NCBI GenBank assembly: GCA_019239445.1
Contig: JAFAZV010000386.1
Location: 1-36,548, forward strand
Reading direction: 5' to 3'
DNA length: 36,548 nucleotides
From: Solirubrobacterales bacterium
GTDB lineage: Bacteria > Actinomycetota > Thermoleophilia > Solirubrobacterales > Solirubrobacteraceae
In this document: positions 1 through 36,548 of the stretch, one piece after another
Layout of the letters: each line of letters starts with the position of its first letter
How positions within the stretch are numbered: position 1 is the first letter of the stretch
Position numbers and translations under genes: made by a program
The notes under the pieces: generated by a model
Told to the model about the DNA's origin: nothing
Databases searched by the model: none
Seen by the model: the letters and a program-made list of their open reading frames with translations, nothing else

Positions 1-103
1 CGAGGAAGACGCGGTCCTCCTCGCCGGCGTCCACGGCGAGCGTGAGCGACATACCCGGGAAGACGACGGCGTCGTCCAGCGGGATGATCAGAAGGCGACT
101 CAT
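1..103 (-). CDS. lon: Lon protease, N-terminal fragment (gene runs off the window)
   Basis: Only the first 34 codons are present, starting at an ATG whose complement lies at 101-103. The visible peptide begins MSRLLIIPLDDAVVFPGMSL, which matches the start of the Lon substrate-binding (LAN) domain, where family members read roughly LPLRDxVVFPGM. Lon is the cytoplasmic ATP-dependent AAA+ serine protease that degrades damaged and regulatory proteins. The AAA+ and Ser-Lys protease domains lie outside the window and cannot be checked. The Shine-Dalgarno sequence is weak (GTGAAG about 9 bases upstream). A strong vegetative promoter lies just upstream. A LAN-only protein with the same fold is the main alternative. 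Confidence 0.8.
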   Translation of the reverse strand, partial: MSRLLIIPLDDAVVFPGMSLTLAVDAGEEDRVFL

Positions 104-148
104 GAACGTGTCTTCACTTTCAGTAGAAACTTACGTTGGATAAGCGGG

Positions 149-177
149 AGCATAGCATCCGGCACCGCGGATGCCAA
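149..177 (-). promoter_or_regulatory. Sigma-70-type promoter of lon
   Basis: On the minus strand a -35 box TTGGCA (complement of 172-177) and a -10 box TATGCT (complement of 149-154) are separated by exactly 17 bases. Transcription would start near 142, leaving a leader of about 40 bases before the ATG at 103. No HAIR (HspR) element CTTGAG-N9-CTCAAG was found, so heat-shock control by HspR is not supported here. Confidence 0.65.
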
Positions 178-281
178 GCGGATCTCAGTCTCTTGGACTT
201 AGATTAGTCAGGACCGGGACCCGGTCTGAGAAATGACCCCCGTCGCCGCCCTCAGGCACGACTTCTGAGATCATCCGCGCG

Positions 282-590
282 ATGAACGAGCGCCCGACAA
301 GCCCGTTGCAGGAGGGGGCCCACGACGTGCTGGCGGCAGAGGAGTTCGCGATGCCGGCGCCCGACCCGGCGCTGCATCACCCGCCGATCGTCGCGCCCGA
401 GGATCCGGTCGGGATCACCGAACCGCATGACGTGCTCGCGGCCGACGAGTACCCGATGCCGGCGCCCAGGAGCGCCGGCGCGGCTCGCGCGCTGGCGCGC
501 CACGCCGGAGATCGGTGGCGGGGGGTTGCCGTCGCCGCGGCCGGAACCGCCACGATGGTCGGGCTGGCGCGGCGGCTGTCTCGCCGCTAG
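282..590 (+). CDS. Small protein with duplicated HDVLAA(E/D)E motif and C-terminal hydrophobic segment
   Basis: The 102-residue product is not recognised functionally. It contains two copies of a 17-residue motif about 34 residues apart: HDVLAAEEFAMPAPDP at about 14-29 and HDVLAADEYPMPAPRS at about 48-63. Both the protein and the DNA are similar between copies, with changes that keep the acidic/aromatic pattern, which suggests real coding selection. The C-terminus has a short hydrophobic stretch (about 81-97) between DRWR and RRLSRR, so it may be a tail-anchored or peripheral membrane peptide. No clear ribosome-binding site precedes the ATG. It stands alone, converging on lpdA. The opposite-strand frames over the same DNA show no comparable conservation. 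Confidence 0.6.
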   Translation: MNERPTSPLQEGAHDVLAAEEFAMPAPDPALHHPPIVAPEDPVGITEPHDVLAADEYPMPAPRSAGAARALARHAGDRWRGVAVAAAGTATMVGLARRLSRR

Positions 591-634
591 CGCGCGCCCA
601 TCAGTGCCAGCGTCACGCGCTCAGAACGAGGAGG

Positions 635-675
635 CTGGTCGAGAAATTCCCGCATACCGCAAGCTTCTCGACCAG
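635..675. terminator. Inverted repeat between convergent genes, candidate bidirectional terminator
   Basis: The 11-base arms CTGGTCGAGAA (635-645) and TTCTCGACCAG (665-675) are perfectly complementary around a 19-base loop. The hairpin begins 13 bases past the lpdA stop codon and lies 45 bases past the stop of the small gene at 282-590. There is no T-tract on either side, so it may be a non-canonical actinobacterial terminator or an mRNA-stabilising hairpin. Confidence 0.5.
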
Positions 676-688
676 GCTTCTCGGCCGC

Positions 689-2461
689 TCAGGCTCGCGC
701 CGGATCGGCGCTTTGCGCCCGCTCGCCGGCGGCCTTGCGCTTCGGCGCCAGGTCGGTGATCGTCCCCTCAGCCATCTCGGCGGCGAACATGACCGTTTCC
801 GTGAGCGTCGGGTGCGGATGGATCGTCAGCGCCACGTCCTCGGCGTCTGAGCCAAGCTCGATCGCGTGCACGAGTTCGGCGATCAGCTCGCCGGCGTTCA
901 CGCCGACTATCCCCGCCCCGAGCACGCGTCGGGTCTCGGGATCGATCAGGAGCTTCGTCAGCCCGTCGCCGCGGCCGAGCGACAGCGCCCGGCCGGAGGC
1001 CGACCAGGGGAACATGGCCTTCTCGTACTCGACGTCATCGGCGCGCGCCGCCGTCTCCGTCAACCCGGTCCACGCCACCTCGGGATCGGTGTAGGCGACG
1101 GACGGGATCGAGCGGGCGTCGAATGCCGCCCCGGGCACGCCAGCGATCACCTCGGCCGCGACCTTGCCTTGATGAGAGGCCTTGTGGGCGAGCATCGGCC
1201 CGGTCACGATGTCGCCGATGGCGTAGATCCAGGGGACGTTGGTACGCATTTGGGCGTCCACGGGGATGAAGCCGGCGTCGTCGACCTCGACGCCTGCGCG
1301 GTCCGCCTCGATGGCGTGGCCGTTGGGCCGTCGGCCGATGGCCACGAGAACCTGGTCGAACACGCGAGAGTCGCCGGAGGAGAAGGTCACCTTGAGTCCG
1401 GTCTCCTCGGCCTCGACCGCGGTCACCTCGGTCCCCAGGAGGATCGCTTCGTAGCGGCTCGAGATGCGCTTGTGGAGCGGTTTGACGAGGTCGGTGTCGC
1501 AGCCTGGGATCAGCTGGTCGAGCAACTCGATCACGGTGACCTTCGCACCCAGCGCGTCGTACACCGTGGCCATCTCGAGGCCGATGATGCCGCCGCCGAT
1601 CACGAGCAGCCGCTCGGGCACCCCGTCGGGCGACAGCGCGTCGGTGGAGTCGATCACGCGAGGATCGTCGGGGAGGCTGGGCAAGCTCGCGGCCTGCGAG
1701 CCGGCGGCGATGATGCAGTTGTCGAACGTGATCGTCCGCTCGCCCACGACGATCGAGTTCGGTCCGTCGAAGCGGGCGACCCCGGTCACCACCTCCACCT
1801 TGCGCTGGCGCGCAAGTCCGCCCACTCCGTTCGTCAGCTTGTCGACCACGGACTGCTTCCAGCCGATGAGCGCCTCGAGATCGACCTGGGGCTCGCCGAA
1901 CGAGATCCCGTGCTCGGACATCTCTTCGGCCTCGGCGACCACGCGCGCGGCGTGCAGGAGAGCCTTAGAGGGGATGCAACCGACGTTCAGGCAGACACCG
2001 CCGAGGGACTCGTAGCGCTCGATCAGCACCGTGCGCAGGCCGAGATCGGCGGCGCGGAACGCTGCGGTGTAGCCGCCGGGGCCGGAGCCGATCACCACTA
2101 CCTGGGCGTCGTGCTCGCCGCCGTCGGACTCGGGAGGCGGGCCTGCGGCCGGTGATTCGGGCGCACCCGCTGGCTCCGCCGCCGGCCGGTCGCCGTCACT
2201 CGAGGCCGGCTGCTCGCCCGCTGCGCCGTCGAGGGTCAGCAGCACGCTGCCCTCCGAGACGCGATCGCCGATCGAGACGCGCAGCTGCCTGACCACGCCG
2301 GCCACGGGAGCCGGCACGTCCATCGTCGCCTTATCGGACTCCAGCGTCACCAGCGGGTCCTCGAGCGCGACCTCGTCGCCCGCCGCGACGTGGATCTCGA
2401 TCACTGGTACGTCGGTGAAGTCCCCGATGTCGGGGACGCGGATCTCGAGCTCCTCGCTCAC
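689..2461 (-). CDS. lpdA: Dihydrolipoamide dehydrogenase (E3) with N-terminal lipoyl domain
   Basis: This 590-residue flavoprotein reoxidises the dihydrolipoyl group of pyruvate dehydrogenase with NAD+. Residues 1-78 form a lipoyl domain with the ESDKATMDVP signature (lipoyl Lys44). An Ala/Pro/Glu linker (80-118) follows, then a standard Lpd: FAD motif GSGPGG (125-130), redox pair in CLNVGC (Cys157, Cys162), NAD-binding GGGIIGLEMA, and catalytic HPTLTE (His550, Glu555). Typical Lpd is about 460-480 residues; the excess is the lipoyl domain and linker. The GTG start at 2461 overlaps the aceF stop (GTGA), indicating translational coupling. The frame stays open upstream, but those extra 235 codons are out-of-frame aceF sequence. 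Lipoyl-E3 fusions are known, for example in Neisseria. Confidence 0.95.
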   Translation of the reverse strand: MSEELEIRVPDIGDFTDVPVIEIHVAAGDEVALEDPLVTLESDKATMDVPAPVAGVVRQLRVSIGDRVSEGSVLLTLDGAAGEQPASSDGDRPAAEPAGAPESPAAGPPPESDGGEHDAQVVVIGSGPGGYTAAFRAADLGLRTVLIERYESLGGVCLNVGCIPSKALLHAARVVAEAEEMSEHGISFGEPQVDLEALIGWKQSVVDKLTNGVGGLARQRKVEVVTGVARFDGPNSIVVGERTITFDNCIIAAGSQAASLPSLPDDPRVIDSTDALSPDGVPERLLVIGGGIIGLEMATVYDALGAKVTVIELLDQLIPGCDTDLVKPLHKRISSRYEAILLGTEVTAVEAEETGLKVTFSSGDSRVFDQVLVAIGRRPNGHAIEADRAGVEVDDAGFIPVDAQMRTNVPWIYAIGDIVTGPMLAHKASHQGKVAAEVIAGVPGAAFDARSIPSVAYTDPEVAWTGLTETAARADDVEYEKAMFPWSASGRALSLGRGDGLTKLLIDPETRRVLGAGIVGVNAGELIAELVHAIELGSDAEDVALTIHPHPTLTETVMFAAEMAEGTITDLAPKRKAAGERAQSADPARA

Positions 2462-3879
2462 AGCAGAGCTCGCTTCAGATCGGAGAGGACGCCGACCAGG
2501 TGGACGACGAAGCGTGCGGCGGCGGCGCCGTCGATCACGCGATGGTCGTAGGACAGCGACAGGGGCACCATCAGGCGCGGCTGGAATTCGCTGCCGTTCC
2601 AGACCGGCTTCATCGCGCTGCGGGTGACGCCGAGGATCGCGACCTCGGGCGCGTTGACGATCGGTGTGAACGACGTCCCGCCGATGCCGCCGAGCGACGA
2701 GATCGTGAACGTCGAGCCCTGCATGTCGGCCGGACCAAGCTTGCCGTCGCGCGCCTTGGCCGACAGAGCTCCGAGCTCGGCGGCGATCTCGAGCAGGCCC
2801 TTCTTGTCCGCGTCCTTGATCACCGGCACCACGAGGCCGCCGGGTGTGTCGGCGGCGAAGCCGATGTTGTAGTAGTGCTTGAGCACGAGCTCGTCTCCGT
2901 CCAGCGACGAGTTGAAGGTTGGGAACGCCTTGAGCGTTGCCACCGATGCCACGACGAGGAACGAGACCATCGTCACCTTCACGTCCTGCTCGGAGTTCAA
3001 GCGCTTGCGCCACGCCTCGAGTTCGGTGATGTCCGCCTCGTCGTTGTGGGTGACGTGGGGGATCATCACCCAGTTGCGGGCCAGGCTCGGCCCGGAGATG
3101 CGCTGGATGCGCGAACGCTCGGCGCGCTCGACCTCGCCAAACTTCGTGAAGTCGATCGTCGGCCACGGCGGTAGATCCAGCCCCGCCGGCGCGCCGCTCG
3201 GGGCGGGTGCGCGACCGTCGGTGGCGGGCGCGCCGCCCTCCACGAACTGCTCGACGTCCTGCTTGGTGATGCGTCCCTTGCGACCGGTGCCCTCGACGCG
3301 CATCAGGTCGACCGATAGCTCGCGCGCAAGGCGGCGGACAGCGGGGCTCGCGTAGATCGGGCCGCGGTGGCCGTTGCCGGCGGGCGGCTGCTGTTCGGCG
3401 GGGGCCTGTTGTTCGGCGGGGGCCTGTTGTTCGCCGGGCACCTGCTGTTCGGTGGGCGCTGACGCGCGTTCGGCAGGTGCGGAGCGGGCTTCGGGTCCTG
3501 CGTCTCCGGCGGACGGCGGCGCGCTTTCGCTCTCCGCGTCGACGGCGCTGGCCACCGCCTCGGGCGCGGTCGCTTCGCTCGGCGCGCCATCGGACGCCGC
3601 GGCCGACGCGGCGTCACCGGCCTCGGCATCGCCGGCCGCCTCCAGCTTCAGCAGCTGCGTGCCCTGGGAAACCTTGTCCCCGACCGATACCTGAAGCTCG
3701 CGCACGGTGCCAGCGAACGGCGCCGGCACGTCCATCGTCGCTTTATCGGACTCGAGCGTGAGTAGCGGATCGTCGGCGGCGACGTCGTCGCCGACACCGA
3801 CGTGGATCTCGATGATCGGAACATCCTCGAAGTCGCCGATGTCCGGCACTTCGACCGAGATGACGTCCGTGGCGCTCAC
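2458..3879 (-). CDS. aceF: Dihydrolipoamide acetyltransferase (E2) of pyruvate dehydrogenase
   Basis: The E2 core transfers acetyl groups from lipoamide to CoA. The 473 residues contain one lipoyl domain (about 8-78, lipoyl Lys46 in ESDKATMDVP), a long Ala/Pro/Glu/Gln linker (about 80-180) with four EQQ-containing hexapeptide repeats, a peripheral subunit-binding domain (about 182-222, starting IYASPAVRRLA), and a catalytic acetyltransferase domain ending in SYDHRVIDG (His446, Asp450). The start is the GTG at 3879, which overlaps the aceE stop as GTGA; the stop in turn overlaps the lpdA start. All three genes must be one translationally coupled transcript. The DIGDF lipoyl style is the one paired with homodimeric E1. 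E. coli AceF has three lipoyl domains; this one has one. Confidence 0.95.
   Translation of the reverse strand: MSATDVISVEVPDIGDFEDVPIIEIHVGVGDDVAADDPLLTLESDKATMDVPAPFAGTVRELQVSVGDKVSQGTQLLKLEAAGDAEAGDAASAAASDGAPSEATAPEAVASAVDAESESAPPSAGDAGPEARSAPAERASAPTEQQVPGEQQAPAEQQAPAEQQPPAGNGHRGPIYASPAVRRLARELSVDLMRVEGTGRKGRITKQDVEQFVEGGAPATDGRAPAPSGAPAGLDLPPWPTIDFTKFGEVERAERSRIQRISGPSLARNWVMIPHVTHNDEADITELEAWRKRLNSEQDVKVTMVSFLVVASVATLKAFPTFNSSLDGDELVLKHYYNIGFAADTPGGLVVPVIKDADKKGLLEIAAELGALSAKARDGKLGPADMQGSTFTISSLGGIGGTSFTPIVNAPEVAILGVTRSAMKPVWNGSEFQPRLMVPLSLSYDHRVIDGAAAARFVVHLVGVLSDLKRALL
3388..3459. repeat. Four tandem 18-bp repeats inside the aceF linker
   Basis: Four consecutive 18-base units (3388-3405, 3406-3423, 3424-3441, 3442-3459) share the pattern CTGYTGTTCGSYGGG plus three variable bases. 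On the coding strand they give APTEQQ, VPGEQQ, APAEQQ and APAEQQ. They lie in the flexible linker between the lipoyl and subunit-binding domains, where repeat number should be tolerated, so length may vary between strains. Confidence 0.85.
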
Positions 3880-6569
3880 ACCGTTGTGGGCAGCGGCGCC
3901 TCAGGATCGATCTCGTAGCGCTCGATCGCCTCCTGCACCCGTGAGGCGTCGATCTCGCCGAGATCGGCCAGCTCCTTCAGCGCGGCGAGCGCGACGAAGT
4001 GACGATCCACCTCGAAGAACCGGCGTAACGAAGCGCGGCTGTCGCTGCGACCGTACCCGTCGGTGCCAAGCACTCGGTAGCGCCCTGGCACCCACTGGCG
4101 GATCTGATCGGCCAGGGCGCGGATGTAGTCGGTGGCGGCAACGGCCGGACCGGCGCGCTCGCCGAGCCGCTCGGTCACGTACGCCCGGCGCGGCTCGCTC
4201 GAGGGGTGCAGCATGTTCCACCGTTCTGCCTCGATCCCGTCGCGCCGCAGCTCGGTGAACGAAGTCACGCTCCAGACGTCCGCGCGCACGCCGAAGTCAT
4301 CCTCGAGCAGGTCCGCGGCGGCAAGCACTTCACGCAGGATCGTCCCCGACCCGAGCAGCTGCACGCATGGACCGTCTCCCTTCGCGGCGCCATCGCGCAG
4401 CAGATAGAGACCGCGCAGGATCCCGTCTTCGGCGCCCTCCGGCATCGGGGGGTGCTGGTAGTTCTCGTTCATCAACGTGATGTAGAAGAACACATCCTCC
4501 TGCTCGGCGACCATCCGACGCAGACCGTCCTGGATGATCACCGCCAGCTCGTAGCCGTAAGCCGGGTCGTAGGCGCGGCAGTTCGGCACGACGGAGAACA
4601 GAACGTGGCTGTGGCCGTCCTCGTGCTGGAGCCCCTCGCCGTTGAGCGTCGTCCGCCCGGCGGTACCTCCGAGCATGAAGCCCCGCGCCCGGGTGTCTCC
4701 CGCAGCCCACACCAGGTCGCCCACCCGCTGGTAGCCGAACATGGAGTAGTAGATGTAGAAGGGCACCATCTGGACCGCGTGCACGCTGTACGAGCTGCCC
4801 GCCGCGATGAACGAGGAGATCGAGCCCGCTTCGGTGATCCCCTCCTCGAGGATCTGTCCCTGCTGGTCCTCCTTGTAGAACATCAGCTGCTCGGAGTCCT
4901 GGGGCTGATACAGCTGCCCCACCGGGGAGTAGATGCCGAGCTGGCGGAACATGCCTTCCATCCCGAACGTGCGCGATTCGTCGGGGATGATGGGGACGAT
5001 GTGGCGGCCGAGCTGCTTGTCGCGCAGCAGCGCCGCGAGGATGCGCACGAACGCCATCGTCGTGGAGATCTCGCGCTCGCCGGTGCCTGCAAGTTGCGAC
5101 TCGAACAGGTCGACGGGCGGCACCTGGAGCGGCTCGGCGCGCCGCCGGCGCACCGGCATCGATCCGCCGAGCGCTTCGCGGCGTTCGCGCAGGTAGCGCA
5201 TCTCGGGAGCGTCCTCCGGTGGCTTGTAGTACTCCGCGGCTCGCACCTGCTCGTCGGTCAGCGGCAGCTCGAAGCGGTTGCGGAATTGCAGCAGCGCGTC
5301 TTCGGTCATCTTCTTGGCCTGATGGGTGATCATCTGCCCCTCGCCCGAGACGCCCATGCCGTAGCCCTTAATCGTTTTGGCGAGGATCACCGTCGGCTGA
5401 CCTTGATGGTGCGCCGCGTAGTGGTAGGCGGCATAGACCTTCTGCTGATCATGGCCGCCGCGGTTGAGCAGCCAGATGTCCTCGTCCGACATATTCGCCA
5501 CGCGCTCGAGCAGCACGGGGTCACGGCCGAAGAAGTGCTCGCGCACGTACGCGCCGTCGCGCGATTTGAACGTTTGATAGTCGCCGTCGACGCACTCCTC
5601 CATCACGTGCAGCAGCCGGTTGTCATCGTCCTGGGACAGGAGCGGATCCCAGCGCGTTCCCCAGATGACCTTGATCACGTTCCATCCCGCGCCACGGAAG
5701 TCGGCTTCGAGCTCCTGGATGATCTTGCCGTTGCCGCGAACCGGGCCGTCGAGTCGCTGCAGGTTGCAGTTGACGACCCAGATCAGGTTGTCGAGCTGCT
5801 CGCGGCCGGCTAGGCCGATCGAGCCGATCGCCTCCGGCTCGTCCATCTCGCCGTCGCCCAGGAACGCCCACACCTTCCGCTCGGAGGTGTCGGCGAGTCC
5901 GCGAGCTTCGAGGTAGCGCATGAACCGGGCCTGATAGATCGAGGTGATGGCGCCGATCCCCAGCGACACGGTCGGGAACTGCCAGAACTCCGGCATCAGC
6001 CAAGGGTGCGGGTAAGAGCTCAACCCGCCCGCAACCGAGACCTCACGCCGGAAGCCGTCGAGCTGCGCCTCGGTCAGCCGACCCTCGAGATACGCGCGCG
6101 CATAGTTTCCGGGTGACGAGTGGCCCTGGAAGTAGACGAGATCGCCGGCGTGTTCGTCTGAGGGCGCGTGCCAGAAGTGGTTGAAGCCGACCTCGTACAG
6201 GGTGGCCAGCGATTGGTAGCTGGCGATGTGACCTCCGAGCTCGGAGGACACCTTGTTGGCGCGCACGACCATCGCGATCGCGTTCCAGCGCACGATCGAG
6301 CGCAGCCGGCGCTCGAGCGCGGGGTCGCCCGGCAGCTGCGCCTCGCGCTCGACCGGGATGGTGTTCACATACGGGGTGTTGAGGTTCGCGATCGGGCCGC
6401 TGCCCGCGCTCTGCGCGCGCTCGACGACCTGGGAGAGGATGTGGCGAGCGCGTTCTGGCCCGTCGTGCGCCACGACGGCGTCGACCGCCTCGAGCCACTC
6501 GCTCGTCTCGACCGCGTCGATGTCGGCGGCGGCGCCGTTGGAGGATGGGCTTTGGACTCGATCCGTCAT
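3876..6569 (-). CDS. aceE: Pyruvate dehydrogenase E1 component, homodimeric type
   Basis: The 897-residue thiamine-diphosphate enzyme decarboxylates pyruvate and acetylates the lipoyl group of E2. Length fits the homodimeric AceE family (about 890-920). The thiamine-diphosphate/Mg motif is visible as GDGEMDEP (238-245) with a following NCNLQ near 268-271. N-terminal residues about 59-75 (PIANLNTPYVNTIP) and the HWH-like substrate region (GHIASYQS, GFNHFWHA) are typical. The ATG at 6569 is the first in-frame start after a -10 box; no strong Shine-Dalgarno is visible. It is the first gene of aceE-aceF-lpdA, with a GTGA overlap to aceF. Such a three-gene set is the classic proteobacterial arrangement; many actinobacteria keep aceE apart from E2 and E3. 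Confidence 0.97.
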   Translation of the reverse strand: MTDRVQSPSSNGAAADIDAVETSEWLEAVDAVVAHDGPERARHILSQVVERAQSAGSGPIANLNTPYVNTIPVEREAQLPGDPALERRLRSIVRWNAIAMVVRANKVSSELGGHIASYQSLATLYEVGFNHFWHAPSDEHAGDLVYFQGHSSPGNYARAYLEGRLTEAQLDGFRREVSVAGGLSSYPHPWLMPEFWQFPTVSLGIGAITSIYQARFMRYLEARGLADTSERKVWAFLGDGEMDEPEAIGSIGLAGREQLDNLIWVVNCNLQRLDGPVRGNGKIIQELEADFRGAGWNVIKVIWGTRWDPLLSQDDDNRLLHVMEECVDGDYQTFKSRDGAYVREHFFGRDPVLLERVANMSDEDIWLLNRGGHDQQKVYAAYHYAAHHQGQPTVILAKTIKGYGMGVSGEGQMITHQAKKMTEDALLQFRNRFELPLTDEQVRAAEYYKPPEDAPEMRYLRERREALGGSMPVRRRRAEPLQVPPVDLFESQLAGTGEREISTTMAFVRILAALLRDKQLGRHIVPIIPDESRTFGMEGMFRQLGIYSPVGQLYQPQDSEQLMFYKEDQQGQILEEGITEAGSISSFIAAGSSYSVHAVQMVPFYIYYSMFGYQRVGDLVWAAGDTRARGFMLGGTAGRTTLNGEGLQHEDGHSHVLFSVVPNCRAYDPAYGYELAVIIQDGLRRMVAEQEDVFFYITLMNENYQHPPMPEGAEDGILRGLYLLRDGAAKGDGPCVQLLGSGTILREVLAAADLLEDDFGVRADVWSVTSFTELRRDGIEAERWNMLHPSSEPRRAYVTERLGERAGPAVAATDYIRALADQIRQWVPGRYRVLGTDGYGRSDSRASLRRFFEVDRHFVALAALKELADLGEIDASRVQEAIERYEIDPEAPLPTTV

Positions 6570-6613
6570 CGCTCAGCGGTGCGAATTGTGGGGGGGAAAC
6601 GGTCCTCGGACGC

Positions 6614-6619
6614 ACTATA
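6614..6619 (-). promoter_or_regulatory. Candidate -10 box of the aceE-aceF-lpdA operon
   Basis: On the minus strand TATAGT (complement of 6614-6619) lies about 45 bases before the aceE ATG, giving a predicted leader near 38 bases. The sequence 17 bases upstream (TGCTGA) is a poor -35 box, so an activator or a different sigma factor may help. The divergent esterase starts 48 bases away. Confidence 0.45.
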
Positions 6620-6666
6620 CCCGCGGGGCGATCCCCTCAGCAGGGGGTTCCGCTACGGTGCCGCGC

Positions 6667-7713
6667 GTGGCCTTGAAGCGCGTGGATGGCGAGCCCGGAC
6701 CACCGTGGTCGCGCCCGCTGCGGGGGGGGTTGCACGAGGTGTTGGTGGAGTCGGAACTGCTGGCCGGCAACCCCCTCGGAGACCCCAATCGCCGGCCTCT
6801 CTACGTGTATTCGCCTCCCGGGGAGCTCGGGCGCCTGCCGGCGATATATGTGCTCCAGGGTTACTCGGGCCAGCTCGACGCCTGGCGAGCGCGTAAGGCG
6901 TTCGAGCCCACGGTGATCGAGCGCCTGGATGAGATGTTCGCCGCCGGCGAATCGACACCCGCGCTGATCGTGTTCCTCGACGCCTGGACGTCGCGAGGTG
7001 GATCGCAATTCATCAACTCATCTGCCAATGGCCGCTACATGGACTACATCTGCGATGAGATCGTCCCTTTCGTGGATGAGGCGTACGCCACGCTGGCCAG
7101 CCCTGGCGCTCGTGCCGTGATCGGCGGCTCCTCAGGCGGCTACGGCGCGATGGTCCTGGCGATGCTCCGCCCGGACGTGTTCGGAGCGCTCGCCTCGATC
7201 GCCGGCGATGGCCTCTTCGAGTGCTCCTACCTCCGTGGCTTCCCGGCCGTGGCGCGCAAGCTGCGCGACGACTTCGATGGCTCCTATGAGGTCTTCTTCG
7301 CCGAGTTGGCCCAGGCCGACGGGTTCGACTGGGAACGTTTCGGCGCCGTCCTGGAGACGTATGCCTACGCCGCGGCCTATTCGCCCGATCCCGACCGTCC
7401 GGGGCAAGCGCTGCTGCCGTTCGAGCTCGCCACGGGCCGGTTGCTGATCGACGTGTGGGAGCGGTGGCTGGAGCACGACCCGGTGCGGATGGCGCCGGGT
7501 CACGCTGAGGCGCTGCTGTCGCTGCGAGCGATCCATCTCTACGCGGGGCGCGGCGATGAGTATTTCCTGGATTTGGCCGCGCAGGCGTTCTCAGCCGAGC
7601 TCGAGCAGCTGGGCGTCGAGCACACGCTCGACCTGTATCCGGGTACGCACGGGTCGATTCGCTACCAGTACCCGCGCGCGGTGGCCGCACTGGCGCGCGC
7701 GCTCGCGGGATGA
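6667..7713 (+). CDS. Alpha/beta-hydrolase esterase (putative esterase / esterase D family)
   Basis: The 348-residue protein resembles the PF00756 esterase family (esterase D, S-formylglutathione hydrolase, mycolyltransferase fold). The nucleophile elbow GSSGG places Ser156; likely partners are Asp297 (GRGDEYF) and His328 (GTHGSIRY). No signal peptide is seen, so it is probably cytoplasmic. The GTG at 6667 is chosen because the open frame upstream overlaps the aceE promoter and antisense aceE sequence; no convincing Shine-Dalgarno is present, so the start is uncertain by a few codons. The amidase follows 13 bases after the stop, so the two are likely cotranscribed. The substrate cannot be told from sequence. 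Confidence 0.85.
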   Translation: MALKRVDGEPGPPWSRPLRGGLHEVLVESELLAGNPLGDPNRRPLYVYSPPGELGRLPAIYVLQGYSGQLDAWRARKAFEPTVIERLDEMFAAGESTPALIVFLDAWTSRGGSQFINSSANGRYMDYICDEIVPFVDEAYATLASPGARAVIGGSSGGYGAMVLAMLRPDVFGALASIAGDGLFECSYLRGFPAVARKLRDDFDGSYEVFFAELAQADGFDWERFGAVLETYAYAAAYSPDPDRPGQALLPFELATGRLLIDVWERWLEHDPVRMAPGHAEALLSLRAIHLYAGRGDEYFLDLAAQAFSAELEQLGVEHTLDLYPGTHGSIRYQYPRAVAALARALAG

Positions 7714-7726
7714 GAGGCTTCCCGCC

Positions 7727-9127
7727 GTGAGCACCACGACCGACACCGAGGTCATCTTTGACGGACCAGCGGCGCTCGCGGAGCGAGTGCGCTCGGGTCA
7801 GCTCAGCGCCACGGAGATCGTCGAAGCCTGCCTGCGCCGGATCGAGGCAGGCGACGGGCGGCTGAATGCCTTCCGCGTGACGATGGCCGAAGAGGCCCTT
7901 GCAGCGGCCGCGGCGCAGCCCACCGGACCGCTGGCGGGCGTGCCCTTCGCAGTCAAGGACGACCTGCCGGTGGCGGGGCAGACGACCACGCGCGGGTCGC
8001 GCAGTCACGCTCCGCCGGCCGCGGCCGATGCCGAGGCGATCCGGCGCTTGCGCGCGGCGGGCGCGATCCCGATCGGCATCACCAACGTTCCGGAGCTGAC
8101 CATCTTCCCGTGGACGGCCACCGACGCCAACGGGATAACGCGCAATCCGTGGGACCTGACGCGCACTCCCGGTGGCTCCTCGGGCGGCTCCGCGGCCGCG
8201 GTCGCTGCCGGCCTGGTGCCGTGCGCGACCGGCTCCGACGGCGGCGGCTCGATCCGGATCCCGGCCGCCGCCTGCGGCTTGGTGGGGATGAAGCCGACGC
8301 GCGGCCGGGTCTCGACGATGCCGGCCGGCCCCGGCTGGCTGGGCCTGACCGTCTACGGCGGACTCGCGCGCACGGTGCGCGACAGCGCCCTGATGCTCGA
8401 CGCCATGCAAGGCACGCTCGAGGGGGAGCCGGACGCTGCGCCGCCGTTTGCCGGCCGCTACCTCGAGGCCGCCGCGTCGCCTCCGCCTCCGCTGCGGATC
8501 GCGCTTTCGCGCAAGCTGCCGCCCGGGCAGGTGGGCAAGCTGTCAGACGATCAACGCCAGGCTTGGGAGCGGATGGGCAAACTGCTCGAGGGCCTGGGGC
8601 ACCACGTGAGCGAGCGCGACCCGGCCTACGGCGCGGCGCAGCTGGATTTCCTTCAGATGTGGCTGCGGGGAATCTACGAGGAGTCGCTGAAGGTTCCCGA
8701 CCCGACCCGTTTCGAGTCCTTGACGCGCCAGATGGCGGGGGCGGGCCGGCGCCTCGTCCCGCCCCGGCGGCGCCGTCAGCTGCTGGCCAAGCGCCCTGCC
8801 ACGACCGCACGGCTCCTCGCGCTGTGGGACCACGCCGACGTGCTGTTGACGCCGGGATTGGCCAAGACCGCGATCGCCGCCGAGGGGGCGTATGGCAAGC
8901 CGGCGCCGCGGGCGATCGACGTGGCTGGTCGGTTCACTCCCTACACGGCGGTGTTCAACGTCACGGGACAGCCGGCGATCACGCTCCCGGCCGGGTTCGG
9001 CGCGGACGGGCTGCCACTCAGCGTGCAGCTGGTGGGCCGACCGGGCGCGGAGGACCTGCTGTACTCGCTTGCTGGTCAGATCGAGGCAGCTCAGCCGTGG
9101 GCGGCTCGGCGCCCGCCGGCGACGTAG
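7727..9127 (+). CDS. Amidase signature family hydrolase
   Basis: The 466-residue enzyme hydrolyses amide bonds. It carries the amidase-signature Ser-cisSer-Lys triad: Lys77 in FAVKDD, cis-Ser151 in GGSSGGSAAA and nucleophile Ser175 in GSDGGGSIRIPA. The 24-residue spacing between the two serines matches the family. Length is typical for stand-alone members (450-500). The GTG at 7727 starts 13 bases after the esterase stop. GatA is an alternative family member, but the gatB and gatC partners are absent here, and the C-terminus resembles generic bacterial amidases. The substrate is unknown; pairing with an esterase suggests breakdown of ester or amide compounds, which is inference. Confidence 0.92.
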   Translation: MSTTTDTEVIFDGPAALAERVRSGQLSATEIVEACLRRIEAGDGRLNAFRVTMAEEALAAAAAQPTGPLAGVPFAVKDDLPVAGQTTTRGSRSHAPPAAADAEAIRRLRAAGAIPIGITNVPELTIFPWTATDANGITRNPWDLTRTPGGSSGGSAAAVAAGLVPCATGSDGGGSIRIPAAACGLVGMKPTRGRVSTMPAGPGWLGLTVYGGLARTVRDSALMLDAMQGTLEGEPDAAPPFAGRYLEAAASPPPPLRIALSRKLPPGQVGKLSDDQRQAWERMGKLLEGLGHHVSERDPAYGAAQLDFLQMWLRGIYEESLKVPDPTRFESLTRQMAGAGRRLVPPRRRRQLLAKRPATTARLLALWDHADVLLTPGLAKTAIAAEGAYGKPAPRAIDVAGRFTPYTAVFNVTGQPAITLPAGFGADGLPLSVQLVGRPGAEDLLYSLAGQIEAAQPWAARRPPAT

Positions 9128-9139
9128 CCCCGCCCGCGA

Positions 9140-9439
9140 TCAGCCGTCGACCTTGTCGCGCTTGGGACCCTCCGAGGGCTCGGCCTCGGGATCCTCGTCC
9201 GGATGCGGCTCGCTTGTGCTGCGGGCGCCGGTCGGTGGGTGCGGCTGCTCGCCGAATGGGGCGCCATCGGGATCGACCGGATCGCGCGGGTCCTCACGGC
9301 GCTCGTATGGGTCTGGCCACTCGGTCGGATCGGGATCGCCAACGGGGTTGTTCAGGGCGTGATGAGGATCGGGATCCCGTGAGCGATCGCCGGGGTCCTT
9401 GCCCGGCGGCTCCGGGAAGCCCGTCGGCACCTCGGTCAT
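9140..9439 (-). CDS. Small Pro/Asp-rich hydrophilic protein, function unknown
   Basis: The 99-residue product is dominated by Asp, Pro, Glu and Arg (for example GDPDPTEWPDPYERREDPRD) and has no hydrophobic segment, so it is predicted to be disordered and cytoplasmic. The ATG at 9439 is preceded by a good Shine-Dalgarno (GGGAG, 5 bases upstream of the start), which supports this start over longer open-frame versions reaching 9742. It converges on the amidase (12-base gap) and is divergent from the gene at 9577. Composition resembles desiccation- or stress-related disordered proteins, but no family is recognised. Confidence 0.65.
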   Translation of the reverse strand: MTEVPTGFPEPPGKDPGDRSRDPDPHHALNNPVGDPDPTEWPDPYERREDPRDPVDPDGAPFGEQPHPPTGARSTSEPHPDEDPEAEPSEGPKRDKVDG

Positions 9440-9472
9440 GGTTGCTCCCTTCGCATGGTCTGCCAGCGAGGG

Positions 9473-9514
9473 TTGCCGGGCGCCGGTGTCGGCAAACACG
9501 GGCAGCGAATGCCC
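9473..9514. other. Two small inverted repeats in the divergent 9439/9577 intergenic region
   Basis: TTGCCG (9473-9478) pairs with CGGCAA (9490-9495), and GGGCA (9500-9504) pairs with TGCCC (9510-9514) around GCGAA. They occupy the 137-base gap between two divergent genes and could be operator or leader structures. No convincing -35/-10 pair was found; TAGGGT at 9535-9540 is a weak -10 candidate for the plus-strand gene. Confidence 0.3.
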
Positions 9515-9576
9515 ACTGGCGCGAAAGCAGCAGGTAGGGTGCGGGTCAGCGCGCGTCCCAGCACAAGGAGGCAGAC

Positions 9577-9969
9577 ATGCCACAGGCCAGAAGTGGAGGC
9601 TCCAGCTCGAGCTCCGGCGCGGGCGGCACATCCAGGCGGCGTTCCTCCGCGGGCTCCGCGCGCGGCGCCGGTGCGCGAACGTCGAGCCGGGCGGACTCCG
9701 CATCAAGCGCGTCGTCCGATGAGCGCTTCGAGGCCGCGGCACAGCGGCTGCGCAAGCTGAACGAACGAGTGATCGAGGCCAGCCGGGGAGCCGGCGAGGG
9801 CGTGCTCTCGAGCTACGAGAAGGCGCTGAAGACGATGGCGGCCGCGATCGAGCGAGGACCCGGGCGCAGCGACGTCGAGTGGATCTCGCAACTCGCCACG
9901 ACCCAGGCGAAGTTCATTCGCGACGTCACCGAGGCGTGGGCCTCGGCGACGCGCAACATGATGAAGTAA
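9577..9969 (+). CDS. Small protein: disordered Ser/Arg/Gly N-terminus plus phasin-like helical domain
   Basis: The 130-residue product begins with about 48 residues of Ser, Gly, Arg and Ala (low complexity, basic), followed by an amphipathic helical part (about 49-130) with sequences such as FEAAAQRLRKLNERVIEAS and TTQAKFIRDVTEAWASATRN. The helical half resembles phasin or phasin-like granule-associated proteins in pattern, but this is a weak match. A basic tail plus helix could alternatively bind DNA. AAGGAGG lies 6 bases before the ATG, giving a firm start. No polyhydroxyalkanoate genes are nearby, so a granule role is not supported by context. Confidence 0.75.
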   Translation: MPQARSGGSSSSSGAGGTSRRRSSAGSARGAGARTSSRADSASSASSDERFEAAAQRLRKLNERVIEASRGAGEGVLSSYEKALKTMAAAIERGPGRSDVEWISQLATTQAKFIRDVTEAWASATRNMMK

Positions 9970-10003
9970 CGCCTACGAGGCCGTTTCATGGCACGATGCC
10001 GCG

Positions 10004-11509
10004 GTGCCGATCAGCGCCGCACTCACCGTCGTCGCCCTCGCCGTGACGCTCGCCTCGACCGCCGTTGCCGGTTCGATCGGCAAGGTCCTGGCGCCCGGAC
10101 GCCCCGTCGCGGCGGCAGCGGGAAGGCCGATCACGATCGCCAGCAAGCCAACCGGGGCGCCGATCCCGGCCGGGTTCGTGGGGCTCTCGGTGGAGTACCG
10201 CTCACTCGAGGCCTACGCCGGCGGCAACCCCCAGGCGATCAACCCGTTGTTCGTCCAACTGCTGCGCAACCTGGCGCCGGGTCAGAACTTCGAGCTGCGC
10301 GTCGGGGGCGACAGCACCGACCAGACGTGGGCGCCGTACGGGCACAAGCGCCGCCCGGACGGCGTGCGCTTCGACGTCACCCCGCGCTGGCTGGCGGTCC
10401 TGCATTCCCTAACGAGCGCGCTCTCGGCGCGCGTGATCATCGGGATCGACCTTAGAGCCGGCAACACCGCTCTCGCCGCGGCGGAAGCCCGTGCCCTCAC
10501 GAACGCGGTGGGTCGGCAACGAGTCGAAGCGCTCGAGATCGGCAACGAGCCCGAGCTCTACGGATCGTTCGCGTGGTACGTCCTGCACGGCCAGAAGTTC
10601 TTCAACCGCCCGCCGAATTACGACTTCAGCGCTTTCTTGAGTGATTTCAGCCGGTTCGCGCGGGCGCTTCCGGGGCAGCCGCTGGCTGGACCGAGCACCG
10701 GCGACGTGGATTGGATGACGAACCTCGACCGCTTCTTGCGTGCCGAGCCGCGCGTACAGGTTGCGACGCTGCACCGCTATCCGCTCAAGCGCTGCATGCC
10801 GTCCGTCCACCTGACCGCTGGGCAGCTGCTGGCGGAATCGTCCTCGCGAGGCCTGGCCGACCTGATCGGCGGCTACGCGCGCGTCGCGCACGCCCACCAC
10901 GTTCCGCTGCGACTCGACGAGACGGGCACGATCTCGTGCGGCGGCCAGACGGGCCTCGATGACACCTTCGCGACCTCGTTGTGGGCGCTCGACACGATGT
11001 TCGAGTTGGCGCGGGCCGGCGTGGATGGCGTCAACGTCCATTCGCTCCCGCGGCTGACCAACCACCTGTTCAGCTTCACTCAATCGCACGGCAAATGGAT
11101 CGCGAAGGTGAGCCCGATCTATTACGGGCTGGCCGCGTTCGCGCAGGCAGCTCCGCCGGGAGCCCGCCTGCTGTCCGTCTCGGGTGCGCCGAGCGGCGTC
11201 AAGATGTGGGCCACGCGCTCGAGCGACGGGCAGGTTCGCGTCGTGCTGATCAACAAGCAGACCGCGCACGGGGCAACGATGTCGCTCCGCGTTCCGGCCG
11301 CCGGCTCGGGGCTGGTCGAGCGGCTGCGCGCCCCAAGCATCCGCTCCAAGCAGGACGTGACGCTCGGCGGCGTGAGCTTCAGCGGGCAAGCCGCTACCGG
11401 CACGGTCACCGGCGGCGCCCGGCCCGAGCTCGTCGCCCCACGCGGCGGCCGCTATTCGGTCACCGTCCCGGCCGGCAGCGCCGCGGTCATCACCTTCGCG
11501 GGGCACTGA
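10004..11509 (+). CDS. Exported glycoside hydrolase, GH79-like (beta-glucuronidase/heparanase type)
   Basis: The 501-residue protein has a signal peptide (hydrophobic about 4-23) and a TIM-barrel glycosidase body. Acid/base Glu182 lies in EIGNEPELYG and the probable nucleophile is Glu306 in RLDETGT, the pattern of clan GH-A family 79. A C-terminal beta domain (about 385-501, ending VTVPAGSAAVITFAGH) resembles the GH79 C-terminal module. GH79 enzymes release uronic acid or 4-O-methyl-glucuronate from glycans such as arabinogalactan and heparan sulfate. The GTG at 10004 is 34 bases after the previous stop and has no strong Shine-Dalgarno. No polysaccharide-utilisation neighbours are seen. GH39 or GH44 are less likely alternatives. 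Confidence 0.82.
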   Translation: MPISAALTVVALAVTLASTAVAGSIGKVLAPGRPVAAAAGRPITIASKPTGAPIPAGFVGLSVEYRSLEAYAGGNPQAINPLFVQLLRNLAPGQNFELRVGGDSTDQTWAPYGHKRRPDGVRFDVTPRWLAVLHSLTSALSARVIIGIDLRAGNTALAAAEARALTNAVGRQRVEALEIGNEPELYGSFAWYVLHGQKFFNRPPNYDFSAFLSDFSRFARALPGQPLAGPSTGDVDWMTNLDRFLRAEPRVQVATLHRYPLKRCMPSVHLTAGQLLAESSSRGLADLIGGYARVAHAHHVPLRLDETGTISCGGQTGLDDTFATSLWALDTMFELARAGVDGVNVHSLPRLTNHLFSFTQSHGKWIAKVSPIYYGLAAFAQAAPPGARLLSVSGAPSGVKMWATRSSDGQVRVVLINKQTAHGATMSLRVPAAGSGLVERLRAPSIRSKQDVTLGGVSFSGQAATGTVTGGARPELVAPRGGRYSVTVPAGSAAVITFAGH

Positions 11510-11635
11510 ATTCCTCCGCTGGTCGGTGAGGCGGAGCTCTGGAAGCCGGCGCTCGGCAGCGTAGTGCCCGCGGGAAGCGGCCGGATCGACATCGCCTCGC
11601 CAATCAGGCTGTACGCTGAGTTTGGACGCCGGCTC

Positions 11636-12871
11636 ATGACCCTGACGGACGACGCGGCGAACTCCGGACCAGGCGGCGCCGACGCGGCGCGCGAGCGACT
11701 CTTGTCCGCGCCGCGCCAGATTCTCGACGGGCTGCCGGACGCGGTGGTGGCAAGCGCGCGCGATGGACAGATCGTGTTCGTGAACGCGGTGGCCGAGGAG
11801 CTGTTCGGTTACCGGCGCGAGGAGCTGCTGGGACGTCACGTGGAGATGCTCTGGCCCATGCGAGAGCGCGCGCGCTACACGCGCAACATCGAGCTCTACT
11901 TCGCCACCGAGCATCCGCTCCGGTTCTCGGCCGAGGCCTGGGGGCTCAGGCGCGACGGCTCCGAGTTCGCGGGGGAGATGAGCTGGGGCATCGTGCGAAC
12001 CGCCGCCGGGCCGCTGCTGCTCGCCGTCGGTCGCGACATTTCCGAGCGGCGCACGGCGGAAGCGCGCGTACGGGCCCTGGCGAGGATGGGCGAGCGAGCT
12101 CTCGCCGGAGCCGACGCGGCGGTGCTCGCCGCGGAGGCAGCGCAGCTGGTGCTCGCGGTGCTGCCGGTCAGCGGCGCCGACGTACGGCTTGCCGACGGCT
12201 CCGTGCTGGCTCGCGTCGGCCGGATGGTGACGCCGAGCCTGACCGTGCCGATCGGCGCCGGCGATGAGCTGCGACTCGCCACCGAGTCCGATCTGCGCGA
12301 GGAGGAGCAGAGACTCACGCGCTCGATCGCCGACATCCTCGCCACCGCGCTGACGCGTCAGCGCAACGAGGAACGGATGCGCCACGACGCGCTGCACGAC
12401 CCGCTGACCGGGTTGGCCAACCGCACGTTGCTCCGCGATCGACTCGAGCATGCGCTCGCACGCACCCAGCGCGAAGGCGGTCGCACCGGTGTGCTGTTCA
12501 TCGACCTCGACAGCTTCAAGCAGGTCAACGACGCTCACGGGCACGCCGCGGGCGACGCTGTGCTCGTCGAGCTGGCCGGGCGGCTGCGTCGCGCCGTGCG
12601 CCCCTCGGACACCGTGGCCAGGCTCGGTGGAGATGAGTTCGTCGTAGTCTGCGAGCAGGTGGACGAGACAGCCGCACTTGCCCTCGGCCGGCGCTTACGC
12701 GCGCAGCTCGCGGTGGCGGTAAACGTCGGTGGGCGGGATCACGCGCTCTCGGCAAGTTTCGGCATCGCGCTCGGCGACGTGGATCCGGATGCGATCCTGA
12801 GCCGCGCCGACGCCGCGCTGTACCGCGCCAAGCAGGCGGGAGGCGGCCGCGTCGAGCTCGGCTCGAGCTGA
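11636..12871 (+). CDS. PAS-GGDEF diguanylate cyclase
   Basis: The 411-residue protein would make cyclic di-GMP in the cytoplasm. A PAS sensor (about 25-140, with ILDGLPDAVVASARDGQIVF) is followed by a degenerate GAF-like region (about 150-235) and a GGDEF domain (about 245-405). The catalytic GGDEF is intact (331-335), and an inhibitory I-site RPSD (322-325) sits exactly five residues before it, so product feedback inhibition is expected. There is no EAL or HD-GYP domain. The ATG at 11636 is preferred; an in-frame GTG at 11564 would add 24 unrelated residues. The epimerase gene follows 12 bases after the stop, so they may be cotranscribed. No transmembrane segment is present. Confidence 0.93.
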   Translation: MTLTDDAANSGPGGADAARERLLSAPRQILDGLPDAVVASARDGQIVFVNAVAEELFGYRREELLGRHVEMLWPMRERARYTRNIELYFATEHPLRFSAEAWGLRRDGSEFAGEMSWGIVRTAAGPLLLAVGRDISERRTAEARVRALARMGERALAGADAAVLAAEAAQLVLAVLPVSGADVRLADGSVLARVGRMVTPSLTVPIGAGDELRLATESDLREEEQRLTRSIADILATALTRQRNEERMRHDALHDPLTGLANRTLLRDRLEHALARTQREGGRTGVLFIDLDSFKQVNDAHGHAAGDAVLVELAGRLRRAVRPSDTVARLGGDEFVVVCEQVDETAALALGRRLRAQLAVAVNVGGRDHALSASFGIALGDVDPDAILSRADAALYRAKQAGGGRVELGSS

Positions 12872-12883
12872 GGCCTGCCACGC

Positions 12884-13861
12884 ATGGCAAACGCGTTCGT
12901 GACCGGCGGTTCGGGCTTCATTGGCGGCCGGCTGATCGAGCGGCTGCGCGCGGAAGGGCACGCCGTACGCGCGCTGGCGCGCTCGACGTCCGCCGCGGAG
13001 CGCATCCGCGCCCGTGGCGGGGAGCCGGTACCGGGCGACCTGGCCGACGTGGCCGCGCTGCGGGCCGGCGCCACCGGGTGCGAGGTGGCTTTCCACGCCG
13101 CGGCGACTCTCGGCGATTGGGGGCGGCGGGAGGAGTTCGAGCGCGGCAACGTGAACGGGACCGCGAACGCGCTCCGCGCGTGCGCCGAGGCCGGCGTCAG
13201 CCGGTTCGTGCACGTTGGCACCGAAGCGGCGCTCCTCGCCGGTGCGCCCCTGGTGAACGTCGATGAGTCGGCGCCGCTGCGCCCCGATTCGCCGGCGCTC
13301 TACAGCGCGACCAAGGCGCGCGCCGAGCAGCTCGTGCTGGCGGCGCATCGCGACGGCTTCTCGACCGTCGTGGTGCGTCCCCGGTTCGTGTGGGGCCGCG
13401 GCGACACAACGCTGCTGCCGACGATGACTGAGCTCGCACGATCGGGCCGCTTCGCATGGATCGGCGGGGGTGAGCATCGCACCTCGACCACCCACGTCGA
13501 CAACGCGGTCGCGGGATTATTGCTGGGCGCCTCTCGCGGAGCGGGCGGCAACGCCTACTTCGTCACCGACGGTGAGCCTGTCGTGTTCCGCGACTTCGTC
13601 AGCCAGCTGCTCGCGACGCAGGGCGTGCCGGTGCCCATGCGCAGCATCCCCGACTCTCTCGCGCGCGGCCTCGCGCTCGCCGGAGAGGGGGTCTGGTCCG
13701 CGCTGCGGCTGCCCGGGCGCCCGCCGCTGACCCGCTTCGCATACTGGGTCTCCTCGCAGGAGTGCACGATACGGATCGACAAAGCGACCTCGCAGCTCGG
13801 GTACCGCCCGGTGCGGACGATCGACGAGGGGTTGGACGAGCTGCACGCCGAGGCCTCCTGA
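12884..13861 (+). CDS. NAD-dependent epimerase/dehydratase, 3-beta-HSD-like extended SDR
   Basis: The 325-residue extended short-chain dehydrogenase has the Rossmann motif TGGSGFIGG (7-15), a catalytic YSATK (Tyr140, Lys144) and Thr113 in the serine position. The sequence around VVRPRFVWGRGDTTLLP is typical of the 3-beta-hydroxysteroid dehydrogenase/isomerase-like branch rather than of UDP-glucose epimerases. The enzyme would oxidise or reduce a hydroxyl of a sterol, a sugar or a similar substrate with NAD(P). The ATG at 12884 starts 12 bases after the GGDEF stop. The actual substrate is not inferable from context. Confidence 0.9.
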   Translation: MANAFVTGGSGFIGGRLIERLRAEGHAVRALARSTSAAERIRARGGEPVPGDLADVAALRAGATGCEVAFHAAATLGDWGRREEFERGNVNGTANALRACAEAGVSRFVHVGTEAALLAGAPLVNVDESAPLRPDSPALYSATKARAEQLVLAAHRDGFSTVVVRPRFVWGRGDTTLLPTMTELARSGRFAWIGGGEHRTSTTHVDNAVAGLLLGASRGAGGNAYFVTDGEPVVFRDFVSQLLATQGVPVPMRSIPDSLARGLALAGEGVWSALRLPGRPPLTRFAYWVSSQECTIRIDKATSQLGYRPVRTIDEGLDELHAEAS

Positions 13862-13918
13862 GGCGCCGCGGCGCCCGGCGACCGGCCGGGCCCTGGGTCA
13901 GCCAGATTGGGCGCGGGG

Positions 13919-14713
13919 CTAGCGGCCGTGCCAGCGCGGCGGGCGCTTGTCTAGGAACGCGCTCATGCCCTCCTGAGCGTCCGCGGCGAGCGCGTTATCG
14001 GTCATCACCGCGGTGCAGTGCTCGTAGGCACCGCGCTCGGGACGATCCACCTGGTCGTAGAACGCGCGCTTGCCGGTGGCGACGGTGTACGAGCTCGAGC
14101 GGGAGATCGTCGCCACCAGCCCGCTCACGGCCGCGTCGAGTTCGTCAGCCGGCACGACCCGGTTCACGAGTCCCCAGTCGAGCGCGGTGCGAGCGTCGAT
14201 CGGCTCGCCGGTAAGCAGCATCTCCATCGCCCGCTTGCGTCCCACGGCACGCGACACCGGAACCATCGGGGTGGAGCAGAACAGGCCGATCTTGACTCCG
14301 GGCGTGGCGAAGCGGGCGCTGTCGGCGGCGACGGCCAGGTCGCAGGCGGCCACGAGCTGGCAGCCGGCGGCGGTGGCGATGCCGTGGACTTTGGCGATAA
14401 CCGGCTGCGGGAGCTCGTGAATCGTCTCCATCATCGCGGTGCAGGTCTCGAACAGCTCGCGCAGGAACGACTCCTCGCGGCCGATCATCTCGGCCAGGTC
14501 GTGCCCGGCCGAGAACGCCGGTCCGGCTCCCTCGATCACGACGACACGCTGACTCACCTGATCCGCGCAGTCGCGCAAGGCCTGCGTCAGCTCGCCCATG
14601 AGCTCGAGCGAGAGCGCGTTTCGCCGCTCGGGCCGATCGAGCGTGATCCTCGTCGCGCTGCCGTCCGTGCGGACGAGCAGGTTCCGGTATGCCGTCTCCG
14701 ACAGCTGGCTCAC
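13919..14713 (-). CDS. Crotonase-family protein, ECHDC3-like, lacking hydratase glutamates
   Basis: The 264-residue protein has the crotonase fold: oxyanion-hole segment PAFSAGHDL (66-73) and [18 protein letters not shown] (110-127). By alignment from memory with rat enoyl-CoA hydratase, Glu144 corresponds to Gln119 and Glu164 to Gly139, so classic hydration chemistry is unlikely. The pattern [15 protein letters not shown] (135-149) matches the ECHDC3 subgroup, whose activity is poorly defined. The GTG at 14713 follows the flavin oxidoreductase by 45 bases, in the same direction, so they form an operon. It may act as a thioesterase, isomerase or CoA-binding accessory protein. Confidence 0.88.
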
Positions 14714-14758
14714 AGCGTCGCTCAGCCTAGCGCCCGTGCATGCCGCGCGCCAGCGAGA

Positions 14759-16168
14759 TCAGTTGAGCAGGCCGAGAACCTGCTCGCGCGACGGGCCGGG
14801 CAGGGGAACGCGTCCGCGTCCCTGCGCCACCTCGAGGACCCGCTCCACCACCGCCGAGCTGGCGAGCGCCTCGTTGAGCGGGGTGATGCAGCACCGCGAG
14901 TCGAGGAACATCCGGAACAGGTCAGGATCGTGCGGCATCGCCGTGAGCAGAGCCGCGCGCAGCGCGCTCGGAGAGGCGTCGGCGTGCTGCCCGTTGGTGC
15001 CGTTGCGGGCCGCTTCGAGTTGCCGCAGACCGTCGCGATTTTCATCGACGGTCTCGCGATACCACGGCGTCAGCTGCTCTTCGGTCACGGCATCCCACCT
15101 CTGCGCGAACTCATACGGTTGATCCACGTGCTTCCGGACAACGTCCCGGAGCATCTCGGCATGACGCAGACCGAATGACATGCCGCGCCCGAGCGAAGGG
15201 TTCGTACATGCCCACGCGTCGGCCAGTGGCACGATGCCGGTCGCCACCGGTCGTCCGTCCACCACCATCCGGCGGTAGCGGTCGATCACGCCGCCCATCG
15301 CCAGCACCCGGGTGATCGGCTCGCCCTCGAGCCAGTGCGCCTGTAGCGGACAGGCCGCCACCACGGAGCTCCACCCGCGCACGTGACGCAGGCCCTTGAG
15401 CGCCTGATCACCACGCGAGATCGGCACCGTCACCGACCACGTCCCGCTGTCCCCCGGCAGCGTGACGACGCCGAACGTGCCGAATGACGCGAAGATCGGA
15501 GCTCGCAGTGCGGGTAAGCGTCCGTCGGACGAGCGGAAGAACCGGGAGTAGTAGATGAAGCCGGAGTCCGCCGCCTCCTCGTGCATCGGCGGCGCACCCG
15601 CGGCGCACAGCCAGCGCGGCAAATTTGAGCGCCTTCCCATGGCATCGACCACCAGGTCGGCGGCGAGCTCCTGGCCGGAGCGTAAACGCACGCCCGTCAC
15701 GTGAACCTCGCCGTCCCGCCACTGCGTCGTCAGCCCCTCCACGACGACGCCTCGTCGCATCTCGAGCCCGGGCTCGCTTTGCGCCGCTTGCCCGAGCACG
15801 TGCTCTAGCACGGGCCGGCGAGCGGTCGTGGTCACAAATCGCTCGTCGCCAGGCCGCGGCGCCCGATCGACAATCGAGGGCGGCATCATGCACAACGCGT
15901 CGAACCGTGTCCCACCCGAGGCTTCGAGTGCGGCGCCGACGTCGGGCAGCGCCGCCTTCAGGACCGCCCAGCCGCCGGGCTGCAGGTAATGCGGCTGGCG
16001 GAACTGCTTGACGCCCTCGCGCGACCACTCGTCCCATGCACCCGCCGCTGACTGCGGTACCGGCCCGTTATCGCGCTCGAGCACCGTGACGTTGTGGCCG
16101 TCGCGGGCCAGCATCATCGCGCCGGCGAGTCCGCACACGCCACCGCCAATCATCACGATCTTCGTCAT
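14759..16168 (-). CDS. FAD-dependent oxidoreductase/monooxygenase (geranylgeranyl-reductase/halogenase-like fold)
   Basis: The 469-residue flavoprotein begins with a textbook dinucleotide-binding motif, VMIGGGVCGLAGAMMLARDG, and ERD at the end of the second strand. The second FAD motif is atypical: where PHBH-type enzymes have GDAAH, this has PLADAWACTNPSLGRGMS (around residue 320-337), closer to geranylgeranyl reductase or flavin halogenase proteins. No halogenase WxWxIP motif was found. The ATG at 16168 lies 22 bases after the zinc-ribbon gene, and the crotonase follows. The substrate is unknown; hydrophobic or CoA-linked compounds would fit the partner crotonase, as inference. Confidence 0.83.
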   Translation of the reverse strand: MTKIVMIGGGVCGLAGAMMLARDGHNVTVLERDNGPVPQSAAGAWDEWSREGVKQFRQPHYLQPGGWAVLKAALPDVGAALEASGGTRFDALCMMPPSIVDRAPRPGDERFVTTTARRPVLEHVLGQAAQSEPGLEMRRGVVVEGLTTQWRDGEVHVTGVRLRSGQELAADLVVDAMGRRSNLPRWLCAAGAPPMHEEAADSGFIYYSRFFRSSDGRLPALRAPIFASFGTFGVVTLPGDSGTWSVTVPISRGDQALKGLRHVRGWSSVVAACPLQAHWLEGEPITRVLAMGGVIDRYRRMVVDGRPVATGIVPLADAWACTNPSLGRGMSFGLRHAEMLRDVVRKHVDQPYEFAQRWDAVTEEQLTPWYRETVDENRDGLRQLEAARNGTNGQHADASPSALRAALLTAMPHDPDLFRMFLDSRCCITPLNEALASSAVVERVLEVAQGRGRVPLPGPSREQVLGLLN

Positions 16169-16190
16169 GACTCGCCCCCGCGCCGTGCGC

Positions 16191-16385
16191 TCAGCGCGCC
16201 AGCGAGACCGGTGCCAGCGGGCGTGCGGCTGCCGGGGCGGCTGCCAACCGCTCGAGCTCTTCGCTCAACGCACGTTCGTGCGCGTTCGCCGTGGGCAGAA
16301 GCGTGCTCTCGCCGCAGCTTGGGCAGGCGCCGGAGTCGCCGTCGAATGAATATCGGTAACCACAAAAACAAGCCACATCAGCCAT
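16191..16385 (-). CDS. Small CxC/CxxC zinc-ribbon protein
   Basis: The 64-residue peptide has four cysteines as C6-x-C8 and C21-x2-C24 (ACFCGYRY and ACPSCGES), a rubredoxin- or zinc-ribbon-like arrangement that could bind Zn or Fe. After that come a helix and an Ala/Pro-rich tail. The ATG at 16385 is chosen because a strong AGGAGG lies 8 bases upstream; an in-frame TTG at 16391 would be only 2 bases from it. It is the first gene of a three-gene minus-strand operon with the flavin oxidoreductase (22-base gap) and the crotonase. If it binds iron it might serve as an electron carrier for the flavoprotein; this is inference. Confidence 0.75.
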   Translation of the reverse strand: MADVACFCGYRYSFDGDSGACPSCGESTLLPTANAHERALSEELERLAAAPAAARPLAPVSLAR

Positions 16386-16444
16386 TTCCAAAACCTCCTA
16401 CGAATTGCCAAACGAGAAGGTAAGGAGCGGCAAGGGCGGTTCCC

Positions 16445-16460
16445 GGTGACCTTTGTCACA
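16445..16460. promoter_or_regulatory. CRP/FNR-type palindrome between divergent genes
   Basis: The 16-base site has arms GGTGA (16445-16449) and TCACA (16456-16460) around six bases; on the other strand it reads TGTGA-N6-TCACC. It matches the CRP/GlxR consensus TGTGA-N6-TCACA in nine of ten arm positions. It sits 60 bases upstream of the zinc-ribbon ATG and 69 bases upstream of the surface-protein GTG, where it could control either. No good -35/-10 pair was found for either gene. Confidence 0.6.
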
Positions 16461-16528
16461 ACGCCTGAGAGACTTTTCGTGCGGCCCCGTGCAGGATCCC
16501 GCGCGAACGTTGCACACTGCCGCGGGCT

Positions 16529-18757
16529 GTGGTTAGGTTTGCGCTCCTGAGGAGCTCTGCTGCGTCCTGTCTCGCCGGTCCGCCCCGCCGCCGCTGGCTG
16601 CTTGCGGCGTTGGTGGCGGCTTTTGTCGCGGCGATGCTTGCTCCCGCCGGCCCGGCGCTTGCTCAAGGCTCGGGCTACTTCGTCACCTTCGTCGCGCGCT
16701 CCTGCCCGAGCTATGACGTGATCTACGCCAACCGGGCGCGCAACAACATCCTCGAGAGCCTCAAGGATCTGGGCCCGGACACCCAGTACGGTGACAGCGG
16801 ACGGCTGGTGAACCCGGTCGATGAGAGCAAGCCGCCTCAGGATGTCTGCTCGCCGATCACCGGCTGGGAGTTCACCCTGGGTCACAGCTATCAGTCGCGT
16901 GCCGTGACTGGGCCCTGGGGGTCGCTGTCGATTGTCACCGACCCGTTCCCGCGCGGGCCGATCACGACCAAGAGCTCGACGCCGCTGCTCGACGAGAACG
17001 GCTTCCCGATCGGGAACGATCATCTCACAGGTGCCACCACGATTGAGCTCACCCCGCAGGAGCGCGAGCAGGCAAGCACCGGCAGTCAGCTCTGGGCACA
17101 GGGTGGGACACCCAGCGACCCTGTTCTCGCAGGGAAGTTCCCGGGGCCAGAGTATGCCTTCGGTGCGCTGCGGTGCGCTACCGACAACCTGAACGGCGAC
17201 AACGTCGAGTTCATCTACTTCCCGGCCGGCGTCACCCACGTGTTCTGCTACGCGCTGTACGTGAAGCCGTCTCCTACGGCGGGGCTGATCACAATTCAGA
17301 AACGTGTGGTCGGTGCGCCCGCCGGCGAGGATCCATCGTTCCCATTCAACGGCAGCATCTCCTACGACCCAAACGGGTTCCAGCTCGCGAACGGCCAATC
17401 GCAGGACTTCTACCGCGCCGGCGGCGCGACGTGGGAAGTCACCGAGGGCTCGGTCGCCGGCTACCGGCTCGCCTCGGTCACGTGTACGGCGAGAAACGCG
17501 GAGGGGGGAACCGGAGACAGCACGACGAGCGTGTCCGGGAGCACGACCTCGATCAATCTGGTCTCCGGTGAGCACGTCACGTGCGTGTACACGAACCAGT
17601 TCGTGCCCCCGGCCGGCGGCCTCGAGGTGCGGAAGGTGACCCGGGGCGGCATCGGCAGCTTCCGCTTTCGCGTTGCGCCCGCGTCCGGCGGCGGCGCCAC
17701 GATCCTCCGTGCCACTACCACGAAGCCGAACGTCCCTGTCGTCGCGCGGCCCGGGCCGCTCTCGCTCGCGCCGGGCCGCTACACGATCAGCGAGCGTGCG
17801 CAGCCGACCAGCGACGGCCGCTGGCGGCTGGTCAGGGTCTACTGCAACAACCAGCCTCGATCCACGGGGAACGCGACCACGGTCGTCATCCAGGCCGGTC
17901 AGGCCACGATCTGCACGTTCACGAACCGCTTCATCCCGCGCGGCGCGATCTCGCTCTCGAAGCTGACCCAGGGGAACGTCGGAACCACCAAGTTCCAGAT
18001 CAGCCCCCTGCAGGGAACTCCCAACCAGTTCCTCCAGCGCGCCACCACCACCGCCGAGAACGTGGCCGTGAATGCGGTGCCGAATACATCCGCGGACGCG
18101 ACGGACCGGTTGCGGCTCGGGAGCTATCGCATCGTCGAGCAGCTGCCCCCGGGCAACCCGGGCCGCTGGACCTTGAGCTCGGTCGTCTGCAACGGCCTGG
18201 CGCAACCATTCGACCAGGGAACGATCACGGTCACCCTCACGCTGCGCGAGCCCACGGCGAACTGCCGTTTTACGAACACCTACTCCGCCGGACCTAAGCC
18301 GCCACCACCGCCGCCACCCCCACCACCGCCGCCGCCGCCAACGCCGCCGCTGGTGGATGAGATCAGCGACCTGGTGGTGACCAAGGACGCCTCGCCGACC
18401 CTGGTTACGCTTGGTGGAGTCGTGACCTATCGGATCACGGTGAGGAATCTCGGTCCTGACCCCGCCAATGCGGTCGCCGTCACCGACCAGCAGCTCGGTG
18501 CGGTCACCATCCTCAGCGCCCGAAGCACGGTCGGGCGTTGCTCGATCCGGCCGCGCGTCGTCTGCGTGCTCGGATCGCTCCGCGCCGGACACCGGGCCGT
18601 GGTCACGGTGAAGGTGCGGCCCACGCGCGCGACCACGCGCTTGGTGGATCGAGCGGTCGCCGGCACCACGTCAACGGAGCGAACGCTCGCCAACAACATC
18701 GCCCGGGCGGCGGTCCGGGTGGTGGCGCCGCCTCGGCCGCCGGGCTTCACCGGGTGA
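16529..18757 (+). CDS. Exported surface protein with prealbumin-like repeats, polyproline stalk and DUF11-type domain
   Basis: The 742-residue protein starts with a Sec signal peptide: RRR at 20-22, a hydrophobic core about 23-40, and probable cleavage after ALA (45). A unique N-terminal domain (about 46-250) is followed by three SpaA/prealbumin-like beta repeats (about 252-365, 368-465, 468-585), each ending in a C-x-(F/Y)TN motif (CVYTNQF, CTFTNRF, CRFTNTY). Then come a 14-proline run with two flanking prolines (about 590-607) and a DUF11/CARDB-like domain (about 612-715, LVVTKDASPTLVTLGGVVTY). No LPXTG signal or transmembrane anchor is present, so it is probably secreted or loosely wall-bound. 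The GTG at 16529 lacks a strong Shine-Dalgarno. Ligand or adhesion roles are plausible but not shown. Confidence 0.88.
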   Translation: MVRFALLRSSAASCLAGPPRRRWLLAALVAAFVAAMLAPAGPALAQGSGYFVTFVARSCPSYDVIYANRARNNILESLKDLGPDTQYGDSGRLVNPVDESKPPQDVCSPITGWEFTLGHSYQSRAVTGPWGSLSIVTDPFPRGPITTKSSTPLLDENGFPIGNDHLTGATTIELTPQEREQASTGSQLWAQGGTPSDPVLAGKFPGPEYAFGALRCATDNLNGDNVEFIYFPAGVTHVFCYALYVKPSPTAGLITIQKRVVGAPAGEDPSFPFNGSISYDPNGFQLANGQSQDFYRAGGATWEVTEGSVAGYRLASVTCTARNAEGGTGDSTTSVSGSTTSINLVSGEHVTCVYTNQFVPPAGGLEVRKVTRGGIGSFRFRVAPASGGGATILRATTTKPNVPVVARPGPLSLAPGRYTISERAQPTSDGRWRLVRVYCNNQPRSTGNATTVVIQAGQATICTFTNRFIPRGAISLSKLTQGNVGTTKFQISPLQGTPNQFLQRATTTAENVAVNAVPNTSADATDRLRLGSYRIVEQLPPGNPGRWTLSSVVCNGLAQPFDQGTITVTLTLREPTANCRFTNTYSAGPKPPPPPPPPPPPPPPTPPLVDEISDLVVTKDASPTLVTLGGVVTYRITVRNLGPDPANAVAVTDQQLGAVTILSARSTVGRCSIRPRVVCVLGSLRAGHRAVVTVKVRPTRATTRLVDRAVAGTTSTERTLANNIARAAVRVVAPPRPPGFTG
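18298..18351 (+). repeat. CCR-rich polyproline-coding tract
   Basis: Within the surface-protein gene, a run of CCN codons encodes GPKPPPPPPPP followed by further prolines. The DNA is a low-complexity mixture of CCA, CCG and CCC repeats, prone to replication slippage. Loss or gain of whole codons would change only stalk length; a frameshift would remove the C-terminal DUF11-type domain. Confidence 0.85.
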
Positions 18758-18776
18758 GGGCCCTGACAGCGCCCTT
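18757..18776 (+). terminator. Weak candidate terminator hairpin
   Basis: AGGGC (18757-18761) pairs with GCCCT (18771-18775) around nine bases, directly at the end of the surface-protein gene. The stem is short and not followed by a T-tract, so this is only a candidate. Confidence 0.25.
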
Positions 18777-18826
18777 CGCCGTCTGACGCCGGCGTTCGAC
18801 TTCGCCTTCTGACGCCGGCCTTCGAC
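18775..18826. repeat. Tandem pair of 26-bp repeats
   Basis: Two adjacent units, 18775-18800 and 18801-18826, both begin TTCGCC and end TTCGAC, and match at 24 of 26 bases. They differ only at the 7th and 20th positions. They lie in the 149-base gap between the surface protein and the GMC oxidase, just upstream of a TACATT box (18847-18852) that could be the -10 of the oxidase gene. Confidence 0.8.
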
Positions 18827-18846
18827 CGCCTCCGGCGCCGTGCGTC

Positions 18847-18852
18847 TACATT
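18847..18852 (+). promoter_or_regulatory. Possible -10 box of the GMC oxidase operon
   Basis: TACATT is a reasonable -10 match, 54 bases upstream of the ATG at 18907. The best -35-like hexamer, TTCGAC (18821-18826, the end of the second 26-bp repeat), is 20 bases away, longer than the usual 16-18. The promoter assignment is therefore weak. Confidence 0.3.
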
Positions 18853-18906
18853 GTCAGCGGCGGGCGTGAGCCTGGCCTGCCCTACGAGCACGAGAGAGGA
18901 AGCGGG

Positions 18907-20886
18907 ATGAACAAGCTCAGCGAAGGTCAAGCCGAGGTGCTGCAGGCCGTGTGCGACACGGTCGTGCCCCAGGTCGCTCGCGAAGGCGACCCCGACGGCT
19001 TCTTCGCCCGCGTGGCCAGCGACATCGGCGTTCCCGAGGCGCTCGGGGAGCTGATCGCCCAGATGCCGGCGGAGCAGGCGGCCGGGCTCCAGCAGCTACT
19101 CGACGCGCTCGACGAGCAGGGCTTCCGGCGCGCCTCGCTGCGCTCGCGCGGTCAGCTGCTGCGCAACGTCGCGCTGATCGGGCCCGCGGCGGCCGCCGGC
19201 GTGAGCGCGCTCACGGCGCTGACCTTGTTCCTGTACTACGGCCTGCCTAACGCGCAGGGTCAGAATCCCAACTGGACGACGTTCGGCTACCCAGGTCCGG
19301 TGAGCCCGCCGCCGCAGACCGAGCGGCCGCTGCGGCCGCTGGTGCCAGATGGCGATGTCACGCTCGAAGCCGATGTCTGCGTCGTCGGCTCGGGCGCCGG
19401 GGGAGGCGTCATGGCCGGCGTGCTGGCCGAGCGCGGGCTGAAGGTGGTCGTGCTCGAAGCCGGCGGCTACTTCGACGACGCCGACTTCACGCAGCTGGAG
19501 CTGCCCGCCTACCAGAACCTCTACTGGCGCGGCGGACCGACTCCGACCGCGGACATGAACGTCTCCCTGCAGGCCGGCTTCTGCCTCGGTGGCGGCACGG
19601 TGATCAACTGGACCAATTCGCTACGCACCACGCCCTGGGTGCGCGAGCAGTGGGACTCCGAGCACGGTCTGGAAGGTCTGGCAGGATCGGAATTCGACCG
19701 GCACATCGACGCCGTCTGGCAGCGGCTGGGTGTCAACGACCGCTGCTCGGAGCTGAACGGGCCGCAGCAGCGCATGCAGGCGGGCGCAGAAGCGCTCGGG
19801 TGGAGCTTTGCCTATGCCGATCGCAACACCGACGAGGATCGATACAGCTTCGAAACCGCGGGCTACATGGGCTTCGGCGACCAGAGCGCCGCGAAGCGCT
19901 CGACCACTAAGACCTACCTCCAGGATGCTCAGGATCACGGCGCGGCGCTGCTCACCCGGTGCTGGGCGGAGCGCGTCACGACCGAGGCGGGCCGTGCGAG
20001 TGGAGTGCAGGCGAGCTGGTCTGATCCCCAGACCGGCCGCCACGCCAGCGTGACCGTACGCGCGCCTCAGGTCGTGGTGGCATGCGGGTCGCTCGAATCG
20101 CCGGCGCTGCTACTGCGCTCCGGAATCGGCGGTCCCGCGGTCGGCAACTACCTCCGGCTGCACCCGTGCACGGCGCTGTTCGGCTACTACGCGGAGGACC
20201 TGCGCGCGTGGCTCGGCGCCCCGCATGCCGGGCTCGTGCACGAGTTCGAGAACCTCGAGGACGGCTACGGCTTCTTGATCGAGGGCGCCCAATACACGAC
20301 GGCGCTTGCCGCTTCGGCGGTCCCGTTCACCGACGGTGTCACGCACAAGCGGCTGATGGCGGACTTCCGCCACGGCGCCTCGTTCATCGCCTTGCTGCGC
20401 GACCACGGGCATGGTCGCGTGACGATCGATCGGGAAGGCATGGCTGTTCCCTGGTACTCCCTGAACGACGAGCTCGACACCCGCAACACGCACCGCGGCA
20501 TCGCCGCCCAGGCCCGATTGCACGAGGCGGCGGGCGCCCAGCAGATCATCGCGGCCGCCGCCGGCGGTCCGTCCTGGCGCCGGGGCGACGAGCTCGACGA
20601 GTTCATCGCTCGGGTGCAGCGGATTCCGCTCCGGGCCGGCGGCTTCACGCTGTTCTCGGCCCACCAGATGGGAACGTGCCGGATGGGAACCGATCCGGAG
20701 CGCAGCGTGGCCGACCCGTGGGGACAGCTGCACGACACGCGTGGCGTCTGGATCGGAGATGCCAGCGCGTTCCCGACCTCGTCGGGTACAAACCCGATGA
20801 TCACGAACATGGCGCTGGCGCATCGGAACGCCGAGGCCGTCGCCGCTGCCGCACCGAGCATCGCCGGTGCGGTCGCGGCGTCATAG
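18907..20886 (+). CDS. GMC-family long-chain alcohol oxidase-like protein with N-terminal G2DH-subunit-3-like domain
   Basis: The 659-residue flavoprotein probably oxidises alcohols to aldehydes. Residues 1-80 resemble the gluconate-2-dehydrogenase subunit 3/alcohol oxidase N-terminal region ([11 protein letters not shown]), a hydrophobic stretch (about 87-112) may form a membrane segment, and the FAD motif GSGAGGG (161-167) begins the GMC domain. GMC hallmarks include HQMGTCRMG and the C-terminal [20 protein letters not shown]. The architecture matches plant and bacterial fatty-alcohol oxidases. The ATG at 18907 is preceded by GAGAGGAAG. The aldehyde dehydrogenase starts 40 bases after the stop, supporting an alcohol-to-acid pathway. 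The electron acceptor (oxygen or a cytochrome) is not determined. Confidence 0.9.
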
Positions 20887-20926
20887 CGGCTTCGGGCCGG
20901 CGGGCAAAACGAGCAGGAGGAACACT

Positions 20927-22369
20927 GTGGCCACGACAACCGAGCAGGCCGTTCAGGTCCGCGACAAGCTCTACATCGGCGGCGAGTGGGTCACGCCCGC
21001 CGGACCAGGCAAGATCGACGTCGTCAACGCGACGACCGAGCAGGTGATCGGGTCGATCCCGGAAGGCAGCCATGAGGATGTCGACCGGGCGGTGGCCGCC
21101 GCGCGAGGTGCCTTCGATGTCTGGTCGCGGACCGCGGTCCAGGAGCGCGCGGAATGGCTCACCCGCATCGCGCAGGCGCTGGGGGAGAGGATGGGGGAGA
21201 TCGCGGCCCTGATCGCGCAGGAAGTCGGGATGCCGCTCAAGCTGTCGAGCATGATCCAGGCCGGCCTCCCGACGATGGACTTCGGATCGATGGCGCAGGT
21301 GATGGCGGAGATGCGCTGGGAGGAGGAGGTCGGCAACTCGCTGATCGTGCGCGAGCCGGTCGGCGTCGTCGGCGCGATCACGCCGTGGAACTACCCCCTG
21401 CACCAGATCTCGGCCAAGGTCGCGCCGGCATTGGCGGCCGGTTGCACGATCGTCGTCAAGCCTTCAGAGGTCGCGCCGCTCAACGCTTTCCTGCTGGCCG
21501 AGATCGTCGACGCGCTCGAGCTCCCGCCCGGCGTCTTCAACCTCGTCACGGGCTACGGCCCGGTGGTCGGCGAGGCGCTGGCCGCGCATCCGGACGTGGA
21601 CATGATCTCGTTCACGGGCTCGACCCGCGCGGGGCGGCGAGTGAGCGAAGTCGCCTCGGCGACGATCAAGAAGGTCGCGCTCGAGCTCGGCGGAAAGTCG
21701 CCGAACGTGATCCTGGATGACGCCGACCTTCAACCGGCGATCGTCGACGGCGTCTCGAAGTGCTTCTTGAACTCTGGTCAGACCTGCAGCGCGCTCACCC
21801 GGATGCTGGTGCCGCGCTCGCGCTTGCAGGAGGCGGAGCAGATCGCCGCCGCCACGGCGCAGCAATTCAAGCCCGGCGATCCCTTCGCCGCCGACACCCG
21901 CCTCGGCCCGGTGGTCTCAGAGACCCAGCGCGAACGAGTGCGCGGCTACATCCGCAAGGGCGTTGAGGAGGGCGCACGGCTCGTGACCGGAGGTGACGAG
22001 CCGCCCGCCGGCCTCGAGCATGGCTATTTCGTAGCTCCGACCGTGTTCTCCGAAGTCACGCCGGAGATGACGATCGCGCAAGAGGAGATCTTCGGCCCGG
22101 TGCTCGCGTTGATGCCCTACGAGGACGAGGAAGATGCCGTCCGGATTGCCAACGCCACCGACTACGGTCTCGCCGGCGGCGTGTGGTCAGGCGACGAGGA
22201 GCGCGCCAAGCGGGTTGCCCGCCGCATCCGCACCGGGCAGGTCGAGATCAACGGAGGCGCGTTCAACCCGCTGGCGCCGTTCGGCGGCTACAAGCAATCC
22301 GGGTACGGACGCGAGCTCGGGCGCTTCGGGCTCGAGGAGTTTCTCCAGATCAAGTCACTCCAGCTTTAG
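20927..22369 (+). CDS. NAD(P)-dependent aldehyde dehydrogenase
   Basis: The 480-residue enzyme oxidises aldehydes to acids. Catalytic Cys287 lies in [12 protein letters not shown], general base Glu253 in ELGGKSPN, and the coenzyme site in [11 protein letters not shown]. The length is normal for the superfamily. AGGAGG, 6 bases upstream of the GTG at 20927, fixes the start; the frame is open 60 bases further but without a ribosome-binding site. It follows the GMC oxidase, so its natural substrate is probably the aldehyde that enzyme makes. The gene converges on the GH65 gene, with a 43-base gap containing two copies of TCGCGCGCCG. Confidence 0.95.
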
Positions 22370-22412
22370 GTCGGCCCGGGTTCGCGCGCCGATCCTCGCG
22401 CGCCGGAGACGG

Positions 22413-24767
22413 TCACGCCTCGCGGTGGCGCCGCGGTGGCGCGCGCCCGGGCGGCGGGGTGGGCGGCGTGCGCTCGGGCGGCGGGGGGAGCTCGCAGGTC
22501 AGCGGTGAGCTGCTTGACAACGTCACGCTCTCGCCGTGGTGAACGATCTCGAGCTCTTCTCCGTGGAGCAGCTCGTAACAAGCGCGATCGGGGCGGACCT
22601 CGACCCGTAAGCGACGCCCGCGGTAGAGCAGCCCGAAGCTCAGCCGGGCTATCCGCGACGGCAGCCGCGGCGCGAACGACAGCGTCTCACCGAAGTCGCG
22701 CATCCCGCCGAAGCCGGCGACGGCAGCCAGCCAGGTCCCGGCCAGCGCCGCCAGGTGGACGCCGTCACGGGTGTTGAAGGCGAGGTCGCGCAGGTCGATG
22801 AAGGCGGTCTCGCCCAGGTAGTCGTAGGCGAGCTCCAGATGCCCCACCTCGGCCGCGACGACTGCCTGCGTCGCGGCTGACAGCGATGAGTCGCGGACGG
22901 TGATGGCCTCGTAGTAGTCGAAATCGCGAGCCTTCTGCTCGTCGTCGAAATGCTCGCCGCAGACGTACAACGCGAGCACGAGGTCCGCCTGCTTTACCAC
23001 CTGGCTGCTGTAGAGCAGGTAGTTGTGGTAGTTCATGAGCAGCGGGTACTCGTCCGCCGGGATCGTCTCGAAGTCCCAGGGACGGAACTTCGTGAAGCCC
23101 TCGCACTCGGGCGTCACCTTGAGGTCGGAATCGAACGGGATCACCACCGCCTCCGCGGCGTCGCGCCAGCTGGCGATCTCCTCCTGGCTCACGCTCAGCT
23201 CGCCTGCGCGCTTGGGATGACGCAGCGCCGCCTCAGCTGCCACGCGCAGGTTGCGCGCCGCCATCAGGTTCGTGTACACGTTGTTATCGACCAGGGCGGT
23301 GTATTCGTCTGGGCCCGTGACCCCGCCGATCCGGAAGCCGCCGTCCGGGGCGTGATGCCCAAGCGATCGCCACAGCCGCGCGGTTGCAACGAGCAACTCG
23401 AGGCCCGGGCCCTGCTCGAATTCGTCGTCCCCGCTCGCCTTCAAATACCGGCGGACGGCATCGGCGATGTCAGCGTTGATGTGAAACGCCGCGGTTCCGG
23501 CCGGCCAGTAGCCCGAGCACTCCTGGCCACGAATCGTGCGCCACGGGAAAGCGACTCCCTCGAGTCCCAGCTCCCGCGCGCGAGCCTGTGCCAAGTCGAT
23601 CGTCGCGTGCCGCCAGCCCAGGGCGTCCCGCGCCGCGTCCGGAGCGACGTAGGTCAGCACCGGCAGCGTGAACGTCTCCATGTCCCAAAAAGTGTGGCCG
23701 TCGTAGCCGCTGCCGGTGAGCCCCTTGGCCGGGATCGCCCTTCCCTCGGCACGAGCGGCGGACTGGACGACGTGGAACAGAGCGAAGCGCATCGCCTGCT
23801 GCAGCGCGGGATCGCCCTCGAGCTCGACGTCGGCACGCTCCCACACATCGTCCAAGTACTCGCGCTGGGTGCGCGCGAGCTCGCCCCAGCCTGTCCGCTT
23901 CGCGGCCGCGAGCGCGGCGTCCACCTGGTCGCGCAGCGAGGGCAACGACCGGCGGCTCGACCACCCGTAAGCGATCAGCTTAACCACGCCTAGCACCTGG
24001 CCCGGCTCGAGCTCGGTGCTCACGGTCACTCGCGCCAGGTCGGGCTCGCTCTCTGACTCCGTGACCGTCCGGTCCGGGCCCTCGACCAGGTGGTCCATCG
24101 CCGCCGCGACACGAAGCTCGCTCGCCCGCGCCCGATGCACGAGCCGCGCGCGCAGGTCGCTGTGGGCATCGAACTCAGACACCAGCGGCGCGCGCAACGC
24201 GGCCGCGGCACGAGGATCGTCCTTGGTCTCGGGGGGCGGTTCGTTGGCCACGAGCTCGGACTGAACGACAACGCGCACCGAGCTGCCGATCGGTTCGACC
24301 TCGTAGCGGATCGCAGCCACCGAGCGCTGGACGAAGGAGACCAGACGCGTAGAGCGCACGCGCACGCCCTGTCCAGCGGGCGAGATCCATTCGACCTCGC
24401 GGCGCAGGACGCCGTCGCGTAGGTCGAGTTCGCGCTCGTGACGAACCACCTTGCCGTAGCGCAGGTCGAACGGCTCGTCGTCGACGAGGAGCCGGATGAG
24501 CTTGCCGTTGGTGACGTTGATCATCGTCTGCCCAGCCTCAGGGTTGCCGTAGGCCGACTCGGCATAGGGCAGCGGCCTGACCTCGTAGAAGCCGTTCAGG
24601 AACGTCCCCGGTGCGCCGGAAGGCTCACCTTCATCGAGGTTGCCGCGCAAGCCTATGTGTCCGTTCGAGAGCGCGAACAGAGACTCGGTCTGCGCCAACA
24701 GGTCGACGTGCAACTGGCGCTCGCGCACGCTCCACGGCTCCACGGCGAAGATCTCCGCGCCGATCAT
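22413..24767 (-). CDS. Glycoside hydrolase family 65 (disaccharide phosphorylase type)
   Basis: The 784-residue cytoplasmic protein matches GH65: an N-terminal beta-sandwich (starting about residue 10, EPWSVRERQLHVDLLAQTES), an alpha/alpha barrel and a C-terminal beta sheet. The catalytic acid is Glu488 in VTGPDEYTALVDNN, and FHINADIADAVRRY is a family landmark. GH65 includes maltose, trehalose, kojibiose and nigerose phosphorylases; the precise substrate is not decidable by eye. The end is unusual: a Pro/Arg-rich tail (ERTPPTPPPGRAPPRRHREA). GGAAGG lies 5 bases before the ATG at 24767. The SDR gene ends 13 bases upstream in the same direction. No beta-phosphoglucomutase gene is nearby, although one often accompanies these enzymes. 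Confidence 0.9.
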   Translation of the reverse strand: MIGAEIFAVEPWSVRERQLHVDLLAQTESLFALSNGHIGLRGNLDEGEPSGAPGTFLNGFYEVRPLPYAESAYGNPEAGQTMINVTNGKLIRLLVDDEPFDLRYGKVVRHERELDLRDGVLRREVEWISPAGQGVRVRSTRLVSFVQRSVAAIRYEVEPIGSSVRVVVQSELVANEPPPETKDDPRAAAALRAPLVSEFDAHSDLRARLVHRARASELRVAAAMDHLVEGPDRTVTESESEPDLARVTVSTELEPGQVLGVVKLIAYGWSSRRSLPSLRDQVDAALAAAKRTGWGELARTQREYLDDVWERADVELEGDPALQQAMRFALFHVVQSAARAEGRAIPAKGLTGSGYDGHTFWDMETFTLPVLTYVAPDAARDALGWRHATIDLAQARARELGLEGVAFPWRTIRGQECSGYWPAGTAAFHINADIADAVRRYLKASGDDEFEQGPGLELLVATARLWRSLGHHAPDGGFRIGGVTGPDEYTALVDNNVYTNLMAARNLRVAAEAALRHPKRAGELSVSQEEIASWRDAAEAVVIPFDSDLKVTPECEGFTKFRPWDFETIPADEYPLLMNYHNYLLYSSQVVKQADLVLALYVCGEHFDDEQKARDFDYYEAITVRDSSLSAATQAVVAAEVGHLELAYDYLGETAFIDLRDLAFNTRDGVHLAALAGTWLAAVAGFGGMRDFGETLSFAPRLPSRIARLSFGLLYRGRRLRVEVRPDRACYELLHGEELEIVHHGESVTLSSSSPLTCELPPPPERTPPTPPPGRAPPRRHREA

Positions 24768-24780
24768 CTGTGCCTTCCGG

Positions 24781-25626
24781 TCAGCTCACGGCCACGCCGG
24801 CGCTAGCCAGGAGCTGGTCCGAGCACTCGCGCAGGCGCGCTCGTGCGCGTGGGTCGTAAGCCTGCTCGTCCGCCCGCGCTTCGCGTGTGGTGTTGAAGTA
24901 ACGCCCGCTGACGGCTTCCAGCTCAGGCTCGGCGATGAGACGCCGGGTCGCCCGGACCCCGTCAGCGATGCTGCTCACCGGCGTCGGCACGATCTTGGTC
25001 GGCATATAGGTCGCCGGATGAAGCGCGTTGGCGCTCACCCCGGTCCCGTCCAGTGCCTGAGCGAGGTCGAAGGTGAACATGATCTGCGCCAGCTTGCTTT
25101 GACAGTACGCCTGGACGCCACTGTAATTGCGCCTGAGCATGACGTCGTCGAAATCAATCGGCATCTGGCCCGCACTTGACACCTGGACAATTCGCGCCGA
25201 GCCGGCAGCGTTCGCCGTGGCCCTCAGCAACGGCAGCAGCGCGCGCGTCAGCAAGTATCCCGCCAAGTAGTTGACCGCGAAGCGCAGCTCGATCCCGTCT
25301 GTGCTCTGCAGCCGGGCACCGCCGCCGGGCACCGAGGTGCCGATTCCGGCGTTGCTGACCAGGACATCGAGTTCGGCGCTCGCCGCCACGATCTCGTCGG
25401 CAAGGCGCTTAACCTGCGCCAGCTCGGCCAGATCGGCCCGGAGGAACAGCAAGCGCTCGTTGCCGGTCTGCTCGCGAATGTCCGCGAGCGTACGCTCGCC
25501 GCGGGCAGCGTCGCGCCCGTGCACCAGCAACCTCGCGCCGCTGGCGGCGAGATCGAGCGCAAGCGCACGGCCAAGACCATCTGTCGCGCCTGTGATCAGG
25601 ATGGTTTGTCGTGATAGCCGTTGCAC
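24781..25626 (-). CDS. Short-chain dehydrogenase/reductase
   Basis: The 281-residue classical-type SDR has TGATDGLG (12-19) for the coenzyme, SNAG (91-94), catalytic Ser150/Ser151, and YCQSK (Tyr174, Lys178). The longer loop before the tyrosine (PIDFDDVMLRRNYSG) resembles retinol-dehydrogenase- or WWOX-like SDRs. The start is the GTG at 25626. It is upstream of GH65 with a 13-base gap, so probably one transcript, but no obvious metabolic link is visible. NADP versus NAD preference is unclear; an Arg at position 38 (HGRDA) suggests NADP(H). Confidence 0.9.
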   Translation of the reverse strand: MQRLSRQTILITGATDGLGRALALDLAASGARLLVHGRDAARGERTLADIREQTGNERLLFLRADLAELAQVKRLADEIVAASAELDVLVSNAGIGTSVPGGGARLQSTDGIELRFAVNYLAGYLLTRALLPLLRATANAAGSARIVQVSSAGQMPIDFDDVMLRRNYSGVQAYCQSKLAQIMFTFDLAQALDGTGVSANALHPATYMPTKIVPTPVSSIADGVRATRRLIAEPELEAVSGRYFNTTREARADEQAYDPRARARLRECSDQLLASAGVAVS

Positions 25627-25680
25627 CCTAGCCTCGCGCGAACGCGATGCGGTCCCGTCCGGTCGTCTCGCACGCAGGCT

Positions 25681-25686
25681 TCTATA
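25681..25686 (-). promoter_or_regulatory. Possible -10 box of the SDR-GH65 operon
   Basis: On the minus strand TATAGA (complement of 25681-25686) lies 54 bases upstream of the SDR GTG. No good -35 hexamer at 16-18 bases was found. The 174-base gap 25627-25800 contains nothing else recognisable. Confidence 0.3.
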
Positions 25687-25800
25687 TCAGACTGAGCCCC
25701 CGGGTCCGAGCGGCCCGGCGAACGGCTGCAGACCGGCGCGTAACGCCTAGACGACGTCGCCATGGCGGACGAGCTTCACGACCATATGCGTACGAGTCCC

Positions 25801-27708
25801 TCATCCAACGGGGATCCTTTCGAACCTCAGGCGGAGCGGGCCGGTCGGCCCGCTGAACCTGATCGTGCGAGCGTTCGGGCTCAGGTTGAACGGAGCTGGA
25901 TAGTCGATGCCGGGAGGGGCGTCGAGAAGCAGGCCGTCGGCTGAAGTGCCAGGTACGAGGCGATAGGTCGAGCTGCCATTCAGCGTTACGTAGCGGAATT
26001 TCGCTCGTGCTAGCAGCGTACGCACCCGCTCCGACAAACTCGAGACAGTCGTGCCCTCGACTTTTACGATGAGGATTCCGCCGGGCTTGTTGGTCGGTAC
26101 CTGGTTGACCGATCCGAACCGACTGGCCACGCTCGCTACCGTCACTGGATCGCCGCAGCGGTTGCGCGTCTTGCCGAGGACCTGCCAGCGCATCGTCGCA
26201 CGCAGCTGGAGATAGTTACAGAGCATCGTGACGGTCGTCTGAGGCGGCTCCCACGCCGGCAGCCGTGAGTCGATTGCGGGCAGGGTTCCTTCAGTCAGCC
26301 GGGTGTTCTCGCGAAGAATTCGGGTCGGACCGTTCCTCCCACGTAGCGTGTCGGCATTGAGCCGGTCCAGCGTAGAGGTGTATGCGCTGTAGCTCTGAAA
26401 CACCGGCAGTGGGTCCCAGCGCAATCTGTAGAGCCACGCCACCGCCGCTTCCCATGGATCGATGTGGACAGTCTGGTCCTTAAGGAGCCCGAGCGTGCGG
26501 GGGTCGAGCCCGTAGCGCTGGCCCATGCCGATGGCAAAAAAGAACGTGGTGCGGTTACGCTGGTTTGGACTGAACAACAGGCGAAGTTGATCCACCGTCT
26601 GCCTGACATGATTCGCGGGGTTGAGGTCCGGCCTCGAGTCGCTGGGGGCAGCCGCGACTGCGAGCGTGGCCGAGCCGGCGATGGCGACGGCCCCAAGGAT
26701 CCGACTTCGACCCCAGGCAAGACCGCAGGCAAGGACGGCTGCCGTACTGAAGAAGATGACCTCGTGGTGGGCCTCCGCGCGCACGACCGCTTCCTTGTAA
26801 AGCGCGAACGCCGCCAACGCCGTCACGATGGCGGCGCCGGTGCGACGACGGCCGCGCGGCGTGGTCAGCGCCGCGGCGACCACGAGACCGATCGCGATCG
26901 CGATGATCAGGGGAACGGCCAGCTTGGAAAGCGTGGACGGGCTAGAGAGGCCCATGGCTTCGCTGTAGCCGGTGACGATCTCTGCTCCGGTGCGCACGAA
27001 CGCGGGTAGGTTTGCGATCGCCTGACCCGCGGAGAACCACGCCGCGATGAAGGTCAGCAGTCCGGCCGCGGCGAAGAGCGGGAGAAACCTCCGCCAGTCG
27101 CGCCGCGCGCACAACGACAGCGCACACAAGGCCCAAATCACGGGACCAGATCGAAGCTCGACCAAGTTTTCGATCGCGCCTAAGCACGCGCCGCCGACGG
27201 CGACCAACCAGACGGCGCAGCCAGACTGCTCCTCGGACAAAGCGACAAGGCACCAGATCGCCGCCAAGACGAGCGCGAGGTCACGGGCAGGGGTGGCAAG
27301 CAGTACCAGCGTGGTGAAGAGGACCGCCCACGGCAGCCGAAAGCTTCGACCAAGTGCCCAGACGAGCGACACGCACAGGGCGACGTAGAGAAGCGCGGAG
27401 TACAGGAACCCCAGCACGGCCAAATCCGGGTACCACAACCATGGCTGTCTCAGAAAAGCCAAAGGTCCGTAGGTGAACACGACATGCGTGCCGAAGTGCA
27501 TCCCGCGGTGGGCAGCCATGTACATCGCCGCCCACCAGCTCTCATCGAGCCCTGACGCTGGAGGCGCGAAGGCGATTGTCCAGCTGAGCACGGCGACGAC
27601 GGTGCCGAGCAGCCAAATGGAACCCAGGGCGGGCCAGATCCGGTCTGCGATTCTCTGCGCACGGCCGAACTTGGGGTGCCTGCGCGCTTCGACGGACACG
27701 GCGGGCAT
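25801..27708 (-). CDS. Polytopic membrane protein with large C-terminal soluble domain, unrecognised
   Basis: The 635-residue protein has about ten hydrophobic segments in the first 370 residues (the first about 27-49) followed by a mostly hydrophilic region of about 260 residues. The segment after the first membrane helix, GLDESWWAAMYMAAHRG and then FGTHVVFTYGPLAFL, places an acidic residue in the first extracytoplasmic loop, as in GT-C glycosyltransferases, so a lipid-linked glycosyltransferase role is possible. No family can be assigned with confidence. The start ATG at 27708 is uncertain (GTG 12 bases downstream). It is upstream of the SDR but separated by 174 bases with its own -10 candidate, so it probably stands alone. 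Confidence 0.7.
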   Translation of the reverse strand: MPAVSVEARRHPKFGRAQRIADRIWPALGSIWLLGTVVAVLSWTIAFAPPASGLDESWWAAMYMAAHRGMHFGTHVVFTYGPLAFLRQPWLWYPDLAVLGFLYSALLYVALCVSLVWALGRSFRLPWAVLFTTLVLLATPARDLALVLAAIWCLVALSEEQSGCAVWLVAVGGACLGAIENLVELRSGPVIWALCALSLCARRDWRRFLPLFAAAGLLTFIAAWFSAGQAIANLPAFVRTGAEIVTGYSEAMGLSSPSTLSKLAVPLIIAIAIGLVVAAALTTPRGRRRTGAAIVTALAAFALYKEAVVRAEAHHEVIFFSTAAVLACGLAWGRSRILGAVAIAGSATLAVAAAPSDSRPDLNPANHVRQTVDQLRLLFSPNQRNRTTFFFAIGMGQRYGLDPRTLGLLKDQTVHIDPWEAAVAWLYRLRWDPLPVFQSYSAYTSTLDRLNADTLRGRNGPTRILRENTRLTEGTLPAIDSRLPAWEPPQTTVTMLCNYLQLRATMRWQVLGKTRNRCGDPVTVASVASRFGSVNQVPTNKPGGILIVKVEGTTVSSLSERVRTLLARAKFRYVTLNGSSTYRLVPGTSADGLLLDAPPGIDYPAPFNLSPNARTIRFSGPTGPLRLRFERIPVG

Positions 27709-28103
27709 CGTACCCGGCCCCCAAACAACTCGAGGCCCGGCTCGTGGGTGCGGTTCCGAGCGATGGACTCAGGTACAGCCGGTGATTAGTCGGTGAAGGC
27801 GCCGACCTCGCTCGGGCGACAGAGCGCCGTTTCTAGTTGAACTGGGCGGCGTCTATGCCGGTGACAACTTGACCTCGGGTGACAACGCCGTCGTTACTGT
27901 GGGGAGTGAGTTCTATATCCGCGGTCAGGCGGTGTTGCTTGCTAGATGGTGTAGACCGAGCGCGCTCAGTCGGGCAGGTTGCTCAGCGACGTCGGCGAGA
28001 CCTCGGGAAGCCGGCTGGACCGTCTGACGGGGGAAGGATCGGGCCGCGCAGGACTCCCGCGGGTTATAGTTGAGAGATCAACATCGAGGAAAGGGGAAAT
28101 AGC
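27709..28103. other. 395-base stretch without a gene
   Basis: This gap between the divergent membrane protein and doxX holds no convincing open frame, tRNA or mobile-element end. It contains a direct repeat GGTGACAAC at 27860-27868 and 27878-27886 (18-base period), a TATATC at 27914-27919, and the doxX promoter region near its end. Short open frames present (for example 27879-28073 plus) have no ribosome-binding site or recognisable sequence. Confidence 0.6.
28065..28082 (+). promoter_or_regulatory. doxX -10 box with overlapping GTTGA-N4-TCAAC palindrome
   Basis: TATAGT (28065-28070) is a good -10 box, 34 bases before the doxX ATG. It overlaps an inverted repeat with arms GTTGA (28069-28073) and TCAAC (28078-28082), placed where transcription should start. 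No clear -35 box is present. A repressor bound here would block initiation; its identity is unknown. Confidence 0.4.
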
Positions 28104-28664
28104 ATGAAGATCGGTCGCCTGTCGCTGCGCTTGACGCTGGGAGCGTTCTTCGTCGGGCACGGAACGCAGAAGCTGTTCGGCTGGTTCGGGGGTCACGGGC
28201 TCGAGGGTACAGGGCAGTTCTTCGAGCAGCTCGGGCTACGTCCCGGCCGCCACCACGCGGCCGCTGCCGGCGCCGCGGAGACGGCTGGAGGAGCGCTCAT
28301 GCTCGCCGGGCTGGCCACCCCGCTCGCCGCGTCGACGGTGACGTCGGTGATGCTGACCGCGATTAACCGGGTGCACCGCAAGAATGGCCCCTGGGTCTCG
28401 AACGGCGGCTATGAGTACAACGTCGTGCTGATCGCGGCGGCCGCGGCGCTGGCTGAGGTCGGACCGGGTCCGTTGTCGCTCGACGAGGCACTCGGCAGCG
28501 ATCTTCATGGGCCGGGTTGGGCTCTCGCCGCGCTGCTCGGCGGCGTGGCCGGCGCAGCCGGTGCGCATGTGTACGCGCAGCGCTCAGCACCTCCCGCCGC
28601 TCCGACGGTCGACACCGCAGCCGCCGACGAGGTCGCGGCCGAACAGCCTCAGCCAGTGGTCTGA
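28104..28664 (+). CDS. DoxX family membrane protein
   Basis: The 186-residue protein is an integral membrane DoxX protein: LSLRLTLGAFFVGHGTQKLFG in the first segment is the family hallmark, followed by a charged loop and hydrophobic segments near 54-73, 105-120 and 137-156. DoxX-type proteins are associated with thiol, sulfur or quinone redox and oxidative stress, for example in mycobacterial complexes with SodA and SseA; the exact reaction here is unknown. A good Shine-Dalgarno (AAAGGGGAAA) precedes the ATG. The C-terminal 30 residues are Ala/Pro/Glu-rich and probably cytoplasmic or disordered. It converges on the B12-binding gene with a 29-base gap. Confidence 0.9.
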   Translation: MKIGRLSLRLTLGAFFVGHGTQKLFGWFGGHGLEGTGQFFEQLGLRPGRHHAAAAGAAETAGGALMLAGLATPLAASTVTSVMLTAINRVHRKNGPWVSNGGYEYNVVLIAAAAALAEVGPGPLSLDEALGSDLHGPGWALAALLGGVAGAAGAHVYAQRSAPPAAPTVDTAAADEVAAEQPQPVV

Positions 28665-28693
28665 GGGGCGCTGGCGGGGTCGCCGTCGATGCG

Positions 28694-29380
28694 CTAGTTC
28701 TGACTCGCTCGCTGGACGATCGCGTCGACCGTCTCGACGGCCTCGGACACGCGCCGGCAGACCCGGATCTGCGGGCGCATATGCTCCTCGGCCATCGGGT
28801 CACGGCCGCCGATCACGAATCCGGTCGATGGTCGGTGAGCTCGCACGGCATCGATCGCGCTGAGCAGCCGATCGCGCCCGGGCATCGTCGAGCTCAAGCA
28901 GATGACATCCGGCTCGTGGTGACGAGCAGCCGCGGCGAGGGCGTCGGCGGGCACGTCTGGTCCCAGCATGATCGTTTCATAACCGGCGGCGCGAACGAGG
29001 TTGGCCACCATGCGCAGGGCGACGACGTGCAGCTCGCCGGCTGGTGCGGCGAGCATCACCCGGCGCCGGAGGCGGGCGTCAGCTACGCGCTGAGCCTCGC
29101 GCTGCAGCGCCACGACCCGGAGCGAGATCTCGGTGGCGATGTGTTCGTCGGCCACGGTGATCTCGCCGCGCTCCCAAAGTTCACCCACACGCCACAGCGC
29201 CGTCGCGATCAGCTGCTCGTCGATCTCGGACGTGGTGAGGCTCGCGTCCATTGCTTCCCGGATCGTGCTCTCGGCAGCGATCTCGTCGCCCGAAAGCAGC
29301 GCCGAGGCAAATGCTTGCGCCAGCTCTCTGACCTTTTCCTGCCGGGATCCGCGCGAGCCGTGTTCTCGATCGTGGCTCAT
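28694..29380 (-). CDS. Stand-alone cobalamin-binding protein with CarH-type photoreceptor motifs
   Basis: The 228-residue cytoplasmic protein has a four-helix cap (about 15-100) and a Rossmann-like B12-binding domain (about 106-225). The cap contains W69-x9-E79-H80, the W-x9-EH signature of CarH-type adenosylcobalamin light sensors, and the B12 domain has E116-x-H118 (GELHVVALRM) where CarH has the E-x-H-x-x-G lower-ligand motif. Here the final Gly is Ala121. CarH and LitR normally carry an N-terminal MerR DNA-binding domain of about 70 residues; only about 14 residues precede the cap here, so DNA binding is not expected. It is 20 bases downstream of the permease-YHS gene, same strand, so probably cotranscribed. 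A methyltransferase corrinoid protein is the alternative. Confidence 0.85.
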   Translation of the reverse strand: MSHDREHGSRGSRQEKVRELAQAFASALLSGDEIAAESTIREAMDASLTTSEIDEQLIATALWRVGELWERGEITVADEHIATEISLRVVALQREAQRVADARLRRRVMLAAPAGELHVVALRMVANLVRAAGYETIMLGPDVPADALAAAARHHEPDVICLSSTMPGRDRLLSAIDAVRAHRPSTGFVIGGRDPMAEEHMRPQIRVCRRVSEAVETVDAIVQRASQN

Positions 29381-29400
29381 CTCCCTCGCCGCGACTCACC

Positions 29401-30690
29401 TTACTCCTGCTTGCCACGGGAGCCCGTTGGCGAGCGAGCGCGCAGACGCTCACCGTGCGCGGCGGACTGCACGTGCCGGCCGGGCAGGTTCCGGAAGTCA
29501 TCGCGGCAGTCGCTCGAGCAGAAGTAGTAGGTCTCCTCGCCGAGCTGCCTCTGAAAGGCCTTAGCGCGATCGACCTTCATCCCGCAAACGGGATCCGTGA
29601 CGCCGCGGCGAGCCGTGAGCCAGAACATGGCTCCGAAGATCAGGAGGCCGAAGACGTTGAGCGCGAGCTTGTAGTTCAGCCGGACCGAGCTGAAGATGTC
29701 TCCCCGGGTGGGCCGCGGCCCACTCGGGATCAGTCCGACGGCGCTGAAGACCCCACCGACCGCGAGCGCCGCGATCACCATCGTGGCGAACATCAGAAGC
29801 GTGATTCGAACCGTGAACCGCGTGCCGTAGTACTTACGGTAGATCAACAGGATCGGTATGACGATCAGGTCGGCGAACAGGAATGCGAGCACGCCCGCGA
29901 AGGAGATTCCGCCTGACCAGAGAACGGCGGCCAGGGGAACGTTGCCCACGGAGCAGACGAAGCTGATCACCGCGATGATCGGTCCGATGAGCACGTTCTC
30001 GATCGTCGGCAGCGGCGCGGGGGCGTCGTGGATGAAGAGGCTCTCGAAGAAGCCGTTGCCGAACTGAGCGATGAAGCCGGCGAGCAGGAATCCGATCGTG
30101 ATCTCCTTCCACAGCATCTGCCAGTCGCCGCGGAAATTGTGCGCGACGTCGGACCACGCTCGCGCGGAAGTCAGCCGCTCGCGCCACGGCAGCTGCTCGC
30201 CGGCCGCGTGATGCTGATGGCCGCTGTCTGCTGCCTGCGCGTGCTGGCGCGCCTCCTGCTCGAGCCGGCGGCTGACGAACAGCCGCAGCAGTAGCGTCAT
30301 CAGAACGATCATCACGATCCCGCCGACGTATTCGGCCACCGTGAACTGCCAGCCGATCAGCACCCACAACACCAGCCCGAGCTCCCAGACGAGGTTCGTC
30401 GAGGCGAACTGGAACGCGAGCGTGCTTGCTGCCGAGGCGCCTTTCTGAAACAGCGACTTGGCGATCGCGATCGCGGCGTAGGAGCAGGACGAGGACGCTG
30501 CGCCGAGCCCCGTGCTCCAGCCCACCGACCGCGCGCCGGAGCCGCTCATCAGCGCTTCGATGCGCGCCCGCGGCACCCACGCTTGCACGAGCGCCGAGAT
30601 CACGAACCCGAGCACGAGCGCCCACCAGACCTCCCAGGCCATCAGGAACGAGTCTCTGAGGCCGTGCCAGATTACTTCGAGAACGTCCAT
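29401..30690 (-). CDS. DUF318/YraQ-type permease fused to C-terminal YHS domain, probable metal transporter
   Basis: The 429-residue protein has eight or more membrane segments with the permease signature SSSCSYAAIAIAKS (about 65-79), a His-rich cytoplasmic loop (SGHQHHAAG, about 151-159) and a C-terminal YHS metal-binding domain (about 364-403: DPVCGMKVD and YYFCSSDC). YraQ/ArsP permeases export metal or metalloid compounds; the YHS and His loop suggest copper or a similar ion. The ATG at 30690 is preferred: the frame is open to 30786, but that would cross the CsoR operator and overlap csoR. It is divergent from csoR and followed by the B12-binding gene. Confidence 0.88.
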   Translation of the reverse strand: MDVLEVIWHGLRDSFLMAWEVWWALVLGFVISALVQAWVPRARIEALMSGSGARSVGWSTGLGAASSSCSYAAIAIAKSLFQKGASAASTLAFQFASTNLVWELGLVLWVLIGWQFTVAEYVGGIVMIVLMTLLLRLFVSRRLEQEARQHAQAADSGHQHHAAGEQLPWRERLTSARAWSDVAHNFRGDWQMLWKEITIGFLLAGFIAQFGNGFFESLFIHDAPAPLPTIENVLIGPIIAVISFVCSVGNVPLAAVLWSGGISFAGVLAFLFADLIVIPILLIYRKYYGTRFTVRITLLMFATMVIAALAVGGVFSAVGLIPSGPRPTRGDIFSSVRLNYKLALNVFGLLIFGAMFWLTARRGVTDPVCGMKVDRAKAFQRQLGEETYYFCSSDCRDDFRNLPGRHVQSAAHGERLRARSPTGSRGKQE

Positions 30691-30714
30691 CGACCGCAAC
30701 CAAACGACGCCATA

Positions 30715-30729
30715 TACCCCTACAGGGTA
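30715..30729. promoter_or_regulatory. CsoR operator-like palindrome
   Basis: TACCC (30715-30719) and GGGTA (30725-30729) form a perfect palindrome around five bases, like the G/C-tract operators of copper-sensing CsoR. It lies in the divergent permease/csoR gap. On the minus strand a TATATG (complement of 30711-30716) overlaps its edge as possible -10 of the permease gene, so a bound CsoR would block both promoters and release them with metal. Confidence 0.7.
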
Positions 30730-30733
30730 ATGG

Positions 30734-30739
30734 TACAGT
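30734..30739 (+). promoter_or_regulatory. csoR -10 box implying leaderless transcript
   Basis: TACAGT lies 7 bases before the csoR ATG at 30747. Transcription from this box would begin at or next to the A of the start codon, and no Shine-Dalgarno precedes it, so csoR is probably translated from a leaderless mRNA, a common actinobacterial mode. The -35 position falls near 30711-30716 (CATATA), a poor match. Confidence 0.5.
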
Positions 30740-30746
30740 ACGCGAT

Positions 30747-31043
30747 ATGTCCGAGGTCCAAGGCCCCACGCGGGGCTATACCGCAAGCAAGGACCAGCTG
30801 CTTGCCCGACTCGGCCGGATCGAGGGCCAAATTCGCGGCATCGGCGGGATGGTGCAGGCGGACCGCTACTGCATCGACATCCTCACGCAGATCAGCGCAG
30901 CCCAGGCCGCGCTGGACAAGGTCGCGCTCGGCTTACTCGACGATCACGCCCACCATTGTGTGCTCGGCGCGGAGGAAGAGAACCGCGACGCCAAGACCGA
31001 CGAGCTGCTGGCCGCGGTGGCGCGGTTGATGCGACGCCGCTGA
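30747..31043 (+). CDS. csoR: CsoR family metal-sensing repressor, copper-type
   Basis: The 98-residue all-helical repressor has the DUF156/CsoR pattern LLARLGRIEGQIRGIGGMV (19-36) and the copper triad Cys42 (RYCIDIL), His67 and Cys71 (H-x3-C), as in Mycobacterium CsoR. Apo-CsoR binds DNA and metal binding releases it. It is divergent from the permease-YHS gene over a palindromic operator, so it should regulate that gene and itself. FrmR or RcnR, which share the fold, differ in ligand residues; the C-H-C set favours Cu(I). The ATG at 30747 gives the standard length. Confidence 0.95.
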   Translation: MSEVQGPTRGYTASKDQLLARLGRIEGQIRGIGGMVQADRYCIDILTQISAAQAALDKVALGLLDDHAHHCVLGAEEENRDAKTDELLAAVARLMRRR

Positions 31044-31089
31044 CTCTCGAGGGGGCATCCGGAGCGTGCCGAGGCCGTAGACTCGGTCG

Positions 31090-31962
31090 GTGCTCGGACC
31101 CGCCGCGGCCCAGATCGAGACCTACCGCCGTGACGGCTTTCTGATCGTCGAGCAGTTCGTCGATCCTGGCGAGCTGGAGCTGATTCGCGAGCGCTTCGCG
31201 CGCGTATTCGAGCACGAGTGGGAAACCGGCCTTGCCCCCGACGAAGTGAACTACGTACCTGGCGCGACTCCGCCCGATCTAACGCGTCAGCTCTGCAACG
31301 TGTGGAAAGCCGACCGGGTTCTCGCGTCAGTTGTGCTCTCCGATCAGGTCGGCGAGTTTGCCGCGCGCCTGGCCGGACTACCCGGCGCCAGGATCGCGCA
31401 GGACAACGCGATCTGGAAGCCGCCCTCGGGCAAGGCGCTCTTGTGTCATCAGGATGCCGCGTATCTCGACCATCTCGATCCGCCGAACATGACCACCTGC
31501 TGGATGGCGCTCGACGACACGACTGCGGACGGCGGGACGATCTACTACGTCCGCGGCTCGCACCGGTGGCCGCACGCTCCGCTTGGTGGCACTTTTCACG
31601 CTCCGGATGATTGGCTCGCGCACGTGCGCAGCGCCGCACCGGCGGGATCGCAGCTCGAGCTCGTGCCGATCGAAGTTCCGGCTGGCGGCGCGGCGTTCCA
31701 CGACGGGTGGACCTTCCACGGCAGCCCGCCCAATCAGCGGGAGGATGCCGACCGGCGCTCGATCATCAGCCACATGATCTCGACCCAGACGCGTTGGAAT
31801 CCGGAGCACGCGCACCCGATCTATTCTCGCTATCGCAGACCCGGTGAGCGGGAACTCGACGAAGCGTTCTTCCCAATCCTGTGGCAGGACGGCTACCGCT
31901 CCGAGTGGCTGGGCGACTACTGCATCACACCGGCTGGGATGAGGCAGCTGCCGACTTTCTGA
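31090..31962 (+). CDS. Phytanoyl-CoA dioxygenase (PhyH) family Fe(II)/2-oxoglutarate oxygenase
   Basis: The 290-residue enzyme has the PhyH facial triad: His120-x-Asp122 in LLCHQDAAY and distal His210 in FHGSPPN, with Arg222/Arg223 for 2-oxoglutarate. Such enzymes hydroxylate varied small molecules, lipids or antibiotics. The start is the GTG at 31090, 46 bases after csoR, without a strong Shine-Dalgarno. It converges on crtY with 16 bases between stops, so it borders the carotenoid genes; oxidation of a terpenoid or lipid is possible but not shown. Ectoine hydroxylase is unlikely because the ectoine-type signature and ect genes are absent. Confidence 0.88.
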   Translation: MLGPAAAQIETYRRDGFLIVEQFVDPGELELIRERFARVFEHEWETGLAPDEVNYVPGATPPDLTRQLCNVWKADRVLASVVLSDQVGEFAARLAGLPGARIAQDNAIWKPPSGKALLCHQDAAYLDHLDPPNMTTCWMALDDTTADGGTIYYVRGSHRWPHAPLGGTFHAPDDWLAHVRSAAPAGSQLELVPIEVPAGGAAFHDGWTFHGSPPNQREDADRRSIISHMISTQTRWNPEHAHPIYSRYRRPGERELDEAFFPILWQDGYRSEWLGDYCITPAGMRQLPTF

Positions 31963-31978
31963 CCGCTCACACCCGGAG

Positions 31979-33193
31979 TCAGCGCGCGCTCCGCGAGGGG
32001 GACGCGGTCGCGGTGACAAGCGCCGCGCTGATCATGTGGCGCTTGGGCAACGCGGAGAGAATCTGAGCTTCGTCGCGTGTGGAGCTCACGTCGGTCATGA
32101 AGCGCGCCATCGCATCGGCGGGAACGGTTCGCGCCAGCGACACGAACATCTCCTCGCTCGCGTGACGGCGTGAGTGCAAAGCTGTCAGGAAGATCTTATC
32201 GAGCAGCCTGAACCGCGCCGGCCCGACCGACCGCGGAAGCGGTCGTCCGGCGGCAAACGCTTCCGCAATGCGGCTGACATGACGTTGGATGCGCGTGAAC
32301 GCGTAGCCGCTGGACGGGCGTATGGCTCCGGCGGCGGCACCGACGGCGTGCACTCTGGGCCCCCGATGGGTCGCAAAGGGATAGGTGGTCATCGGGATGA
32401 GCCCGCGTTCCTCGCGTAACACTCGCCACTGGCGAGCACGCCAGCGTTCTCCGAGTTCCGCCTCGAGCGTCATCCGTCGCTCCGCGGTGGGGGGGCCGCC
32501 GATCCCGATCGTCGTGTGCTCGACGAGCGCCCGCGTGGGCGAGAACGGAAGCACGTACATGAAGCAGACCCCACCTTCGTCGCCGGCGCGAAAGTCCATG
32601 AGCGTCATGATCGACGGATCGAAGACGGGCCGGTCGACCTCGACTTCCCAGCCCAGGAAGCGCTGAACGAGCTCGACCTCGCCCGCGGGGCGGGAACGCA
32701 CCAGGGGGCTGCGAGCGCCCATCGCGTCGAAGACGTGGTCCGCCTCGAACGTCGCGCCGGCGGTCCGAACTTTGGGATGCTCGCCGGAGGGATCGACGCC
32801 CAGCACGGTGCAACCGGTGAGCACTTCGACGTTTGGGGCCTCGGCGAGACGATCGAGCGCGGCTTCGTACACGACACGTGCGTCCAGATGGATGTAAGGA
32901 TGCCGCGCGGGGCGCGCGACGACGTCCTGCTCGCGCCAGCGTGTACGCCAGGCCCACCAGGACTGCGAGGCCAGAGGCGCGAACCGCAGCGGGCCGGTGA
33001 GCCACGTGCACCACGTGCGGTCACGCTCCCATGTACGACGGCGATCCACGAGCACGATCGGCTGGCTGACGCCGGCGTCCAGGAGCGCGTTCGCCAGCGA
33101 CAGCCCGGACAGTCCCGCACCCAGGATCGCGATCGGTCCCTCCTCGCTGCGAGGTTCGACCGCAGGCTGGGATCGCGCCACCGCGGCGCTCAA
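31979..33193 (-). CDS. crtY: Lycopene beta-cyclase, CrtY type
   Basis: The 404-residue flavoprotein cyclises the ends of lycopene to beta-rings. It has the FAD motif ILGAGLSGLSLA, the bacterial cyclase motif FLGWEVEVD followed by MDFRAGDEGG, FMYVLPFS, and GAAAGAIRPSSGYAF near the C-terminal side. The TTG at 33193 is chosen because a perfect AGGAGG (complement of 33200-33205) lies 6 bases upstream; the frame stays open to a TTG at 33265, but that has no ribosome-binding site and would add 24 basic residues ahead of the normal N-terminus. It is divergent from crtI-crtB and converges on the PhyH gene. Confidence 0.93.
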   Translation of the reverse strand: MSAAVARSQPAVEPRSEEGPIAILGAGLSGLSLANALLDAGVSQPIVLVDRRRTWERDRTWCTWLTGPLRFAPLASQSWWAWRTRWREQDVVARPARHPYIHLDARVVYEAALDRLAEAPNVEVLTGCTVLGVDPSGEHPKVRTAGATFEADHVFDAMGARSPLVRSRPAGEVELVQRFLGWEVEVDRPVFDPSIMTLMDFRAGDEGGVCFMYVLPFSPTRALVEHTTIGIGGPPTAERRMTLEAELGERWRARQWRVLREERGLIPMTTYPFATHRGPRVHAVGAAAGAIRPSSGYAFTRIQRHVSRIAEAFAAGRPLPRSVGPARFRLLDKIFLTALHSRRHASEEMFVSLARTVPADAMARFMTDVSSTRDEAQILSALPKRHMISAALVTATASPSRSAR

Positions 33194-33253
33194 CGGACTC
33201 CTCCTCGGACCCGGCTGCCTCGCTCGAAAGACGCGGTCACGACCGAACAGGAT

Positions 33254-33269
33254 AACCGGCTTCAACCGG
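33254..33269. repeat. Direct repeat AACCGG with 10-base period
   Basis: AACCGG occurs at 33254-33259 and 33264-33269, so the two copies lie one helical turn apart. They are in the crtY 5' leader on the minus strand, 15 bases from the crt palindrome. Helical phasing is typical of regulator half-sites, but two hexamers in GC-rich DNA can arise by chance. Confidence 0.4.
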
Positions 33270-33283
33270 ACGTGTAGTAGATT

Positions 33284-33300
33284 CTAAACATGACGTTTAG
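33284..33300. promoter_or_regulatory. Perfect palindrome between crtY and crtI, candidate operator
   Basis: CTAAAC (33284-33289) and GTTTAG (33295-33300) are exact complements around ATGAC. On the minus strand a TAGAAT (complement of 33281-33286) could be the crtY -10, with the palindrome filling the spacer. The crtI GTG is 24 bases downstream. The AT-rich arms stand out from GC-rich surroundings. It does not match the TACA-type CarH repeats known from Thermus. Confidence 0.65.
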
Positions 33301-33324
33301 GCAACCAGCACGGGGGGAGCTGCC

Positions 33325-34788
33325 GTGAAGGTCGCCGTCATCGGCGCTGGGCTCGGCGGCCTCGCCGCGGCGCTGCGTCTTCAGGGGCTTGGCTGCGACG
33401 TCATCGTCCTCGAGCAAAACGATGGCCCGGGTGGACGCGCAAGTCGCATCCGCTCGGCTGGTTTCACCTGGGACACCGGCCCCTCGTTGATCACGATGCC
33501 GTGGGTGCTGGAGGAGACGTTCGCCGCGGGCGGGCTCGATCTCCACCGGGAGGTGACGCTGAGGCGACTTGATCCGCTCTACCGCATCAGGTGGGCCGAT
33601 GAGGAACGCAGCTTCGACTTCGCCGACTCCGCCGAGCGCCTCCGCGCGGAGGTGGCGCAATTCTCCGAGCGCGACGCGCGACGCGTGGGCGACTTTCTCG
33701 ACGCGCTCGCGCCCATCTACGAGCAAGGCATCCTCGCCGCCGGGCAGCGTCCGATTCAGGATCTTCGCTCCTTCCTGGCACTGCTGCCGATGATGTCCCG
33801 CTTGCGCGCAGCAGGGCCGCTGTACGACTTCGTGGCGCGCTACTTCGAGCACCCGCGCGTGCGCGAGGCGTTCTCCTTTCACTCCCTTTTCATCGGTGGT
33901 GACCCGTTCCGGGTGCCGGCCATCTACGGCGCCCTCGTCTACCTGCAGGTGCTCGATGGCGGCTGGTACGCGGACGGCGGCGTGTTCTCTCTGGTCGAGG
34001 CGATGGCGCAGCCACTCGAGATTCGCTACGGCACTCGCGTGGAAGCGATCGCGACAGCAGGCGATCGCGTGAGCGGCGTGCGCCTGATAAACGGCGAGCA
34101 GCTCAGCTGCGATGTCGTTGTCTCGAACGCCGACGTGCTGCAGACGCACGTGCTGCTCGGGCGTGGGCAGGGCCTGAGGCGGTTGAAGCCTTCGATGTCG
34201 TGCTTCCTGCTCTATCTCGGACTCGACCGCCGCCTTGAAGGTCTGCGTCACCACACGTTGCTGGTGGGCCCCGGCTACCGGGAGTTCATCCAGACGGTCA
34301 CTCGCGGCCGGAACCTGCCGGGGTCGCTTTCCACCTACGTCCACGCTCCGACGCGTACCGACCCTGCGATGGCCCCTCCGGGAGGCGATTCGCTCGCGGT
34401 GCTGCTTCCGGTGCCGAACCTGAGCGCGCAGGTTGATTGGCCAGCCGCCGCCGAGGAAGTGCGCGAACGCGTCGTCACCGATCTGGAGCGCACTTACGCG
34501 CTCAACGGACTAGCCGGTTCGATCCAGGTCGAGCATCGCTGGACGCCGATCGACTTCCAGCGGCGCTTCGGCGCCGTCGACGGCAACGCGTTCTCGGTCG
34601 AGCCGACGCTGCACCAGTCGGCGTTGTTCCGGCCGCCGAACCGGGTACGGGGGCTGCGCGGCATGTACCAGGTCGGTGCGGGGACGCATCCTGGGGCGGG
34701 AATTCCCGGAGTCCTGCTCGGGGCCTCGGTGACCGCGGCGTTGATCGCTGCCGACGCTGGACTCCGCGAGCCAGCCTGGAGCCTTTGA
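33325..34788 (+). CDS. crtI: Phytoene desaturase, CrtI type
   Basis: The 487-residue FAD enzyme desaturates phytoene toward lycopene. It has the N-terminal motif AVIGAGLGGLAAALRLQG, the GPGGRAS motif and the C-terminal CrtI signature YQVGAGTHPGAGIPGVLLGA. Length is typical (490-510). GGGGGAG lies 5 bases before the GTG at 33325. crtB follows after 1 base, indicating one transcript. How many desaturation steps it performs (lycopene versus neurosporene) cannot be told by eye; a neighbouring CrtY favours lycopene. CrtD- or CrtN-like relatives are alternatives, but this context and the signature favour CrtI. Confidence 0.95.
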   Translation: MKVAVIGAGLGGLAAALRLQGLGCDVIVLEQNDGPGGRASRIRSAGFTWDTGPSLITMPWVLEETFAAGGLDLHREVTLRRLDPLYRIRWADEERSFDFADSAERLRAEVAQFSERDARRVGDFLDALAPIYEQGILAAGQRPIQDLRSFLALLPMMSRLRAAGPLYDFVARYFEHPRVREAFSFHSLFIGGDPFRVPAIYGALVYLQVLDGGWYADGGVFSLVEAMAQPLEIRYGTRVEAIATAGDRVSGVRLINGEQLSCDVVVSNADVLQTHVLLGRGQGLRRLKPSMSCFLLYLGLDRRLEGLRHHTLLVGPGYREFIQTVTRGRNLPGSLSTYVHAPTRTDPAMAPPGGDSLAVLLPVPNLSAQVDWPAAAEEVRERVVTDLERTYALNGLAGSIQVEHRWTPIDFQRRFGAVDGNAFSVEPTLHQSALFRPPNRVRGLRGMYQVGAGTHPGAGIPGVLLGASVTAALIAADAGLREPAWSL

Positions 34789-34789
34789 G

Positions 34790-35644
34790 ATGGCGGTAGG
34801 CGTACTACCGACCCCAAGGCTCGCCGATGTCGATGCAGTCCGGCAGCTCCGGCGCCGGGCGCAGCTCGTGACCGAGCAGAAGGCAACCACGTTTGCCTTC
34901 GCCTGTCGGCTTCTCCCGAATGACGTACGCGATGACGTCTACCTGCTGTACCTGGTCTTCCGCGCCCTCGACGACCTCGTCGATCAGGGCGCCTCGGACG
35001 CACCGGAGCGCGTGCGAGCAGTCGCGCGATGGGCCGAAGAGGCCGCTCGCGAGCCGACGCCCGAGGTGATCGTGCTGGAGTCGCTGGCTCGGCGCTATCC
35101 GTTGCCGCGCCAAGCGGTGGGTGACTTCTGCGTCGCGATGGATCAAGATCTGGCCGGGGCTCGCTTCGCCACCGAGCGCGAGCTCGAGCGCTACTGCTAT
35201 CGGGTCGCCGGCACGGTCGGGATCGTGCTGGCCTCGCTGCTCGGAGTTCGCGACGAGCTGGAGGCGTACCCCGCTGCGGGAGCCCTCGGGATGGCGATGC
35301 AGCGAACGAACATCCTGCGCGACATCGACGAGGACGCGGAGTCAGGGCGCGTTTATATCTCCGACGAGGCGCTCGCGCGACATGGCGGCTCGCTCGAGCC
35401 GGGACGCCGGGGGGCACTCGTGCGCGCTCAAATCGCTCGCGCGGATGAGCTCTACGAGGACGGCATGGCCGGAATCGGCCTCTTGCGACGCGGCCGCGGC
35501 GCAATCACCCTTGCCGCGACGCTGTACCGCGAGATCCTCCGCGAGATCGAGAGGCAAGGCTACGGCCAGCAGCCAGGGCGCGTGGTGGTGCCCAACCCCC
35601 GCAAGCTGTTGACCGCACTGCGCGCTACGTTGCTACCGGTCTGA
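34790..35644 (+). CDS. crtB: Phytoene synthase
   Basis: The 284-residue enzyme condenses two geranylgeranyl diphosphates to phytoene. Both Asp-rich metal-binding motifs are intact: DDLVD (61-65) and RDIDEDAESGRVYI (177-190). The ATG at 34790 is one base after the crtI stop, so the two are translationally coupled. The length fits bacterial CrtB. The squalene synthase HpnC/HpnD relatives share the fold, but pairing with CrtI and CrtY makes CrtB the clear choice. GGPP must come from a crtE or other prenyl synthase outside the window. Confidence 0.95.
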   Translation: MAVGVLPTPRLADVDAVRQLRRRAQLVTEQKATTFAFACRLLPNDVRDDVYLLYLVFRALDDLVDQGASDAPERVRAVARWAEEAAREPTPEVIVLESLARRYPLPRQAVGDFCVAMDQDLAGARFATERELERYCYRVAGTVGIVLASLLGVRDELEAYPAAGALGMAMQRTNILRDIDEDAESGRVYISDEALARHGGSLEPGRRGALVRAQIARADELYEDGMAGIGLLRRGRGAITLAATLYREILREIERQGYGQQPGRVVVPNPRKLLTALRATLLPV

Positions 35645-35742
35645 GCCCGGTCCGCTGCCGCAGGGCAGCCTCCGCGCACGCCGAGCATTCTCCAACTGCT
35701 GAGCGCTCCGGCTCATACTGTTGGCGAACGAAGGGGGTGAAC

Positions 35743-36548
35743 GTGAAAGTTGACGTCGCCGTTGTTGGTGCTGGTCCGGCGGGTCTCCTGGCCGCCAACG
35801 CGCTCGTCCAGGCCGGCGTTGATTGCGCGGTGTTCGAGCGGTCCTCGGAGGAGGCAACCCGGGCCCGGGCTCGAGCCGGACTGATTGAAGCGCAGACGGT
35901 CGCGCTGCTCGATCGATACGAGCTCGCGGAGGGGCTGCACGCCCGCGGCATCACCAGCGAGGCGTGCGAGTTCCGCCGGAGCGGTGTCCGGCATGTCTTC
36001 GACTACACCGCGCTCAGTGGCTTCCGGCACCACGTCTACCCGCAGCAGCTCCTGGTGGCGGACATGATCGATGCGCTGCGCACGCGCGGCGGCGAGGTCA
36101 CCTTCGAGTGCCCCGTTGCCGAGATCCGCGTTGCCGGGCCGCCGCTGATCGTGCTGGGCGACGGCAATCAGGTCTCCTGCGACTTCGTGCTCGGCTGTGA
36201 TGGCTTCCACGGCGTATCCCGGCGCGCGCTCGCTGGAGCGACCTGCGGCGTGGACTTCGGCGCGGCGTGGCTCGCGTTTCTCGCCGCCGTGCCGCCGTCC
36301 GGCGACTATGGGGTCTACGGGCTTCACCCTGACGGCTTCGCCGCACACATGCTCAGGAGCCAGACCGTGTCCCGGCTCTACCTCCAGATTGAGCCTGGCA
36401 GATCTGCGGATGAGTTCTCGGATGAATGGATATGGAACGAAATCGCCCCGCGCCTGGCCGTGGAGGGCGTCGATCTCGCACCGGGACAGATCCTCGAGCG
36501 GAGCGTCATGGAGCTTCACAGTTACGTCACCGAACCGATGCAGCGGGA
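35743..36548 (+). CDS. pobA: 4-hydroxybenzoate 3-monooxygenase (PobA), 3' end beyond the window
   Basis: The first 268 codons are present. The protein aligns along its length with Pseudomonas PobA: FAD motif GAGPAG (9-14), RARAG (42-46), GCDGFHGVSR (151-160), and the substrate region around Tyr192, Arg205, Arg211 and Tyr213, equivalent to Tyr201, Arg214, Arg220 and Tyr222. Met203 replaces Ser212, a residue that contacts the substrate carboxylate in the Pseudomonas enzyme. PobA makes protocatechuate from 4-hydroxybenzoate with NAD(P)H and O2. The GTG at 35743 is preferred over the GTG at 35737, which overlaps the AAGGGGG Shine-Dalgarno. The C-terminus with its second FAD motif is missing. Confidence 0.9.
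   Translation, partial: MKVDVAVVGAGPAGLLAANALVQAGVDCAVFERSSEEATRARARAGLIEAQTVALLDRYELAEGLHARGITSEACEFRRSGVRHVFDYTALSGFRHHVYPQQLLVADMIDALRTRGGEVTFECPVAEIRVAGPPLIVLGDGNQVSCDFVLGCDGFHGVSRRALAGATCGVDFGAAWLAFLAAVPPSGDYGVYGLHPDGFAAHMLRSQTVSRLYLQIEPGRSADEFSDEWIWNEIAPRLAVEGVDLAPGQILERSVMELHSYVTEPMQR

Follow-up and report, generated by a model that had tools for sequence, protein, structure and literature searches.

A stand-alone CarH-type B12-binding protein in Solirubrobacterales, a candidate light sensor acting in trans

Encoded in the window analysed here (the whole stretch of 36,548 nucleotides, which is one entire contig from a draft genome of 4.3 Mb with 92.5% completeness and 6.9% contamination) is a CarH-type B12 domain protein that stands alone, without the DNA-binding half; this assignment of the open reading frame at 28694-29380 is confirmed. 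The protein is fairly probably a minimal light sensor based on adenosylcobalamin (AdoCbl), namely a CarH-type CBD that is encoded on its own and acts in trans on a partner encoded elsewhere; AdoCbl binding, the light response, the partner and the target are what we infer. Since the module has no DNA-binding domain, it must, if it is a regulator, act through another molecule. The gene and the parts of its product are:

28694 to 29380, minus strand: stand-alone cobalamin-binding protein of 228 amino acids from the ATG (open reading frame, Pfam, alignment and AlphaFold)
Residues 21-91 of the protein: cap helices (W69, E79-H80)
Residues 107-204 of the protein: Rossmann-like B12-binding domain (G115-E116-x-H118, G140-P144)
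28694 to 28720, minus strand: clade-specific C-terminal tail, ...QRASQN-stop (RAGLN, RPGLN or RSALN in relatives; alignment and tree)

Pfam recognises exactly two domains in the protein, B12-binding_2 (PF02607, residues 21-91, E 4e-14) and B12-binding (PF02310, residues 107-204, E 8e-17), and no helix-turn-helix within the 228 residues; the N-terminal MerR helix-turn-helix expected of a CarH transcription factor is likewise not found. The missing DNA-binding domain claimed by the original prediction is thus borne out, and a check of the sequence shows that W69, E79, H80, E116 and H118 had been placed correctly. In the SignatureFinder study, the signature GxxW, EH, GxxH and GxxxP was derived from light-responsive domains, and proteins bearing it were validated (PMC11796333). 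All four elements are present here (G66xxW69, E79H80, G115xxH118 and G140xxxP144), and a search of all six reading frames of the window gave a single occurrence of the spaced signature, while 20,000 permutations of the protein gave none. Further, most relatives carry the full signature, and W69, E79, H80, G115, E116 and H118 are invariant in an 11-member alignment of relatives. Such residues would predict a light response, short of proving one.

In the AlphaFold model, built with 25 relatives (pLDDT 93), a helical cap precedes an alpha/beta domain, and there are no domains besides these. The comparison with CarH suggested at the outset yields a match domain by domain, both for the helical cap and for the Rossmann-like B12 fold, and Foldseek ranks CtMerR, a photocobilin and TtCarH highest. 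The likeness is claimed at the level of domains only, because the whole-chain rmsd is about 16 A (Foldseek, VIA), the cap being oriented differently towards the B12 domain in the model. A search of the PDB with the clade profile returned photocobilins (1e-30), CtMerR (3e-30) and TtCarH (1e-21 to 1e-22), all of them reported as light-responsive, with AerR a weak match (7te2, 3e-6) far below CarH and photocobilin. The NCBIfam CarH model, whose cut-off is 400 bits, was matched in its CBD part only and scored 71 bits.

Relatives were collected by a profile search of genome contigs, which gave 60 loci, a single-protein query having given none. Among 232 genomes of the order, full-length stand-alone members with the tail occur in eight besides the host, at 38 to about 61-62% identity, the closest being that of Solirubrobacter taibaiensis (61-62%). 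Scores across 396 genomes drawn from the whole phylum were 317 and 289 bits inside the order and at most 142 elsewhere. The stand-alone clade is small, patchy and, in the genomes sampled, seen only in Solirubrobacterales. Its last residue is Asn in all nine members, mostly within the pattern ...R-A-x-L-N, and this tail is not shared by the other aligned relatives outside the clade. In the tree the clade makes up one side of a branch of moderate support (84/89), apart from the MerR-CarH proteins of the same genome; the group closest to the clade is that of the CBD-GGDEF fusions, which are themselves held together weakly (36/12).

With CarH of Thermus and Myxococcus and with CtMerR, the protein has in common the cap and B12 domain, W-x9-EH, GxxH, GxxxP and the same domain folds, but it lacks their MerR DNA-binding domain, its relatives are not tied to crt genes, and its clade is distinct from the CarH proteins of its own genome. 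Photocobilins (the stand-alone SasPcob and AbDPcob, a DGC fusion) offer the closest CBD sequence among solved structures; unlike them, the 228-residue protein ends after the CBD and has no bilin-binding globin-like domain. Nearest outside the clade are the CBD-GGDEF proteins of Solirubrobacterales (L047, L048 and L051), most of which share the signature, although they are fused to a diguanylate cyclase and lack the Asn tail. AerR/PpaA of Rhodobacter, co-regulator of CrtJ/PpsR, is also a B12 protein without a helix-turn-helix that acts on a repressor, and shares the ExH ligand motif, yet it matches the clade profile weakly and is not the nearest relative. Light-responsive B12 domains in the cited literature are mostly fused to an output domain or a second chromophore domain, and no description of CBD-only proteins was found in the literature searched, figures and supplements aside.

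The surroundings of the gene suggest roles of their own, and these have to be weighed against a light sensor acting in trans. Upstream of the B12 gene lie:

29401 to 30690, minus strand: ArsP_1 permease with a C-terminal YHS domain, Cu/Zn efflux-like (Pfam, NCBIfam and comparison of loci)
30715 to 30729: TACCC-CTACA-GGGTA, a perfect inverted repeat lying between csoR and the divergently oriented permease gene
30747 to 31043, plus strand: CsoR/RicR-type copper-sensing repressor, divergent from the permease
31979 to 35644: crtY (minus strand), crtI (plus strand) and crtB (plus strand), neighbours of the B12 gene and candidate targets by proximity only
33284 to 33300: palindrome CTAAACATGACGTTTAG between crtY and crtI, CTAAAC-N5-GTTTAG, exact, with no tie to the B12 protein found

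The B12 gene is located 20 bp downstream of the permease on the same strand, and the two are probably co-transcribed; the likely start of the permease, judged from where its relatives align, is the ATG at 30690, the listed open reading frame extending to 30786. The pair of csoR and permease resembles a metal cassette, and the repeat TACCC-N5-GGGTA between them looks like a CsoR operator, an arrangement that would suit an accessory protein of a copper-efflux operon. Such a role is highly improbable given that csoR adjoins the permease at 20 of 24 other loci, the pair being widespread in the order, and the B12 gene was seen at none of the 24 (flanks of about 1.5 kb, less at contig ends). A function in the copper operon was rejected on this conservation of the pair without the B12 gene and, for the same reason, the operon position is peculiar to the host genome, as sampled. 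Around the orthologues, no conserved partner gene was found; MarR (L043), ArsR-AHSA1 (L045) and STAS (L042) genes are each a neighbour once, which by our estimate is about the frequency expected by chance, and a helix-turn-helix partner next door was rejected. In genome G060 (L040, 8675-9143) a cobalamin riboswitch (41.5 bits) and cbtBA are arranged head to head with the orthologue; within the window, no RNA family or riboswitch was found. There are B12-domain proteins that respond to cobalamin or other cues instead of light, and the riboswitch and cobalt transporter genes of G060 would fit a light-independent sensor of the AdoCbl level (B12 status) acting on an unlinked partner, for which the same binding site would suffice. 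We hold this to be unlikely, considering that the cobalt transporter neighbour occurs in one genome only, that the nearest solved relatives are photoreceptors, and that the light signature, derived from and validated on photoreceptors, is complete. Corrinoid carriers of methyltransferases (MtaC/MttC kind) are built of the same two domains and are similar in length, but hardly any weight can be given to a carrier function: the corresponding NCBIfam models score about 40-49 bits, far under their cut-offs of 215-450, and the W-x9-EH cap signature, invariant in the relatives, is absent from MttC, whose aligned segment reads GQGELFLPHVLAAAE, with W and EH both missing. Moreover, no methyltransferase was recognised among the genes of the window and the orthologue neighbours examined. 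The original prediction would have been given up if orthologues always had a methyltransferase as neighbour and never lay close to crt genes; the second is what was found in the flanks examined, the host genome excepted, but not the first.

The proposal that a separate sensing subunit works with another DNA-binding protein, possibly at the crtY/crtI palindrome, started from the closeness of carotenoid genes. The crtY gene ends 2.6 kb away, but csoR and phyH intervene and the permease is the immediate neighbour. The phyH gene, encoding a PhyH-type dioxygenase (31090-31962), is situated between csoR and crtY and is convergent with crtY. The palindrome is real and its exact form unique in the genome, and AerR and CrtJ would provide a precedent for a light-sensing subunit that serves a repressor of the neighbouring crt genes. 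By our estimate, chance alone would give about 0.2 such perfect 6+6 arms in an intergenic region of that length. As a shared operator, the palindrome was rejected: there is one exact copy in the genome, forms with two mismatches are fewer than those of the reversed control, and the related crtY/crtI locus of G134, the one other such locus of the genus, lacks it. When CrtY, CrtI and CrtB of the window were searched by tblastn against the flanks of the eight orthologues, which reached at most about 9 kb on either side and were shortened by contig ends in L041, L042, L043 and L045, no crt match was obtained. At six Myxococcota loci, of which five are flagged MerR-type, the same search did place crtI and crtB next to the CBD gene, and it was therefore able to detect such linkage. 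The conserved crt linkage expected of CarH is thus not seen in the clade, within flanks that at some loci stop short at a contig end. CrtY is present at full strength in 7 of the 232 genomes and the clade in 9; they overlap in the window genome only, an overlap of about 0.3 being expected by chance, so that their co-occurrence neither supports nor strongly refutes a linkage. Of the eight further clade genomes, only two contain a close CrtI (66-70%), and it is encoded there on other contigs. Because closeness to pigment genes is peculiar to the host genome, carotenoid control is unsupported, and crt regulation, rejected on gene context and co-occurrence, is unlikely; for a repressor subunit acting at the palindrome, a site not conserved in G134, the case is very slim, the more so as two MerR-CarH proteins are present. 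What survives of the proposal is the CarH-type module without a helix-turn-helix, and not its link to carotenoid genes. The two MerR-CarH-like proteins are complete and encoded elsewhere in the genome (L057 6675-7559 and L059 1892-2989), and both could serve in carotenoid control. A sigma-70 factor gene is found near one, and short-chain dehydrogenase (SDR) and DUF427 genes near the other. CarH CBDs oligomerise in the dark, and with two such proteins encoded, the B12 protein might partner them in mixed oligomers that modulate their DNA binding. Given an identity of 23-28%, separate clades and different loci, this is distinctly improbable.

For the AdoCbl-based light sensor acting in trans, the following course of events may be envisaged. 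In the dark, AdoCbl would be held between W69, E79 and H80 of the cap and H118 as the lower axial ligand. Cleavage of the Co-C bond by green or blue light would then bring about a change of conformation or oligomer, and direct contact, perhaps via the conserved C-terminal tail, would transmit this change to a separate effector protein. The effector would more likely be an unlinked signalling protein, such as a diguanylate cyclase as for photocobilins or the organism's own CarH, than the crt genes. It is plausible for a sensor to lack an output domain, because AerR acts on CrtJ (PMC6199135) and, in vitro, stand-alone photocobilins control a diguanylate cyclase in trans (PMC10979010). AdoCbl should be available, since an ATP:cob(I)alamin adenosyltransferase and mutase B12 domains are encoded in the genome. 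Three GGDEF proteins over the cut-off are also encoded, one of them in the window, 16 kb from the B12 gene:

11564 to 12871, plus strand: PAS-GGDEF diguanylate cyclase, candidate trans partner by analogy only (GGDEF search)

A more specific reading, which we put forward tentatively and regard as rather doubtful, is that the clade constitutes a portable soluble light-sensing subunit that docks through its Asn tail on a diguanylate cyclase or CarH as its specific effector.

Overall, control of the crt genes would have been the more striking claim, but it fails on gene context. If the docking reading is true, the clade would represent a two-component version of what its relatives achieve by fusion. 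Further, if light sensing is true, the protein would offer a compact green-light module for optogenetics. The occurrence of a sensor-only protein of 228 residues beside full CarH proteins in one organism raises the question of which partner a soluble B12 light sensor would serve.
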